Shown here: in pieces, positions 1-64,000 of the stretch | Layout: every line of letters starts with the position of its first letter | Numbering within the stretch: the first letter of the stretch is position 1 | Assembly (NCBI RefSeq): GCF_000377985.1 | Contig: NZ_KB899046.1 | Location: 186,001-250,000 of the forward strand | Origin: Sporolactobacillus vineae DSM 21990 = SL153 | GTDB taxonomy: Bacteria; Bacillota; Bacilli; Bacillales; Sporolactobacillaceae | DNA length: 64,000 nucleotides | Direction of reading: 5' to 3' | Position numbers and translations under genes: made by a program | Notes under the pieces: model-generated | Database searches by the model: none | What the model was told of the DNA's origin: nothing | The model's input: the letters and a program-made list of their open reading frames with translations, nothing else

Positions 1-121
1 CGGCATACATTCGATCCATGAAATAATCCTTGAAGCTCTGCCTTCTTTTCGTCTTTCCATTCGCTTTTTCCATGTTCTTCACTTCTTCCGTTCCTGACTT
101 CATCTGCTTTGCATCCTTCAT
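1..121 (-). CDS. Unknown protein, N-terminal fragment cut by the left window edge
   Basis: The frame is open from the ATG at 121 to the window edge, giving 40 lysine-rich residues that end in KDYFMDRMYA. I chose this start because GGGGAGAG lies about 10 bases upstream. The same frame stays open further upstream, but that part runs through a terminator hairpin and has no good ribosome binding site. The piece is too short to assign a family. Its long leader with a small upstream ORF and an intrinsic terminator says its expression is controlled by transcription attenuation. By analogy with similar leaders, a drug-resistance or transport function is possible, but the sequence does not prove it. 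Confidence 0.5.
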   Translation of the reverse strand, partial: MKDAKQMKSGTEEVKNMEKANGKTKRRQSFKDYFMDRMYA

Positions 122-252
122 GCTCTGTTCTCTCCCCGATGATTTCATATTTTTGAAAAAATTCAAACAATAATTGCTGACTCTTTCTGATACCAGTTGC
201 CATTTATACTCAGCGCTGTCTGTAACAGTACGGATATCCTGAAAAAAGCCGA

Positions 253-314
253 TAAAAAAACCTATCCGTTTATTGCCGGATAGGCGCCTGATTCGCGGAT
301 TGCCTGAGCGCCTA
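253..314 (-). promoter_or_regulatory. Overlapping antiterminator and intrinsic terminator (attenuator)
   Basis: The terminator is the stem CCTATCCG/CGGATAGG (277-284 with 261-268), followed on the minus strand by seven T. Upstream, TAGGCGC (308-314) can pair with GCGCCTA (281-287), which shares the bases CCTA with the terminator stem, so the two hairpins exclude each other. The arrangement lies between the upstream ORF at 384-452 and the gene starting at 121, as in ribosome-mediated attenuators. No known riboswitch consensus was recognised. Confidence 0.6.
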
Positions 315-383
315 TTCCTTAACGAAGCTAAGTCGGACTCAAACAATGCCATTTCAGTTAATTGAATGGTAATGTTTCAGTCC

Positions 384-452
384 TCATGTGCGCAAGCGCA
401 AAATAATTCGAATCAAGCCTTTCACTCGTATGCTGTTAATGACCTGTTCCAT
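384..452 (-). CDS. Leader peptide (upstream ORF), 22 aa
   Basis: This is a 22-codon ORF with an excellent ribosome binding site: AAGGAAG, 8 bases before its ATG. It lies between a promoter and an overlapping antiterminator/terminator. The predicted peptide contains RVK in the middle and ends RIILRLRT. Basic-X-basic triplets such as RLR are the known macrolide arrest motif of ErmDL-type leader peptides. I infer a regulatory peptide whose translation, or drug-induced stalling, sets the leader fold. The ORF is too short for homology-based proof. Confidence 0.55.
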   Translation of the reverse strand: MEQVINSIRVKGLIRIILRLRT

Positions 453-495
453 TTTTCTCACTTCCTTGAATATTTCTTTTTTGTGGTTGACACTG

Positions 496-524
496 ATACT
501 ATCAAAGATTGTTTCACTTGTAAA
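496..524 (-). promoter_or_regulatory. Sigma-A-type promoter of the left-edge leader
   Basis: On the minus strand TTTACA and TAGTAT are separated by 17 bases. Transcription would start near 489, about 37 bases before the upstream ORF and about 370 bases before the structural gene. Confidence 0.5.
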
Positions 525-623
525 TACCTAAATACATTTTTTAAATAAAATTTTCTGTTAAATTACAGATTAATGAATTTTGCCATATTATCAATGATTT
601 TCTTGTCACAAAAGCCGATTGCC

Positions 624-642
624 TGTCAGAACATCTGACAAG
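624..642 (-). terminator. Possible terminator after the TerB/J-domain gene
   Basis: TGTCAGA and TCTGACA form a 7-bp stem with a 3-nt loop. On the minus strand a short T run (CTTTTG) follows a dozen bases later, so this is only a weak intrinsic terminator candidate. Confidence 0.3.
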
Positions 643-723
643 AAGGCCATGTTTTCCGCACTGCCGGCCTGTGGATCTGAAGCAACAGGTAACCGGTATG
701 TTTCACACGATCGGTCAAAAGCG

Positions 724-1686
724 TCAGCTGCGCGCCGTCATGATCCGGTCATAAGCCTTTTTAATCGCCGTGATTTTCTGATTGGCCTCCCGGATCATTT
801 CATCCGTTGCCCCCTGGCCGGCCAGCCGGTCCGGATGGTTCTCCTTGATCTTCCTCCGGTACGCCTTCTTCACGGCTTCATCGGAATCCGATGGTCCGCA
901 GCCGAGCAACTGATAGCTTGAATCCAGGCTGACCGTCTGTTCCTCCGGATGCACTCGGTTGAAAAACTCGGCCTTGATCTGTTCATAAACCCCGTCCAGC
1001 CTGAAGATCGCCGCTGCGCCGCGGATCATTGTATCTTCTTCCGGGCGCAAAACGCCATCGGCACAGGCAATCGCCAGCAGCGCCGTCAGCGTATCTGTTA
1101 AAAAATCACGCCGTCCGCCTGCGATCAGATAAAGTTTGTGGGCAACGTCTTCGAATGTTTCGGCAGAATAGCGTGCCTGATTAAACGTCGCCATGATCTG
1201 CTTCAGCTGCACTTTATTTGGCTGAAAGGCCTGACGGACAATGATGTCCACCTGACGAACTTCATTCTCGGTGACCACGCCGTCACCCTTGGCCAGCTTG
1301 GCAAACAGGGTGACCATCCAGGTAACCTGAGGAAGCAGCGCACCTGCATTTGCCGCATGCACCGGACCGCTTCCGTCATATTGGACGGTACGGCCGCATT
1401 CCGGACAGACCCAGTTGCCCGGGATGTCGTCGATGATGATCCTCTGTCCGCAATACGGGCAGGTCTTTTCGATTTTTCTTCTCCAGTGCGTCCCTGAACC
1501 GCTGCTGTCCGGACGGGAAAAGAAAGACCCGCCGCCGACACGCGGAAGAATCAGGACGATCAGTAAAGAAATCCATTCGAAGACAAAACCGGCAATAAAC
1601 CAGACGACCGGATTTCTTCCTTTGCCACGGGCCACACCGGCCGAAGCGATGCCCCAGATGAGTCTGAGCAGGATATCAGTAACCAA
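724..1686 (-). CDS. TerB-like and C-terminal J-domain membrane protein (DjlA-like)
   Basis: The protein (about 320 aa) has one or two N-terminal membrane segments, then a zinc-ribbon-like pair of CPYC and CPEC motifs, a TerB-like acidic helical domain in the middle, and a C-terminal DnaJ domain with the diagnostic HPD (ENHPDRL). J domains recruit Hsp70 (DnaK), so it is probably a membrane-tethered co-chaperone. I chose the TTG at 1686 because AAGAAGGGG precedes it. A GTG in the same frame at 1728 is possible but has no ribosome binding site, and a TATAAT overlaps its first codons. The order zinc ribbon, TerB, J is related to E. coli DjlA, but the ribbon is an addition. It is monocistronic. 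Confidence 0.75.
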   Translation of the reverse strand: MVTDILLRLIWGIASAGVARGKGRNPVVWFIAGFVFEWISLLIVLILPRVGGGSFFSRPDSSGSGTHWRRKIEKTCPYCGQRIIIDDIPGNWVCPECGRTVQYDGSGPVHAANAGALLPQVTWMVTLFAKLAKGDGVVTENEVRQVDIIVRQAFQPNKVQLKQIMATFNQARYSAETFEDVAHKLYLIAGGRRDFLTDTLTALLAIACADGVLRPEEDTMIRGAAAIFRLDGVYEQIKAEFFNRVHPEEQTVSLDSSYQLLGCGPSDSDEAVKKAYRRKIKENHPDRLAGQGATDEMIREANQKITAIKKAYDRIMTARS

Positions 1687-1867
1687 GCCGGCCCCTTCTT
1701 TCGCAACATACCAAATATTATACCGCACTCAGCAAAAATTTCGGCAGGATTCCGGAGAAACTGCCGCTGCCAGAATAAATATGTCCGGTTCCCGTGTCAT
1801 CGAACACCTTTTTTCTATGCATCCAGCATCGGTCACTTCCGGAACAGTCTGCAGCAAGAACAGCACA

Positions 1868-1899
1868 ATGAAGGCGCGCAGCCGGCTGCGCGCCTTCAT
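1868..1899 (-). terminator. Perfect 32-nt palindromic hairpin after the ABC operon
   Basis: The sequence is a perfect 16-bp inverted repeat centred at 1883/1884, GC-rich (GGCGCGCAGCC core), 15 bases past the stop of the substrate-binding protein gene. It lacks a clear T tract on either strand, so it may act as an mRNA-stabilising hairpin as much as a terminator. Confidence 0.5.
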
Positions 1900-1913
1900 G
1901 ATCATGGAAAAGC

Positions 1914-2921
1914 TTATTTTTTCTGTGCCTTTTTCACAAACGACATGTCGACGAGTTTGCTGTAGGTGTAGCCGCCGGTATAAATGCCGGTCTGTTTGAC
2001 GACATCAAGCGGTTTGGCAACTGACGCCCTGGAGATAAAACCGTCCTTGCTCCAGAGGTGATCTTTATAAGCCCGGTTCATTGATGCTGTGAGACTTGCT
2101 TCAGATGCCGTCGGAAATTCTTTTTTCAGGATCCGGTAAGCTTCTTTTTTGTTCTCCTGAACCAGCTTAAGCCCTTTGAGTGTGGCATTGACCACCTTCT
2201 GTACCGTTTCGGGATCTTTCTTTATCGTCGACGCCCTGGTACTGATCACCGAGTAGGCATAATCACCAAGACTCGGAAAGCCGTAAAAGGGTTCTCCCCA
2301 GGCCCCTTTTTTGATGCCTTCGTTAATCTGGGGTTCGGCACCGTTGGCCATATCGTCTTTACCCTGGGCGACCAGTGAAACAACTGCCGCTGCATCAGCC
2401 GGTTCGTCAAGCCTGACGTCTTTGTTCGGATTCAGCCCCAGTTTCAGCAGCAGCCAGCGGGTCAGCAGATTCGGGCTGCCGCCGTAACGTCCGGCAGCAA
2501 TCGATTTACCTTTCAGGAAGGCAGCAAGATCCTGCTCGCTGGTACCTTTTAACTTCAGCTTCGTATTAGCCATCAGGTAGACATTGGCCCGGTTCACGAC
2601 ATTGACCACCGAGGTGATCGGATCTTTGCTGCCCTTGTTGGCGATCTGCACCGAATCCGGGCCGCCGATCACACCCCAGGCGTCCCCGCTGACCACTGAA
2701 GTCACATGAGCGCCGCCCGTCGCTGTGATTACTTTGACGTCGAGCCCTTCCTGTTTGAAATAGCCCTTGTCAATAGCCGCGTATAATGGCAAATAGGCGA
2801 TCAGGTGCACCGGTTCGGCAATAATAATGCGTTTCACCGGCTGTTTGCCTCCGGTTCCGCAACCACTCAGAATCATGGCTGCCACGAGCAGCACAGCCAG
2901 CATCCAGCTCATTTTTTTCAT
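1914..2921 (-). CDS. ABC transporter substrate-binding lipoprotein (SsuA/NMT1-like)
   Basis: The protein is about 335 aa with a lipoprotein signal (MKKMSWMLAVLL, then lipobox LSGC near residue 17), so it is anchored outside the membrane. The segment YLPLYAAIDKGYF followed by LDVKV is typical of the SsuA/TauA/NMT1 family, which binds sulfonates, nitrate, bicarbonate or thiamine-pyrimidine precursors. The ATG at 2921 has GGAGG 13 bases upstream. It is the last gene of a three-gene operon, 18 bases after the permease. The substrate cannot be told from sequence, and no riboswitch was found upstream of the operon. Confidence 0.85.
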   Translation of the reverse strand: MKKMSWMLAVLLVAAMILSGCGTGGKQPVKRIIIAEPVHLIAYLPLYAAIDKGYFKQEGLDVKVITATGGAHVTSVVSGDAWGVIGGPDSVQIANKGSKDPITSVVNVVNRANVYLMANTKLKLKGTSEQDLAAFLKGKSIAAGRYGGSPNLLTRWLLLKLGLNPNKDVRLDEPADAAAVVSLVAQGKDDMANGAEPQINEGIKKGAWGEPFYGFPSLGDYAYSVISTRASTIKKDPETVQKVVNATLKGLKLVQENKKEAYRILKKEFPTASEASLTASMNRAYKDHLWSKDGFISRASVAKPLDVVKQTGIYTGGYTYSKLVDMSFVKKAQKK

Positions 2922-2939
2922 CGTTTCCTTGGCCTCCAA

Positions 2940-3767
2940 TTAAGATTTAGGCTGTCTTCCCTTCATCAGCACATGTTCCAGCCAAACTGTGCCGAGATAC
3001 ATAAAAATCGACAGGAACGAGAGCACGACAACGCCGACCCAGACCAGATCAATATCAAGAATCTGCCCGGCATAGAGGATCATCCGTCCGATGCCCTGGC
3101 GCGAGCTGATGAATTCACCGACGATCGTCCCGGCCAGAGCCAGAGAAATGTTGATCTTCAGGGTGCTGACCATCCAGGGCACCGATGAAGGAATCACGAC
3201 TTTCAAAAAAATCTGGTGCCGCTTCGCACCGAGCGAGCGCAGCATCTGCTCCAGGTCGCGGTCGACATTTTTAACCCCGCTGTAAGCGGCAATCGAGGCA
3301 ACGATCACCGTCATCAGAAAGGCAAGGATCACTTTCGAATCAAAGCCGATTCCGAACATGATGACCAGGACCGGCGCCAGGGCGAGCTTCGGTACCGCAT
3401 TGAACGCAATCAGATAAGGTTCTGTGATCCGTGAATAGAGTTCCGACCACCAGAAAGAAAGACCGAGTAGTGATCCGGCAACCGTCCCCAGGATAAAGCC
3501 GGCAATCGTCGCGCCCGACGTATACGCCAGATCCTGGAGCAAGGTCCCCTCTGCTGCTGCTTTCCAGCCCGTGCGGACAATGGTGCCCGGACTGCTCCAG
3601 TAATAACTGTCAAGCCAGCCGATCCGGCTCAGAAATTCCCAGAGGAAAACAAGCAGCAGACCGACAATGATCTGTCCGGAGACGGCCCTTCGCCGCATTC
3701 TTTTCCGGGCAATACCCGGGTCTTCAATCTTCAGTACGGGCTGCCGATGGATTGATTTTCCAGCCAT
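2940..3767 (-). CDS. ABC transporter permease (SsuC/TauC-like)
   Basis: This 275-aa integral membrane protein has about six hydrophobic segments and a cytoplasmic EAA-type loop (LRSLGAKRHQIFLKVVIP) that docks onto the ATPase. It belongs to the BPD_transp_1 family and matches the nitrate/sulfonate/taurine subgroup. It is the middle gene of the operon ATPase-permease-binding protein, 37 bases downstream of the ATPase gene. The partners fix it as the transmembrane subunit of the same importer. Confidence 0.88.
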   Translation of the reverse strand: MAGKSIHRQPVLKIEDPGIARKRMRRRAVSGQIIVGLLLVFLWEFLSRIGWLDSYYWSSPGTIVRTGWKAAAEGTLLQDLAYTSGATIAGFILGTVAGSLLGLSFWWSELYSRITEPYLIAFNAVPKLALAPVLVIMFGIGFDSKVILAFLMTVIVASIAAYSGVKNVDRDLEQMLRSLGAKRHQIFLKVVIPSSVPWMVSTLKINISLALAGTIVGEFISSRQGIGRMILYAGQILDIDLVWVGVVVLSFLSIFMYLGTVWLEHVLMKGRQPKS

Positions 3768-3804
3768 TCTTTCACACTCCTTTGCGGAAAGTATTCCTGC
3801 GGGA

Positions 3805-4575
3805 TCAGCCGCAGGGGCTGCGTTCTTCCCGCAACATCAGAAGCAGTTCCCGCTTCAGAAGCAGAAAGCGCTCTTCCATCAGTGTCTTTTCATTTCGGGG
3901 CCGGGGCAGGGCGACATCGATCTGTGCTTTGATCCGGCCGGGGCGATGCGTAAAAACAATAATTTCATCCGACAGATAGATGGCTTCATCAATGTCATGG
4001 GTGACGAACAGGACCGTCTTCCGGAAGTCGCTCCATATTTTCAACAGCCAGTTCTGCATCTGCAGCCGTGTCTGCGCGTCCAGTGCTCCGAACGGTTCAT
4101 CGAGCAGAATCACCGCCTTGTCGTCGAGCAGCGTGCGGATCAGACCGGCACGCTGGCGCATTCCTCCGGACAAGGCATCAGGATGATCATATTCAAAACC
4201 TTTCAGGCCGTATTTCTGCAGCATCGGCAGTGCCCGCCGGCGCGCTTCTTTCTTTGCGACGCCGCGAAGTTCGAGACCGATAATGACATTGTCGAGAATG
4301 GTCCTCCAGGGTAAAAGCAGATCTTTCTGGAGCATGTAGCCGACGCGGCCGCTCTTACCGGTGATTTCCTCTTCGTCAAGCAGAATGTGGCCCGAAGAGG
4401 GTTCTGTGAGGCCGGCAATGATATTGAACAGTGTCGATTTCCCGCAGCCGCTTGGCCCGATAATACTGACAAACCGTCCGTCACCGACCTGCATCGTTGC
4501 GTCATCAAGCGCGCCCATCGGCTCACCGTTTTTCAGATAATATTTACTGCAGTGAATCGTCCTTAACTCGCTCAT
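3805..4575 (-). CDS. ABC transporter ATP-binding protein (SsuB/TauB-like)
   Basis: This 256-aa nucleotide-binding subunit has Walker A GPSGCGKST, signature LSGGMRQRAG, Walker B ILLDEPFGALD and the H-loop FVTHDIDEA. All key residues are present. It is the first gene of the operon; GGGAGG lies about 11 bases before the ATG. It powers import of the unknown anion or precursor recognised by the lipoprotein at 1914-2921. Confidence 0.9.
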   Translation of the reverse strand: MSELRTIHCSKYYLKNGEPMGALDDATMQVGDGRFVSIIGPSGCGKSTLFNIIAGLTEPSSGHILLDEEEITGKSGRVGYMLQKDLLLPWRTILDNVIIGLELRGVAKKEARRRALPMLQKYGLKGFEYDHPDALSGGMRQRAGLIRTLLDDKAVILLDEPFGALDAQTRLQMQNWLLKIWSDFRKTVLFVTHDIDEAIYLSDEIIVFTHRPGRIKAQIDVALPRPRNEKTLMEERFLLLKRELLLMLREERSPCG

Positions 4576-4803
4576 CAGCGGCAGTGCCTCCCTTCAACCC
4601 GGTTTTGCTTCCGGACAGGTGGAAAAATGGGCTTCGCTAATGTTATATGCAATGGGCTTATGCCGTGACACCCGGAAGTGGTAAGATAATGAGAGTCAGG
4701 AACCGCCCGGTGACATCCTGTGCCGGAGACGGATGTCGCCGGCCGGCACCTTTTGTCCGTCGATGACTACTTTTTGTACAGAATGGAAAGGGAGCTGAAT
4801 CTG

Positions 4804-6030
4804 TTGAAGGAAGACATTATCAAACGATTTACTTCATATGTAAAAGTCAATACACAGTCCAATGAAGACAATCCTGCCTGCCCGTCGACGCCGGGTCAGC
4901 TGACGCTCGGGAAACAGCTTGTCGGTGAACTGAAGGCGATCGGCATGTCCGACGTTACCGTTGATGCAAACGGCTACGTGATGGCAACACTGACGGCCAA
5001 CACCGACAAAGACGTCCCGGTCATCGGTTTTATGTCGCACCTCGACACGGCAACGGATTTTACCGGCGAGGGCGTCAATCCGCAGTTTGTTGAGAACTAT
5101 GATGGAAAAGATATTGTCCTGAACAAAGCGAAAAATATCGTACTCAGCCCGGCAACTTTTCCGGAATTGAAGCACTATGTCGGCCACATGCTGATCACAA
5201 CGGACGGAACGACGCTGCTCGGCGCCGACGACAAATCCGGTATTTCCGAAATCATGACCGCGATGGACTACCTGCTCCGCCATCCGGAGATCAAACACGG
5301 AAAAGTCCGCATCGCATTCACACCGGATGAAGAAATCGGCCGCGGCCCGCATAAATTCGACGTTGCCGCATTCGGCGCGAAACTCGCTTATACGGTGGAC
5401 GGCGGTGCGCTCGGCGGTTTGGAATATGAAAACTTCAATGCAGCCGAAGCCAGGGTCATCTTCCACGGCAGCAACGTGCATCCCGGATCTGCCAAAGGCA
5501 AGATGCTGAACTCAATCAAAATGGCCGTTGATTTTCAGAACCAGATTCCGGCTGATAAAACGCCGGAACGGACTGAGGGCTATGAAGGGTTCTATCATCT
5601 TCTGACCTTTACCGGCGACGTTGAACAGACGAAGCTCATTTACATCATCCGCGATTTCGACAAGGCTGAATTTGCGGCAAAGAAAGCCTTTATCCGGGAA
5701 CTGGCGGATAAGCTGCAGAAGAAGTATGGCGAAAAAGCCATCGAACTGAAGCTGGAAGATCAGTACTATAACATGAAGGAAAAGGTGGAAGAGCATAAAG
5801 AGGTCGTTGACGTGGCCTACAAGGCGCTGAAAAATCTCGGGATCGAGCCGCAGGTACTGCCGATCCGCGGCGGTACCGACGGCGCTCAGATTTCTTACAT
5901 GGGCCTGCCGACACCGAATCTGTTCACCGGCGGCGAAAATTTTCACGGGAAATATGAGTATATCTCGGTCGACAATATGGTTAAGGCAACCCAAACTATT
6001 GTCGAGATCACCCGGTTGTTCGCTGAATAA
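4804..6030 (+). CDS. pepT: Peptidase T (tripeptide aminopeptidase, M20B)
   Basis: This 408-aa cytoplasmic zinc aminopeptidase removes the N-terminal residue of tripeptides. Metal-ligand motifs of M20 are visible: [28 protein letters not shown] and the C-terminal [12 protein letters not shown] chose the TTG at 4804, with AAAGGGAG 9 bases upstream, because it gives the usual family length (about 410 aa) and the N-terminus [20 protein letters not shown] longer frame exists but adds non-conserved residues. It is a single gene with its own terminator. Confidence 0.93.
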
Positions 6031-6049
6031 TTTTTACGGATCAAAGAGG

Positions 6050-6096
6050 AGCCCCCGGCTCGCCGCACCCGTGCGGCTGAACCGGGGACTTTTTTT
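6050..6096 (+). terminator. Intrinsic terminator of pepT
   Basis: GCCCCCGG and CCGGGGAC flank an inner CCGCAC/GTGCGG stem, followed by seven T. It lies 20 bases after the pepT stop, between convergent genes. Confidence 0.85.
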
Positions 6097-6114
6097 CACA
6101 GACAGGGTGAAGGT

Positions 6115-7512
6115 TCAGCTGATTCTGCCGCGCCGGTTCAGCGTCTGCTTCACCGACCGGATGTCATCGTCATTAAACTTTTCCATGTAGTGATAGCATA
6201 GTGCCGAGGGAATCAGCGGCAGCTGCAGCAGACACATGGTCAGAATATAGTCGGCCGGTGAATGGAGATTCAGCGATACAATTGCGAGAATTGCACCGAT
6301 TCCGAGATTACCGACCGTCTTCCCGAGGCTGTTGGCCAGATTGGCAATACTGAACACCGTGCCGCGGTGTTCAGGAAGATTGACATCGGTGATCAGCGCC
6401 AGCCAGTTCGGCGTATTGGCCGACTGTGCGGCAGAAGCGAGCAGGGAAATAATCAGTAAAGTCAGCATCCATGGATTGACAAACAGCTGCCTGACCAGAG
6501 CGAAGAACAGCATGACCGAATTTGTGGTCTCCGGAAGTGATAATTTATGGATTGGAAAAATAAATAATAGAATATACAACGGCATGGTCAGAAAAACGAA
6601 AATTGCGGTCATCCTCGCCCGTGCTTTATAACTCTTCCGCTGCAGCACGTCGCCCAGGTAGCCGAAATAAGAGGTGAACAGCCCGCCGATCTGAAAAATG
6701 CCGAACAGAAATGCGGCAACGATCATCGCCGTCTGCTGCCCGTAACCGATCTCCCTGATTTTGGCAATGTATAGCGTCGGAAGCCAGATCAGGCTTCCGG
6801 TTGCGATATTCATGAAGAATCCCTGCAGAGAGAGCAGCAGATTGCTCCTTTTGCTCAGCATGGCGAATACCTGATTGAGACTGATCCGGTACGTATAACT
6901 TTGCCCCCGCTGTATCAGTTTCTGCAATTCCGGTTCGGCATTGCCGAACTTCGGTTCTTCAACAAAGAAATAAAAAACGGCCAGAATCATACCGACCACA
7001 CCAAGCACTTCAAACGGCAGGCGCCAGTTGGACAACGTGGAGATGATCGATGCAATCAGCGCACCGACAATACCGCCAAAGCCCTGGGACATGCCCCAGA
7101 GACTGAGAATCATCCCCCTGGAACGATAGGGCACATAATCCGTCAGTGCACTGAACCCGATCGATGCGACACAACCCAGACCGACACCGGTAATGATCTG
7201 TGAAATCAGAAGGATCAGGTAATTGCTGCTTACCGCTGTCAGGAAGACGCCGACAACCCAGATGCTCGTCCCGACGATGATCAGCCGCTTTCGATGAAAC
7301 TTTCCCGACAGATAGCCCCAGAGCAGTGAAGAAAAAGACGTTGCCAGTATGTTGATGGCTGAAACAACGCCCATTGCCGAGACACCGACACCCATATCAT
7401 GGGCGATATTCTGGAACAGCGGGGGAAATAATCCGATGACAATATTGTCAAATGCTGCAAGACTGACGTAAACCGTGATGGCATAGATCTTTTTTACTCT
7501 TGAGAATGACAT
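6115..7512 (-). CDS. Major facilitator superfamily transporter
   Basis: This 465-aa protein has about 12 hydrophobic segments. The loop between segments 2 and 3 reads GYLSGKFHRKRLIIVG, the MFS signature (G-X-L-X-D/G-R-X-G/H-R-K/R). A Pro-free helix rich in G and A follows (QIITGVGLGCVASIGFSAL). It resembles MFS exporters of the Spinster/YfkF-like type, but the substrate is not predictable. GGAGAC lies about 12 bases before the ATG. It is monocistronic and convergent with pepT. Confidence 0.85.
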   Translation of the reverse strand: MSFSRVKKIYAITVYVSLAAFDNIVIGLFPPLFQNIAHDMGVGVSAMGVVSAINILATSFSSLLWGYLSGKFHRKRLIIVGTSIWVVGVFLTAVSSNYLILLISQIITGVGLGCVASIGFSALTDYVPYRSRGMILSLWGMSQGFGGIVGALIASIISTLSNWRLPFEVLGVVGMILAVFYFFVEEPKFGNAEPELQKLIQRGQSYTYRISLNQVFAMLSKRSNLLLSLQGFFMNIATGSLIWLPTLYIAKIREIGYGQQTAMIVAAFLFGIFQIGGLFTSYFGYLGDVLQRKSYKARARMTAIFVFLTMPLYILLFIFPIHKLSLPETTNSVMLFFALVRQLFVNPWMLTLLIISLLASAAQSANTPNWLALITDVNLPEHRGTVFSIANLANSLGKTVGNLGIGAILAIVSLNLHSPADYILTMCLLQLPLIPSALCYHYMEKFNDDDIRSVKQTLNRRGRIS

Positions 7513-7677
7513 GAAGAAAGTGTCTCCTTAAGAACCTAATGGCAAGGTTCACCAATCAGTTATTCGTCGTTCCGGAAACGGGACTGTCGGCCTGCCGGAG
7601 CCGGCCGGAAGCCACAAAATCATCGGCTGAACACTGCCAGACTGACAATCCCACTTCTTAGAAAATAATAAAATAAA

Positions 7678-7706
7678 TTGTTTCTTGTCTCAGTTTATCA
7701 TACAAT
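7678..7706 (+). promoter_or_regulatory. Sigma-A promoter of the UgtP-like gene
   Basis: TTGTTT and TACAAT are separated by 17 bases, 66 bases before the start codon at 7773. Confidence 0.65.
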
Positions 7707-7772
7707 GTAACTTAGACAGAAGAGACTGACTGATTCTGATAACAGTCCAATGTTGCAGAAAGGATATCTTCG

Positions 7773-8945
7773 ATGATTAAAAACATTCTCATCATTTCGT
7801 CTAACTACACCGGCCATGGACACAAAAGCATCACTGAGGCACTCAGTGAGAAATTCGACATCGTACCGGATGTCAAGATCCATGTCGTCGATGGCTTTTC
7901 CCTTGGCGGAAGCACACTGCTGAAAGTCGGCAAGATGTACGGACCGATCACCAGGAACTCCGAACATCTGTGGAAGATCATCTGGGATTACACATCTGTA
8001 AAAGAAAACTTCGTCAATCATCTGATCGAATTGAAAATACGTACACGTTTTCTGGCACTGCTTGATCAAGTAAAACCGGATCTTATTCTGACCGTTCACC
8101 CGAACTTCAACGGCTCGGTGCTGAATATCCTGGAAAAGAATCATATTCATATCCCGTTCGTCACCCTGATCGCCGACCTGATCAGCATTACGCCGTTTTG
8201 GGCGGATCCGCGTGCGGACTACATCATCAGTCCGACAGAGGAGGCCAAAGAGAAATGCATTCAGTTCGGCGTTCCTGCGGACAAAATCAGGGTTCTCGGC
8301 TTTCCCGTACGTTCAAGGTTCTATAATCAGTCGCCGAAAGAAGAAGAACCTTATCGTCCCGGTAAACCGCTGAACTGCCTGATCATGAGCGGCGGTGAAG
8401 GTGTCGGCAACATGGGCAAAATGGCTAAAACACTGATTAACAATTTTGGCTTCAACATTACCATTGTAGCCGGAAGAAATGAGAAACTGCAGGCACATCT
8501 TCAGAAAACCCTGGGCAAGAAATACGGCGACAAAGTCAAAATTTATGGATTCACCCAAAACATTCAGGATTTGATCGCCAATTCGGATATTGCTTTTGTC
8601 CGAAGCAGCCCGAATGTCATGATGGAAGCCGTGTCCTGCAATACACCGATCGTGATCACAGGTGCGCTTCCCGGCCAGGAAGCGGGAAACCCGCGTTTTG
8701 CGGAGAAATATCATCTGGCGATTACCTGCGATTCCATGAACGATCTGGTCCCGACCATCAACGGATTGCTGGATAACAATGTCGCAATGCTGAAAGAAAT
8801 CAAGAAGTCACAGCAGCAATACAGGGATCCTCAGATTCCCGAGAATATTGTACGATTCATCCTCAATATTCCGGATGAGAATCTGCAGCCCGCCGGTGTC
8901 GTGCATAATGTGCCGCATCTGAATAAAATTAATTATGAATCCTGA
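7773..8945 (+). CDS. UgtP/MGDG-synthase-like glycosyltransferase
   Basis: This 390-aa protein starts with IISSNYTGHGHKSITEAL, the N-terminal MGDG_synth motif (GxGHxxxA), and has the GT-B C-terminal half with GALPGQEAGNP, as in processive diacylglycerol glucosyltransferases (UgtP/YpfP). It probably transfers a sugar from UDP-glucose or UDP-galactose to diacylglycerol to make membrane glycolipid and lipoteichoic acid anchor. AGAAAGGA precedes the ATG. It is a single gene between its own promoter and terminator. A related lipid or undecaprenyl acceptor cannot be excluded. Confidence 0.8.
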   Translation: MIKNILIISSNYTGHGHKSITEALSEKFDIVPDVKIHVVDGFSLGGSTLLKVGKMYGPITRNSEHLWKIIWDYTSVKENFVNHLIELKIRTRFLALLDQVKPDLILTVHPNFNGSVLNILEKNHIHIPFVTLIADLISITPFWADPRADYIISPTEEAKEKCIQFGVPADKIRVLGFPVRSRFYNQSPKEEEPYRPGKPLNCLIMSGGEGVGNMGKMAKTLINNFGFNITIVAGRNEKLQAHLQKTLGKKYGDKVKIYGFTQNIQDLIANSDIAFVRSSPNVMMEAVSCNTPIVITGALPGQEAGNPRFAEKYHLAITCDSMNDLVPTINGLLDNNVAMLKEIKKSQQQYRDPQIPENIVRFILNIPDENLQPAGVVHNVPHLNKINYES

Positions 8946-8969
8946 CAGGCATTTATGGCGTTTGTCGGG

Positions 8970-9003
8970 AAGCCGCTTCCGGAAATCCGGGGGCGGCTTT
9001 TTT
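8970..9003 (+). terminator. Intrinsic terminator of the UgtP-like gene
   Basis: AAGCCGC/GCGGCTT with inner TTCCGG/CCGGGG pairing is followed by six T. Confidence 0.85.
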
Positions 9004-9109
9004 AGTTAAACGGACCCTGCGCCTTTACATTTTCGCCATCGGTCTCTGATTTCAGACTTGACGGGAAAAAGATGATAATTGGTGATCCTGTGAACTTGCG
9101 GCATTCTTT

Positions 9110-9139
9110 TTGAAATTTGTTTTCTTTGTATCGTACAAT
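9110..9139 (+). promoter_or_regulatory. Promoter of the DUF2271-apbE operon
   Basis: TTGAAA and TACAAT are separated by 18 bases, about 90 bases before the ATG at 9231. Confidence 0.5.
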
Positions 9140-9230
9140 GAGTTAAAAGCTATTTCTTATCTGAATGCTCATATTTTTGCTTGCCTGTATGGTTCCGTTC
9201 ACAGACATTTTCACAGGGGGAGAACGCTCA

Positions 9231-9949
9231 TGAAAAAGATTCTGATTCCCGTATTCGGAACACTGGGTGCCGGTGTCATCCTCATCTCCGGAATGTCGCA
9301 ATTTTCAAGCCTGGAAAATCCTTTTGCCTCATCCCGGCAACTGCCAGGGCATTCCATTGCCGGTTCTCAGGCCGCAGCAGCCGGGTCCGGAAAGACGCCA
9401 GTTCCTCAGGTAAAAACACTAGGCCTTGTTGCCATTCACTATCATCTTTATCATCTGAATCAACTGGCAAGCAATCAGATTGCCATCTGGATCGAGGACG
9501 AAGCGGGACACTATGTCACGACGCTGCGTGCCTCCAGTTTCACCGCAGGCGGCGGTTACCGGATGCGTCCTGAAGCGCTCCCTGACTGGCGTAAAACAGC
9601 CGACTGGTCGCACGCTTCGACAAAACAGGTCGGCAAGGTAAGAATGGCTGAGCAGCCTGCCGGTGAACACGTGGTTTACTGGGATGGAACAGATTCCGGC
9701 GGCAAAGCGGTAAAGTCCGGCACATACTTTTATAAAATTGAAGGAAATATTTACTGGGAAAACCGCGTCATTTTTACAGGAAAAATCACGCTCGGTAAAA
9801 AACAGGAAAATTCCACTGCCCGGGCACATTACATACCGTCGGATGCTGCGTCAAAGGGCAAACTGCTCGCCGATGTTCACGCCGCCTTCGATCCCGGTAA
9901 ACTGATCACTTCTGTGAATCAGGAAGCTGTAACCACTCAGGGGTCATGA
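9231..9949 (+). CDS. DUF2271 family secreted or membrane-anchored protein
   Basis: The protein (about 238 aa) begins with an uncleaved-looking signal anchor (MKKILIPVFGTLGAGVILIS) and has an FN3/FlgD-like beta fold with WDGTDSGGKAVKSGTYFYKIE, as in DUF2271 proteins. In other bacteria these sit next to ApbE and PepSY/ferric-reductase-like genes, and the same neighbours follow here. The ATG at 9231 has GGGGGAG 7 bases upstream; the frame is open further upstream but without a ribosome binding site. The stop overlaps the ATGATG of apbE, so the genes are translationally coupled. The molecular function of the family is not known. No FMN-acceptor motif (D-x-x-S/T-G-A-T) was seen. Confidence 0.75.
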
Positions 9950-10884
9950 TGCGGGTTGTTTATCATGGCCGGGCGATGGATACCGACCTGCTGACGTATG
10001 GATTGACTGCGCCCCAGGCCGGATATGTGTTTGAATGGTTTGCTTCCGTTGAGGCCCGATTCTCCCGGTTCGACCCTGAAAGCGAACTGAGTCGTATCAA
10101 TCGCTGTGCAGGCAGGACTGTTTCCGTCTCCCGGCTGTTTGCCGAACTGTTCTTTGAGGCGATCCGCTATTACAGCGAAACCGGCGGCCTGTTCCATCCC
10201 TTTCTCGGTGCCGTGATGAACAGGCTCGGTTATGACCGGACGATCGAACAAGTGCGAAAGCGGAAAACTTTTTCACCCCGGCCGAGAGCGCCTGATTTAT
10301 CAGGCGCTGAGCCTGTCCATTTTGATCTGGAACGACGGATCCTCCGGGTACCGGAGGGGCTGATGATCGACTTTGGGGGTATTGCCAAGGGATGGAGTGT
10401 TGCGCGGGCGGCTGAGGAAATGATGACGTGCACGACTTCAGGGCTGATCAGTGCCGGCGGCGACCTCATGTCCTGGGGTGAACAACCGACGACGATTGGC
10501 ATCGCACATCCTTATTCAGACGACCGGACAATCGGAACGCTGACCGCTTCCGGGAGGACCGCTGCGGCCACAAGCAGTGCGGTCAAACGGCGCTGGGTCA
10601 GCGGAGATGCACTCGTCCATCACATCATTGACCCGCGCACCGGACGCGCAGCTGAATCGGACTGTATCCAGGCCACCGTCATCGGCCATTCTCCGCTTCT
10701 CTGCGACATTTATGCCAAGTGTCTGGTGATACAGGGCAGCGCCGCAGGACCGGAATGGATCCGGTCCCGGCAGCCGGATCTCGCCTGGATCATGGTTGAT
10801 CATGACGGGAAGCTCCTCTCTTCAGAAAACCTTGGCAGCTGCTGCCGGAACATCGACATGCCGGAACACATTGACTTCCATTGA
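9949..10884 (+). CDS. apbE: FAD:protein FMN transferase (ApbE family)
   Basis: The protein (about 311 aa) shows the ApbE core motifs DFGGIAKGW, ISAGGDLMSWG and HHIIDPRTG. It transfers FMN from FAD to a Thr or Ser of a target flavoprotein. Unlike most family members it has no signal peptide or lipobox, so it should act in the cytoplasm. I chose the second ATG of ATGATG (9949) because GGGG is then 5 bases upstream; 9946 is also possible. It is the middle gene of DUF2271-apbE-ferric-reductase-like. No obvious flavinylation target is encoded in the operon, so the acceptor must be elsewhere. Confidence 0.88.
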   Translation: MRVVYHGRAMDTDLLTYGLTAPQAGYVFEWFASVEARFSRFDPESELSRINRCAGRTVSVSRLFAELFFEAIRYYSETGGLFHPFLGAVMNRLGYDRTIEQVRKRKTFSPRPRAPDLSGAEPVHFDLERRILRVPEGLMIDFGGIAKGWSVARAAEEMMTCTTSGLISAGGDLMSWGEQPTTIGIAHPYSDDRTIGTLTASGRTAAATSSAVKRRWVSGDALVHHIIDPRTGRAAESDCIQATVIGHSPLLCDIYAKCLVIQGSAAGPEWIRSRQPDLAWIMVDHDGKLLSSENLGSCCRNIDMPEHIDFH

Positions 10885-10907
10885 TTTTGTGAAAGGACGC
10901 GGCACCT

Positions 10908-11567
10908 ATGAATAAAAAGTATCCTGTTTTTCAAAGAACCGCCGGACTGGCCATCCTTCTGCTTATCGGCCTGATCACGGATCTGGGGCAGCGAAACGGT
11001 CTGGCTCCTGACCCGGTGCAAAGCTCAACGATGATTCGTGTCCTCGGTATTCTTGCTTTCCTGCTTCTATTTCTTGGCATCTGCGTCGGCATTGTCCTCG
11101 GGATGCCGGTCTGGAGAGGAAAGAAAGCTTCCAGAGACCGGTGGATCAGCGTTCATTTCTATCTGAATAGCGGCTGTATTTTCCTGGCAGCTCTGCATCC
11201 GATGCTGCTGATCGCCGATACACTACCGTTCACCTGGCTGCAGATTCTTGTACCTTTTACAGCACCCCATGAACCCTTTCTTTACGGATTGGGGACTCTG
11301 ACTTTCTATGGATTTCTGTTCCTGCTCATCACTGCTGATGTGAGGAGACTTATGCCGGCAAAAGTCTGGCATTCTATTCATCTTCTGAGCTACCTGCTGT
11401 TTCTCGCCGCACTGACCCATGGCATTCTCGGTGGTTCGGACGCACGGAATCCGCTGATTTTCATGATGTACGTGAGTACCTTTCTGATTGTCCTCATCCT
11501 GATGATCATTCAGGTTGGAATGATCGGCTCGCTAAGAAAGAAGGCCCGGAAACAGCCCATCAGCTGA
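10908..11567 (+). CDS. Ferric-reductase-like transmembrane cytochrome
   Basis: This 219-aa membrane protein has about six hydrophobic segments. Histidines lie in or next to helices at residues 83 (VHFY), 97 (ALHP), 155 and 158 (WHSIH) and 171 (THGI), the pattern expected for bis-His heme b in the FRD/YedZ/NOX family. It has no FAD or NADPH domain of its own. The gene follows apbE by 23 bases with GAAAGGA upstream. Together the operon suggests electron transfer across the membrane, coupled to a covalently flavinylated partner, but donor and acceptor are unknown. Confidence 0.75.
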   Translation: MNKKYPVFQRTAGLAILLLIGLITDLGQRNGLAPDPVQSSTMIRVLGILAFLLLFLGICVGIVLGMPVWRGKKASRDRWISVHFYLNSGCIFLAALHPMLLIADTLPFTWLQILVPFTAPHEPFLYGLGTLTFYGFLFLLITADVRRLMPAKVWHSIHLLSYLLFLAALTHGILGGSDARNPLIFMMYVSTFLIVLILMIIQVGMIGSLRKKARKQPIS

Positions 11568-11579
11568 ACCTTGTAATAA

Positions 11580-11629
11580 AACACCCCGAATGAGAAGTGA
11601 TCGTCTGTCTTCTTTCATCCGGGGTGTTC
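11580..11629. terminator. Bidirectional terminator between convergent operons
   Basis: AACACCCCG pairs with CGGGGTGTT, with further pairing AATGA/TCAT inside. On the minus strand TTTTATTA follows (for rlmN). On the plus strand the T run is short. Confidence 0.7.
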
Positions 11630-11654
11630 ATATGTATACGCTGATCGATCAGGG

Positions 11655-12728
11655 TCAGGATCTGCGCACACGTTCTTTTTTGATCTGTTTGCTTCTGAGC
11701 TGTCCGCAGGCGGCATCAATATCTGTACCGAATTCTTTGCGTACCACGGCATTAATCCCCCTGCGTTTCAGCGTCTCGTAGAAAACACCGACCGTATTTT
11801 TCTCACTGCGCTGATACTCCGAGTGCTCGGCAACCGGATTATAAGGAATCAGATTGACGTACGCCAGGTGCCGCTTGTTTTCCAGCAGTTTTGCCAGCTG
11901 AATCGCTTCTTCCTTATGATCATTGACGTCCTTCAGCATGATATACTCAAACGTGATCCGTCGGTTCGTCTTCTGAAGATAATAGTCCACGGCATCCATC
12001 AGTTTCTCAATCGGATAGGCCCGGTTGATCTTCATGATCCGGCTGCGCAGTTCATTATTCGGCGCATGGAGCGAGACAGCCAGATTCACCTGCCAGTCGA
12101 TGTCGGCAAATTCATAAATCTTCGGGACGATACCGCTTGTCGACACGGTGATGTGCCGGGCTCCGATCGCCAGGCCCGTCTGGTCATTGATAATCCGGAG
12201 AAAATCCATCACATTTTCATAGTTGTCGAACGGCTCGCCGATGCCCATGACAACCACATGGCCGACCCGTTCCTCTTTATTTCGGCCGTCCAGATTCTTT
12301 TGAATAGCCAGCAGCTGTTCCACCATTTCACCGCTTGTCAGGTCGCGGTTCTTTCTCAGCAGCCCGCTGGCACAGAAACTGCAGCCGATATTGCAGCCGA
12401 CTTGAGATGTCACACACACCGACAGGCCGTATTCATGTGGCATCAGCACGGTTTCAATTAAGTTGCCGTCGGTCAGGCGAAACAGAAATTTGGTGGTTCC
12501 GTCTTTTGCTTTCTGGGCAATCTCAAGTTCCAGTGAACGCATTGTAAAATTTGCCTTCAGCAGCTGAATATTTTTCTTTGACAGGTTCGACATCTCTTCA
12601 AAACTGCCGGCCCGTTTGACATACAGCCAGTCCCAGATCTGGGCGGCACGGAACTTCTTCTCTCCGCGCCGGATCAGCCAGGACGTCAACTGGTCTTTCG
12701 TCAATCCATAGATGGATTGCTTTTCCAT
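11655..12728 (-). CDS. rlmN: Dual-specificity 23S rRNA/tRNA adenine-C2 methyltransferase
   Basis: This 357-aa radical SAM enzyme has the cluster motif CNIGCSFC (about residues 114-121), the [13 protein letters not shown] loop, and the C-terminal resolving Cys in the DIDAACGQL segment. It methylates A2503 of 23S rRNA and A37 of some tRNAs. AGAGGTAG lies before the ATG. It follows the AI-2E-family permease gene by 40 bases on the same strand and is probably transcribed from that promoter. Length and motifs are normal for the family. Confidence 0.95.
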
Positions 12729-12768
12729 AATTCTACCTCTTTCATTTCATCATTCACTGAGTCGACGC

Positions 12769-13824
12769 TCAGTGGTGGCTTTGCTCATCTTTGTTTCCGT
12801 ACACACGGATTTTCTTTTTGTTCGGCCGCTTATAGGTCACATTCAGAACATCAATCAGGAAAACAAAGATCGGGATACCGACAATCAGACCCCAGATCCC
12901 CCAGAAGTGTTCGGAAAAAATCAATACGACAAACGTATAGAATACCGGAAGTTCTGTTTTCGCAGACATCAGTTTCGGATTGAGCACGTAAGCTTCGACG
13001 CAGTGAACAGCCAGAATGGTCAGCACCATATAGATGACATCCTGAATCCCGCCGATTGTGTATCCGATGATGCATAGCGGAATCAGGGAAATAATCACTC
13101 CGGCAACAGGAATCAGACTGAGCACAAACACCATCAGGATCAGACTGAACAGTTGCGGGAAGTGCAGCACAGCCAGAATCACCGATGTGATCACCGTATT
13201 GACAATGGCAATCATGAACTGTGCTTCCAGAACTTTACCGAATGTATCGACAAAACGTGAGCCAAAGAAGGCCACTTCATCATACAGAAAGCCGATCTTG
13301 CTGCTCTTGAACCCCTTAGTGAACTCAATCAGACGCGCCTTCTCCAGGGAGAAAAAGAGACTGAGCAGCAAAGCGAGAAACAGATCAATCGTAAACGTAC
13401 CGAAAGAAGAAAATGAATCAATCACAAACTTCACACCGGATCCCAGATAAGACCCGACATTGTTTTTCTTCATCTGATCAATGATCGCCGTCATGATGTA
13501 AGAGCCGTGGAAATCTTTAAATTCCCTGATAATCGACTTGTACAGCTGAACGGTCTGATCGGCAACGATCGGCAGATAAATCGTCACGGCCAGATAGATG
13601 CCCAATGCGATCAGGCAGTAAACAACGATCACAACTAGTCTTCGCGGAATCTTCAGATGACGGTGCAAAAATGTTTCCAGCCTGTCAATCAGAAATGAAA
13701 AGATGAACGTCAGCAGAAACAGGTTAATCATGCTCCTGAGCAGGATAACGCTGATAATCAGCAGGGCAAAGATCAGCACCCGTCTGGTCGTCTGACGCTT
13801 CATAAAATTAATCAGTACATCCAT
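12769..13824 (-). CDS. AI-2E family permease (YtvI/YdbI-like)
   Basis: This 351-aa integral membrane protein has the usual pattern of the UPF0118/AI-2E exporter family: clustered N-terminal helices, a long extracellular loop, then SLIPVAGVIISLIPL and the C-terminal GIWGLIVGIPIFVFLID. Members include AI-2 exporters and Na+/H+ antiporters, so the substrate is open. GGGGA precedes the ATG. A 7-bp hairpin (CACTGAG/CTCAGTG) overlaps its stop codon but has no T run, so read-through into rlmN is likely. Confidence 0.85.
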   Translation of the reverse strand: MDVLINFMKRQTTRRVLIFALLIISVILLRSMINLFLLTFIFSFLIDRLETFLHRHLKIPRRLVVIVVYCLIALGIYLAVTIYLPIVADQTVQLYKSIIREFKDFHGSYIMTAIIDQMKKNNVGSYLGSGVKFVIDSFSSFGTFTIDLFLALLLSLFFSLEKARLIEFTKGFKSSKIGFLYDEVAFFGSRFVDTFGKVLEAQFMIAIVNTVITSVILAVLHFPQLFSLILMVFVLSLIPVAGVIISLIPLCIIGYTIGGIQDVIYMVLTILAVHCVEAYVLNPKLMSAKTELPVFYTFVVLIFSEHFWGIWGLIVGIPIFVFLIDVLNVTYKRPNKKKIRVYGNKDEQSHH

Positions 13825-13893
13825 CGTTGCCGTTCCCCAATCTCTGTCTGGTCGCAGTAGATTTCAACCCTTCTGCAAAGCGATGCTTCATTT

Positions 13894-13922
13894 ATTGTAG
13901 AGGGTTTGCAGAATTTATGCAA
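13894..13922 (-). promoter_or_regulatory. Sigma-A promoter of the AI-2E permease-rlmN unit
   Basis: On the minus strand TTGCAT and TACAAT are separated by exactly 17 bases, about 70 bases before the start codon. Confidence 0.7.
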
Positions 13923-13941
13923 AAAATAATGTGAACCCTTT

Positions 13942-13973
13942 AAAAAAAGCCCCAGTAATCAAATGATTACCAG
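13942..13973 (-). terminator. Terminator of the SH3/propeller gene
   Basis: A 9-bp stem (plus-strand CCAGTAATC with GATTACCAG, two of its pairs G.U wobbles in the minus-strand RNA) is followed on the minus strand by GGGGC and seven T. Confidence 0.7.
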
Positions 13974-14006
13974 AACCAATAAAAACGTAATGTCCTATTC
14001 ATCTTT

Positions 14007-16364
14007 TCATTTCAGCGGCAGTACTCCGGAATAAATTTCATGATTTCCGAATCCGATAACCGTCTTGTCGCCATTTATTGTAAGACCTTCAGCTTCAGCC
14101 GGTGAACTTCCGGATGGTATCGAAAAATGATAGGCTTTCCGGATCACTGCCTGATTGTCTGAACTATTCTCCAGTGTATGTTCGTCAATAACCGTGATGT
14201 AATTGTTAGCCAGAAAATACAGGTTGCCGCGATCATACTGCATACCCTGAACGACACCCATCTTCGTCATCCATGTCCGATACTTCTCCTTGCCGTTGCT
14301 GTCCAGATAAATAAACACATCTTTGTTCGATTCTGCTTCGGACAACAGAATAAATTCAGGATCGCCGTTACCGTCATCCTTGATGGCCAGCATCGACATA
14401 TAACCGACGTTTTGTCCTGACTTATCTACTGGATTGATGGTCTCTGTGACTTTTAAGCTATCAGGATCAATCACATTGATTGTAGCTTTTGTTCCCTCAC
14501 TATCTACCTCATAGAGTTTGCCGCCATAGTAACTTATGGCAGTGGCATGGCCAAGTTTAAGAGGATCTGAAAACTTTACTGTATCTTTATTAAATTCATG
14601 ATCATACCTGACAATTTTCCCAATGCCGCCGCCCAGGTCATACCCGATATAATAGGAGTTATTATCCGGATCATAGGCCAGACCTTGCTGATTTCCGTAG
14701 CTTCCCGCTTGACGGGAAGCATTGAAATAGCCGGTTCCGTCCGCCAGATCCTTAAGATCCGCATCGTTTACCCAGCCGGTAAAAGAATCTCTGCCTGCCT
14801 GCTCGTACCAGTTATTATACTTGAGAAGATCTCTCCCGTTTTTCTGATCGATCACCTCAAGCATTCTATTTTTAAAATATCCAAGCGATCCAAGACTATT
14901 CCCATTCGGATCATATATTACTCCGGAAAGGTTGGATGGCGTTTTAAATCCGATCGGTCTGACGCCGTCAACGTCCAGAGCCGATCCGTCGATCCAGCCG
15001 ATATTGTCCGCATAGTATAGGGTGTTCCCTTCAACAGTCTCTACCTTTGAAATAGTCACCTGATGACTGACATACCCATCAGTGTACTTTAAAAACTGAG
15101 CTGTAACCGGCGTCGACCCTGTGCTGACCGCATCCGGAGTGATACTGAAAATGGACTTCCCACTATGGGTGATTGTTGCATTTGACTTGAAATCAAAGTA
15201 TGAATAACCATTTGCCAGCGGAGAACTGTCCAGATCGCTGTCTTTTACCCAGCCGATATAGGTGCCGACCGGTTTCCTTAACCGCGACCATGGCTGGCCT
15301 CCTTCCATTGCGGCCCTGTCCACTTTCAGTCTCATGCCGGCAAAGAGACCCAGCTTTTCCGAATTTCCGACAGCATCTTTGATTGTCTGGCCATCCGGAG
15401 AATCGTAAACATAGCCATTACCATTTCTGACCTCGCGAATGGCAATCGCCGGATTTTCAAAATTCACTTCCTTATTTGACAAGTTTGCCGCATAGACATA
15501 TCCGCTGTGACCGCCATAACTTACCCAGAACATACGATTATACTGCGGGCTGGTTGTCTGCAGCTGCACGCCCTTAGGCACGGTCAGGCTGTATGAGGTT
15601 CTCGCCCTGTCTGCGGCGGTGTGAATATAGCCATTGTACAGTCTTGAAGCCATCTTCGTATATTTCGTAATTACCGTTTTGGTGTCCGACAGATTGGCAG
15701 CGTAGACGTAACATCCCCGCCCCTTATAATAGACCCAGTACAACCTGTTGGACTGCGGACTCGTCGTAGTCAGCTTTGTATTCACCGGAATCAGTCCGGA
15801 ATATCTGGAAGTTCTGCTGTAATTTCTGTATTCTTTAGAATAGGTTTTAACGTACTTTACGATCGGTGTTTTCGCTGTTGACAGATTGGATGCGTAAACA
15901 TAGCCTCTCATCCCTCTATAGTTCACATAATACATTTTTGAATAAAGATTGCTTGCTGTGGAGACTGTGTTATTGATCTTGATCGTCCACTTGCGGACCT
16001 TATCGGCAGAAGAACTTGTATACAGGTAAGAAGTCTTATGAATGTACCGGTAAACGGTTGTATGGCGTGTCGAAAGATTGGAGCGGTACACATATCCTGA
16101 GATTTTCCCGCTTGCCGCATTATAGTACACCTTATACATTCTGCTTGATGTCTTACTGTATGTAGTCACCCGGGCATTAACCGGCAAATACCGGATCTTT
16201 GTCTTCGAACGCCCTGAATTGGTATAGAGAATCGATGTACGATGCACATAATAAGTACGAGATCCTTTTGCCTCTGCTGAAAAAAATGAAACACTGCTTA
16301 CAACGAGTAAAATAGCGAGAAAAACTGAAACAATTTTAATGAATGAATGTAACCTTTCCCTCAA
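14007..16364 (-). CDS. Secreted SH3-like/GW repeat protein with C-terminal beta-propeller
   Basis: This 785-aa protein has a signal peptide (residues 1-32). Four SH3-like repeats follow, each ending in a YVYxxNLS signature (near residues 90-98, 154-162, 218-226 and 288-296). Then come three GW-type modules ending GWVKDSDLD (371-379), GWIDGSALD (456-464) and GWVNDADLK (530-538). The last about 220 residues form a propeller-like fold (GLAYDPDNNSYYIGY; YDRGNLYFLANN). GW/SH3 modules bind cell wall or teichoic acid, so this should be a surface-attached protein that displays a propeller. No enzyme motif or sortase signal was found. The start is TTG, with AAAGGAG 11 bases upstream. It is monocistronic with its own promoter and terminator. 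Confidence 0.75.
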   Translation of the reverse strand: MRERLHSFIKIVSVFLAILLVVSSVSFFSAEAKGSRTYYVHRTSILYTNSGRSKTKIRYLPVNARVTTYSKTSSRMYKVYYNAASGKISGYVYRSNLSTRHTTVYRYIHKTSYLYTSSSADKVRKWTIKINNTVSTASNLYSKMYYVNYRGMRGYVYASNLSTAKTPIVKYVKTYSKEYRNYSRTSRYSGLIPVNTKLTTTSPQSNRLYWVYYKGRGCYVYAANLSDTKTVITKYTKMASRLYNGYIHTAADRARTSYSLTVPKGVQLQTTSPQYNRMFWVSYGGHSGYVYAANLSNKEVNFENPAIAIREVRNGNGYVYDSPDGQTIKDAVGNSEKLGLFAGMRLKVDRAAMEGGQPWSRLRKPVGTYIGWVKDSDLDSSPLANGYSYFDFKSNATITHSGKSIFSITPDAVSTGSTPVTAQFLKYTDGYVSHQVTISKVETVEGNTLYYADNIGWIDGSALDVDGVRPIGFKTPSNLSGVIYDPNGNSLGSLGYFKNRMLEVIDQKNGRDLLKYNNWYEQAGRDSFTGWVNDADLKDLADGTGYFNASRQAGSYGNQQGLAYDPDNNSYYIGYDLGGGIGKIVRYDHEFNKDTVKFSDPLKLGHATAISYYGGKLYEVDSEGTKATINVIDPDSLKVTETINPVDKSGQNVGYMSMLAIKDDGNGDPEFILLSEAESNKDVFIYLDSNGKEKYRTWMTKMGVVQGMQYDRGNLYFLANNYITVIDEHTLENSSDNQAVIRKAYHFSIPSGSSPAEAEGLTINGDKTVIGFGNHEIYSGVLPLK

Positions 16365-16504
16365 CTCTCTAATTACTCCTTTCTTTCTATCAGGCTATAA
16401 CTCCGCACCATTTTGAAGAGGCAAAATATAGTGGAATCAAAAGAAGCCATCAGCACGGTCCGCTATTGCAAATCATTCGCATCATTTCTCTATGGGTAAA
16501 ATCA

Positions 16505-16533
16505 GTATAACGCGAATTCCAGTAACCGAACAA
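16505..16533 (-). promoter_or_regulatory. Sigma-A promoter of the SH3/propeller gene
   Basis: On the minus strand TTGTTC and TTATAC are separated by 17 bases, giving an approximately 135-nt leader. Confidence 0.55.
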
Positions 16534-16574
16534 GAGTTTTCCGACTTAAGTACTAATTTATTGTCTTTGCCCCT

Positions 16575-16610
16575 AAAAAAAAGCCGTTCCACTGAGGGTA
16601 ACGGCTTTTT
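16575..16610 (-). terminator. Terminator of pepC
   Basis: AAAAGCCGTT/AACGGCTTTT with an 11-nt loop is followed on the minus strand by eight T. It lies 20 bases after the pepC stop. Confidence 0.85.
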
Positions 16611-16630
16611 ATGATCCATTTTTTTGATGA

Positions 16631-17974
16631 TCAGTGCATCATTGCCAGAGCGCCCATCGGATCCCAGGGCTTCAGTTCGGTCGGTTTCTGTTCATACGCG
16701 GCTTTCAGTGCGTCGGGCAGGTATTTCTTATTAACGACCACCTGATAGGTGAACTCATCCATCCACTTGTCGCTCATCACGAAGTAGCCTTTATAACCAC
16801 GGTCTTCGCCCCAGCTGTTCTCGACTTTCCAGCGATTCGGCTTGCCGTCGACGAGATTGACACCGGTCAGAACCATCGCATGAGTCAGGCAGCTCTCATG
16901 GAAATCGAGGCGTTCTGCCTTTGTCAGGCCGAATTTGGTGCTGAACGCTGTGTCATAATCAAAGACATCTTTGTCCATCACGCCGATCTTCGGTTCCGTG
17001 TAGAGCACGACATCGCAGCCGAACCACACGGTTTCCTGATCTTTCAGCTGGCTGATCGCCAGACGTTTCAGCGTCTCGATATCAACATTCAGATATTTAA
17101 TCTTCCGTCCACCGACAACGGTGCCCAGGTACTGAACCGTATAGGTTTTATTGAATGGTTTGTCCTTCGTCGGGGCATTGATGATGCTGACGTAATCATC
17201 CAGATTCACATCGACATATTTTTTAAAGAATTCCTGAGGCGTAATCCCGGTTTCCCTGTGGAATTCTTTCTTTTCGTGATCACGGTATTCGAAGTCAAAC
17301 TTTTTCGGCGGTTCGCCCAGAGCAAATACGAGAATCCGATAGATATCCTCCAGCATTTCTTCTTTGGCAGCTTCAAGTTCGTCCCTGGATTTCCCCTTCT
17401 CATGCAGCGCCCGCAGATTCCCGGCGTCTTCACGCAGTTTTGCGTTCAGCAGGCGGTTAAGTTCCACGGTGCGATTGCTCTGGTACGTCTCCGGCATGAC
17501 CTGTTTGGGCACGATCCCGTATTTTTCAATGATCGACACCAGCATATCCCACTGGCCGCCGTCCTGCTGCGGGGTAGTCATCAGCCAGGATACCAGACGT
17601 CCTTCGAGGGGCTCGTCTGCCGTCTTAATGATACTCTCAAGGAAATAATTGGACTTCTCAAATTTATCCCAGAACAAGGTGTAGTTCTGAGAAAGCTCAA
17701 AGTCTTTCAGATCAAATGCTTTATTCAATTTGTGGCGGAACGTGTTCAGTGCAGAAAACATCCAGCACCGGCCGCTCATTTTCTGGTTGGTTACCTTGCC
17801 TGTTTCAATTTCTTCTGAAAATACCGGATTCATTACAACAACCGCGTCGTTGTTCAATGTTGCTGCATTGATCCCGTTCTTCATGACCGCATCTTTTATA
17901 ATCTTGTTTTTCGGCTTTGTTTGTATCTTATCTGAATATTTTGCAACTAGTGAATCTGTAATCTCTTTAGCCAC
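16631..17974 (-). CDS. pepC: Aminopeptidase C (bleomycin hydrolase family, C1B)
   Basis: This protein of about 447 aa is a cytoplasmic cysteine aminopeptidase. Catalytic residues are visible: Cys in GRCWMFS, His in LTHAMVLTG and Asn in VENSWGED. It trims N-terminal residues from peptides taken up or produced in the cell. I chose the GTG at 17974 because AGGAGG is 8 bases upstream. The frame is open eight codons further, but those codons contain the ribosome binding site. A clear promoter (18010-18038) and terminator make it a single gene. Confidence 0.93.
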   Translation of the reverse strand: MAKEITDSLVAKYSDKIQTKPKNKIIKDAVMKNGINAATLNNDAVVVMNPVFSEEIETGKVTNQKMSGRCWMFSALNTFRHKLNKAFDLKDFELSQNYTLFWDKFEKSNYFLESIIKTADEPLEGRLVSWLMTTPQQDGGQWDMLVSIIEKYGIVPKQVMPETYQSNRTVELNRLLNAKLREDAGNLRALHEKGKSRDELEAAKEEMLEDIYRILVFALGEPPKKFDFEYRDHEKKEFHRETGITPQEFFKKYVDVNLDDYVSIINAPTKDKPFNKTYTVQYLGTVVGGRKIKYLNVDIETLKRLAISQLKDQETVWFGCDVVLYTEPKIGVMDKDVFDYDTAFSTKFGLTKAERLDFHESCLTHAMVLTGVNLVDGKPNRWKVENSWGEDRGYKGYFVMSDKWMDEFTYQVVVNKKYLPDALKAAYEQKPTELKPWDPMGALAMMH

Positions 17975-18009
17975 TTCCGGTTCCTCCTCATAAATCATTC
18001 GACAAAAAT

Positions 18010-18038
18010 ATTATATGCCTAATCAGATATTGAGGCAA
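18010..18038 (-). promoter_or_regulatory. Sigma-A promoter of pepC
   Basis: On the minus strand TTGCCT and TATAAT are separated by 17 bases, about 36 bases before the GTG start. Confidence 0.75.
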
Positions 18039-18103
18039 AGACACAATCCTTCATCATTATGTAGGTTAATTTGCTTGATGCACACTTTTTCCCGTACTCC
18101 GCC

Positions 18104-19108
18104 CTAGATGACTGCATCCGTCAGACTTTTCAACTTCCGGGTAACCGATTTGCGGAGCCTGAGCAGCTGTTTCTCCTGCTGAATCAGCAAATTCTCAGCC
18201 TTGTCAACGCTGATCAGACTGAAACGAATCCGGCTGTCAGGGGGCAGCTGGGCAAGAATCGGCAGATCAACCGTTGCAACCTGAGCAATCCGCGGATAAC
18301 CGCCGGTCGACTGGTGGTCGGTCATCAGAATAATCGGATGGCCGCTGCGCGGAACCTGAATGGATCCATTCGTCACCGCTTCGGAGTAAAGTTCGAATGG
18401 CTCACCAAGTGACACTTCAGGTCCGTCCAGTCTGTAGCCCATTCGATCCGCCGAGGTGGTAATCGTATAGACGGCACTTTGAAATAGTCTACGGCTTGAT
18501 TCCGTGAACTTATTCCAGAGTTCATCAGGAATCACCCGGATACGCTTTACGCCCCTGTAGGAACGGCGAAGAGAGAAAAACCATGAAACTGCGCTATTTG
18601 TATTTGCCAGACCATTCATTAATTTAGCCGAGGTTCCTGAGCGCCGACCGACAGGAAGCCGGTCGTGGTCTTTAAGCAAGCGGCCCTTAAAGCCGCCCTG
18701 TCCCGCCCGTTCATAGGTCGACCGGCTGCCCAACCATTCCGGCGTCGCGATACCTCCGGCAACAGCGAGATAACCGCGGCTTCCGGAAATCATGCCCCCA
18801 ACAGAAAGGATCTCGCCTTCATGGGCGACATATGGTCTTCCGCAAATGATCGCTTTCCCATCCAGTTCAGGGCGACAATCGGCCCCGGACAAGGCAAACA
18901 CTGTGTCCTCCTCAAACAGCACACTCGGGCCGAGAAAAGAGTACTCGATCATTGCCGATCCGTCCGGATTTCCGACCAGCCAGTTCGCCAGTTTTGCTGC
19001 CGGCGGGTCCATCACACCACCGACAATGATGCCGTACTTCTGATAGCCGTGCCGCCCCAGGTCCTGAACTGCGGAAGCAAAGCCCGCCCGAATCAGTGTC
19101 AATGCCAT
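18104..19108 (-). CDS. pxpC: 5-oxoprolinase subunit C (KipA, biotin-dependent carboxylase-like)
   Basis: This 334-aa protein of the KipA/AHS2 family starts LIRAGFASAVQDLGRHGYQKYG, as family members do, and has MTDHQSTGGYPRIAQV. With PxpA and PxpB it hydrolyses 5-oxoproline (pyroglutamate) to glutamate using ATP. In B. subtilis the same protein antagonises the sporulation kinase inhibitor KipI. The gene overlaps pxpB by 10 bases and is the last of the five-gene unit. The kipR repressor gene of B. subtilis is absent here. Confidence 0.9.
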   Translation of the reverse strand: MALTLIRAGFASAVQDLGRHGYQKYGIIVGGVMDPPAAKLANWLVGNPDGSAMIEYSFLGPSVLFEEDTVFALSGADCRPELDGKAIICGRPYVAHEGEILSVGGMISGSRGYLAVAGGIATPEWLGSRSTYERAGQGGFKGRLLKDHDRLPVGRRSGTSAKLMNGLANTNSAVSWFFSLRRSYRGVKRIRVIPDELWNKFTESSRRLFQSAVYTITTSADRMGYRLDGPEVSLGEPFELYSEAVTNGSIQVPRSGHPIILMTDHQSTGGYPRIAQVATVDLPILAQLPPDSRIRFSLISVDKAENLLIQQEKQLLRLRKSVTRKLKSLTDAVI

Positions 19109-19818
19109 GGTGCTCTCTCCCTTATTTCCTGATACTCTTCTTCTGAAACAGGGTCGAATTGAACCAGATCACCAGCCGAAAGCAGGGTTGGAGGATCACT
19201 TTTCGGCCTGAACAGCGGGACCGGCGTCCGTCCGATAATCTGCCAGCCTCCCGGGGAATCGAGCGGGTAGGCACCCGTCTGTTTCCCGGCGATGCCGACG
19301 GAACCGGCTGCGATTTTCAGCCGTGGTTCTGCACGCCTCGGTGTTTCCAGTGCTTCAGAAAGCCCTCCGAGAAAAGGGAAACCCGGTGCAAACCCAAGCA
19401 TATAGACTAGATAATGCGGTGCGGAATGTCTGGCAATCACCTCATCCACCGACAGATGATGGAATTCTGCCACCTCTTTCAGGTCAGGCCCGTACGAGCC
19501 GCCGTAACAGACGGGAATACGGACAGTCTGTTTTTCGGCCGCGGCTTCTTCCTCATCGTTGATCTGGTTCTGCACTGAAAAAAGGTACGACCTGACCTGT
19601 TCCTGAGCCGCCACACCGACCTCACCATGTCTGATCACGGTCAGCGGATCATAATAAACAACAAGATTAGTATAGGCAGGCACATCTTCAATATAGCCCG
19701 GAAAAGGATATTGCGCCAATACCTGCATGAACCGGCCAATCTTCAGCTGTACGGCCGGATCGATCCGGTCTCCGAAAATCAGCCGGACAGCACGGTCGCC
19801 AAAAGGTACAATCTGCAT
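19099..19818 (-). CDS. pxpB: 5-oxoprolinase subunit B (KipI, AHS1 family)
   Basis: This 239-aa protein has the AHS1 core: a PFGDRAVRLIFG N-terminus, LGFAPGFPFLGGLSEALETP in the middle and PLDSPGGWQIIGRTP near the end. It forms a complex with PxpC for ATP-dependent 5-oxoproline hydrolysis. B. subtilis KipI also inhibits the autophosphorylation of sporulation kinase A, so a signalling role is possible in this spore former. GGGAG lies before the ATG. Confidence 0.9.
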   Translation of the reverse strand: MQIVPFGDRAVRLIFGDRIDPAVQLKIGRFMQVLAQYPFPGYIEDVPAYTNLVVYYDPLTVIRHGEVGVAAQEQVRSYLFSVQNQINDEEEAAAEKQTVRIPVCYGGSYGPDLKEVAEFHHLSVDEVIARHSAPHYLVYMLGFAPGFPFLGGLSEALETPRRAEPRLKIAAGSVGIAGKQTGAYPLDSPGGWQIIGRTPVPLFRPKSDPPTLLSAGDLVQFDPVSEEEYQEIRERAPWH

Positions 19819-19888
19819 AGTTTACGCTCCCGGGATGGTTATTTTTTCATCGGTGACACAGTCATCACCGGCTATTTCATCGATTGGA

Positions 19889-20692
19889 TCAGAGAATACT
19901 GAAATCCGTATTCTTCTTATCGGTAATAAACATATAACCCGGTGCATGTGTGATCGCTATTTCCGGCCGGGAGGCCATCACTGCAGCCTGGGGAGTTACA
20001 CCGCAGGCCCAGAAGACAGGAATCTCACCCGGCTTAATGGTTACCGCATCACCGAAGTCCGGATGAGACAAATCGTGGATTCCGATCTTTTCCGGATTCC
20101 CGAAGTGTACCGGTGCACCGTGAACGGAGGGAAACCGGCTGGTTACCTGGACTGCCCGGATCGCCTGTTTCTCCGTCATCGGACGCATGCTGACTACAAG
20201 CGGCCCTTGAAAAGAACCGGCCGATTGACACGAAATATTGGTCCGGAACATTGGCACGTTGCACTGTTCTTCAATCTGGCGCACGGGTATGCTATTTTGC
20301 AGCAGTGCCTCTTCAAAGCTGAAGCTGCATCCGATCAGGAACGTAACAAAATCGTTTCTCCAGTAAGCGCAGATATCCGTCGGTTCATCTGTCAGCTTTC
20401 CCCTGATATACACACGATACTTCGGAACATCGGTTCGTATATCCGCATGGTTCGCAATGGATGTGACTGCAGGACTCCCCGTATCCAGCACCTCAAGGAG
20501 GGGACAGGGACGCGGATTACGCTGGCAAAAAAGCAGAAAATCAAAAGCGTCATCTTTTGGAAGGATCACCAGATTCGCCTGCGTGTAACCCCTGGCAAAA
20601 CCACTGGTCGGCCGGACAAGCTTTCCTTCACGTATCAGCTGGCGAATTTCGTCAGGATTTTTCGCCGCTGCCTCTGTTTCAGGCTGTATCAC
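19889..20692 (-). CDS. DUF1445 family putative hydro-lyase (YcsI-like)
   Basis: This 267-aa protein matches the YcsI/DUF1445 family: ARGYTQANLVILP near the N-terminus, IGCSFSFEEALL, MRPMTEKQAIRAVQVTSRFP, and VFWACGVTPQAAVM with ITHAPGYMFITD near the end. Related proteins include D-glutamate cyclase, which makes or breaks 5-oxo-D-proline, so a role in feeding 5-oxoproline into PxpABC is plausible but inferred. The GTG start has AAAGGGGGA upstream. It lies between pxpA and pxpB, as in B. subtilis. Confidence 0.85.
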   Translation of the reverse strand: MIQPETEAAAKNPDEIRQLIREGKLVRPTSGFARGYTQANLVILPKDDAFDFLLFCQRNPRPCPLLEVLDTGSPAVTSIANHADIRTDVPKYRVYIRGKLTDEPTDICAYWRNDFVTFLIGCSFSFEEALLQNSIPVRQIEEQCNVPMFRTNISCQSAGSFQGPLVVSMRPMTEKQAIRAVQVTSRFPSVHGAPVHFGNPEKIGIHDLSHPDFGDAVTIKPGEIPVFWACGVTPQAAVMASRPEIAITHAPGYMFITDKKNTDFSIL

Positions 20693-20739
20693 GTATTTTA
20701 TCCCCCTTTATTCTGTCACGTTTCCATGAACCCATTGAT

Positions 20740-21501
20740 TCATTTATGCCAGGCTGCGATAACGATCCCTTTTTTTTGCAATTCATTCCGGATGGTAGCG
20801 GCGAATGCGATTGCTACCGCTCCGTCACCGTGTACACAAATTGTTTGTGCCCGGACCGATACAGACTTACCGTTCGTCGCGGTCACCGTGCCGTTCTGAA
20901 GCATCTGAAGCACCTGTTCCAATGCCTGAGCGGTATCCGTAATCAGTGCATTGGGTTTTGACCTCGGGGTGAGTGTACCGTCCGCCTGATAGGTTCGGTC
21001 GGCAAAAGCCTCGTAAATAACATGCAGTCCGGCCTTTTCTCCTTCCTCCGTCAAATGAGAGCCATCCATTCCAAATAGCAGCAGATCAGGATCGGTGTCG
21101 GCTACTGCATGAGCTACAGCCTCCGCGATCTTCTTGTCCTCGGAGGCCATGTGGTACAATGCACCGTGCGGTTTGACATGATTCACAGCTGTATGCTGCG
21201 TGCGGGCTACCGCCTGAAGTGCTCCGATCTGATAGACAACCATATCATAGACTTCCGTAGGTGTTACTTTCATTTCCCGTCTTCCGAATCCTTCAAGATC
21301 GGGCAATCCGGGATGAGCTCCGACGGCCACTCCATCCTCTTTGGCTACGGCAACCGTCCGGTGCATAACCGAAAAGTCACCTGCATGGAATCCGCAGGCG
21401 ACATTTGCTGATGAAATGAGCGGCAGAATTTTCGGATCATTGCCCATCACAAAGTGTCCGAAACTTTCCCCAAGATCACAATTTAAATCAATCTGTGTCA
21501 T
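20740..21501 (-). CDS. pxpA: 5-oxoprolinase subunit A (LamB/YcsF family)
   Basis: This protein of about 253 aa starts MTQIDLNCDLGESFG, the family hallmark, followed by SANVACGFHAGD and VKPHGALYH. It is the catalytic or cyclising subunit of the 5-oxoprolinase complex. I chose the ATG at 21501 because AAAGGGGAAGGG lies just upstream and the protein then begins at the conserved motif. An in-frame start 11 codons earlier lacks support. Confidence 0.92.
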   Translation of the reverse strand: MTQIDLNCDLGESFGHFVMGNDPKILPLISSANVACGFHAGDFSVMHRTVAVAKEDGVAVGAHPGLPDLEGFGRREMKVTPTEVYDMVVYQIGALQAVARTQHTAVNHVKPHGALYHMASEDKKIAEAVAHAVADTDPDLLLFGMDGSHLTEEGEKAGLHVIYEAFADRTYQADGTLTPRSKPNALITDTAQALEQVLQMLQNGTVTATNGKSVSVRAQTICVHGDGAVAIAFAATIRNELQKKGIVIAAWHK

Positions 21502-21541
21502 CTGTAACCCTTCCCCTTTAAAATTCCACGGCACAACACTT

Positions 21542-22753
21542 TCAGACCATTGAACCGACGACCTTGATCACCGTCTGTACTCCGGCGTATGCCATAAAGG
21601 CGACAATAATCCAGCCGGAAAGAGTCAGCCACAGCGGATGTTTGTATCCTTCACCCATGATCTTTTTCTTCGTCACGGCAAGCAGCAGGATCGCCAGGGC
21701 AATCGGGAGAATCAGTCCGTTGATCGCTCCGACCACAACAAGCACTTTAGCCGGACTGCCGATGAAATAAAAAATAGTTGTTGAAAACAAAATAAAGAAA
21801 ATGATTAGATACGGACGAATTTTCAAAAACGTGTGGTGATCCCCGTCAGCCTTAGAATAGTCCAGAAACGATACCGATGTAAAGGTAGATCCCAGAGTGG
21901 ATGTCATCCCGGCGGCAAACAGAATCAAGCCAAAAAACTTGTAGCCGAAGTCGCCGGCTGCATCCTGAAAAATACTTGCGGCCGGGTTCAGAGGATTCAG
22001 TTTAAAGCCCTCAGCAATCACCGCCAGCGCCGCAAGGAATAGTAAAACCCGAATGATTGAGGCAACCCCGATGCCGGTCAGCGCTCCGCCATTGATATAG
22101 GGTATGCTTTTTCTCCCTTTCAGCCCGCCTTCAAGAAGCCGATGGCCGCCGGCGAACGAAATATAGCCGCCAACGGTACCGCCGACAATGGTGACAATCG
22201 AGTAAAAGTCGATATGAGAAGGGACGAAGGTATGTATCGCCGCCTGACCCAGAGGCGGAGAGCTGACCGCAACAATAAAGATAATCAGCAGTACTTTGAC
22301 CGCGGCCAGCACCTGCACGGTTCGGTCCATCACAGTCAGTGCGTTGCGAACGAGGAAAATAATCAGTGCAATAGTGCCGCCGATCAATGCACCGTTCTCG
22401 GGTGAAATACCAAACAGCACATTAAATCCCAGACCGACACCGCCAATATTTCCGATATTAAATGTCAGTCCGCCGACAACAATCAACACAGTCAGCAGGT
22501 AACCAAGACCAGGCACCAGCTCATTAGCAATCGTCTGGGCCTTCTTGCCGGAGACACAGATGATCCGCCAGATATTCAGCTGCACACCGATGTCGACAAG
22601 AATGCAGATCAAGATGGCAAATCCGAAGTCTGCACCAAGCTGAGATGTAAATGCGGCAGTCTGGGTAAGAAATCCCGGACCTACTGCAGACATCGCCATC
22701 AGAAAGGCGGCGCCCATGGCAACATTCAATGCCGTATTCTTCTTCTTTCCCAC
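21542..22753 (-). CDS. NRAMP-family transporter (YcsG-like)
   Basis: This 403-aa membrane protein has about 11 hydrophobic segments, beginning MSAVGPGFLTQTAAFTSQLG. In the canonical NRAMP motif DPGN this position reads TQTA, so the transition-metal site is not conserved. It heads the pxpA-ycsI-pxpB-pxpC unit, as in B. subtilis (ycsG). A non-metal substrate linked to 5-oxoproline is an attractive inference. The GTG start is preceded by GGGGGATG. Confidence 0.85.
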   Translation of the reverse strand: MGKKKNTALNVAMGAAFLMAMSAVGPGFLTQTAAFTSQLGADFGFAILICILVDIGVQLNIWRIICVSGKKAQTIANELVPGLGYLLTVLIVVGGLTFNIGNIGGVGLGFNVLFGISPENGALIGGTIALIIFLVRNALTVMDRTVQVLAAVKVLLIIFIVAVSSPPLGQAAIHTFVPSHIDFYSIVTIVGGTVGGYISFAGGHRLLEGGLKGRKSIPYINGGALTGIGVASIIRVLLFLAALAVIAEGFKLNPLNPAASIFQDAAGDFGYKFFGLILFAAGMTSTLGSTFTSVSFLDYSKADGDHHTFLKIRPYLIIFFILFSTTIFYFIGSPAKVLVVVGAINGLILPIALAILLLAVTKKKIMGEGYKHPLWLTLSGWIIVAFMAYAGVQTVIKVVGSMV

Positions 22754-22778
22754 TGATTCATCCCCCTGATCTTTTTCC

Positions 22779-22956
22779 TATTAGGCTCTGTTAAACTGAT
22801 CTGCTGCTTCTCGATTTTGGGCACTCGTCTGCCATTAACGATCCGTCTGTCTCCGCTACGAAGCAGGGCGGATTGCTGAAACCGCCGGAGCCTTGCCTCC
22901 TCCGCTCCAATCGATAGGGTAACCCGAATCAGCAATATTTTTCGCCAGACCTAATA
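22779..22956. repeat. Approximately 178-bp intergenic element with imperfect terminal inverted repeats
   Basis: The ends read TATTAGGCTCTG and, inverted, TATTAGGTCTG, with further similarity up to a shared TGCTG. The interior on the minus strand contains CGATTGGAGCGGAGGAGGC, resembling from memory a GC-rich intergenic repeat common in Bacillales genomes. It lies directly after the -10 element of ycsG, so it would be in that mRNA leader. The open frame through it is not a credible gene. It could be a MITE or an IS remnant; no transposase is present and no clear direct target repeat was seen. Confidence 0.45.
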
Positions 22957-23026
22957 TAAAAAAATTATACAATATTACAAATTATTAATAAATCACCTCA
23001 TACTTTTTCTTGTCCGTTTACCGCAA

Positions 23027-23086
23027 CAAAAAAAGCCATGATTGGACATCCCGGACTCCTGATTCGGGTTGCCTGATCATGGCTTT
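23027..23086 (-). terminator. Terminator of the amino acid ABC operon
   Basis: AAAGCCATGAT/ATCATGGCTTT with an inner CCCGGA/TTCGGG stem is followed on the minus strand by seven T. Confidence 0.85.
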
Positions 23087-23101
23087 AATACTGATCTGTG
23101 A

Positions 23102-23848
23102 TTACACTTTATTCATAATTCTGCTCAGAAACTGTCTGGTCCGTTCATGCTTCGGATGGCCGAACAATTCATCCGGTGTTCCCTGCTCAAGAATCGTTCC
23201 CTGATCCAGAAACAGGACCTTGTCCGCCACCTCTTCGGCAAACTTCAGTTCATGAGTGACGACCACCATTGTCCAGCCTTCCAGGGCCAAATCTTTCATA
23301 ACCTTCAACACATCACCGACCAGTTCCGGATCCAAAGCGGATGTCGGTTCATCAAACAGCAGCAGTCTGGGCTTCAGAGCCACTGCCCTGGCAATCCCTA
23401 CCCGCTGCTGCTGACCGCCGGACAATTGGTGCGGATAACTGTCAAGAAAATCCGACAGGCCGACTCTCTCAAGAATCTTTCTGGCGTTGTCGACAGCCTT
23501 TTCCTTCGCTGTCTTCTGAACCATTACCGGGCCTTCGATCACATTTTCGAGCACCGTTTTATGCGGAAAGAGATTATAATTCTGGAAGACCATGGCCGAT
23601 TTCCGGCGAATGGCGCGAATTGTTTTTTTCGAAACGGGTTTACTGAAGTCCACCTCGTCGCCATCAATCTGAAGTACGCCTTGTTCCGGCCGCTCCAACA
23701 GATTAAGGCTTCTGAGTGTCGTGGTCTTCCCGGATCCGGACGGTCCGATCAGAACGAGAACCTTTCCTTCATCAAGCGTAAAATCGATTCCGTTAAGAAT
23801 CCGGCGCCCGCCAAACGATTTCTGCAGGTTTTTCACATTGAGCAGCAT
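23102..23848 (-). CDS. Polar amino acid ABC transporter ATP-binding protein
   Basis: This 248-aa nucleotide-binding subunit has Walker [11 protein letters not shown], signature [14 protein letters not shown], Walker [15 protein letters not shown] and H-loop [13 protein letters not shown]. It is closest in pattern to GlnQ/TcyC-type importers of polar amino acids. It is the last gene of the operon binding protein-permease-ATPase, 15 bases after the permease. Confidence 0.92.
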
Positions 23849-23863
23849 GAATCTGCTCCTCCT

Positions 23864-24559
23864 TTATTCATTCGATGCCACATAGCGATCCAGTCTGGCT
23901 TCGATACGTCCCTGTATAATAGAAAGAATAAAACAGAATATCCAGTAGATCAGTGCCGCTTCGGAGTAAAGAAGCAGAAAATCGTAACTGGTTGCAGTGA
24001 TTTCCTGGGCCCTGCGGAACAGCTCCGTCACCGTGATCGTCGATGCCAGAGAGGTATCTTTAACCAGGCTGATGAATGAGTTCGACAAAGGCGGTATCGA
24101 AACACGGGCCGCCTGCGGCAGAATGATCCGGCGCAAGGTCTGGCCGTAGCCCATGCCGATGGTATAACCGGCTTCCCACTGGCCTTTCGGTACGGAAAGT
24201 ATCGACGCCCGGATTGTTTCTGCGGCATAACCGCCCACGTTCATTGACAGGGCGACCACGGCACCGATCAGCGGACTGACATCAATCCCCAGATCGGGAA
24301 GCCCGAAAAAGATAATCGCCAGCTGCACCAAAAGCGGCGTCCCGCGAATAATTGAAATATAGACACGGGCGATCCACCGCAGCACGGTTACATGTGACAG
24401 ACGCAGCAGTGCCATCCCCATCGCAATGATCAGTCCGAACACAAAGGAGATCATGGCCAGAGGAATTGTATAGATCAGGCCGCCCTGCAAAATCGGCCAG
24501 AATGAATGTGCGGCAAGCGGCCAGTCTACCGTAATCTGGCCGGCAACAAAGAGTGACAT
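23864..24559 (-). CDS. Polar amino acid ABC transporter permease
   Basis: This 231-aa HisM/GlnP-type permease has five hydrophobic segments. The EAA-type loop is [20 protein letters not shown], and [16 protein letters not shown] is the family signature. It starts 2 bases after the stop of the binding protein gene, so translation is coupled. Confidence 0.92.
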
Positions 24560-24561
24560 GT

Positions 24562-25359
24562 TTACTTACTGATATCCTTTCCGAAATACTTCTCCGAGAT
24601 TTTAGTTAACGTCCCGTCGGCTTTCATGGCTTTCAGCTCTTTTGTGAACGTTTTATCCAGTCCGCTCTTTTTCAGAACCGGGAAGGCAATATCGGCGGCA
24701 TTGGACGGCACAACTGCCGCGATTTTAAGATTGTTGTCCTTCGTCGTATTAAAGTAGTTCAGAACAGCTCCCTGATCGTTGACCAATGCATCCGCTCTGC
24801 CCTGGCTGACCAGTTTCAACGCCTTGGACACATCGTCCTGACCGACAATCACGGCGCCGGCTTTCTTCGTCATTTCACCGTAATTGCTGGAAAGCCCCTG
24901 GGCGACCTTGACGCCCTTCAGATCGCTGAGCTTTTTGATCCTGTTATTATTTTTTCTGGTGACAATCACTGATTGCGATGTAGAATATACCCTTGAGAAA
25001 TCATAAGCCTTCTGACGATCCGGAGTGACACCGATATCGTTGGCAATCGTATCGAAACGTTTGGCATTAAGCCCGGCAAACAAAGAATCAAAAACGGCTT
25101 CCTTGAACTGCACTTTGACGCCCATCCGTTTGCCGACTTCACGAATAACATCTACATCAAAGCCCACCAGCTTATTGGTCTTGCTGTCATGATAGGTGTA
25201 CGGCGCATAGGTTCCTTCCGTACCGACTGTCAGTACGCCTTTCTTCTGAATCTGAGCAGTCAGGCTCTGCGGTTTCGATGAACTGCCACTTTGCGTTGCA
25301 CAGGCTGTCAGCGCGGCTGCAAGAATGACCGTTAACAACCCGAAAATGAGTTTCTTCAT
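24562..25359 (-). CDS. Amino acid ABC transporter substrate-binding lipoprotein (cystine-like)
   Basis: This lipoprotein of about 265 aa has the signal [20 protein letters not shown] with the lipobox Cys at residue 20. The mature part reads [18 protein letters not shown] and [21 protein letters not shown], typical of SBP_bac_3 proteins; the DIGVTPDR form is common in cystine-binding members (TcyA/TcyJ). Cystine is therefore the likely but unproven substrate. AGGAGG lies 13 bases before the ATG at 25359. It heads the three-gene importer operon. Confidence 0.88.
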
Positions 25360-25643
25360 AAATATCTCTGTTCCTCCTGTTGCGCTATGCCCCTGAACGG
25401 GAATCATTCAGCCATAACGCCTGATTGTCCTTATTCCTACTAAATTGATGCTATTATATGGGTAAGTTTATCACGCTTCCGGGGACACGACAACAACGTA
25501 TTGCGTATTGATTTATCCTCCGCTGCCGCATGAACATTGCCCTGGATGTCCGTCGATGTCAGCGGAACTCACAGACATCCGTTCTTTAGTGTATCACAAT
25601 TGATCCGGAATCATTTCAGTTTGCCACCTGTTGAGCCGATTGA

Positions 25644-25673
25644 TTGACACCAGTCAATTTTCACTCGTATAAT
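25644..25673 (+). promoter_or_regulatory. Strong sigma-A promoter of rpiA
   Basis: TTGACA and TATAAT (both consensus) are separated by 18 bases. Confidence 0.8.
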
Positions 25674-25680
25674 GAAAAAA

Positions 25681-25695
25681 TTGGAAACGGTTGCT
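25681..25695 (+). promoter_or_regulatory. CcpA cre site at the rpiA transcription start
   Basis: TTGGAAACGGTTGCT matches the cre consensus WTGNAANCGNWNNCW at every position. It begins 8 bases after the -10 element, where bound CcpA would block transcription during growth on preferred sugars. Confidence 0.65.
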
Positions 25696-25733
25696 CATTA
25701 GAACTTTTCACTACCTGAAGGGGGGGTGTCTTT

Positions 25734-26411
25734 ACGGTTAATATAAAAAAAGAATGTGCCCGGGAAGCTTTGAAACTCATCCCGCGCCACACAATCATCG
25801 GATTAGGCGGCGGCAGTACAATTAGCTACCTGATCGATTTCATCAGAGAAGCGCCTGATCTGGACGTTCAGATTGTGACGCCTTCCGTACGGACGAAGTG
25901 GCTCTGCCGCGAGAAGGGACTCCGCGTCCTTCCTGCAGAAACTGTCGATCATCTGGCAATCGCCTTCGACGGCTGTGACCAGGTCGACGAAGCACTCCAT
26001 GCGCTAAAAAGCGGAGGCGGTATCCACACAAAAGAGAAGCTTGTGGCTTCAATGGCTGATAACTATGTACTCCTTGTTGACGACACCAAATTTGTTCCGA
26101 GACTGACTTTCCAGCTCCCTGTAGTCCTGGAAGTTCTGGACGACGCGCTCGCCTACGTAAAGAAAAAAGTGAGCGAGCTGGGCGGCGAACCGGTGATGCG
26201 GACAAGCTCAGCCAAGGATGGTTTTACGGTCAGTGACTACGGTCATCCGTTGATGGACGTTACTTTTCATACTGTAACGGATATCGATACGCTTAATCAG
26301 GAGTTGAACGCCATCAACGGTGTGATCGGCACGTCGCTGTTCGCCGGCGTCGTGACTAAAGCACTTGTCGCCGGGGAAAATGGTTTTCAATGGATCACGA
26401 GAAAACAGTGA
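25734..26411 (+). CDS. rpiA: Ribose-5-phosphate isomerase A
   Basis: This cytoplasmic enzyme of about 225 aa interconverts ribose 5-phosphate and ribulose 5-phosphate. Motifs are GLGGGST (usually GLGTGST), FDGCDQVD (usually DGADEVD), LKSGGG and TKEK. A stop at 25716-25718 is followed by no ATG, GTG or TTG before the TTG at 25770, which would delete the conserved first helix (NIKKECAREAL). The ribosome binding site AAGGGGGGG ends at 25726, so I place the start at the ACG at 25734. GTT at 25737 or ATA at 25743 are alternatives. The gene pairs with the oxidoreductase 11 bases downstream. The altered GGG and C residues in the motifs are unusual. Confidence 0.75.
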   Translation, partial: TVNIKKECAREALKLIPRHTIIGLGGGSTISYLIDFIREAPDLDVQIVTPSVRTKWLCREKGLRVLPAETVDHLAIAFDGCDQVDEALHALKSGGGIHTKEKLVASMADNYVLLVDDTKFVPRLTFQLPVVLEVLDDALAYVKKKVSELGGEPVMRTSSAKDGFTVSDYGHPLMDVTFHTVTDIDTLNQELNAINGVIGTSLFAGVVTKALVAGENGFQWITRKQ

Positions 26412-26422
26412 GGCGGTAATTT

Positions 26423-27391
26423 TTGAAAAAATTAAACTGGGCTATTCTTGGTCCCGGTAGAATTGCTTCTGAATTTGCAGATGCCGTTCATGCAGCCGGA
26501 AAAACGATTTATGCCGTCGGTTCACGGCGTCTGGAGCATGCGAACGACTTTGCGGGGAAGCATCATATTGAAAAGGCTTATGGAAATTATGACGAGATGC
26601 TCCGTGATCCGGCGATCGACATCGTTTACCTGTCGACGCCGCATTCCAACCACTACGAATACCTGATGAAGTGCCTGGAGAACGGGAAAAATGTTATCTG
26701 CGAAAAGGCCATCACCGTCAGCACGGAACAATTGCGGCCGGTGATTCAGCTGGCCAAAGAGAAACATCTGTTTGTTGTTGAAGCCATGACGATTTTCCAC
26801 ATGCCGCTTTATCAGAAGCTGCAGGAAATCGTTGCTTCCGGGAAAATCGGGAAGCTGAAAATGGTTAATGTAACTTTCGGCAGCCTGAAGCCCTATGATC
26901 CAAAGAGCCGGTTTTTCAATATGGATCTGGCTGGGGGTGCGCTGCTGGATATCGGCACTTATGCCCTGAGTTTTGCCCGTTTTTTTCTGTCCAGCCAGCC
27001 GAATCAAATCGTGACGACGGTCAAAAAGTTTGAAACTGGTGCCGACGAATCCTCCGGCATTGTCCTGAAAAATCCGGATGATCAGATGGGTGTCATCACA
27101 TTAACGATGCGGGCAAAATTACCCAAAAGGGGTATCGTCACCGGGGATAAAGCCTTTATCACAGTGGACAATTTTCCAAGAGCTGAAAATGCGACACTCA
27201 CCTATCCCGACGGGAGCACAGAGGAAATCAGTGCCGGTGACACGGACAGGGCAATGGCCTATGAATATGTTTATATGAATCAAGTGGTTGCCGGGGCGCG
27301 TCAGGAAAATACTTTACCACTGACATCCGATGTCGTCGACATCATGACCCGCGTGCGTCACCAATGGGGCATTAACTATCCATTTGAGTGA
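26423..27391 (+). CDS. Gfo/Idh/MocA family oxidoreductase
   Basis: This 322-aa NAD(P)-dependent sugar or polyol dehydrogenase-like protein has the N-terminal Rossmann motif ILGPGRIASEF, then VYLSTPHSNHYEY and the conserved Lys of CEKAITV, and a C-terminal GFO_IDH_MocA_C domain. The TTG start has GAGGCGG 6 bases upstream. It follows rpiA by 11 bases, so it is probably co-transcribed and under the same CcpA control. The substrate cannot be predicted. Confidence 0.85.
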   Translation: MKKLNWAILGPGRIASEFADAVHAAGKTIYAVGSRRLEHANDFAGKHHIEKAYGNYDEMLRDPAIDIVYLSTPHSNHYEYLMKCLENGKNVICEKAITVSTEQLRPVIQLAKEKHLFVVEAMTIFHMPLYQKLQEIVASGKIGKLKMVNVTFGSLKPYDPKSRFFNMDLAGGALLDIGTYALSFARFFLSSQPNQIVTTVKKFETGADESSGIVLKNPDDQMGVITLTMRAKLPKRGIVTGDKAFITVDNFPRAENATLTYPDGSTEEISAGDTDRAMAYEYVYMNQVVAGARQENTLPLTSDVVDIMTRVRHQWGINYPFE

Positions 27392-27449
27392 CAGTATTCG
27401 CCTTTTTTCCACTGATTGATTATAGGGATCAAATAAAAATTCCTCCAAT

Positions 27450-27464
27450 AGAGAGCGTTTTCAT
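27450..27464 (-). promoter_or_regulatory. CcpA cre site upstream of the aldehyde dehydrogenase
   Basis: On the minus strand ATGAAAACGCTCTCT matches the cre consensus at every position. It lies 86 bases before the ATG at 27550. No -35/-10 pair stood out clearly around it. Confidence 0.6.
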
Positions 27465-27549
27465 TTTCTTTTTTAGCCTTGTGCATTACAATGTAAGCGT
27501 AGATCAAATTGTTACAAAAATATCACAATTTTTGAAAGGGAGATCTGTT

Positions 27550-29046
27550 ATGAGCATTGATAGCACCGTCCTGGGTAACGCAGTGGACACAGAATACAAG
27601 CTGTACATCGGCGGAAAATGGATTGATGGTTCAGAAGGAAAAAAGATTACGAGCTACAATCCAAGCAACGGCGAAAAGCTGGCAGAATTTGTCGATGCCA
27701 GCCATGCCGATGTCGATGCCGCCGTTAAAGCGGCCACCGAAGCCTTTGAATCATGGAAAGATGTCAGCGTTCAGGAAAAGAGCACATTGCTGCTGAAGAT
27801 CGCTGATTTGATTGATGAAAATGCCGATCACCTCGCTCTGGTCGAAACACTGGATAACGGCAAACCTTTGAGAGAAACCAAGGGCGTCGACGTTCCGGCA
27901 AGCTCCGATCACTTCCGTTATTTCGCCGGTGTCATCCGTTCCGAAGAAGGTACGGCCAAGGCACTTGACGAAAATACGCTGACGATCAACCTGAAAGAAC
28001 CGATCGGCGTCGTCGGACAGATTGTTCCCTGGAACTTCCCATTACTGATGGCTGCCTGGAAGATTGCTCCGGCCATCGCCGCAGGCAACACCGTGGTCAT
28101 CCATCCGTCATCGTCGACTTCACTGAGCTTGCTTGAACTGGCAAAATTGCTGGATCAGGTTCTTCCGGCCGGTGTTGTCAACGTGGTTACCGGCCGCGGT
28201 TCGGATTCCGGCGACTATATGCTGCATCATGACGGCTTCGCTAAATTAGCTTTTACAGGATCCACTCAGGTAGGCTACGAAGTCGCTGAAGCAGCTGCCA
28301 AACGGCTGATTCCTGCCACTCTTGAACTCGGCGGCAAGTCGGCGAACATCTTCTTCGACGACGCACCTTGGGACAGAGCAATTGAAGGAGCTCAGCTCGG
28401 CATCCTGTTCAACCAGGGCCAGGTCTGCTGCGCCGGATCCCGTCTCTTTGTACAGGAAGGAATCTATGATAAGTTTGTTGCTGCTCTGAAGTCCGCATTT
28501 GAAAACGTCAAGGTCGGCCTCCCATGGGAAGACGGCGTTCAGATGGGTGCTCAGGTCAATGACCGTCAGCTGAAGAAGATTCTTGACTATGTCAGAATCG
28601 GTGAAGACGAAGGAGCCAAGCTGGTAACCGGCGGTAAGAAACTATCTGCCAATGGCCTGGAAAAAGGCGAATTCCTGGCACCGACGATTCTTGCCGACGC
28701 GAATAATGATATGCGGATCGCACAGGAAGAAATCTTCGGACCGGTCGCTACGGTCATCAAGTTCAAAGATGCGGATGATGCGATCAAGCTCGCCAACCAA
28801 TCTGATTATGGCCTTGGCGGCGCCGTCTGGACCAGCAATCTGAATACTGCGCTCAAGGTATCCCGCGGCGTCCGGACCGGCCGTATGTGGGTTAACACTT
28901 ATAACCAGCTGCCTGCCGGCGCTCCGTTCGGCGGATACAAAAAGTCCGGTATCGGCCGTGAGACCTATAAGAGCATTCTCGACGCCTATACCCAGACAAA
29001 GAACATTTACATCAGCACAAAAGATACGGTCGACGGTTTGTATTAA
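27550..29046 (+). CDS. Aldehyde dehydrogenase (NAD-dependent)
   Basis: This 498-aa enzyme of the ALDH superfamily has VVGQIVPWNFPLLMAAWK, catalytic Glu in LELGGKSANIF and catalytic Cys in FNQGQVCCAGSR. The protein oxidises aldehydes to acids with NAD(P). It resembles the AldA/betaine-aldehyde type, with the exact substrate open. I chose the ATG at 27550 because GAAAGGGAG precedes it; the longer open frame upstream overlaps the cre site and is not conserved. It is monocistronic with its own terminator. Confidence 0.92.
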   Translation: MSIDSTVLGNAVDTEYKLYIGGKWIDGSEGKKITSYNPSNGEKLAEFVDASHADVDAAVKAATEAFESWKDVSVQEKSTLLLKIADLIDENADHLALVETLDNGKPLRETKGVDVPASSDHFRYFAGVIRSEEGTAKALDENTLTINLKEPIGVVGQIVPWNFPLLMAAWKIAPAIAAGNTVVIHPSSSTSLSLLELAKLLDQVLPAGVVNVVTGRGSDSGDYMLHHDGFAKLAFTGSTQVGYEVAEAAAKRLIPATLELGGKSANIFFDDAPWDRAIEGAQLGILFNQGQVCCAGSRLFVQEGIYDKFVAALKSAFENVKVGLPWEDGVQMGAQVNDRQLKKILDYVRIGEDEGAKLVTGGKKLSANGLEKGEFLAPTILADANNDMRIAQEEIFGPVATVIKFKDADDAIKLANQSDYGLGGAVWTSNLNTALKVSRGVRTGRMWVNTYNQLPAGAPFGGYKKSGIGRETYKSILDAYTQTKNIYISTKDTVDGLY

Positions 29047-29061
29047 TCATGCCGTTCCGCA

Positions 29062-29094
29062 AAAAAGAAGAACCCATTTGTGGTTCTTCTTTTT
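29062..29094 (+). terminator. Terminator of the aldehyde dehydrogenase gene
   Basis: AAAAGAAGAACC/GGTTCTTCTTTT with a 7-nt loop ends in a T run. Confidence 0.85.
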
Positions 29095-29151
29095 CTATAT
29101 GCAGAGCGTTAAAAATAATATTAAATCTAGCAAATTACTTGTATTTATGTG

Positions 29152-29181
29152 TTGACAAACACGCTCGACCGGGAGTAAACT
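29152..29181 (+). promoter_or_regulatory. Promoter of the S-box/metY unit
   Basis: TTGACA and TAAACT are separated by 18 bases, just upstream of the SAM riboswitch. Confidence 0.7.
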
Positions 29182-29198
29182 GTACACAATTAAATAAA

Positions 29199-29303
29199 TC
29201 TTATCAAGAGCGGCGGAGGGACTGGCCCTGTGAAGCCCGACAACCAGCATAGTTTTTTTATGTATGGTGTTAATTCCAGCAGATTAATTTCTGGCAGATA
29301 AGA
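29199..29303 (+). ncRNA. SAM riboswitch (S-box)
   Basis: The closing helix TCTTATC/GATAAGA brackets the conserved core: AAGAGCGGCGGAGGGACTGG, then CCCTGTGAAGCCCGACAACC and the P3/P4 hairpins. This is the classical SAM-I consensus. Binding of S-adenosylmethionine should favour the terminator at 29316-29354 and switch off metY. Confidence 0.95.
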
Positions 29304-29315
29304 AAAGAATCGGCG

Positions 29316-29354
29316 AAAAAGCTGCTTCCCTATCTGACGGGAGGCAGCTTTTTC
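29316..29354 (+). terminator. S-box terminator
   Basis: AAAAAGCTGCTTCCC pairs with GGGAGGCAGCTTTTT and ends in the T run. It is the expression platform of the SAM riboswitch. Confidence 0.9.
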
Positions 29355-29404
29355 ATTGGCAGCTCTTTCCAATCTGTAATCTTTCCAGCTAAGATTTTAT
29401 TTAA

Positions 29405-30742
<1,338 letters not shown>

Positions 30743-30778
30743 GTTTTACAAAGAGAATATATGGGGGATCAAACCACT

Positions 30779-30818
30779 GAAACAGCCTGGCGGCATTATG
30801 TCGCCAGGCTGTTTTTTT
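30779..30818 (+). terminator. Terminator of metY
   Basis: AACAGCCTGGCG pairs with CGCCAGGCTGTT, followed by T. It lies between convergent metY and the NADH dehydrogenase gene. Confidence 0.9.
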
Positions 30819-30840
30819 AATCTTCGCGATTGCCTATCGA

Positions 30841-32043
30841 TTAGTTCAGGAAATCGAAGCGACCTTTTTTCAACATCGTTTCCACACCGCCGATTTTTAC
30901 AAGTGACCGGTTCTCAATCATTTTCTTCATGAAGGAAGCAGGGTATCCCTTGATATTCTTGCCCATTACTTGTCCCATGGCATCATTTCTCCCCAGTGAG
31001 CAGACCGTTCCTTTATACTTATAAACAAACGGTTTCAGTGCCCTCCCCTGAATGCGGGCATTGAGATTATGGGCAGCACAGTCCGCTTGCTGGATGGCAA
31101 TTTGTGCTGTTGTCGGATAAGGACGACCATTTTCCGGATCGATCACCGCCGAGCAATCACCGATAATCATAATTTCGGGGTTGCCGGGTACAGTCAGATC
31201 AGCATTCACATTAACACGGCCGCGTTTCTGAATAAATCCGGAAGCCTCAATAACCGAACTGCCGCGGACACCCCCCGTCCAGATAAATGTTCCGGCATGG
31301 ATCACGCTAAGATCATCCTCATGTTTGTAATAAACATGCCCCGGAACGACACGGTTGACACGGCCGATGACAAACCGGACACCTCGCTCCGCAAGCTTTC
31401 GGCTGCCGTATTCGGCAATCGGGCGATTGAACATCGGCAGTACATGAGGCGTTGGTTCAATACAGATCACATGAAGCTGATCCTTATCGATATGGTAACG
31501 TGCGGCAAGTTTTGGCAGTCGGTTGGTCAATTCGCCCAGAAATTCAAAACTCGTGAATCCCGCCCCGCCGACAACGACGGTCAGGTGCGTCTCGTCTCTG
31601 TCCTCTTGCCAGGCGGCAAGCTGATGGTGAATATGCCGGCGGATGTGATTGACCGAAGGAATATCTGAAATCGACATCGCATATTCAGGAATACCTTGTA
31701 TCCCGAAAGATTCCGATTCAAAACCCAGTGCAATCAACAAATAGTCATACGACAGCGGCGGATGCGCCTCAAAGATGATTTTCTTTCCGGCACGGTCTAC
31801 ATACTGAACCGTATCCTGAATAAAAATCGTCTGCCTGCTGTCGACGACCTGTTTTATCGGATAGCAAATTCCTTTCGCTTCTGTTGAACCTGCCGCCACT
31901 TCATGAAGCAGCGTCGTTTCACAGTGATAATCATTTTTATTCACCAGGACCAGATCAGCATCAGGATGCATATTCTGTAACTTTTTCAGTGTCCGGAGTC
32001 CACCGTATCCCGCGCCAAGAATCACAATCCTTTTCTTTGTCAA
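30841..32043 (-). CDS. Type II NADH dehydrogenase-like FAD oxidoreductase
   Basis: This 400-aa protein has two dinucleotide-binding motifs (VILGAGYGGLRT for FAD; VVVGGAGFTSFEFLGEL for NADH) and the FAD-binding EIMIIGDCSAV near the C-terminus. It matches Ndh/YumB/YjlD-type enzymes, which feed electrons from NADH to quinone at the membrane. The TTG start has GAAGGGA upstream. A sigma-A promoter overlaps a perfect cre site, and a tandem 11-bp repeat sits in the leader, so both carbon and redox control are likely. A ferredoxin/thioredoxin-reductase-like role cannot be excluded. Confidence 0.85.
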   Translation of the reverse strand: MTKKRIVILGAGYGGLRTLKKLQNMHPDADLVLVNKNDYHCETTLLHEVAAGSTEAKGICYPIKQVVDSRQTIFIQDTVQYVDRAGKKIIFEAHPPLSYDYLLIALGFESESFGIQGIPEYAMSISDIPSVNHIRRHIHHQLAAWQEDRDETHLTVVVGGAGFTSFEFLGELTNRLPKLAARYHIDKDQLHVICIEPTPHVLPMFNRPIAEYGSRKLAERGVRFVIGRVNRVVPGHVYYKHEDDLSVIHAGTFIWTGGVRGSSVIEASGFIQKRGRVNVNADLTVPGNPEIMIIGDCSAVIDPENGRPYPTTAQIAIQQADCAAHNLNARIQGRALKPFVYKYKGTVCSLGRNDAMGQVMGKNIKGYPASFMKKMIENRSLVKIGGVETMLKKGRFDFLN

Positions 32044-32101
32044 AATGATTCATTCCCTTCATTTGAATTCTGTTCGGCCAATGCACTTTTATTAAGCATC
32101 A

Positions 32102-32123
32102 ATTGTTCACATATTGTTCACAT
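32102..32123. promoter_or_regulatory. Tandem 11-bp direct repeat in the ndh leader
   Basis: ATTGTTCACAT occurs twice without a gap, one helical turn apart, just downstream of the transcription start. Each copy contains TTCACA, half of a Rex site (TTGTGAA/TTCACAA), but the copies are direct rather than inverted. Confidence 0.45.
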
Positions 32124-32136
32124 TATTTCCACTACC

Positions 32137-32165
32137 ATTGTAGCTTTAATTGCAAGCGCTTTCAA
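32137..32165 (-). promoter_or_regulatory. ndh promoter with overlapping cre site
   Basis: On the minus strand TTGAAA and TACAAT are separated by 17 bases. TTGCAAGCGCTTTCAA (32150-32165) is a perfect, nearly palindromic cre that covers the -35 and spacer, the classical CcpA repression arrangement. Confidence 0.75.
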
Positions 32166-32234
32166 TAGTAATTATCATTTTGTCAATGACAATGCTCACG
32201 ACGTCTGTGAGCATCAACGATCCGTATTTAGAAA

Positions 32235-32278
32235 TAAAAAAAACTGCTCTTTCAAGAAATATTCCTGAAAGAGCAGTT
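32235..32278 (-). terminator. Terminator after the tRNA gene
   Basis: AACTGCTCTTTCA/TGAAAGAGCAGTT with an 11-nt loop is followed on the minus strand by eight T. Confidence 0.85.
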
Positions 32279-32291
32279 CGCTTTTGAATTA

Positions 32292-32363
32292 TAAGGCGTA
32301 CGGGAATTGAACCCGTGATCATGGAATGAGAATCCATTGGCTTAACCACTTGCCCAACGCCCT
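32292..32363 (-). tRNA. tRNA-Glu, anticodon CUC
   Basis: The 72-nt cloverleaf folds completely: acceptor AGGGCGT/ACGCCTT, 3-bp D stem GGC/GCC around AAGTGGTTAA, anticodon stem ATGGA/TCCAT with loop TTCTCAT, T stem ACGGG/CCCGT with loop TTCAATT, discriminator A. The anticodon CTC reads GAG. Oddities are an A1-U72 first pair, a G.U second pair and no encoded CCA. It stands alone with its own promoter and terminator, 117 bases downstream of deoC. Confidence 0.85.
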
Positions 32364-32398
32364 ATCATTCTACGTGCCTTCTATCGAGCACGGAAAAA

Positions 32399-32428
32399 AT
32401 TATACCATATAGTGTACCCTGATTTCAA
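32399..32428 (-). promoter_or_regulatory. Promoter of the tRNA gene
   Basis: On the minus strand TTGAAA and TATAAT are separated by 18 bases; the tRNA begins about 35 bases downstream. Confidence 0.7.
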
Positions 32429-32479
32429 GTATCTGAAGTCGGCAACCGTAACCATATCCATTAAATCACTTAGCCGGAC

Positions 32480-33127
32480 TCACCCATTCACAATCTGAAT
32501 GCCTGAACTGGCTCCGATTCGGGTCGCCCCTGCTGCGATCAGCGCCTGTGCCTCAGCTTTTGAATGGATACCGCCCGCCGCCTTCACGCCGAACTTCGGT
32601 CCAACCGTCCGGCGCATCAGCGCAACGTCTGACACTGTCGCTCCGCCGGTTGAAAAGCCCGTCGATGTCTTCACAAAATCGGCACCTGCTCCGGCAGCCA
32701 GTTTGCAAGCCAGCACCTTTTCATCATCCGTCAGGAGACAGGTTTCAATGATCACTTTAACCAGCGCTTTACCGGCCGCCGCCTGAACGACAGCCTTAAT
32801 GTCCCTCTCCACCGTATCTGTCTGCCCGCCCTTCAGCGCCCCGATATTGATCACCATATCGACTTCATCCGCACCATGATCAATCGCGTCCTTTGTTTCG
32901 AAGGCTTTCGTTGCCGCTGTGCCGGCCCCAAGAGGAAAGCCGATCACCGTGCAGACATTGACGTCCGACCCCTCCAGCTGTTCCGCTGCAAGGGTTACCC
33001 AGAAAGGATTGACACACACGGAGGCAAATCCATATTCTTTTGCTTCCCCTGTCAGTTTAATGATGTCCGCTTCCGTAACGTCCGGTTTCAATGCAGTATG
33101 ATCAATGTATCTGGCAAGATCGTTCAT
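32480..33127 (-). CDS. deoC: Deoxyribose-phosphate aldolase
   Basis: This class I aldolase of about 215 aa cleaves 2-deoxyribose 5-phosphate to glyceraldehyde 3-phosphate and acetaldehyde. The Schiff-base lysine is in DFVKTSTGF, and [10 protein letters not shown] and GVKAAGGI are family motifs. I chose the ATG at 33127, with AAGGGAG 8 bases upstream. It is the last gene of deoB-pdp-deoC. Confidence 0.93.
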
Positions 33128-33144
33128 CAACGACACTCCCTTTT

Positions 33145-34446
33145 CTATTCGGTAATTGTTCCATGGATCAGTTTCGGCCGGACAGAACGGCTGCCGAACC
33201 GAATCGACCGCTTCAGCTGTGCCGTCACTTCAGTCACATCCTGCCTGTTGGAATGGATGGTCAGCAGCGATTCACCCTGTTTAACCGGGTCACCAACCTT
33301 TTTGTGCAGCACGATCCCGGCAGCCGGATCAATCCGGTCATCTTTCGTTGCTCTCCCGGCACCAAGCTGCATGGCCGCCAGTCCGATCTGATCTGCAGCC
33401 AGTTCGGTAATATAACCGGAATGCTCAGCCGGAAGTTCAATCTGGAACCGGGCAGCCGGTAAACTGTCCGGATGATCGATAACGTTCGGATCTCCGCCCT
33501 GATTGGCGACAAACTGCCTGAACTTCTCAAGCGCCCGGCCGTCATTCAGGAGAGATTCGAGCTGCTCTCTTGCTGCACCTGGATCCGTCATTTTCCCGGC
33601 CGCGCAGACCATCAGGCTGCCCAGAGTCAGGACGAGCTCCTTCAGGTCATCAGGACCCGCACCCCGGAGTGTCTCGATCGCTTCTTTTACCTCGAGCGCA
33701 TTGCCGACGGCTCTCCCAAGCGGCTGGGACATATCGGTAATAACCGCAGCAGTTGTCCGGCCGACATGACGGCCGATCCGCACCATCGTCTCGGCCAGAC
33801 GAACTGCACCTTCTTCGTCTTTCATAAAAGCCCCGGCACCGGTCGTCACTTCCAGGACGATGGCATCGGCACCTGCCGCGATTTTCTTGCTCATAATGGA
33901 ACTGGCAATCAGCGGGATGGATTCGACGGAACCGGTCACATCACGAAGCGCATAGAGTTTCTTGTCGGCCGGAACCAGTTCACTGCTCTGACCGATCACA
34001 GCAATCTGATCTTCGTTGACCGAGCGGATAAATTGTTCCGGTGTCAGAGTGACATGGAAACCGGGAATCGATTCGAGTTTGTCGATCGTCCCGCCGGTAA
34101 ATCCAAGTCCGCGGCCGGTCATTTTCGCAACCGGAACACCGGCTGCTGCGACAAGCGGTGCGAGCACCAGCGTTGTGGTATCGCCGACCCCGCCGGTTGA
34201 ATGCTTGTCGACCTTGACCCCCCGGATTCCCGATAAGTCCACCGTGTCGCCGGAATGCACCATTGCCTCTGTCAGAGTGGCAATTTCCTGATCACTCATA
34301 TCACGAAAATAGATCGCCATCGTGAGCGCACTTGCCTGATAATCAGGAATGGCACCGGTGACGTAACCGTTAATAAAAAAGTTGATTTCCTCAGGCGTCA
34401 GCGCATGTCCGTCCCGTTTTTTTGTGATAATATCGACCATCCGCAC
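33145..34446 (-). CDS. pdp: Pyrimidine-nucleoside phosphorylase
   Basis: This 433-aa enzyme phosphorolyses uridine, thymidine and deoxyuridine. Family signatures are visible: [12 protein letters not shown], the glycine-rich [18 protein letters not shown], and [21 protein letters not shown]. The start MRMVDII matches the B. subtilis enzyme. It lies 16 bases downstream of deoB and 17 bases upstream of deoC. All three genes together convert pyrimidine deoxynucleosides to glycolytic intermediates. Confidence 0.95.
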
Positions 34447-34462
34447 CCGGACGCACCCCGTT

Positions 34463-35656
34463 TCATTTTAAGTCATTCAAGAAACTGCTGCCGACGTCAG
34501 GCAGCGGAACACCAAAATTATCGGCAATCGTCGCACCAAGGTCTGCGAACGTCTTCCGAACCGGAAGCGGACGGCCCTCAGCAAACATCGGAGAAGTAGC
34601 CAGAAGCGGTACATATTCCCGCGTATGATCGGTCCCTCTGAAGCCGGGATCATTGCCGTGGTCTGCCGTAATCAGAAGCAGATCATGATCCGAAAGACGA
34701 GACAGGACCGTGCCAAGCTGATTGTCGAAGGCTTCAAGCGCATTCCCGAACTTGACCGGCTCCCGGCGATGCCCGTATTTAGCATCAAAATCAACCAGAT
34801 TGGTAAAGCTCAGACCGTGGAAGTCCTGTGCCAGAACTTCGATCAGGCGGTTCATGCCGTCCTCATTACTGAGCGTGTGCCAGCCCTCGGTAATACCATG
34901 CCCGCTAAAAATATCATTGATCTTTCCGATCGCCAGTGAATCCAATCCCGCTGCTTTCAACTTGTCCATCACTGTCTCTTCCGGCGGTTCAAGCGTTAAA
35001 TCACGACGATTGGCCGTCCGCTCGAAGTTGTCGGCCCGGTCGCCGACATAGGGACGGGCAATAATCCGGCCCAGATGGTACGGTTCATCAAGCGTCAGTT
35101 TCCGGCAGTACGCACAGATCGAATACAATTCTTTTAGCGGAATCACCTGCTCATGAGCGGCAATCTGCAGCACCGAATCGCCTGATGTATAGATAATCAG
35201 CTCCCCGGTCTTCATCTGCCGTTCACCGAACTTTTTAATGATCTCCGTTCCGCTCGCCGGCTTGTTCCAGATCACTTTGCGTCCGCTGAAAGCCTCGATT
35301 TTGCGGATCAGTTCGTCCGGAAAACCATTTGGAAAAGTATGCAGCGGAGTCATTACCGGCAGCCCCATCATTTCCCAGTGACCGTCCATACTGTCTTTTC
35401 CAGCCGAAATTTCATGCATCTTGGTAAAATAAGCGGCGGGCTGCTCCATCACGGCAACCCCTTCGATCGGATTTTCCGGACGAATATTCGACAGTCCCAG
35501 TTTTTCCAGATTGGGCACATGAAGTCCGCTCTTTGCTTTGGCCGTATGGCCCAGTGTATCGCAACCCTCATCGCCATACCTGGCGGCATCTGATGCCTCG
35601 CCGATGCCTACTGAATCCATGACGATGATATGAATACGTTTGAATTTTTCCGCCAT
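34463..35656 (-). CDS. deoB: Phosphopentomutase
   Basis: This 397-aa enzyme converts (deoxy)ribose 1-phosphate to the 5-phosphate. Alkaline-phosphatase-fold metal motifs are [12 protein letters not shown] near the N-terminus and [11 protein letters not shown] with [11 protein letters not shown] near the C-terminus. I chose the second ATG of ATGATG (35656), 6 bases after GGGGG, which gives the usual length. It is the first gene of the operon; no clear promoter or deoR gene was seen. Confidence 0.95.
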
Positions 35657-35775
35657 CATTATCCCCCTGTACAGTCCGGAACCAGTCATAATGGGCTTGC
35701 TTTGCTCAAAGTACGCTGCCCCTGACTGCTTTCGAATCTATTCTCCTGCTATTTTAACCCATCTAAAAAAAAGCC

Positions 35776-35820
35776 GCAAAAAACTCCGGATCAAAAATAT
35801 TTCCTGAGATCCGGAGTTTA
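35776..35820 (-). terminator. Terminator of the ketopantoate-reductase-like gene
   Basis: AAACTCCGGATC/GATCCGGAGTTT is followed on the minus strand by TTT, GCGGC and eight T. Confidence 0.85.
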
Positions 35821-35828
35821 AATGATAA

Positions 35829-36800
35829 TCAGGCTTGTGCTTCAGATACAGCCGGCTCATATTGCCTGGAAGCTTCCTTCAGATGGACAAGATCAACCAG
35901 CATCGCATGCAGCGGCGCTTTCAGGCCATGTTTTTCAGCAAGACGGACAATCGACCCATTGATGTAGTCGACTTCCGTCGGCCTGTTCGTAGCCATATCC
36001 TGATGCATGGACGGATAATGGCGCGGATTGGACACTTCAGAAACAAAGCGAACCTGTTTGACCAGTTCCTCACGGCTGACTTCCAGTTTAATTCCTTCAG
36101 CATCGGTGGCATCATAAGCTTCATCGATCAGTTTCCGGGTCATTTCATCAGAGTTCCTATAGGCCGCAAACTGGCCCATTTTAAGATTCATCAGCGTGCA
36201 CAGCGTGTTGACCACTGAGTTAAAGACGAGCTTCGTCCAGACCGTTCCCAGATAATCCTTTTTAACCGTCGGATGCATCAATGCCTTTTCCATCTCATCG
36301 GCGACTTTGTAGATAAACGGATCAGGTTCTCCTTCCACCTTGACAAGATGGACATGGCCTGCCCCACGTTTGCCGACAAAGTCTACTTTGCCCGGACCTT
36401 TCATTACGGTCGCGATCATAGCTGTACCGGAGATGATCCGTTTCCGGTCGACGAATTTCGCAACATCTTCCGCACCGCCATAGCCGTTCTGGTTTGTGAG
36501 CACGTAGGTATCTTTTCCAATAAAATGTTTGCACCGTTCCATCATTTCAACAGTATGCATGTCTTTAACAAAGACAACAACCAGGTCGGGATGTCCATGA
36601 TATTCCTCAGGATAACAGACAGCAACGTCAACCAGCTTCGGGTCTTTTCCGTCACGTGTTACCTCAACCCCATGATTCTGATGAATGGCATCCACATTGG
36701 CCTTCCATGTGTCGACAAACTGAACATCATTTCCTGCTTCCTGCAATAATACACCATACCTGAGGCCCATTCCTCCTGCTCCTGCAACAACAACCTTCAT
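35829..36800 (-). CDS. Ketopantoate reductase family protein (PanE/ApbA)
   Basis: This 323-aa protein has the NADP-binding start VVVAGAGGMGLRYGVLL and the catalytic Lys region YLGTVWTKLVFNSVVNTLC with Asn two turns later. The family reduces 2-ketopantoate to pantoate, but some lactic bacteria use members as D-2-hydroxyacid dehydrogenases on branched-chain keto acids. AAAGGGAG precedes the ATG. It is a single gene preceded by a 250-nt leader with a small ORF rich in Ile/Leu codons and an attenuator, which supports a link to branched-chain metabolism. No other pan genes are nearby. Confidence 0.82.
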   Translation of the reverse strand: MKVVVAGAGGMGLRYGVLLQEAGNDVQFVDTWKANVDAIHQNHGVEVTRDGKDPKLVDVAVCYPEEYHGHPDLVVVFVKDMHTVEMMERCKHFIGKDTYVLTNQNGYGGAEDVAKFVDRKRIISGTAMIATVMKGPGKVDFVGKRGAGHVHLVKVEGEPDPFIYKVADEMEKALMHPTVKKDYLGTVWTKLVFNSVVNTLCTLMNLKMGQFAAYRNSDEMTRKLIDEAYDATDAEGIKLEVSREELVKQVRFVSEVSNPRHYPSMHQDMATNRPTEVDYINGSIVRLAEKHGLKAPLHAMLVDLVHLKEASRQYEPAVSEAQA

Positions 36801-36862
36801 CCTGTTTCGTCTCCCTTTTCTCTATATTGTGATTTATCGGTCACAAGTCATCATCAGAAGCT

Positions 36863-36899
36863 AAAAAGGGCCCCATCCGGATCACTCTGGATGGGGCCC
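36863..36899 (-). terminator. Leader terminator (attenuator) ahead of the PanE-like gene
   Basis: GGGCCCCATCC/GGATGGGGCCC with a 10-nt loop is followed on the minus strand by five T. It lies 63 bases before the start codon, inside the leader. Upstream GGGGC (minus strand, about 36904-36910) can pair with the GCCCC of this stem as an alternative fold. Confidence 0.8.
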
Positions 36900-36919
36900 C
36901 GCTCAAGCCCCCGCACCAA

Positions 36920-37005
36920 AGCGAACAGGACTCGGGCAAACGCTGTCGTTTCTGCGACAATCGCTTACCGGAGTCCTAACAAATCAAAATAATTCGCTGT
37001 TCGCT
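36920..37005 (-). ncRNA. Structured leader element of the PanE-like gene
   Basis: On the minus strand AGCGAACA (36998-37005) pairs with TGTTCGCT (36920-36927), and directly adjoining AGGACTC pairs with GAGTCCT (36927-36977). Inside is a long stem with a bulged A (AAGCG, A, TTGTCG with CGACAG, CGTTT). The 5' strand of the outer helix lies within the small ORF at 36976-37023, so translation would melt it. I recognised no known riboswitch class. Confidence 0.6.
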
Positions 37006-37023
37006 ATTGTGTGCCGTGGACAT
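36976..37023 (-). CDS. Leader peptide (upstream ORF), 15 aa
   Basis: The ATG at 37023 has AAAGAGG 10 bases upstream. The 15-codon ORF (MSTAHNSEQRIILIC) ends in ATT ATT TTG ATT TGT and a TAG immediately before the large leader hairpin. The run Ile-Ile-Leu-Ile is what one expects of a branched-chain amino acid attenuator. It shares the RIIL tetrapeptide, and the codons CGA ATT ATT TTG, with the leader peptide at 384-452. Confidence 0.55.
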   Translation of the reverse strand: MSTAHNSEQRIILIC

Positions 37024-37066
37024 AAGATTCAGCCTCTTTGATCATGACAATTGTGATTCAGTCATT

Positions 37067-37095
37067 ATTGTACCGACCTCTACCGTCGATGTCAA
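37067..37095 (-). promoter_or_regulatory. Strong sigma-A promoter of the PanE-like leader
   Basis: On the minus strand TTGACA and TACAAT are separated by 17 bases. The predicted start near 37060 gives a leader of about 260 nt. Confidence 0.8.
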
Positions 37096-37159
37096 CCTAA
37101 AAATTTAATATTCTGAAATATGTTTCATCTGTCTTTCAATCTCGCAGCCTGCAGCAGTC

Positions 37160-37203
37160 AAAAAGAGCTACTCTCCGCGAGATACATGCAGAGAACAGCT
37201 CTT
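37160..37203 (-). terminator. Terminator of ldhD
   Basis: AAGAGCTGTTCTC pairs with GAGAGTAGCTCTT on the minus strand, then TTTG. It lies 29 bases after the ldhD stop. Confidence 0.75.
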
Positions 37204-37232
37204 CAGATCACATATTTAAATGCTGCTGATGC

Positions 37233-38261
37233 TTATTTTGCAGCCGGTTCCGGCAGCTTCACTTCTGCTCTGCCAAGATCGCCGCCGTTAATAACGGTAT
37301 TGAAGTTGTCATAGCTTGTGGAAATCATATTCGAAACGGCTTCGTCCGTCATCGCAGCGACGTGCGGCGTAACGAGTACTTTCGGATACAGGCTCAGCAG
37401 TTCCTTGATCGATGCATCAGGGAAGGCATCCGGATTGTCGGAATAATCCTTGCCGAGGAAGCGTCCTTCTTCCGTCAGAACGTCAGCACCGAAGCCGGCG
37501 AGCTTGCCGCTCTTAATCGCTTTGACAACAGCCGCTTCGTCAACCAGTTCGCCACGAGCCGTATTGACGAGAATCGCGCCGTCTTTCATTTTGCTGATGA
37601 AGTCTTCGCCGACAAAGTTTTCATTCTTGCCAGGGAAGTAAGGAAGATGCAGGCTGACAATATCCGATTCAGCAAGCAGTTCGTCCAGTTCCTTGAATTC
37701 AACGAGTTTCTTGGCAAAGTCGCTCTGGAAAATATCATAGCCGAGCAATTTCGCACCAAGGCCCTTGTACAGCTCTGCTTCAACGCAGCCGATGTGGCCG
37801 GTGCCTACGATGCCGACGGTGCTCTTGCGGATTTCATGGCTGAACATTGTTTCAGTAACTTTGAAGTTCAGCTTTGCTGTTCTGCCGGATGAATAAACCG
37901 TCGAACGGGACAGTGAAGTGCCGAGTGAAACAGCCAGTTCGGCAATCGCATTCGGTGAATAAGCAGGAACACGAGCCACTTTCTGACCGAAGTCAGCGGC
38001 GGCCTGCAGATCGATGTGGTTGTAGCCGGCCGTCCGTGTGAAGACATACTTGATACCGAAGTCTTTGAACTTCTTCAGGTTGGCACGGTTTGCCAGGCAA
38101 TCGACAAACAACAGAACACCGTCAAAGCCTTCAGCCAGATCGCCGTTATCAGCAGTCAGCAGATCGTTAACCAGTTTGACGTCAAAGCCATACTTATTCA
38201 GTTCGCCATACAAGTGTTCTTCATAGGGCTGAACGCCGTATGCAATGATTTTGAAAGCCAT
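37233..38261 (-). CDS. ldhD: D-lactate dehydrogenase
   Basis: This 342-aa NAD-dependent D-2-hydroxyacid dehydrogenase has the NAD-binding VGIVGTGHIGCVEAELYKG, catalytic Arg in LVNTARGELVD, Glu in GADVLTEEG and His in VTPHVAAMTDEA. Residues YVFTRTAGYNHID fit D-lactate dehydrogenases of lactobacilli. It makes D-lactate from pyruvate and regenerates NAD, the main fermentation outlet expected in Sporolactobacillus. I chose the ATG at 38261 because AGGAGG lies 10 bases upstream. A single gene with a 210-nt leader and possible redox operators. Confidence 0.93.
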   Translation of the reverse strand: MAFKIIAYGVQPYEEHLYGELNKYGFDVKLVNDLLTADNGDLAEGFDGVLLFVDCLANRANLKKFKDFGIKYVFTRTAGYNHIDLQAAADFGQKVARVPAYSPNAIAELAVSLGTSLSRSTVYSSGRTAKLNFKVTETMFSHEIRKSTVGIVGTGHIGCVEAELYKGLGAKLLGYDIFQSDFAKKLVEFKELDELLAESDIVSLHLPYFPGKNENFVGEDFISKMKDGAILVNTARGELVDEAAVVKAIKSGKLAGFGADVLTEEGRFLGKDYSDNPDAFPDASIKELLSLYPKVLVTPHVAAMTDEAVSNMISTSYDNFNTVINGGDLGRAEVKLPEPAAK

Positions 38262-38347
38262 TCTTAAACATCCTCCTAAAAAAATTTTATTCTCCACCGG
38301 GCATTTCTGAATATCCGGCTGTAACCAGGTCACTTGTGAAAATTATT

Positions 38348-38367
38348 TTCGTGATGCTCTTCACAAG
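38348..38367. promoter_or_regulatory. Candidate redox operator in the ldhD leader
   Basis: On the minus strand the site reads TTGTGAAGAGCATCACGAA, an inverted repeat close to Rex (TTGTGAA/TTCACAA) or to CRP/FNR/ArcR-type TGTGA-N6-TCACA sites, with one mismatch. It lies about 100 bases downstream of the transcription start. Confidence 0.35.
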
Positions 38368-38474
38368 ACGTGGAAAGGAACAATGCTCTTTATTCTGAGC
38401 TGCGCCAATGCCCTGCTGCGCCTATTCTCCCCTGTTAAGAAGAGAAATATGATGAAATTCTTTTTTACATAAAA

Positions 38475-38503
38475 ATTATATCATTGACAGTAACCGACGG
38501 CAA
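38475..38503 (-). promoter_or_regulatory. Sigma-A promoter of ldhD
   Basis: On the minus strand TTGCCG and TATAAT are separated by 17 bases. The rest of the 426-base gap up to ugd (38504-38687) contains TGTGA-N12-TCACA near 38534-38556 and no ORF. Confidence 0.7.
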
Positions 38504-38687
38504 TCTGACAATGTGCCGAAAAAGTGTTTTTTATGTGAACATGATATTAATCACACCCCTCCTCTCCTCGCTTCGATTACGTTCTTCCGCCAAAGGCCCG
38601 TTATAAGTCGGACAACTTACTCTTCGTCCCACGCTGAATACATTGTTAACAGTCCATGAACTACGAATGCTTCGGAGGTGGCGGGTC

Positions 38688-39971
38688 ATTAAAATTCTAA
38701 TCGTCGGAACTGGGTACGTTGGTACGACTACGGCCCTTGTATTTTGTGAGAAAGGTCATCAGGTGACCGGCCTGGATCTTGATCAGGAAAAAATTGAGAA
38801 ACTTCAATCAGGTCAGCTTCATTTCTTTGAGCCCGGGTTACCGGATTTACTCAAAGAACATCTTCAGGCAGGGAACCTCTCTTTTACAACAAACAGTTCT
38901 GCAGCCATTAAGCAAAACGACATCATTTTTATTTGCGTCGGTACTCCGCAAGGAAAGGATGGTAATGCTGATCTAAGATACGTCAAAAATGTTGCTGAAG
39001 AGATTGGAAAGAATCTGAACGCCTATAAAGTCATCGTTGATAAGAGTACTGTTCCTGTCGGGACGGCTGGCAAAGTCCGTGACTGGATCCAGCAGAATAA
39101 GAAAAAAGGAGTTCCATTCGATGTTGTTTCAAATCCCGAGTTTCTGCGTGAGGGTTCCGCATTGAGGGATGCGTTACACCCCGACAGGATCGTCATCGGC
39201 TATTCCGGTGCAAAATCCCGTGAAATGATGCGTGAACTCTATAAAGATTTCCGGTGCCCGGTTGTCGAGACAACACCTAAAACAGCCGAGATGATTAAAT
39301 ATGCTGCCAATTCATTTCTGGCTCTTAAAATTTCCTTTATTAATGAACTCGCACGATTGTGCGACCGGTTGGAACTGGAAATCGATGACATATCCAGAGG
39401 GATCGGACTTGACCGGCGGATCGGCGAAGCGTTTCTGAAAGCCGGCATCGGCTATGGAGGATCCTGCTTTCCTAAAGATGTCAATGCGCTGCTCAAAACA
39501 GCGGAATCGCATCATCAGTCACTTTCAATAATGGAGGCAGCTGTTACTGTCAACAAAACACAGCCCGAGTATTTTATCAGGGAACTTGAGACTGCGCTTG
39601 GCGGTCTGCAGGACAAAACCGTCGCTGTACTCGGATTGGCGTTTAAACCGGATACTGACGATATACGTGAGTCCCCGGGTTTAAATGTGATTCATCAGCT
39701 GATCAAGGCAGGAGCTAAAGTAAAAGCACATGATCCGGCTGTAAAATCAGGATCAGATGCCATCTTTGAGCAGCTTGCCACTGTTGCGCAATGTGTCACT
39801 GATTCAGACGCTGTCATTTTGTGTACCGGCTGGCAACAGTACGAAGCAATTGACTGGAAAGAAGTCAGAAAACGGGTACGCAGTCCTTTTATCTTTGACG
39901 GCAAAAATGTATTAAATCCGGATCAAATCAGGCAGGCCGGTTTCAATTATTACGCGATCGGCAAAAGATGA
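38688..39971 (+). CDS. ugd: UDP-glucose 6-dehydrogenase
   Basis: This 427-aa enzyme oxidises UDP-glucose to UDP-glucuronate with 2 NAD. It begins IKILIVGTGYVGTTTALVF (NAD site); catalytic Cys is in GYGGSCFPKDV and the conserved Lys in KYAANSFLALKISFINE. I place the start at the ATT at 38688 because GGAGGTGG lies 9 bases upstream and the protein then begins at the conserved MKI-type N-terminus. An in-frame ATG at 38667 is possible, but the ribosome binding site would be inside the gene. It supplies UDP-glucuronate to the decarboxylase at 47495-48445. Confidence 0.9.
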   Translation: MKILIVGTGYVGTTTALVFCEKGHQVTGLDLDQEKIEKLQSGQLHFFEPGLPDLLKEHLQAGNLSFTTNSSAAIKQNDIIFICVGTPQGKDGNADLRYVKNVAEEIGKNLNAYKVIVDKSTVPVGTAGKVRDWIQQNKKKGVPFDVVSNPEFLREGSALRDALHPDRIVIGYSGAKSREMMRELYKDFRCPVVETTPKTAEMIKYAANSFLALKISFINELARLCDRLELEIDDISRGIGLDRRIGEAFLKAGIGYGGSCFPKDVNALLKTAESHHQSLSIMEAAVTVNKTQPEYFIRELETALGGLQDKTVAVLGLAFKPDTDDIRESPGLNVIHQLIKAGAKVKAHDPAVKSGSDAIFEQLATVAQCVTDSDAVILCTGWQQYEAIDWKEVRKRVRSPFIFDGKNVLNPDQIRQAGFNYYAIGKR

Positions 39972-40046
39972 TCTTCATAAGATCAGGTCGTTACGGCAGT
40001 GACTGATTTCTTAGATTAATCATATCTTTAAGGACGGTGAAGACCT

Positions 40047-41027
40047 ATTATTCTTGTAACCGGCGGGGCCGGCTATATCGGAAGTCACGTCACAAGAGAA
40101 TTAATCAACCAGGGCTATAAAGTTGTTGTGCTGGATAATCTGACAACAGGACACCGGGCTGCTGTAGACAAGAGGGCGGTTTTTATATCAGGTGATATTA
40201 GTAACCGTCAATTACTGAACGATTTATTCGATCAGTACGACATCACGGCCGTGATGCATTTCGCCGCCAGTTGTCTGGTCGGCGAATCGGTGCGCCATCC
40301 GCTGAAATATTATGAAAATAATGTAGGTGCAACAACGCAGCTGCTTCATGCGATGATCGATCACGGTGTCCACCGGTTCATCTTCTCTTCAAGCTGTGCT
40401 ATCTATGGGATTCCCGGGCAGGAGATAATCACTGAAGAACTTCCGAAGAATCCAATCAACCCGTATGGAAAATCTAAACTTATGATCGAAACGATACTGC
40501 ATGATGCCGCCGAAAGCAACGGGCTAAGCTATATTGCTCTGAGGTATTTTAATGCAGCGGGAGATCATTTATCCGCCGAAATCGGAGAGGATCATGATCC
40601 GGAGACACATTTGATTCCAAAGATCTTGAAACACTTACAAGGCGCTTCCGATGCAATCGATGTACTGGGCAACGATTATCCTACTCCCGATGGTACCTGT
40701 ATCCGCGATTATATCCATGTTCTTGATCTGACAAATGCCCATGTACTTGCATTGAAGTATCTTTTATCAAATCCTGTAACCAGGATGCAGTATAATCTCG
40801 GAAATGGAAAAGGATACTCTGTTAAAGAAGTAATCACGGAATGTGAACGGATTACGAATGTAAAAGCAAATGTTCATTATGCGCCCAGAAGACCGGGTGA
40901 CCCTCCTTTTTTAATTGCCTCATCTTCAAGAATCAAGCAAGATTTAGGCTGGAACCCTATTTATTCGCTGGAAGACATAATCCGGTCAGCATGGCAATGG
41001 CACAGCAAACATCCTCATGGTTACTGA
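40047..41027 (+). CDS. galE: UDP-glucose 4-epimerase
   Basis: This 326-aa SDR epimerase has ILVTGGAGYIGSH (NAD site), the catalytic Ser region FSSSCAIYG and YGKSKLMIE with Tyr and Lys, and LRYFNAAG. It interconverts UDP-glucose and UDP-galactose. A TGA at 40038-40040 lies in frame two codons upstream of ATT ATT CTT GTA, and no ATG, GTG or TTG occurs until codon 28, so the first ATT (40047) must be the start unless the sequence has an error. GGTGA and AAGGA precede it. It overlaps the next gene by 11 bases. Confidence 0.9.
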   Translation: MILVTGGAGYIGSHVTRELINQGYKVVVLDNLTTGHRAAVDKRAVFISGDISNRQLLNDLFDQYDITAVMHFAASCLVGESVRHPLKYYENNVGATTQLLHAMIDHGVHRFIFSSSCAIYGIPGQEIITEELPKNPINPYGKSKLMIETILHDAAESNGLSYIALRYFNAAGDHLSAEIGEDHDPETHLIPKILKHLQGASDAIDVLGNDYPTPDGTCIRDYIHVLDLTNAHVLALKYLLSNPVTRMQYNLGNGKGYSVKEVITECERITNVKANVHYAPRRPGDPPFLIASSSRIKQDLGWNPIYSLEDIIRSAWQWHSKHPHGY

Positions 41028-41820
41028 CAGAGTGTCCGGTATAGCACTCAAAAAGGAAGCCCTTTTTTCTAAGATTGCTAGTAGACGTAAAGGTGATGAG
41101 GCAAAACCTGAGCTTATAATACCAAGAATTAATATCAACATCCCTGTCAAGAATGATATGATCATTTGCACCAGTGCAACCGGAAAGATGCATCAAGCAG
41201 AATTAAAAATCATGAAAACTACCGTTGAAGCTTATGCAAAAAAGTATCGTATGGATACTGCCTTCTTTACGGAAAGATTCGGAGCGGACAGACCTGCATC
41301 ATGGGACAAAATTATCATCTTATATAACTTATTAAAGAAATACAATCTGGTTATGTGGATGGATTCAGATGCTATATTTCTGGATACACGTTCAGATATA
41401 AGAAACGAATTAGACAGCCGCCATGTCATGTATATGGTCACGCATTACGGAAGAACACCGATCTGGCCGAACGGTGGTCTGATTATTGCGAAACAGGATC
41501 CGAAAACATTTGATTTACTCACCAGGATATGGAATCAGACAGATGCAATACATCATCCATGGTGGGAGCAACAGGCTATCTTTAACGTTCTGGGCTATAA
41601 AAATGAGTATCACAACATTATCGGCTATCATCCAAATCAGTACAGCAATCTGATTGGTTCATTAGATCTTAAATGGAATTCCCGGCCGATCGACGGTGAT
41701 ATCAGCAAGGATCCGGTGATCATGCATTATGGCGGACTTCCTCATCGAACCAGGATCAAAGGAATGATATCTTGTTTCCGGATTTTTAAGATCAGAACAA
41801 GACGGGACCATTATCGATAA
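41017..41820 (+). CDS. GMA12/MNN10-like glycosyltransferase
   Basis: This protein of up to 267 aa has a GT-A core with DxD motif LVMWMDSDAIFLD, NGGLIIAKQDP and HHPWWEQQAIFNVLGY, as in galactosyltransferase GMA12/MNN10-type (GT34-like) proteins. The family usually begins near IICTSATGKM, so the first 47 residues are an extension or the real start is the ATG at 41158. Neither has a convincing ribosome binding site. The ATG at 41017 overlaps the galE stop, suggesting coupling. It probably adds a hexose to the cluster's polysaccharide. Confidence 0.75.
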   Translation: MVTDRVSGIALKKEALFSKIASRRKGDEAKPELIIPRININIPVKNDMIICTSATGKMHQAELKIMKTTVEAYAKKYRMDTAFFTERFGADRPASWDKIIILYNLLKKYNLVMWMDSDAIFLDTRSDIRNELDSRHVMYMVTHYGRTPIWPNGGLIIAKQDPKTFDLLTRIWNQTDAIHHPWWEQQAIFNVLGYKNEYHNIIGYHPNQYSNLIGSLDLKWNSRPIDGDISKDPVIMHYGGLPHRTRIKGMISCFRIFKIRTRRDHYR

Positions 41821-42182
41821 GCAAATCATTATATACACAGATCGTGCACTGCTGAAACAGGTTCACCAGCTTCCGGAGCAACCGGAAGCTCTTTTAATAC
41901 CTTCAGAAAATTAAATTTCAGGCCGTAATCATATTCCTGCTGTTCCGATCGCTACAAAGAAGCTTCGGCGCCCTGAGGACCTGCCTACGAAAAGCTGCTT
42001 ATCAGCTCATTTTAAATTAATGTATACTGCGGAGACACTGCCTTCAAAGCATAAATCTGAAATAGCCACATATATTGCAACTGTTAACTGTAACCCGTTC
42101 AGAGCGGCGGTCTACATATTTTTATACATCAGGAAGAGGAAGATCCTGATTTCCATCAAGGCATAAAAAGGGGTGGATTACA
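41821..42182 (+). other. 362-base gap between glycosyltransferase genes
   Basis: It contains a terminator (41868-41902) and, before the next gene, AAAAGGGGTGG at 42166-42176. A sigma-K-like CATATTTTTA near 42114 has no well-placed -35. No ORF or RNA was recognised in the remainder. Confidence 0.4.
41868..41902 (+). terminator. Terminator of the ugd-galE-GT unit
   Basis: AGCTTCCGG/CCGGAAGCT with a 5-nt loop is followed by CTTTTAAT. Confidence 0.7.
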
Positions 42183-43409
42183 ATAAAAATTCTGTATCTG
42201 ATCCATCAATTCTTTCCGGAGACGTATACGGGTACTGAGAATTTCTTATTGAATCTTTCCAGTCAAATAAAGACCAATGGTCATGAAGTAAAAGTGATCA
42301 CCCACAGTTTTCGGCCTGACTCCTATTTTGATCAAACTTATGGGCACATTATGTACAGAGAGTTTCACTATAAAGATATCCCGATTATTGCCTATAAACA
42401 TATGAATAATCCTGGTCCTCAGGTTCTCTATCAATCATTGGAAGATACCGGACTAACCGGTTTTGCAGATATGATCCTTCAAAAAGAGCAACCGGATCTT
42501 GTTCATGTAGCCCATCCGATCCGGATGAGCGAATTTATTCATGTCTCTATAAAACGGAATATTCCTTATATAATCACACTCACAGACTACTTCCTGATCT
42601 GTCCGAAGGGGATCCTGATGACAAGTGCAGGAGTTCCCTGTTTCGGCGCTGAACAAGGAGAGGCGTGCAAAACATCCTGCCCGGAACTTAACACTGATTT
42701 TGTTAAATACAGGTATAATCAATCGAAAAATATTCTTTTGTCCGCCAAAAAGCTCATCGCCCCGTCCTTTTATCTGGCGAGCATCTTTAAGAAGGAGTAT
42801 CCCGAAATAAGCATTGAAGTGATCCCATACGGAGTTGATCAGGAGAATTTTATACAAAATAAAACCGTTTACAGGAAGCACCAGCACCTGACTTTTTGTT
42901 ATGCCGGAAGCCACTATACGCATAAAGGTCTTCATGTTTTAACCGAAGCATTCCTGAGTTCCAAAATAAATAAATCCAAGCTGAAGATCTATGGATCCGG
43001 GAAAGATTCATTTTATAACGATCAGCTTCGAAAATCCGCTTCGAAAAATAAAAACATCGAATTTTGCGGTGTTTATAGTGAGACAGATATCGGGCATATT
43101 TTCAGCAGTGTCGATGTCCTGATCGTCCCATCAATCTGGCATGAGAATTGCCCCTTTGTCATTTACGAAGCTTTAGCCTGTGGATTGCCTGTTATCGCTT
43201 CGGATGTCGGAGGGATTACCGAGATCATTGATCATGGGCGAAATGGATTTATCTTTCCGAGAGGCAATTCGGAGAAACTAACGAAACTCATAAAAAAGTT
43301 AAATCATCACCCGATGATTTTAAATAAAATCAAGAAAAAAATAAGTGAAGAAAAAGTCCGGACAATCGAGGAAGAAGCCCATCAGTATCTGGCACTCTAT
43401 CGTTCATAA
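42183..43409 (+). CDS. GT4 family glycosyltransferase
   Basis: This 408-aa GT-B retaining transferase begins IKILYLIHQFFPETYTGTE (donor-side glycine loop) and ends with the GT4 signature VPSIWHENCPFVIYEALA followed by GLPVIASDVGGITEII. Three Cys in CFGAEQGEACKTSC form a small insert. A TGA at 42147-42149 is followed by no ATG, GTG or TTG until 42249, which would cut off the N-terminal strand, so I place the start at the ATA at 42183, 6 bases after GGGGTGG. It is the third gene in this cluster with a non-standard start. Confidence 0.85.
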   Translation: MKILYLIHQFFPETYTGTENFLLNLSSQIKTNGHEVKVITHSFRPDSYFDQTYGHIMYREFHYKDIPIIAYKHMNNPGPQVLYQSLEDTGLTGFADMILQKEQPDLVHVAHPIRMSEFIHVSIKRNIPYIITLTDYFLICPKGILMTSAGVPCFGAEQGEACKTSCPELNTDFVKYRYNQSKNILLSAKKLIAPSFYLASIFKKEYPEISIEVIPYGVDQENFIQNKTVYRKHQHLTFCYAGSHYTHKGLHVLTEAFLSSKINKSKLKIYGSGKDSFYNDQLRKSASKNKNIEFCGVYSETDIGHIFSSVDVLIVPSIWHENCPFVIYEALACGLPVIASDVGGITEIIDHGRNGFIFPRGNSEKLTKLIKKLNHHPMILNKIKKKISEEKVRTIEEEAHQYLALYRS

Positions 43410-43451
43410 CTCTTGAGCTCATTTATAGCGCGCAAGGGCCGCCGGATTCTC

Positions 43452-44516
43452 TTACAAATGCATTCTCTTAAGGCAGGACATAAACCTGGGTATGTTCAGG
43501 ACAATATCTTCAGCCCCCGGCCACCCCTTTGACAATCGTGAACTTTTTTCACCGATATAGTAATAATAGTCTAAGTCACCCATAGAACTGATCCCATAAA
43601 AATGGGCAATAATATAATTTGGAGCGAATATTTCCAACACTTTGGTTCCCGGACGGCAAAATGTCAGATTGGTTAAAGCCGCACCATGTACGCCGATGAT
43701 TGCCTCTGCAGATGAAAAGAGATGCACCTGTTCTTCAACGGAAAGAGATTCTAACTCCACTTTTTCAAAGCCATATTTATAAATAATTTCCATAAGCAGA
43801 TCCTCGTTGGTGATTTTTCGCGACCATTTTCTGCTTATATAGATCCTTTTACGACCGATGCTATTAGAATCTTTCAGAAAGGAGTCTCGCAAAAAGTCAT
43901 ATCCCCATTTTGTTGGAAAGGCGGGCTGCGCAGGGACAATTAAATGTTCCGCCTGAACATGAAAGCCTTTGTATGTTCTTAATAATTTCTCCTGATTCAA
44001 TCCCAACCGGTGAAGGGTTTCCGACTGGTATGGTTGCTCCGATTCTGTATTCACGATAAACCGGTCAACCGTTTGACCGCTCTGATGAATCAAATGAATC
44101 CGCGGTATCACCTCATACATCCAGTGATAATAATTTCCGCTAAAAACATGGGTCAGATCCGCGGCATCACGAATATATAAGGGTTCCGTCAGTGACTGTT
44201 CCCTAAAAATAGAGTGGTTTTCCTGTGACACATCAACACCTTCAAAGGAGGCCTCCCAGATAAGCCGGTTATCCGGAGAAATAATCGCCCCGTTCACACC
44301 CCAGACACGTCCGTCCGGAATCACCGCCACATATCCGCTTTGGGACTTTAATGGGTTCGGAAACCAGGAAGACGGCCAGGGAGGGCGACGCTTTGTTTTA
44401 CCCGGAATAGAAGTTTGCGGGTAGATTTCTTTAATCCTCACATTTTGTAATTTGTCCTCCGAAGCCCACTCTTTCATTGAATTAATAATACCGACAGGCG
44501 GCGTTAAATCAGTCAA
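43452..44516 (-). CDS. GT61 family glycosyltransferase (DUF563)
   Basis: This 354-aa protein has the family core: GNYYHWMYEVIPRI, RKRIYISRKWSRKITNE, VELESLSVEEQVHLFSSAE and IIGVHGAALTNLTFCRPGT. GT61 includes xylosyl- and N-acetylglucosaminyl-transferases, and UDP-xylose should be available from the neighbouring decarboxylase. The TTG start has only a weak AAAAGAGA upstream. It is the third gene of a minus-strand unit after the GT2-like and GT8 genes. Confidence 0.82.
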   Translation of the reverse strand: MTDLTPPVGIINSMKEWASEDKLQNVRIKEIYPQTSIPGKTKRRPPWPSSWFPNPLKSQSGYVAVIPDGRVWGVNGAIISPDNRLIWEASFEGVDVSQENHSIFREQSLTEPLYIRDAADLTHVFSGNYYHWMYEVIPRIHLIHQSGQTVDRFIVNTESEQPYQSETLHRLGLNQEKLLRTYKGFHVQAEHLIVPAQPAFPTKWGYDFLRDSFLKDSNSIGRKRIYISRKWSRKITNEDLLMEIIYKYGFEKVELESLSVEEQVHLFSSAEAIIGVHGAALTNLTFCRPGTKVLEIFAPNYIIAHFYGISSMGDLDYYYYIGEKSSRLSKGWPGAEDIVLNIPRFMSCLKRMHL

Positions 44517-44596
44517 AAGACAACATCTCTTTTCGTTCCCCGGATTACTCAGGCTTTGTGAGAATCAGCTTGAGCGTTTCGGGACTTGTGTTCCTA

Positions 44597-45364
44597 TTAC
44601 CAGTTCAGCCGTGCGCTCAGCAGCTGTCTATAGTGGTCATACTCCTCTTTAAGATAAGTCTCTCCGTTCCATGGTTTAACCTCTGTATTGAAATGTATAA
44701 TCTTTGGCTGAATTTTGATGTGTTTCATCCGGTAGACCTGAAAGTTCCACGTGTAACCAAGTTCAAACCATTTATTATACAAGATAGCATTCAATGCATC
44801 CTGATCCCACCACATAATTTTCGAGGAGTGCCTCCTGATAAATTGCAAAATCCGTTGCGATGTTTTGTTTTTTCGCCACTTCTCCAGATTCATCAGCATC
44901 ACGCCAGAATTAAAATATTTATATTTCTTTGGTAATCTTATCCCTGTGACATCCACCGGATCCTCCACAGCACCTATAAAATAGTGTCTCAGTTGCTCAT
45001 TGTTCCATAGATTCAGGAGATCATCTTTAATGATCAGATCGCTGTCGAGATACACAGCTTTTTTAATTTTCTTATCCAAAAGATCAGGTATGACAATCCT
45101 GTAGAAAGCTTCCCGACTTACATGTCCCCAGCCTTTACAGTATTTAAACAGTTTTTGATCAACATGAAGAAAAACCGGTGCGGTGTTGAAATCCTGCAGG
45201 AGGCGGCAAAACCTGGATTTATTCTCACTTGATAAATTCCCGTCGATAATATAGATCCGATAGGGCGTCGTCGGTGCCTTGTTCTCGAATAAGGAAAGGA
45301 GCATTGTCGCCAAATGGACAGCATAATGATCGTTACAAATAGTAACTATAGAAATATCTTTCAT
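44597..45364 (-). CDS. GT8 family glycosyltransferase
   Basis: This 255-aa GT-A transferase has the DxD motif KKAVYLDSDLIIKDD, YFNSGVMLMNLEKWR and WWDQDALNAILYNKW, all typical of GT8 (LgtC/RfaJ-like, general stress protein A). It probably transfers a hexose from UDP-sugar to the growing glycan. The ATG directly follows the TAA of the upstream gene, so translation is coupled. Confidence 0.88.
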   Translation of the reverse strand: MKDISIVTICNDHYAVHLATMLLSLFENKAPTTPYRIYIIDGNLSSENKSRFCRLLQDFNTAPVFLHVDQKLFKYCKGWGHVSREAFYRIVIPDLLDKKIKKAVYLDSDLIIKDDLLNLWNNEQLRHYFIGAVEDPVDVTGIRLPKKYKYFNSGVMLMNLEKWRKNKTSQRILQFIRRHSSKIMWWDQDALNAILYNKWFELGYTWNFQVYRMKHIKIQPKIIHFNTEVKPWNGETYLKEEYDHYRQLLSARLNW

Positions 45365-46282
45365 TTATGATCCCTCACGTTGCTGTCTGACCAATTTACT
45401 GTAATCTGCGGCCAATGATTCACAATAGTTCAACAGGTTGACAATAGCATTGACTTCATGTTCTGTAGTGTACTTTAAATCCAATGAGCGGCAGAAGGAA
45501 AGATTCATGGGAACATACTTTTCCTGATGATCGGAAATTGCGTCCACGGCGATTGTAAAGTTATTTTTTTTCAGTTCATCGAACAGCGCATGCCAGTGAT
45601 AATTAAATCCCTCGCTATAGTTATAAGAAGCGAGTGTGTTCATCCATCCTACAGTTATCTTTGATTTGAGCTGCTCAAGCGAACGGTATGGAAAATGCCT
45701 TAACTTAAGTGACTGTAATTTCTGCGTCCGTATATTCCTTTTATCAAAGATCAAGTCATGGTTGCCCCCCGTTATAGAAGGGGAGTATGCATCCATGATT
45801 TTTTTCGATACGACGACCTTCGGCCAATAATCTTTGATGGGACTGGCAAAGGTCAGTCTTTGGGGAATGAACAACTCATTTTCATTTAGATTAACCGGTG
45901 CGTACGTATATTCCCTTTCAAGGTAATAAACTTTAGCGGTTGATAAGTTGTTTATTAATTTTCGAGGATTCCCGGAATATTCCGGGGCAATTAAAAACTC
46001 GTCAACATCAAGCGGAAAAATAAAATCCGGTCCAAATTGATCAAAGGTACGCTTAATCAACTCTGTAGTCTTATCCCCCTGGACATATTCGAGGCTCGCG
46101 TCCTGATCAAGATAAACCGGAAGCCCTTCCGACTGCAAACTGCGAATAATATCAAGAGACCGATCCGTGCTCCCGTTATCCAGGATGACCAGACCGTCAA
46201 AAATATTCAAATGATATCTGATATACGACTCAACGATATCTGCCTCATTCTTAATCATCCCGACACAAAATGCCTTTTTCAT
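45365..46282 (-). CDS. GT2-like (PF13704 type) glycosyltransferase
   Basis: This protein of about 305 aa begins MKKAFCVGMIKNEADIVESY and has ILDNGSTDRSLDIIRSL and the DxD-like FPLDVDEFLIAP, as in GT2_4 (DUF23/GT92-like) proteins. GGGGG lies 6 bases before the ATG at 46282. It heads the unit with the GT8 and GT61 genes and has a sigma-K-like promoter upstream. Confidence 0.85.
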   Translation of the reverse strand: MKKAFCVGMIKNEADIVESYIRYHLNIFDGLVILDNGSTDRSLDIIRSLQSEGLPVYLDQDASLEYVQGDKTTELIKRTFDQFGPDFIFPLDVDEFLIAPEYSGNPRKLINNLSTAKVYYLEREYTYAPVNLNENELFIPQRLTFASPIKDYWPKVVVSKKIMDAYSPSITGGNHDLIFDKRNIRTQKLQSLKLRHFPYRSLEQLKSKITVGWMNTLASYNYSEGFNYHWHALFDELKKNNFTIAVDAISDHQEKYVPMNLSFCRSLDLKYTTEHEVNAIVNLLNYCESLAADYSKLVRQQREGS

Positions 46283-46324
46283 TGCCATCCCCCTTATTTC
46301 TTATCATGATCAGGCAGGCTCTTA

Positions 46325-46353
46325 TAGTTTATTCAACTGGGTTTCTTTGTGTC
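46325..46353 (-). promoter_or_regulatory. Sigma-K-like promoter of the GT2-GT8-GT61 unit
   Basis: On the minus strand GACA, 16 bases, AATAAACTA. The sigma-K consensus is mACm-N16/17-CATAnnnTA, so one base of the -10 differs. Confidence 0.4.
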
Positions 46354-46379
46354 AGGATGATTCCATAAATTCTAATGCT

Positions 46380-46389
46380 GCATAAAATA
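46380..46389 (+). promoter_or_regulatory. Sigma-K-like -10 element of the GT2 gene
   Basis: GCATAAAATA matches the sigma-K -10 (GCATAnnnTA) exactly, 28 bases before the start codon. The -35 AC element is not well placed. Confidence 0.35.
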
Positions 46390-46416
46390 CAGAAAACACC
46401 TGAGGAGAGTTCATTT

Positions 46417-47418
46417 ATGGAGTTGTCTGTGGTAACCGCAGTGTACAATGGTGAAGCACACGTTGAATCAGCCATTCACAGCATTCTTAACCAAACCTTC
46501 ACTGATTTTGAGTACATCATTGTGAATGACGGCTCTACTGACCGAACAAGAGATATACTGGAAGAAATAACTGATCCCCGAGTCAAAGTGATTCATTTCG
46601 AGAAGAATAAAGGGGCTGCCAATGCTTTAAATACAGGGATCCGCGAAGCCAGAGGAAAATGGATTGCGGTTCAGGATGCCGACGACATCAGCATGGAGCA
46701 TCGCTTACAAAATCAATTAACCTTTCTTAAATCACATCCGGAGTTTGTCGCGGTCGGTTCTCTCATTCAATGTATCACCAGTGAAACAGCCATTGATCGG
46801 AGCTTCCTTGACACGGAAGAATTCTTTTTTAACGCTAAATCCCCAGAACAATTCCGAATGGAACAATTTTACAGCACGCCAATCTGTCATGGAACCGCCC
46901 TTTTTTTAAAAAAAGCGTTTGATCTTACCGGCGGATACGATCCGGCATTTAAAATTGCTTATGATTACGATCTCTGGTCGAGAATGTTTGAACAAGGGGA
47001 AATTGGGAGAATGCCGGATGTCCTCTATCAATACCGGGTACAGGTTTCTTCTCTGGCACATCTGGACCGATTGGAGACAACCCGGGAGATCCTGTTCAGT
47101 ACGTTCAAATCAATCTCCGGATTACGGTTCGGCCAGTTGGACAGACAACCAAGATTGGTTCTCCTCTGTTCAAAAAAAGAAGCGAACTTTTATCATGAAA
47201 GTATTGCCCCGGGAAATCATTATTTAAATATGCTCTTTCTCGGGCAAAAACTAAGTGACCTGAAAAAGGCTTACGCTTTATATCGGTTAAAAAAAATAGA
47301 TGGGATTGTTCTGGCTTCAAATTCCCAGTTTGACCGGATTTTTCGCTTTTTTGTCAGCAGAGGGCTGTCATTCAATCATCAGCTCTTTAAAGTCTGGATT
47401 CCTGAAACTTCTGCATAA
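46417..47418 (+). CDS. GT2 family glycosyltransferase
   Basis: This 333-aa GT-A inverting transferase has VVTAVYNGEAHVESAI, IIVNDGSTDRTRDI and the nucleotide-metal motif AVQDADDISMEHR; YDYDLWSRMFEQG is the usual acceptor-side ED/YD motif. I chose the ATG at 46417 because GAGGAGAG precedes it. It lies between oppositely oriented units, so it has its own promoter. Confidence 0.88.
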   Translation: MELSVVTAVYNGEAHVESAIHSILNQTFTDFEYIIVNDGSTDRTRDILEEITDPRVKVIHFEKNKGAANALNTGIREARGKWIAVQDADDISMEHRLQNQLTFLKSHPEFVAVGSLIQCITSETAIDRSFLDTEEFFFNAKSPEQFRMEQFYSTPICHGTALFLKKAFDLTGGYDPAFKIAYDYDLWSRMFEQGEIGRMPDVLYQYRVQVSSLAHLDRLETTREILFSTFKSISGLRFGQLDRQPRLVLLCSKKEANFYHESIAPGNHYLNMLFLGQKLSDLKKAYALYRLKKIDGIVLASNSQFDRIFRFFVSRGLSFNHQLFKVWIPETSA

Positions 47419-47422
47419 TAAC

Positions 47423-47448
47423 GAAAGCTTGCCGATGTGCAAGCTTTC
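47423..47448. terminator. Hairpin between convergent GT2 and UDP-glucuronate decarboxylase genes
   Basis: GAAAGCTTGC/GCAAGCTTTC is a perfect 10-bp stem with a 6-nt loop. Neither side has a long T run. Confidence 0.5.
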
Positions 47449-47494
47449 CAAAGAACAGACGGAGTTTTCAATGTGTCGGCAGAGCATTCTGCTG

Positions 47495-48445
47495 TCAGAG
47501 TTTGTTCTGGTAGGCCTGTATTGTGGCTTTCAGTCCTTTTTCAAGTGAAACAGTGGGCGACCAATTTAAAATCACGCCTGCTTTTGTAATATCCGGTCTC
47601 CGTGTTAACGGATCATCCAGTGGAAGCGGCTGAAAGGCAATCTTACTCCTGGAATTTGTTAAAGATTTTATTTTCTTTGCAAGATCCAGAATTGTTATTT
47701 CGTCAGGACTGCCAATATTGATAATTTGCCCGGTGGCTTCATCTGTTTCCATCAGTTGCCTCAATCCGCGAATCGTATCCGAAACATAACAAAAGGATCG
47801 TGTCTGTGTGCCGTCCCCATGGACCGTTATATCTTTACCTGTCAATGCTTCCGTGACAAAATTTGATATGACCCGGCCATCATCGTTCGCCAGCCCTGCA
47901 GAATACGTATTGAAAATGCGCGCGACTTTTACTTTGACACCATAAAGCGTGTTATAAAGGTAGCAGAGTACCTCACCCAACCGCTTGGATTCATCATAAC
48001 AAGCCCTTGGCCCCCAGGTGTTGACATTTCCCCGATAGGTTTCCGTCTGCGGCGTTTCCTTTGGATCACCGTAAACTTCACTTGTGCTTGTATAGACAAC
48101 TTTCGCATCGTGTTTTTTTGCCAGCTTTAGCATATTCTCGGTACCCAGGGTATTCACCATAACGGTTTTTATTGGATTTGCCTGATAGCTTTTCGGAGAA
48201 GCAGGGGAGGCCAGGTGATAAATTTCATCAACAGCATTTAATAGTGGATGATCCTGTAAATCCCCGGAACAGACATCCAGATTCAAAAAGATAAAATGCT
48301 TATTATTTATCTGGGCAAGATTTCCTGCTTTTCCAGTCAGAAAATTGTCGATGCCGATAACCCGGTTTCCCTCGCTGATCAGCTCTTTTACAAGATGCGA
48401 TCCCAGAAAACCGGCCGCTCCTGTTACGACTATTCTTTTGCTCAT
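47495..48445 (-). CDS. UDP-glucuronate decarboxylase (UDP-xylose synthase-like)
   Basis: This 316-aa SDR enzyme has VVTGAAGFLGSHLV, the diagnostic YHLASPASPKSYQANPIKT, STSEVYGDP and YDESKRLGE with the catalytic Tyr and Lys. These motifs are typical of Uxs-type enzymes, which convert UDP-glucuronate to UDP-xylose. Usually NTYGPRM follows; here the region reads NTYSAGLANDDGR, a variation. GAGGTG precedes the ATG. Together with ugd it gives a complete UDP-glucose to UDP-xylose route in this cluster. Confidence 0.85.
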   Translation of the reverse strand: MSKRIVVTGAAGFLGSHLVKELISEGNRVIGIDNFLTGKAGNLAQINNKHFIFLNLDVCSGDLQDHPLLNAVDEIYHLASPASPKSYQANPIKTVMVNTLGTENMLKLAKKHDAKVVYTSTSEVYGDPKETPQTETYRGNVNTWGPRACYDESKRLGEVLCYLYNTLYGVKVKVARIFNTYSAGLANDDGRVISNFVTEALTGKDITVHGDGTQTRSFCYVSDTIRGLRQLMETDEATGQIINIGSPDEITILDLAKKIKSLTNSRSKIAFQPLPLDDPLTRRPDITKAGVILNWSPTVSLEKGLKATIQAYQNKL

Positions 48446-48462
48446 CTATGCACCTCATTCAT

Positions 48463-48492
48463 CACTTCATGTCATGTTGCTAACATACTATG
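48463..48492 (+). promoter_or_regulatory. Sigma-K-like promoter of the paired GT2 genes
   Basis: CACT, 17 bases, CATACTATG. Compared with mACm-N16/17-CATAnnnTA only the last base differs. Confidence 0.4.
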
Positions 48493-48541
48493 AATAAAGG
48501 ATAAGACGTGCATGGACATTAAACTTAATCGGAGTGATTTT

Positions 48542-49274
48542 ATGGTAACTGTAGTAACATGTACAAATCGACAGAATATGGAAAACGCTGTTCTGAATAA
48601 TTTTCTGAGGCAGAATTTCCGGCCAAAGGAACTCATTATCCTTTTAAATAATAAAAACATGAATGTCGAATTATGGAGGAAGAAAACAGCCCATTATGGC
48701 GAAATACGTATTTATCAATTAGATAATACTAAGACATTGGGGGAATGTTTAAATTTTGCCAGCGAACGCTCATATTATAATGTTATCGCCAGATTTGATG
48801 ACGACGATTATTACTCACCTGACTATTTAACAAATATGGTCGGCCAGCTGGAAATAAAGAAGACCGATGTGATCGGTAAATCCTCGATCTTCATCTATTT
48901 TACAGACGAAAAAAAACTGAGCCTGTTCCGGAGAAGAAAAAAAAAATACCTTTCTAAGAAAGGAAAGCGATTTAAAGAGGCCGTTGGCGGGAGGCACACT
49001 GGTCTTTAAAAAAGAAGTGCTGAAAATAGTCCCTTTTTCTCAGCTGAATCTCGGAGAGGACCTTAAATTTCAAAAGGATTGTCTCCGTCAGGGTTTATCT
49101 GTGTTCTCGACCGATCCCTATGATTACGTCCTCATCCGGTATAAGTCAAAGCAGCATCAGCATACATGGAATGCCGATCCTCGTTTATTTCAGAAAAACA
49201 GCCACTTAATTGCTGTGACCAACGATTTTGACGATCTGATCCGGAGACCGCACATAAAGGATGGTACACCATGA
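48542..49274 (+). pseudogene. GT2 family glycosyltransferase interrupted by a frameshift near a 10-A run
   Basis: The first part (48542-49009) reads VVTCTNRQNMENAV, LGECLNFASERSYYN and IARFDDDDYYSPDYL, then ends out of phase. The second part (from about 48984 to 49274) reads AGGTLVFKKEVLKIVPFSQ and LNLGEDLKFQKDCLRQG in the +1 frame. Together they match the intact neighbour at 49271-50008 along its whole length. A run of ten A at 48937-48946 lies just before the break, and removing one A restores one continuous frame. It may be a pseudogene, a phase-variable gene, a gene rescued by polymerase slippage, or a sequencing error. GGAG precedes the ATG at 48542. Confidence 0.8.
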
Positions 49275-50008
49275 TTTCAGTCATTGTCTCAACCTTTCGT
49301 CCCCGATTCATTAATAACATCATTGAAAATTTTTCGAGACAAACGCTGGAAGAAAAAGAACTGATTCTGATCCTTAATTCAAATTCTATTGACGTTTCTC
49401 CCATAAAGAAGAAAATTGCAAGCTGCAGGATCCGTGCTTCTATCCATTCGATACCTTCAAAAATAAGTCTTGGCGAATGTCTTAATCACGGTGTGAGAAG
49501 CGCTAATTATCCGGTGATTGCCAAATTTGACGATGATGACTATTACGGGAAATACTATCTCGAAGAGGCGCAGCATTCTCTGGCAGAATCCGGAGCTGAA
49601 ATTGCAGGTAAGCGCTCATTCTTTATTTACTTTAAAAATACGCAGGAACTTCGTTTGTTCAACCCATATCATGAACATGAATGGGTTCCTTCCCGCAACA
49701 ATCTTTATGCTTATAAAAACACTTATTTCTTCAGCGGAGGAACATTGATCATAAAAAAGAAAATTGCTGAGGCTTATCCCTTCCCGGATCTAAATCGAGG
49801 TGAAGACAGCCGGTTTCAGCAAAACTGTTTTCTCAATGGGATCAGGATGTATGCGACTTCCCGAATGAACTATGTCTATTTAAGATATCCGGGCATACAC
49901 AATGGGCCCTCTGATCACCAGGACCTATTATTAAAAAGAAAAAGCGATTTTGTCGCACGTACAGTCACATTCCGCCGCTATGTCAACCAGTCAAAACCCG
50001 AATACTGA
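49271..50008 (+). CDS. GT2 family glycosyltransferase, intact paralogue of the preceding gene
   Basis: This 245-aa small GT-A protein starts MISVIVSTFRPRFINNIIEN, with LGECLNHGVRSANYPVIAKF followed by DDDDYYGKYYLEE (metal site), FSGGTLIIKKK and LNRGEDSRFQQNC. It is about 35-40% similar by eye to the frameshifted gene upstream, whose stop it overlaps (ATGA). This resembles short glycosyltransferases of Bacillus spore surface clusters. The donor is unknown. Confidence 0.85.
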   Translation: MISVIVSTFRPRFINNIIENFSRQTLEEKELILILNSNSIDVSPIKKKIASCRIRASIHSIPSKISLGECLNHGVRSANYPVIAKFDDDDYYGKYYLEEAQHSLAESGAEIAGKRSFFIYFKNTQELRLFNPYHEHEWVPSRNNLYAYKNTYFFSGGTLIIKKKIAEAYPFPDLNRGEDSRFQQNCFLNGIRMYATSRMNYVYLRYPGIHNGPSDHQDLLLKRKSDFVARTVTFRRYVNQSKPEY

Positions 50009-50081
50009 GTTTCCACTCCGGCTTAAAAGCAGATGGAACAGGCTGATTGACTAATTTCTTATCAAAGTAGGTTAGTACACT

Positions 50082-50110
50082 TACAGCGGATCCCTTTATC
50101 GAATAGAGTA
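50082..50110 (+). promoter_or_regulatory. Sigma-K-like promoter of the Cys/Lys-rich gene
   Basis: TACA, 16 bases, AATAGAGTA. It has the same C-to-A variant of the -10 as the site at 46325-46353. Confidence 0.4.
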
Positions 50111-50139
50111 CAGGTGAGAAGATCAAAGGGGTGAAATAA

Positions 50140-50544
50140 TTGGGCGACAAGAAAAAGTATGATGATAAAAAAAAACTTAGTGATAAAGAAAGAGAGTGCA
50201 GCTGGTCCGAAAAAGAAGAGCATGATAAGAAAAAGAAATGTAAGAAACATAAAAAGGATGATCACTATAAGAAGACGGAATGCAACTGCTCGAATAAAGA
50301 AAATCACCCGTGCTCTTGCCATGGGTGCATCTGCCAATTGCTAAGAAAAGCAGGTACCGGAACAACAATCAGGATCGTCACGGATTCCGGAGATATTATT
50401 GAAGGAAAATTCCTTGGGTTCAGCTCGACGGATTGTTGCATTACGATTGAAGTGAATGAACTCCTTTCCCCACCTATTCCTTGTGAGATCGTTTTTGTTG
50501 ACTGTAAAAAAATTGAGAGTCTTGTATTCACATCACCCTCTTAA
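50140..50544 (+). CDS. Lys/His/Cys-rich protein with Sm-like C-terminal domain (possible spore coat protein)
   Basis: This 134-aa protein has a very charged first part (residues 1-46, mostly Lys, Asp, Glu, His), a cysteine cluster (CNC at 48-50, CSCHGCIC at 58-65) and a C-terminal beta-barrel-like region (GTTIRIVTDSGDIIEGKFLG) of the kind seen in DUF2642/Sm-like coat-associated proteins of Bacilli. Disulfide or metal cross-linking and electrostatic assembly would fit an outer spore layer. The TTG start has AAAGGGGTG upstream. It has a sigma-K-like promoter and its own terminator. Function is not established. Confidence 0.65.
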   Translation: MGDKKKYDDKKKLSDKERECSWSEKEEHDKKKKCKKHKKDDHYKKTECNCSNKENHPCSCHGCICQLLRKAGTGTTIRIVTDSGDIIEGKFLGFSSTDCCITIEVNELLSPPIPCEIVFVDCKKIESLVFTSPS

Positions 50545-50593
50545 TGAAGAAAATATAATTATGTACCTTTGCTTTTCGAGAAATTTGTGATAA

Positions 50594-50631
50594 TCAAAGA
50601 AGTGACGTTTTACCGTCACTTCTTTGATTTA
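50594..50631. terminator. Bidirectional terminator
   Basis: TCAAAGAAGTGACG/CGTCACTTCTTTGA is a perfect 14-bp stem with a 6-nt loop. It serves the coat-like gene and perhaps the convergent lipoprotein gene. Confidence 0.75.
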
Positions 50632-50682
50632 TAACATGATCGTACCTGTGAAAATACTCATTCGGTCAGGCTGGCCATCCGC

Positions 50683-51492
50683 TTAATTCGCTAACGGCTT
50701 GTACTGATTGCTGATAATATCCAGTTTCGTGATCTTTCCGCTGCTTTTATAGTAACGGAAGAACCCGATTGACGGGGCTGTATTCGGATCCGTCGCACTG
50801 TCTCCCGAATGACTCTCCCGCAGTTCAATCGAATAGTAGACACCGCTGTCCCTTGTGGAGACGTACACCTGATCCCGGGAATAGCCGGCAGCTTCTACAA
50901 CAGCAGTTTCGGCCTGTTTCTGAGCCGACGATTTCACCGTCCCGCCGGACTGAGCCGGTGCCGGTGCATCGGCGGCGACTGAAGACGGACTGCTTTCTGT
51001 TCCGTCTGAAGAACTGGCGGCTGTTGAAACAGCCGGTTCAGATGAACTGGCTTCGGCAGAAGATGCCGGCGCGGAGGATGCCGGCCGGCTGTCTGAACCG
51101 GCGGTCACAGTCCCGCTGGAGCCGGACTGTGACGGGCTCAGTTCTGCCAGGGCGGAATCCTTCAGCGTCCTTGCCCTTCGAATCAGTGTTCCTGACCCAT
51201 TTTTCTCCAGAAGTACTCTGTCTGCGGCATTGATCGCCGACTCAGGATCCCCTTTCTTCAGACTATTCACCGCCTTCTGAAAATTTTTCAGCTGATTCAG
51301 GTAAGCCAGTGCTGTCCGGTCGGTACGCTTTGCATCCAGTGCCTGCCGGAAATAGGTTTGTGCCGAAGTATAATGTTCCGACTGGACCGCTTTCTGTCCC
51401 TGCTTTATTGCCTGATCATATGGATTCTGCTGATGCCCGCAGGCGCCAAGCAACAGGGCCATAATGGTGATGGCTGTCAGTATTTTTTTCAT
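50683..51492 (-). CDS. Lipoprotein with TPR-like and Ser/Ala/Pro-rich regions
   Basis: This protein of about 269 aa has the lipobox LLGAC (Cys near residue 18). Residues about 25-115 look like TPR helices (YDQAIKQGQKAVQSEHYTSA). A low-complexity Ser/Ala/Pro linker follows (about 120-200), then a small C-terminal domain (YSRDQVYVSTRDSGVYYSIE). The linker suggests a spacer across the cell wall. I chose the ATG at 51492 because GGAGAAC precedes it. The last domain was not recognised and the function is unknown. Confidence 0.7.
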   Translation of the reverse strand: MKKILTAITIMALLLGACGHQQNPYDQAIKQGQKAVQSEHYTSAQTYFRQALDAKRTDRTALAYLNQLKNFQKAVNSLKKGDPESAINAADRVLLEKNGSGTLIRRARTLKDSALAELSPSQSGSSGTVTAGSDSRPASSAPASSAEASSSEPAVSTAASSSDGTESSPSSVAADAPAPAQSGGTVKSSAQKQAETAVVEAAGYSRDQVYVSTRDSGVYYSIELRESHSGDSATDPNTAPSIGFFRYYKSSGKITKLDIISNQYKPLAN

Positions 51493-51570
51493 ATCGGTTC
51501 TCCGATCTGCAGAAAAATCCCTGCTTTGATTGATTCTAGCCTGTTTCCTCTGATCCCGCACCGCTTATTG

Positions 51571-52791
51571 TCACACCGGGTCTTTCGGAATACTCTTCCG
51601 CCATTTCAGTGCCCGCAGGTAAAAAGTCATATACTTCTCCGACAAGATGCTGTTTTCATCCGTATCCTTTTTCAGGGCTTCCCAGTTCGCCTGTTCACAG
51701 GCGATGACTGAATCCAGTGCACGCCGGATTGCATTTTCCCTACCAAGCAGGGCCTCCCGGACATTCAAGTCAAGCGGCAGGCCGTCGATGATATGGTCCA
51801 TCGAATCATTGAGAATGCTGTCAATCGAAGAGAAGATCCCGGCAATGAAGTAGTCGGACTCCTGATCGCCGGAGCCGATCTCGTTGCTCAACAGGGCCAT
51901 GATCTTGCCGCGAATCATCGACGCTTTGATCAGCTCATTATTCTCGGTGTTTCTGACACTGTTCAGCAGAAACAGATGCATCCACTGAAGAAGCTGATCC
52001 GAGCCGATCCGGACCAGTGCCTGCTGCATGGACCGGACCGGATAGCGGCTGCCGAAGTTCACCGTATTCGCCAGCCGCAGAACCTTATAGGACAGACCGA
52101 GATCCTTCTCAATCAGGCCGGCCATCTTCTGCACATCAGGCTCTTTCCGTTCAAGTTCCTTAATGATGGTCACTAAACTGACACTCAGCATGCCGATATC
52201 TTTTTTATTGATCATCGCCGGTTTGCTAAAAAAATAGCCCTGAAAAAGCTGATAGCCCATTCTCATCGCCAGCTGGTATTGCTGGACGGTTTCTACTTTT
52301 TCGGCGAGAAAGATCGTCTTATCACGCAGCGCACGGATCAGTTTCAGCTGGTCCGGGATACGAACTTTTGGAAATTCAATTTTGATAATATCTGCCAGCT
52401 CGATCAGTGCCCGATATTCCCGGCTGTTGCTGAGACTGAAGTCGTCCAGGGCAATCGTATACCCGTCCCTTTTCAGCCGGCGGCAGGCCGCGATCACGGC
52501 GTCGGTGGCCTGAACACGTTCCAGTATTTCCACCACAATCTTTTTCCGCGGGAGCAGCCGCGGTAATCCGGCGGTCAGGAATTCTCCGGGAAAATTGATA
52601 AATCCCCGTTTTCCATCGACCAGTTCGCTGAAATGAGCAACCAGTACCGAATTTGACAGAACCGTTGCTGTTGCTTTCTGATCATCGGTACCTTCGTAAT
52701 AATTGTGTCTCCCCTGCCGGTACAGCAGTTCATAGCCGCGGAGCTTCATCTCTCTGTCAAAAATCGGCTGGCGCGCGACATAGACGTCCAT
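51571..52791 (-). CDS. EAL-like/HDOD signalling protein (YuxH-like)
   Basis: This 406-aa cytoplasmic protein starts MDVYVARQPIFDREMKLRGYELLYR. The catalytic EAL triplet reads ELL, and other metal ligands are partly lost, so it probably does not hydrolyse c-di-GMP. Residues about 200-400 form an HDOD domain (IEKDLGLSYKVLRLANTV). Such proteins (YuxH, CdgJ) regulate motility or stress signalling by protein contacts. I chose the ATG at 52791, with GAAGGA 9 bases upstream. Confidence 0.85.
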   Translation of the reverse strand: MDVYVARQPIFDREMKLRGYELLYRQGRHNYYEGTDDQKATATVLSNSVLVAHFSELVDGKRGFINFPGEFLTAGLPRLLPRKKIVVEILERVQATDAVIAACRRLKRDGYTIALDDFSLSNSREYRALIELADIIKIEFPKVRIPDQLKLIRALRDKTIFLAEKVETVQQYQLAMRMGYQLFQGYFFSKPAMINKKDIGMLSVSLVTIIKELERKEPDVQKMAGLIEKDLGLSYKVLRLANTVNFGSRYPVRSMQQALVRIGSDQLLQWMHLFLLNSVRNTENNELIKASMIRGKIMALLSNEIGSGDQESDYFIAGIFSSIDSILNDSMDHIIDGLPLDLNVREALLGRENAIRRALDSVIACEQANWEALKKDTDENSILSEKYMTFYLRALKWRKSIPKDPV

Positions 52792-52866
52792 CCTGTTCAT
52801 CCTTCCGGCCGGGACCGGCGGCTTTCACTGTTCGGTGTGTTCCCGGTATTTTGCCTCTTTCTCTAA

Positions 52867-54051
52867 TTATCGGTAATCAGCAGCCAATTTTTTAAATGCC
52901 GCTATGGACCGCCTGACTTTTTCCGTCGGGATGCAGTAAGCCATCCGGAAATAGCCCGGGCAGCCGAAACTGTCGGCGGGAACAAGAATCAGATCATACT
53001 TCAGCGCGTGTTTGCAAAAAGCAGCAGCATCGCTTTCAAGAGCTTTCGGGAACATATAAAATGTCCCGCCGGGTTTGACGATTGAAAAACCGAGTGCTGT
53101 AAGCTCTTTATAGAGAATATTCATATTCGTTTCGTAGACCGAAAGATCTGCCGTCATGTCGGCTACTTCCGCTACAGCAAGCTGAATGATCGACGGCGGA
53201 CAATTGTGTCCGATCCCGCGCGAAATCTGACCGCACATCTGAACGATCAGCGCTGCATCTTCGCAAGCCGGATTTACCGCCACATAACCGATCCGTTCGC
53301 CCGGCAGGGACAGCGACTTGCTGAATGAGTAACAGGTGATCGAATGGCGATAGTAACCGGCAACAAACGGCGCATCAACATGGCCGAAGACGATTTCCCG
53401 ATAAGGTTCGTCGGAAATCAGGTAGATCTCATGGCCGTATTCCTGCTCCTTCTGTTCGAGAAATGCTGCGAGCTTTTCGATTGTATCTTTAGAATAGGCA
53501 ATACCGGTCGGGTTATTTGGCGTATTGATCAGAACCGCCATGACTTTTGAAGAGAACATCTTTTCGAACTCAGGAAAATTGATCTGAAAACTTTTTGTAT
53601 CCGGAGGGACAACTTTCAGTATCGCTCCGGTTTTATTGACGTAGGGATTGTATTCAGGAAAATAGGGGGCAAACGTGATCACTTCATCACCGGTTACCGT
53701 CACCGCCCGCAGTGCATGGGCTATTGCGCCTGCAGCGCCGGAGGTCATAAAGATGTCGTCCTTTGTATAGTCAAGGCCGAAACGCCGTTTCAAAGAGACG
53801 GCAATTTTCTCCCGGACAGATGTGATGCCGAGACTTGGACTGTATCCGTGAACGGCGACCGGATCATCGCTTTTCGCCAGAGCAACGAGCTGATCTGTAA
53901 AAGCCTGGGGAACAGGGACAGACGGATTGCCCAGACTGAAGTCAAACACATTTTCATAACCGACTTTCTTCGCCCGCTCGGTGGCATATTCGGACAATTC
54001 CCGGATGACCGACTTCTTTCCAAGCATTTTCTTATATTCCTGATTAATCAT
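52867..54051 (-). CDS. PLP-dependent class I/II aminotransferase
   Basis: This 394-aa fold-type I enzyme has TSGAAGAIAHALRAV, INTPNNPTG, ISDEPYREIVFG, the PLP lysine in YSFSKSLSLPGERIGY and a C-terminal Arg in FRMAYCIPTE. Pattern and length fit aspartate/aromatic or branched-chain-type aminotransferases, but the substrate is open. AGGAGG lies before the ATG. It is a single gene between c-di-GMP-type genes. Confidence 0.88.
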   Translation of the reverse strand: MINQEYKKMLGKKSVIRELSEYATERAKKVGYENVFDFSLGNPSVPVPQAFTDQLVALAKSDDPVAVHGYSPSLGITSVREKIAVSLKRRFGLDYTKDDIFMTSGAAGAIAHALRAVTVTGDEVITFAPYFPEYNPYVNKTGAILKVVPPDTKSFQINFPEFEKMFSSKVMAVLINTPNNPTGIAYSKDTIEKLAAFLEQKEQEYGHEIYLISDEPYREIVFGHVDAPFVAGYYRHSITCYSFSKSLSLPGERIGYVAVNPACEDAALIVQMCGQISRGIGHNCPPSIIQLAVAEVADMTADLSVYETNMNILYKELTALGFSIVKPGGTFYMFPKALESDAAAFCKHALKYDLILVPADSFGCPGYFRMAYCIPTEKVRRSIAAFKKLAADYR

Positions 54052-54173
54052 TTCTGCAGCTTCCTCCTGCCTGTTTTACGATTTACCTGCATGGTTCGGA
54101 CAACGGCATATCGCTTCACTGACATTATACGCCACGGCCGGAAACTTCGGCAAAATCATCCGGTCACTAATGA

Positions 54174-56138
54174 TCAGCAGCCCGCACGGTTCCGGATAAA
54201 AAGAGCCAGCTGCTTCTCATCCATCGGTTTCCCGAGAAGAAATCCCTGAACGCCGTCGCATGAGGACGCCTTCAGCATCGAGAGCTGATTTTCTGTTTCA
54301 ACCCCTTCCGATATCACCCGGATCGACATGTGATGCATCATCGTCACGATCGAACGGATCAGCCGCGATGCCTCTTCGGGCTGCTTCATCTCTCTGATGA
54401 GCTGTCCGCCGATTTTCAGTGTGTCGATCGGCAGCCGGCGCAAATAGTTGAATGTCGAATACCCTTCCCCGAAATGGTCGACGGTCAGGTGTACACCGGC
54501 TTCTTTCAGCTCTGCCATGATCGATGCAGCCAGTGCCAGATTGTGGATGAATGCCGATTCCGTCATCTCAAGCTGAATCAGTCCGGGATCCACCTGTTCT
54601 TCACGGATAATTTCCGTAACCGAGCCGGCGAACTGCGGACTCCTCATCTGACCGGCCGACACATTCACGGATACAGGATAGTGCGTGCCGCTAATCCTTT
54701 CTATTTCTTTAATTTGCCTGCAGACATGCCTTAATACCCATAGACCGATTTCGTCGATCAATCCGGTTTTTTCCGCAGCAGGGATCAGAACATCGGGAAA
54801 GATCACCTCGCTCTTACTCATCTGCCAGCGCACCAGTGCCTCAAATCCAAGCAGTGCCCCTGAATCCAGGCCAAACAACGGCTGATAGACGACAAACAGT
54901 TCATCGTCGGCTACGGCCCTTGCAAGTGCCGCGTCGATCCGTTGCTCGACACTCATTTGCTCACGCATGGCGTCGTTAAAAAAGCAGATATTATTTTTTC
55001 CATTTTCCTTCACCTGATAAAGTGCCCGGTCCGCCGCCCGAAGCAGGCTGACCGCGCTGGACGCATCCTGCGGAAAAAGGGAAACACCGAAACTCGCGCT
55101 TGTTCTCAGCTGGTATTCTTCAACACGAAAAACGGTATCAAAAATACTGCTCAGTTTTTCAATATAGTGAAAGACTTCGGACTTGTCCGAAATGCTGCGA
55201 ATAATCATCGCAAATTCATCGCCGCCGATACGTCCGAGTACATCGCCAGCCGTCAGGCATCCTGAAAACTGGTGTGCAACCCCGGCAAGATAACGGTCAC
55301 CGACATAATGGCCCATCGTATCGTTGATTTTCTTAAAATTATCCAGATCGATGAACACCACAACAAAGGGCTTTTCTGCCCGAGTGCATTGTCTGTCAAG
55401 TTCACGCAAAAACTTCTCGCGGTTCGGAAGATCTGTAAGACTGTCCCGACTGGCAAGCCGGAACAGTGCCTTCTCACTCTCGGTAAGCCGATGATTCGCC
55501 AGCTTAAGCCGGCGGTACTGTTTGCGGCTTTCGATAATCTGACTGAAATAGACGGATAATAGGTTGTTGAACAGACGGTGCAGCGCGAGTCCGACAACCA
55601 GAATAACCAGAAACAGAGTAAGTTCAACAGTATGCAAGAACAAATCGGACAGTGGTTCTGCCGGTATCAGCCGTACCCAGAGCAGGATCCCGCCGCCGAT
55701 TGACGTCAGCACCGTATAGAGAAAAAGCGTCAGATCGACGCGCATCAGACCAATAACAAGAATAATCAGCAGAAAAGTGATATTTACAGACTCAACCGCA
55801 TCAATACCGGAAAACATCTGCATCAGGATGGTCAGAGAAATAAGACCCCCGGTAATATGATTCCGCAGATGCAGATGAAGTCCCGAGCGAACGACAACAA
55901 GAATCGCCGCACTGCAGAACAGCATGACTGAGAAGAAGATCAGGGACTGAACAAATGTATAAATCTCCGTTCTGCCTGAAATGCTTGTGACCAGACCGGA
56001 CAACAGCAGAACCGGAGTAAGAAAATAGGCCGATATGACGGCCTCTTTTTCTTCAACCTCATGGATATCGTTCGACCGACTGATCTGGCGCAGCAGCGCA
56101 GGAATGGTTCGCGGCGGCTGCCGCTGATTTTGGCGCAT
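54174..56138 (-). CDS. Membrane GGDEF-EAL protein (c-di-GMP cyclase/phosphodiesterase)
   Basis: This 654-aa protein has about six membrane helices in residues 35-195, a coiled linker, a GGDEF domain (RIGGDEFA, 303-310) with no RxxD inhibitory site, and an EAL domain (FEALVRW, 432-438). The cyclase motif is intact. In the phosphodiesterase half the usual DDFGTGYS reads DHFGEGYS (554-561), so one of two catalytic Asp is His. Glu611 or Glu614 and Lys575 are present. A cyclase or a c-di-GMP-responsive membrane receptor is more likely than a strong phosphodiesterase. AGGAGG lies 13 bases before the ATG. Confidence 0.88.
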   Translation of the reverse strand: MRQNQRQPPRTIPALLRQISRSNDIHEVEEKEAVISAYFLTPVLLLSGLVTSISGRTEIYTFVQSLIFFSVMLFCSAAILVVVRSGLHLHLRNHITGGLISLTILMQMFSGIDAVESVNITFLLIILVIGLMRVDLTLFLYTVLTSIGGGILLWVRLIPAEPLSDLFLHTVELTLFLVILVVGLALHRLFNNLLSVYFSQIIESRKQYRRLKLANHRLTESEKALFRLASRDSLTDLPNREKFLRELDRQCTRAEKPFVVVFIDLDNFKKINDTMGHYVGDRYLAGVAHQFSGCLTAGDVLGRIGGDEFAMIIRSISDKSEVFHYIEKLSSIFDTVFRVEEYQLRTSASFGVSLFPQDASSAVSLLRAADRALYQVKENGKNNICFFNDAMREQMSVEQRIDAALARAVADDELFVVYQPLFGLDSGALLGFEALVRWQMSKSEVIFPDVLIPAAEKTGLIDEIGLWVLRHVCRQIKEIERISGTHYPVSVNVSAGQMRSPQFAGSVTEIIREEQVDPGLIQLEMTESAFIHNLALAASIMAELKEAGVHLTVDHFGEGYSTFNYLRRLPIDTLKIGGQLIREMKQPEEASRLIRSIVTMMHHMSIRVISEGVETENQLSMLKASSCDGVQGFLLGKPMDEKQLALFIRNRAGC

Positions 56139-56291
56139 TATATTTGCTTAACCTCCTGTTCCACGATACGGCAATTTTCAGATCAAGAACTTAATGAAAA
56201 AATGAGTCTAAAGAACCATTTCATTCTACACTATTATATCGGCATTTTCTTCATAATCTGAACCTTGCCGTGAAAAATTTCCAGTTTATTC

Positions 56292-56740
56292 TTATTTTTT
56301 GGTAAGCGGGCTCCTGGAGCGAAAAATAACATTACCAGCACCCGGCCGTAAAAAAACACCAGCCGGGTCATCAGGCTGGTGCGCCACGCTATGATTTTTC
56401 ATCATGATTAAATAATCGATGTTGTATTCTGGCTGCCCTGAGCGGCATTCAGATCCGTTGCTGCCAGATCCGTTCCGGAAGCTGCTGTTTTGGGTGGCTG
56501 ATGTATCAAGAGATGATGCGAGGAACTGCCACAACAAATCGGAAGAAGACACCGGACTGGAATCTGGACTGCCTCTGCGTGACCCGTTTTGCCATGACTG
56601 ACCTGTTCGTAAGTCGGCGCTTCCGTATTCCCGCCGATATATCCGGACACCACCTGAATGATCCCCGGTTCCTGATCAAACGGCTGCACCATACACCAGA
56701 AACACCTGCCGGCAAATGTGGCCTGCTCATACTTTTCCAA
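56292..56740 (-). pseudogene. msrA: Decayed peptide methionine sulfoxide reductase A (msrA)
   Basis: A TTG at 56740 with GGGGG upstream begins a typical MsrA N-terminus: [16 protein letters not shown] (catalytic Cys kept; GGCFWC usual), VSGYIGG and [17 protein letters not shown]. Then homology jumps frame near 56560 ([20 protein letters not shown] in another frame resembles the following MsrA helix), and the last about 60 residues of the family are absent. A terminator follows at 56349-56381. At least one frameshift and a C-terminal loss make a working enzyme unlikely. Confidence 0.8.
56349..56381 (-). terminator. Terminator after the msrA remnant
   Basis: CACCAGCC/GGCTGGTG with a 9-nt loop is followed on the minus strand by seven T. 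Confidence 0.8.
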
Positions 56741-56937
56741 TCAATCCCCCATTCTTCATCATCAATTTTTTTATATTCTATTCCCGCAATTCGATTGATT
56801 TTCTCCTTAATTACTTTGTACCCGCGCATTTGTTTTTTCAAACCATCTGCACCGGAACCTCCGCAAATGAATCCTTATCTCATTAGAAGTAAAATAATCT
56901 CAGAAGCATCCTTTTATACGCAACGGGGGGAAACGAT

Positions 56938-57774
56938 ATGGAAGACTTTCTGCTAAGCAATGGTGTATCCATGCCCAAAATCGGGCTGGGCGTCTATCAG
57001 GTCAAAAAAAGCCAGGAAGATACGATTATTTGGGCGCTGCAGCACGGTTACCGCCGGATTGATACAGCCGCCCTGTATCACAATGAGGCGCTGGTCGCGG
57101 ACGCTATTAAAAAAAGCGGGTTAAAACGTGAAGACGTGTTCATTACCACAAAACTGTGGAATTCGGATCACGGCCGGGAGAAGACATTAGCTGCTTTTCA
57201 GAAGAGTCTTGAACGTCTGGACACAGATTATGTGGACCTCTATCTGATTCACTGGCCATCGGCTCATTATGCCGAAAGCTGGCAAACGATCACAGAACTG
57301 TACCATGCCGGCCGCATACGTGCGATCGGCGTGGCCAACTTTGAAAAAGAACATCTGGAAAAACTGGCGCAAAACAGCGACCTGATCCCGATGGTCGACC
57401 AGGTTCAGACCAACCCAAATATGCAGCAGCGTGAACTTCATCGCTATCTGACGGATCATCACATTCAGCATGAAGCCTGGGGGCCGTTCGGACACGGCAA
57501 CCAGAATCTGTTCCGGCAAAAATATTTAGTCGGGCTTGCTGCGAAATACAGTAAAACGACGGCTCAGATCATCCTGCGCTGGAACTTGCAGCGAAATATT
57601 GCCGTTATTCCCAAATCCGTTCATCCTGATCGCCTGCAGCAGAATCTGGATGTCTTTAATTTTGCATTAACGGATCAGGAAATGGATGGGATTGCTTCCC
57701 TGGACAAAAACAGCCGCCGCTTTGTTGACCCGAACAATAAATTATTCTTATGGCTCTCCTCATTGATTCATTGA
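56938..57774 (+). CDS. Aldo/keto reductase
   Basis: This 278-aa NADPH-dependent reductase of the AKR5-like group (YvgN/YtbE) has MPKIGLGVYQV, RIDTAALYHNE with catalytic Asp and Tyr, FITTKLW with Lys, YLIHWP with His, and IPKSVHPDRLQQN for NADPH binding. It reduces small aldehydes or ketones (for example methylglyoxal). GGGGGAAA lies before the ATG. It is monocistronic, divergent from the msrA remnant. Confidence 0.92.
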   Translation: MEDFLLSNGVSMPKIGLGVYQVKKSQEDTIIWALQHGYRRIDTAALYHNEALVADAIKKSGLKREDVFITTKLWNSDHGREKTLAAFQKSLERLDTDYVDLYLIHWPSAHYAESWQTITELYHAGRIRAIGVANFEKEHLEKLAQNSDLIPMVDQVQTNPNMQQRELHRYLTDHHIQHEAWGPFGHGNQNLFRQKYLVGLAAKYSKTTAQIILRWNLQRNIAVIPKSVHPDRLQQNLDVFNFALTDQEMDGIASLDKNSRRFVDPNNKLFLWLSSLIH

Positions 57775-57969
57775 TCTACTGAGCCATCACGTGAATTTCA
57801 CTGATCGTCTTTGATACGGTCCGTTGTCGTCGTGATAAAATGAGATTAAACGGCTCATTCCGGCTGGACGTCAAAATTTTTTCAGTGTTTGGGATCTGCT
57901 CAACCAGAGAGACGGCACCATGTCCGCCATTTTGCAGGTCACTGCGACGCAAAGGGGGATGAAACCGAC

Positions 57970-59199
57970 ATGATATCCAAATTTTATTTCAGCCGCATTC
58001 TCGGCAGGCCGGTCTATCAGTCGAAAGTGCATCACATGCTCGGCAGGATCGCCGACTTGTATGTCGATACCGATTATAAACGTCCTAAAGTTGTTGCGAT
58101 TAAACTGCGCGGCGGTGTCACGCTCGACAGCACAGCCGTTGCCATTGAATTGAACGGTTCAAAATACAATTTCTACTGCCGCCGGCTGCGCGGAAAAGAT
58201 GTTGCCGGCAAAGAAAACTATTTCTCACTGAAAGAAACCATGCTCGACAAACAGATTATTGATCTGGACGGACGGAAGGTCGTCCGTGTTAATGATTTGC
58301 GTTTCGCGGTGGTCTCTGAGGGCCTGTTTCTGATTGCCGTTGATATCGGACTGGAAGGTTTACTGAGAAGGCTTGATGTCGCCAAACCGATGAAAAATGT
58401 CTTACAGCTGTTTCACAAAAATCTTCCGGGACAGCTGATCCTTTGGGACGATGTGCAGACTGTGGAATCCGGAGAGAACGTCCTGAAGCTGGCCGCACAG
58501 GCGAAAAAAATCTCAATGCTGCATCCTTCCGATGTTGCGGATATTATTGAAGATCTTGATAAAGACAAGCAGATGTCGATGTTTACCGCATTAGATGAAG
58601 AAAAGGCGGCAGATGTTCTGGAGGAAATGGAACCTGAATCCCAGGTGACACTGATCGACAATCTTTCCATCACAAAAGCCGCAAACGTTCTTGAGAAGAT
58701 GCCGTCGGATGAGGTGGCCGACATTTTCGGCATACTTGATCAGGACATTGTCCATAATCTGCTGAAAGTAATGAATAAGGAGACTTCCCGGGAAGTTCAG
58801 GAACTGATGGAATACCCGGAGAATACGGTCGGCAGTTTAATGTCCACCGACCTGGTTTCAATCAATGAGCAGATGACCGTGGAAGACTGCCTGGTCAGGC
58901 TTCGCCGGGAGAAACCGGAACTGGACACGGTTTATTTCCTTTACGTCGTCAATGCAGCGCACCGGCTGACCGGTATCGTCTCGTTGAGAGACCTCGCCGT
59001 CTCCGAACCCACGGTGCGGATCCACGACATGATGAATACAGATTTTCATGTGGTCCGTGATAATGATACTCTGCCCGATCTGATTCAGATCATTTCAAAA
59101 TATAATCTGCCCGCCGTGGCGGTTGTCGATAAAACAGACAAATTATCCGGAACGGTCATCGCCACCGATGTTCTTTATGACCTGCTGCACAAACACTGA
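57970..59199 (+). CDS. MgtE N-domain/CBS-pair protein with PRC-barrel, without membrane domain
   Basis: This 409-aa soluble protein has PRC-barrel-like repeats (residues about 1-170; GRIADLYVDTDYKRPKVVAI), an MgtE N-terminal superhelical domain (about 190-300; LHPSDVADIIEDLDKD, EEKAADVLEEMEPE) and two CBS domains (about 305-405; YPENTVGSLMSTDLVSIN). The MgtE channel domain is absent. In MgtE these parts sense cytosolic Mg. I chose the ATG at 57970 with GGGGG upstream. The NRAMP-like gene follows by 30 bases, so this is probably its Mg-sensing regulator (inferred). Confidence 0.85.
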   Translation: MISKFYFSRILGRPVYQSKVHHMLGRIADLYVDTDYKRPKVVAIKLRGGVTLDSTAVAIELNGSKYNFYCRRLRGKDVAGKENYFSLKETMLDKQIIDLDGRKVVRVNDLRFAVVSEGLFLIAVDIGLEGLLRRLDVAKPMKNVLQLFHKNLPGQLILWDDVQTVESGENVLKLAAQAKKISMLHPSDVADIIEDLDKDKQMSMFTALDEEKAADVLEEMEPESQVTLIDNLSITKAANVLEKMPSDEVADIFGILDQDIVHNLLKVMNKETSREVQELMEYPENTVGSLMSTDLVSINEQMTVEDCLVRLRREKPELDTVYFLYVVNAAHRLTGIVSLRDLAVSEPTVRIHDMMNTDFHVVRDNDTLPDLIQIISKYNLPAVAVVDKTDKLSGTVIATDVLYDLLHKH

Positions 59200-59229
59200 T
59201 CCGTTCCTGTGATCGAAAGAAGTTGAACC

Positions 59230-60477
59230 ATGGTGCATGGCACAAGAAAGAGATCCTTTAATATTCTGTTCCTTTTCAGCATCCTCGGACCGGGTCTGAT
59301 CAGTTCGAACGCTGGCAACGATGCCGGCGGTATTTTCACCTATGCCTCCGTCGGCGCCTCGTACGGATACCGGATGATCTGGGGACTGATCTTCATTACG
59401 ATCAGTCTCGCCGTCGTTCAGGAGATGAATGCCCGGATGGCCATCGTCACCGGCAAGGGACTCGCCAGCATGATTCGGGAAAATTTTGGGGTTAAACTCA
59501 CTTTTATTGCCATGCTTGTCCTTATGATCGCCAATTTTGGTGTCTCTATCGCCGATTTTGCCGGCATCGCCGTCAGTCTTGAACTCTTCGGCATCAGCAA
59601 GTACATTTCTGTTCCCGTGTTCGCTGTTGCGATCTGGTTTCTTGTATCCAAGGGTTCCTACAAGCGCGTTGAGAAAATTTTTCTCCTGTTCACCCTTGTT
59701 TTTTTCAGTTACATTATTACCTGCTTTCTTGTCCGTCCCGACTGGGGAACCGTCTTCCGCCAGTCATTGACTCCCGGTCTCGACCTAAACCAGGGTTTCC
59801 TGCTGACATTCATCGGGATGATTGGAACAACGATTACGCCTTATATGCAATTTTACCTGCAATCATCGATCGTGGATAAACGGATGAAAATTTCAGAACT
59901 TGGCGATGCTCAGCTTGATGCCTGTGTCGGGGCTGTCTGGGGCAATATGATTGCCTTCTTCATTATTGTCTGTACAGCAGCCACTTTATACAAAGCCGGA
60001 ATAAGTGTCACCTCGGCGCATCAGGCTGCGATGGCGCTTGCCCCGCTCGCCGGACATTTTGCCTCCATCCTCTTCGGAGCCGGACTGCTGGGGGCATCGG
60101 TGCTGGCCTGCGCCGTGATCCCGCTCTCCACGTCCTATGCTGTCTGCGAGGCCTTCGGTTTCGAAAGCGGCGTCGACAATCAGGTTAAAGATGCCTCCGT
60201 ATTCTATGGTATCTATACTCTGATGATTATCCTTGGTGCAGTTGTTGTTCTCATTCCCGGTCTCTCATTGATCAGCCTTACTTTATTCACACAGCAGCTC
60301 GCCGGAATGCTGAGTCCGGTCATTCTGATCTTCATGACGCTGCTCGTCAATAATAAACGGATCATGGGGAAATATGTAAATAATTGGCTGCAAAATATTC
60401 TTTCTATCGCAACGGTTGCTTTCATTGTCGTGATGACTGTTCTTCTGTTTGTCATTCTCCCTCTGTTTTTCAGATAA
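59230..60477 (+). CDS. NRAMP-related transporter, probably for magnesium
   Basis: This 415-aa membrane protein has 11 hydrophobic segments. The first helix reads SNAGNDAGG, where classical NRAMPs have DPGN, and helix 6 has GTTITPYMQFY, where they have the metal-binding MPH. Loss of the Met ligand is a hallmark of NRAMP-related Mg transporters (NRMT). Coupling to the MgtE-N/CBS gene supports Mg2+. No M-box riboswitch was seen upstream. GAAAGAAG lies before the ATG. Confidence 0.8.
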   Translation: MVHGTRKRSFNILFLFSILGPGLISSNAGNDAGGIFTYASVGASYGYRMIWGLIFITISLAVVQEMNARMAIVTGKGLASMIRENFGVKLTFIAMLVLMIANFGVSIADFAGIAVSLELFGISKYISVPVFAVAIWFLVSKGSYKRVEKIFLLFTLVFFSYIITCFLVRPDWGTVFRQSLTPGLDLNQGFLLTFIGMIGTTITPYMQFYLQSSIVDKRMKISELGDAQLDACVGAVWGNMIAFFIIVCTAATLYKAGISVTSAHQAAMALAPLAGHFASILFGAGLLGASVLACAVIPLSTSYAVCEAFGFESGVDNQVKDASVFYGIYTLMIILGAVVVLIPGLSLISLTLFTQQLAGMLSPVILIFMTLLVNNKRIMGKYVNNWLQNILSIATVAFIVVMTVLLFVILPLFFR

Positions 60478-60585
60478 ACGACCTATTTTCCCTTCATATT
60501 GAAAATTTACGTAGAACTAAGACTCCGCCCCCCTGACTTCACTCTTAAGTTCCAGTGCACAAGGCCATACAAATGGGAGTTAATG

Positions 60586-60615
60586 TACTCATTATGGAAG
60601 CCAATGCATATAGAA
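60586..60615 (+). promoter_or_regulatory. Sigma-K-like promoter of the second sugar cluster
   Basis: TACT, 17 bases, CATATAGAA. One base of the -10 differs from CATAnnnTA. Confidence 0.3.
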
Positions 60616-60662
60616 AAAGTGCAGGTTTTTGCTGCATCGTTTCAAGAATAGGGGGGCCGTAA

Positions 60663-61094
60663 ATGGATCATTATACACTCTTGAACTTTAAGGACTGTGT
60701 CTCCAAAGGGGGTCACTTAACGCCCATTGAAGAACAAATTGATGTTCCCTTTCAAATAAAACGCGTTTATTACATTACCGGGGTTGCTCAAGCAGCAGAA
60801 AGAGGTTGTCATGCCCATAAAAATCTGCAACAGGTTCTTATCTGCTTAAACGGTTCAATAAGTATAAGGATTAAGGCCCCAAATAAAGAAGAAATCGTAA
60901 CGCTAAACAACCCATCAGCAGGTCTGTATATAGGACCCCTGGTATGGAGTGAACTGTTTGATTTCACAAAAGGAAGCGTTTTATTGGTTGTCGCTTCGGA
61001 ACATTATTCGGCCAATGATTATATAGCAGACTATAATCTTTACTTAACTGAAGCGCAGGCCGCATTTCAGGAGCATCAAAATACTGATCCATAA
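60663..61094 (+). CDS. Sugar 3,4-ketoisomerase (FdtA/QdtA-like)
   Basis: This 143-aa cupin-like WxcM-C family protein has [20 protein letters not shown] (active-site His), [13 protein letters not shown] and [13 protein letters not shown]. FdtA-type enzymes isomerise dTDP-4-keto-6-deoxyglucose to the 3-keto form for dTDP-Fuc3NAc or Qui3NAc synthesis. The rmlA and rmlB genes downstream make its substrate. GGGGGG precedes the ATG. The aminotransferase partner is not in this window, and 3- versus 4-epimeric product cannot be told. Confidence 0.85.
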
Positions 61095-61158
61095 ATTGTC
61101 ATTAAGAAATAACCCCAGTTGCCCGGATAGTTTATTAGAAAAGAAGTGGGGGGTTTAT

Positions 61159-62034
61159 TTGAAAGGCATTGTCATGGCCGGTGGAAACGGTACACGTTTA
61201 TATCCGATCACGCGCTCGATATCAAAACAATTGCTTCCCGTTTATGATAAACCAATGATCTATTATCCATTATCTGTTTTAATGATTGCCGGAATCCGGG
61301 ATATACTGATTATTTCGACGCCTGAAGATACACCTCGTTTCAAAGAATTACTCGGTAATGGGGCCAGTCTCGGAATACAGCTGAGCTATAAGATACAACC
61401 AAGGCCTGACGGACTGGCTCAGGCTTTTCTCTTAGGGAAGGATTTCATTGGCAACCAAAATGTGGCCTTCATCCTCGGAGATAATATTTTTTACGGCGAT
61501 GATTTCAAAACGGTGCTTCATCGGGCTGTATCTCAAAAAAAAGGCGCAACGGTCTTCGGTTACAGCGTCAAAGATCCTGAACGATTCGGCGTTATCGGGT
61601 TCGATCATCTGGGGCATGTGACCTCAATTGAAGAAAAGCCGGAGCATCCCAAATCGTCCTTTGCGGTAACCGGTCTTTATTTTTATGACAATCAGGTTGT
61701 CGATATTGCCAGGGAGCTGAAGCCCTCGCCTCGCGGAGAGCTGGAGATTTCAGCCGTTAACGAAGTCTATCTCAATCAGGGCGAATTACATGTTGAGTTA
61801 CTAGGGCGAGGATTTGCCTGGCTGGATACAGGCACACATGAATCATTGTTAAGTGCTTCCCTCTTTATCCAGACAATCGAAAATCGACAGGGGCTGCAAA
61901 TTGCCTGTCTTGAAGAAATTGCTTATCGTATGGGATATATCGATGAAAATAAACTATACCAATTGGCGCAGCCGTTAAGGAAAAATGGGTATGGCCAATA
62001 CCTGCTCCATCTATTGAAAAATCATGCTGAGTAG
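61159..62034 (+). CDS. rmlA: Glucose-1-phosphate thymidylyltransferase
   Basis: This 291-aa enzyme makes dTDP-glucose from dTTP and glucose 1-phosphate. It starts [20 protein letters not shown] with the nucleotide loop, and has [11 protein letters not shown] and [10 protein letters not shown] chose the TTG at 61159 because GTGGGGGG lies just upstream. A longer open frame has no support. It is followed by rmlB after 23 bases. Confidence 0.95.
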
Positions 62035-62057
62035 TTATGAAACGGGAGGCAGGATTG

Positions 62058-63074
62058 ATGAAACTGCTTGTGACCGGAGGAGCCGGCTTTATTGGGAGCA
62101 ACTTTATTCGCTATATGATTAAGGCCCACCCAGGCGATACAATCATTAACTTTGATGCACTCACCTATGCCGGAAATCCGGAAAATCTGGAAGACGTTCA
62201 AAACAATCCGCATTATCATTTTGTTCACGGCGATATTTGCAACGAGGAATTGCTTTATTTTGTCGTGGATCAGTTTGCGGTGGATACCATTGTTAATTTT
62301 GCCGCAGCATCCCATGTTGACCGCAGTATTTACGAACCGGGGCTGTTTATTAAAACGAATGTGCTTGGCACGCAGACTCTGCTTGAAGTGGCAAAAAACA
62401 AGCACATAAAAAAATATCTGCAGATTTCCACGGATGAAGTCTATGGTTCATTAGGTTCTGCCGGTTATTTTACTGAGGCTACCCCTCTGGCACCCAATAG
62501 TCCCTATGCGGCAAGCAAAGCTTCAGCGGATATGATTGTCCGCTCCTATTTTGAAACGTACGGATTAGACATAAATATCACCCGCTGCGCCAACAACTAT
62601 GGACCCTGGCACTTCCCTGAAAAATTGATTCCATTGATCATCATCAATGCACTGGAAAATAAAGAACTGCCTGTTTATGGTGACGGGAAGAATATTCGCG
62701 ACTGGCTCTATGTTGACGATCATTGTGCAGCGATCGACCTTGTGCTTCATCAAGGGAAACCTGGCGAGGTCTTTAATATTGGCAATCATCATGAAATGCG
62801 CAATATCGATCTTGTCACACTGATTCTCGATAAATTGAACAAACCGCATCGCCTGATCAACTATGTCTCCGATCGACCGGGGCATGACCGGCGCTACGCG
62901 ATCGACGCATCAAAGATAAAAGCTGAACTGGGCTGGCAGCCGCAGTATCGCTTTGAAACAGGGATTAACGAAACGATTCAGTGGTATCTGACTCATAAAA
63001 AATGGTGGCAAAAAATAAGATCCGGAGCATACAAAAGCTATTACAAACATCAATATGGTTCAGCAATTGAGTGA
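62058..63074 (+). CDS. rmlB: dTDP-glucose 4,6-dehydratase
   Basis: This 338-aa SDR enzyme converts dTDP-glucose to dTDP-4-keto-6-deoxyglucose. Visible are LLVTGGAGFIGSNFIRYMI, ISTDEVYGSL (catalytic Thr, Asp, Glu), YAASKASADM (Tyr and Lys), and NNYGPWHFPEKLIPL. I chose the ATG at 62058, 8 bases after GGGAGG. Its product is the substrate of the FdtA-like isomerase. Confidence 0.95.
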   Translation: MKLLVTGGAGFIGSNFIRYMIKAHPGDTIINFDALTYAGNPENLEDVQNNPHYHFVHGDICNEELLYFVVDQFAVDTIVNFAAASHVDRSIYEPGLFIKTNVLGTQTLLEVAKNKHIKKYLQISTDEVYGSLGSAGYFTEATPLAPNSPYAASKASADMIVRSYFETYGLDINITRCANNYGPWHFPEKLIPLIIINALENKELPVYGDGKNIRDWLYVDDHCAAIDLVLHQGKPGEVFNIGNHHEMRNIDLVTLILDKLNKPHRLINYVSDRPGHDRRYAIDASKIKAELGWQPQYRFETGINETIQWYLTHKKWWQKIRSGAYKSYYKHQYGSAIE

Positions 63075-63146
63075 CGGCCAGGCGTTTTAACAATGCCTCA
63101 GGTTGCCAGCTGATTCCTAATGTACATTCTGAAAAGGAGCTATGCT

Positions 63147-64000
63147 ATGGATCAGCCGCTCGTGTCTGTCGTCATCCTGACTTATAATCATTTTCACTAT
63201 CTGGAGCAAGCCATTGATTCCGTTTTAAGCCAGGACTATCCAAAGATCGAGATCATCATCAGCGATGACGGCTCGGAGTATTTCGATAAAACCGCCCTCA
63301 ATGCCTACCTGGAAGAGCACAGACAAAAGAATATCATCGCATATACGGTGACCCAAAACCCTGAAAATCTGGGTATCGTAAAAAATTCCAATCGCTCCAT
63401 CAAAAGAAGCCGGGGTACTTATATTGTGCCCCTGGATTGCGACGACTGCTTCTATGATGAAACAGTCATCACCGCTCTCGTTCAGGAATTCCAGAGAACA
63501 GGAGCAAACATCATTACCGGCTGCATGGAGATTTATGACAGCAGCTTCAAGAAGTTAAGGAACCGCTCTCCGGACAAAGGCAAAATAAAGTTATTCAAGA
63601 GTACCGACAAACTCTTTGAGGAACTGTGCAGGAGAAACTTCATTGCCGGCGCATGTACCTCATTCAGCAGAAAATTATTTGAAACCTACGGCTATCTTGA
63701 TGAAAGCTACACATTTTTGGATGATTATCCGTTGTATCTTAAATTAGCACGCCTCGGTGAGCGGATTCATTTCCTCAATCGAACGATCATAAAGTACAGA
63801 CTGGGTGGGATCAGCACCCGCAAAGCTACGAATCCGGTTTTTGAATCAGACATTAACCGGGTCCTGAAACAGGAGATTTTGCCCTATAAGGAAAAAATAA
63901 ACAAACACTTGTACCGGGAAAAGATGTTCGACTACCGCAGACGAACGGAGAAAAGGCACCGTCTGTTCCTACTTAGTTGGAGATATCCTGACGTAATTGC
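63147..64000 (+). CDS. GT2 family glycosyltransferase, cut by the right edge
   Basis: At least 284 residues are present with no stop by the window end. It starts MDQPLVSVVILTYNHFHYLE, with IIISDDGSEYFDKT, the metal site VPLDCDDCFYDE and FLDDYPLYLKLARLGERIHF. AAAAGGAG lies 7 bases before the ATG. It follows rmlB by 72 bases in the second sugar cluster, which probably continues beyond the window. Confidence 0.9.
   Translation, partial: MDQPLVSVVILTYNHFHYLEQAIDSVLSQDYPKIEIIISDDGSEYFDKTALNAYLEEHRQKNIIAYTVTQNPENLGIVKNSNRSIKRSRGTYIVPLDCDDCFYDETVITALVQEFQRTGANIITGCMEIYDSSFKKLRNRSPDKGKIKLFKSTDKLFEELCRRNFIAGACTSFSRKLFETYGYLDESYTFLDDYPLYLKLARLGERIHFLNRTIIKYRLGGISTRKATNPVFESDINRVLKQEILPYKEKINKHLYREKMFDYRRRTEKRHRLFLLSWRYPDVI

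Follow-up and report, generated by a model that had tools for sequence, protein, structure and literature searches.

We propose, at a rough probability of 0.8, that the PanE-like gene of Sporolactobacillus vineae DSM 21990 is controlled by an attenuator that senses branched-chain amino acid (BCAA) tRNAs and belongs to a leader family shared with ilvD, and that the PanE-like enzyme is a branched-chain D-2-hydroxyacid dehydrogenase, not an enzyme of the pantothenate pathway. The leader probably senses Leu/Ile/Val shortage through translation of a tiny peptide. The analysis is computational throughout (folding, covariance models and homology searches), and the window is the whole 64,000-nt stretch of DNA that was analysed.

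Architecture of the leader upstream of the PanE-like gene

From promoter to gene, the locus comprises the following features.

37067–37095, minus strand: promoter TTGACA-N17-TACAAT, with the –35 TTGACA starting from 37095, the –10 TACAAT at 37072–37067 and a 17-bp spacer
37033–37037, minus strand: Shine-Dalgarno-like AGAGG of the leader ORF (relatives carry AGAAGG, AGAGG or similar)
36976–37023, minus strand: leader ORF MSTAHNSEQRIILIC*, 15 codons plus TAG, with its ATG at 37023
36999–37026, minus strand: strand 1, the 5′ strand of outer helix P1 in the minimum-energy fold, which begins slightly upstream of the start codon and extends to codon 9, with its core in codons 4–9
36927–36977, minus strand: hairpin P3 (AGGACUC...GAGUCCU) of the fold, starting at the stop codon, with compensatory pairs in non-panE leaders
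36902–36926, minus strand: strand 2, the partner of strand 1 in P1 and of the terminator 5′ arm in the proposed antiterminator
36863–36900, minus strand: predicted intrinsic GC-rich terminator with a U tract, lying between leader ORF and gene in the fold; its 5′ arm is strand 3
35829–36800, minus strand: controlled gene, ApbA/PanE family, 323 aa (Pfam ApbA 4.1e-31, ApbA_C 3.4e-34)

The original prediction had described a consensus promoter, a 15-codon ORF ending Ile-Ile-Leu-Ile-Cys, a compound hairpin whose 5′ strand lies inside that ORF, and a GC-rich terminator 63 bases before the gene. The promoter (11 of 12 consensus matches) and the ORF with its C-terminal Ile-Ile-Leu-Ile-Cys (37023–36976, minus strand) are confirmed, as is the hairpin in the minimum-energy fold (P1, 37026–36999 with 36926–36902); the GC-rich terminator also stands, and its distance to the gene ATG (36800) is corrected to 62 bases. 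The promoter scores highest among 13 promoter-like sites in a scan of 35000–39500, and the same pattern occurs at 15 other loci of the genus (L003–L016 and L075) and, by eye, at L072.

The leader folds at –105 kcal/mol versus –63.4 ± 4.7 kcal/mol for dinucleotide shuffles (z –8.8; none of the 200 shuffles as stable), and the full-length fold additionally pairs the Shine-Dalgarno region (37037–37028) with the end of the U tract (36865–36856). A simple terminator scan did not flag the terminator at 36900–36863. The PanE-like gene is apparently monocistronic. Visual inspection shows a hairpin and T run behind it, where the terminator scanner reported none. The gene is flanked by a D-2-hydroxyacid (D-lactate) dehydrogenase gene upstream and by deoB and pdp downstream; deoB also lies downstream in 14 named loci (L062–L075; about 2.7 kb on in L075) and in L005, and not in L017, which comes from another genus. 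Elsewhere the window contains a SAM riboswitch (RF00162, 83.6 bits, 29198–29304, plus strand) and a tRNA gene (Rfam match, 32292–32363, minus strand).

Conservation of the leader before panE orthologues

The Sporolactobacillus sample consists of 15 genomes including DSM 21990, to which strains THM7-4 and THM7-7 were added for the PanE-like orthologues (17 in total). Of these 17 sequences, DSM 21990 counted, 16 have a homologous leader in front of the gene, and the leader is therefore not a chance structure. The exception, strain THM7-7 (L075, upstream of 3001), keeps the promoter and ORF start and has lost the remaining attenuator, which amounts to a natural deletion. In another genus of the family, the two orthologues L017 and L018 lack such a leader. 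A direct DNA search with a 208-base query returned long matches only in G002 (138 bases), G009 (120 bases) and G010 (117 bases).

In each of the 15 distinct panE leaders, the encoded peptide has a Val/Ile/Leu run close to its end (e.g. VVVILIS). The TAG stop is shared by 13 of them, while THM19-2 and THM7-4 read on to a later stop. The N-terminal half of the peptide diverges and its RNA still pairs with strand 2; the terminator is homologous across the 15 aligned panE leaders and covaries among the non-panE leaders. These features bear on whether the small ORF might instead encode a functional hydrophobic peptide, with the RNA structure merely limiting its expression. The conserved, hydrophobic C-terminal end would suit such a peptide, but both the divergence of an N-terminal half whose RNA keeps its pairing and the readthrough of the stop in some lineages argue otherwise, making this reading highly improbable.

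Sensing of tRNA or metabolite by the RNA itself, as in a T-box or metabolite riboswitch, deserves consideration in a T-box-rich genus (16 matches at E ≤ 0.001 in the DSM 21990 genome). However, no Rfam 15 family matches the leader at gathering score, the best match up to E 10 being a sub-threshold hit of ctRNA_pGA1 over the terminator (29.1 of 45 bits, E 8e-4), and none matches at gathering score in six ilv/ilvD loci. T-box RF00230 in particular has no match in the window at gathering score, nor around the leader up to E 10. Together with the conservation of in-frame BCAA codons, these results make a riboswitch the least probable of the explanations considered.

A related leader family at ilvD and PanS-like genes

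Two covariance models were used to look for relatives, R1 built from eight panE leaders and R2 from 13 non-panE leaders, of which five stand before ilvD, one before a BASS gene and seven next to ilvB with no intact ilvD behind. The R2 seed retains 13 of the 16 rows of its parent alignment, G013 and G003 (near copies) and the doubtful G010_C8 having been removed before counting. R1 also matched places near ilv genes, and R2 places a related leader before ilvD, located by tblastn, in all 15 genomes. The ilvD leader of DSM 21990 itself (G000:C4:2031-2200) encodes the peptide MLFPFNNRVVNVLIIS* and is divergent from ilvB. Since R2 finds panE leaders and R1 finds ilvD-type ones, the two sets are related. 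The element thus appears from these matches to be one of a leader family, which goes beyond the view taken in the original prediction. In G014 (L164) the ilvD match is split over two overlapping frames.

R2 also detects a leader before a PanS-like BASS gene in three genomes (G003, G011 and G012); the G011 leader scores 53 bits, and the scan found no peptide in it. NCBIfam PanS is the best match of the two BASS proteins tested, neither score (247 and 284 bits) reaching its cut-off of 400 bits. Behind ilvD lies a first BASS gene in 9 of 9 genomes in which the examined region is uninterrupted by a contig end, the other six genomes lying outside this count. The PanE paralogues L200 and L201 of DSM 21990 have no R2 match. 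Both panE and ilvD leaders are kept in G008 (S. kofuensis; ilvD leader L139) and G001 (S. spathodeae; L140), the panE leader of G001 being found by R1, and these are the two genomes in which ilvC and anabolic ilvB do not score above cut-offs (13 of 15 do).

Nine genomes have a leader beside and divergent from ilvB (L147, L150–L154, L157, L158 and L165) with no ilvD within 1.5 kb behind it, and in G002 (L163) the ilvB-side leader is accompanied by ilvD fragments corresponding to residues 1–68 and 431–466. Because ilvD is absent or fragmentary behind them, these ilvB-side leaders appear to be remnants of an ilvD that was moved or duplicated. A possible further member in G010 (L141 2436–2607, plus strand; R2 45.8 bits; peptide MLIKINENNILLILIS) precedes a 400-aa protein without a Pfam match and an M20 amidohydrolase.

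Antisense matches over leaders reach 44 bits within the genus, and weak matches were therefore not counted. Run over 397 genomes of the order, R2 gave a match at E ≤ 0.01 in 78, nine of them Sporolactobacillus; under strict filters no convincing member emerged among the 388 genomes outside the genus, and R2 matched none of the seven members of the same family that belong to other genera. From the 69 matching genomes outside the genus, five loci were inspected (L177, L178, L179, L180 and L183), none of which showed a short ORF with a BCAA end in the scan. L178, L179, L180 and L183 look like terminators, while L177 contains GGGTGGTACCGCG, which we take to be a T-box motif. That terminators alone yield many weak model matches might suggest that the PanE-like gene, too, is preceded by a plain terminator and an incidental small ORF, with no regulation. 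This is very unlikely, as a promoter lies upstream of both ORF and terminator, and the peptide end, P1 and P3 reappear throughout the genus, in front of ilvD as well.

Codon usage and covariation in the leaders

Statistics on peptides, pairing and footprints were obtained for 31 leaders (15 panE, 15 ilvD and one BASS2), the peptide end being taken at the place homologous to the stop in the four read-through leaders. Over the last eight codons, Ile/Leu/Val account for 175 of 248 codons in frame, versus 63 and 53 when either other frame is read and a mean of 75.8 (maximum 93) in 100 shuffles.

Duplexes between strand 1 and the leader's own strand 2 reach –21.0 kcal/mol in the 15 panE leaders, versus –16.0 kcal/mol with swapped partners (0 of 20,000 permutations, relatedness ignored), and P1 is better than shuffles at p ≤ 0.05 in 27 of the 31 leaders. 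Across the 13 non-panE leaders, 94.1% of cells are paired (87.6% when shuffled) and 36 cells carry double changes (13.9 when shuffled; both 0/500); these double changes fall mostly in the terminator and P3, and P1 contributes one pair only. The eight close panE leaders alone show six pairs changed on both sides versus 2.9 expected from shuffles (11/500), a modest signal, and RNAalifold gave no P1 for the 15 panE leaders. The original prediction had been staked on covariation among homologous leaders, and on the ORF being conserved or the hairpins matching no riboswitch; the searches found covariation, and did not find an unconserved ORF combined with riboswitch-like hairpins.

The antiterminator helix gives no own-versus-swapped partner signal (1766 of 20,000), and the leaders in which it is better than shuffles at p ≤ 0.05 number 18 of 31, the panE leader of DSM 21990 (p 0.105) not among them. 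Of all steps in the mechanism set out below, the pairing between strand 2 and the terminator 5′ arm has the least support.

Folding under ribosome footprints and the proposed mechanism

When Val/Ile/Leu are plentiful, the ribosome would reach the stop codon and leave strand 1, with its core in codons 4–9, free; strand 1 would then pair with strand 2 as P1, so that the terminator forms and transcription ends short of the PanE-like gene. Scarcity of these amino acids would stall the ribosome at the first codons of the C-terminal Val/Ile/Leu run, its footprint hiding strand 1, whereupon strand 2 would join the terminator 5′ arm and the PanE-like gene would be transcribed.

For all 31 leaders we folded transcripts truncated in the terminator loop, imposing a ribosome footprint of 31 nt and setting the first BCAA-run codon by hand in the four read-through ones. 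Masking strand 1 eliminates P1 by construction, and the test therefore informs mainly on codon position and on the alternative partner. P1 leads in 26 leaders and the antiterminator in 5 when no ribosome is placed. Once the first codon of the run occupies the A site, the antiterminator is ahead in all 31 leaders (15 of 15 panE), an effect that fades along the run to 16 of 31 (8 of 15 panE) at four codons further on. A ribosome at the stop codon leaves P1 leading in 14 leaders, the antiterminator in 4 and neither in the others. In the DSM 21990 panE leader, the first three run codons give 11.9 expected antiterminator pairs and no P1, and a ribosome at the stop codon restores P1 (23.4 pairs versus 0.1 for the antiterminator). 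In these models the first Val/Ile/Leu codons are the most effective stall sites, in keeping with classical stall-and-antiterminate logic. The peptide end, the covariation of P1, the ilvD leader and the footprint folding all support the BCAA leader-peptide attenuator that the original prediction had put forward as a candidate.

Function of the PanE-like enzyme

The PanE-like protein scores above the TIGR00745 cut-off, the other NCBIfam models listed falling below theirs. Its nearest solved chains among the matches listed are the group of 8wl1, 2ew2 and 3wfi (157–192 bits), with 1ks9 from E. coli at 52.7 bits; all 20 chains listed, the former three included, are named 2-dehydropantoate 2-reductase or similar. 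We take 3wfi to be a D-mandelate dehydrogenase. The PanE-like protein shares with 8wl1, 2ew2 and 3wfi an Asp after the second strand, its VDTW aligning with IDNW, IDQW and IDGW; an Asp at the end of this strand favours NAD.

No panB was found in any of the 15 genomes (controls positive in 11 of 14). panC occurs in 10 of the 15, the five genomes lacking it including DSM 21990 (controls positive in 9 of 14), and all five retain the PanE-like gene and its leader. Ten of the 15 Sporolactobacillus genomes accordingly carry panC without panB. A branched-chain aminotransferase scores above cut-off in all 15. Because panB is missing throughout and panC is missing in DSM 21990, these gene inventories favour a role on branched 2-keto/2-hydroxy acids over pantothenate synthesis, and since the leader family is common to ilvD, the enzyme is most likely a D-2-hydroxyacid dehydrogenase acting on such acids. 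A role on branched 2-keto acids had already been suggested in the original prediction; it is strengthened by the absence of panB, the lack of panC in five genomes including DSM 21990, the universal aminotransferase and the putative co-control with ilvD, and we continue to infer it.

Alternatively, the attenuator is real and the enzyme a true ketopantoate reductase, the switch coupling CoA-precursor supply to the keto acids of the valine pathway, perhaps with PanS-like import of ketopantoate or pantoate. Membership of the ApbA/PanE family, the ten genomes with panC and the PanS-like BASS genes adjoining ilvD would fit this arrangement, but it must accommodate the universal lack of panB, the five genomes that dispense with panC and yet keep gene and leader, and the presence in DSM 21990 of three further PanE-family genes that could serve instead. 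We regard it as unlikely. A counterpoint to the preferred dehydrogenase is that the reason for BCAA shortage to induce a keto-acid-reducing enzyme is not obvious.

BASS proteins reportedly carry pantoate, pyruvate, glycolate or chain-elongated 2-keto acids, and a Neisseria BASS protein bound pantoate, not ketopantoate (PMC10645422). As a tentative extension of the dehydrogenase reading, to which we give rather less than even odds, the leaders may define a BCAA-starvation regulon in which branched keto acids would be made by IlvD, branched 2-hydroxy or 2-keto acids imported by PanS-like BASS proteins, and 2-hydroxy acids oxidised by the PanE-like enzyme to keto acids for transamination, one attenuator family having been copied to all of these genes and persisting in S. 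kofuensis and S. spathodeae.

Comparison with known systems

PanE annotations can mislead, and regulation offers independent evidence on enzyme function. If the present reading is correct, a family common to ilvD, a PanE-like dehydrogenase and PanS-like transporters ties hydroxy-acid metabolism to BCAA supply in D-lactate producers, leader-peptide attenuation is added where T-boxes are usual, and one leader has been copied between unlinked genes inside one genus. Among the open-access literature matches listed, there is no earlier description of such a leader for Sporolactobacillus or for any panE gene; the mechanism is of a known kind, and we did not find the RNA family or its PanE-like and PanS-like targets described. 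PanE of Lactococcus lactis, reportedly characterised by Chambellon in 2009 as a D-2-hydroxyacid dehydrogenase for branched 2-keto acids, is likewise PanE-annotated and has the role proposed here, a likeness of reported role only; we know of no leader of this kind for it.

In the ilv and leu leaders of E. coli and Salmonella, 1:2, 2:3 and 3:4 pairings compete, control codons lie beside strand 1, and the targets are biosynthetic operons. The mechanism proposed for the Sporolactobacillus leader would follow this 1:2 / 2:3 / 3:4 logic, as judged by description. Corynebacterium ilvBNC has a conserved short ORF before a branched-chain operon (PMC10272879) and is alike, by description, in having such an ORF before a BCAA-related gene, in another phylum and with another gene and RNA. 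The Veillonella ilvD motif, some examples of which have a downstream terminator, is alike by description as an RNA before ilvD, and is called a weak riboswitch candidate there, with its mechanism unassigned (PMC8632094). Histidine leader peptides in bacilli provide a related precedent (PMC2965389).

The closest described case found is the ilvD attenuator of S. aureus, reported in a paper that also names the E. coli and Salmonella ilv and leu leader attenuators (PMC5794164). As described there, the S. aureus element has an Ile/Leu-rich peptide and a proposed antiterminator that pairs GAAUGG with the poly-U tail, leaving the terminator stem intact. The two systems are alike in placing a leader ORF of BCAA codons and a terminator before ilvD in Bacilli, with stalling proposed to favour readthrough. 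By the same description, the Sporolactobacillus leader differs in the proposed alternative partner of strand 2, which is the terminator 5′ arm, and in also standing before a PanE-like gene and PanS-like transporters.
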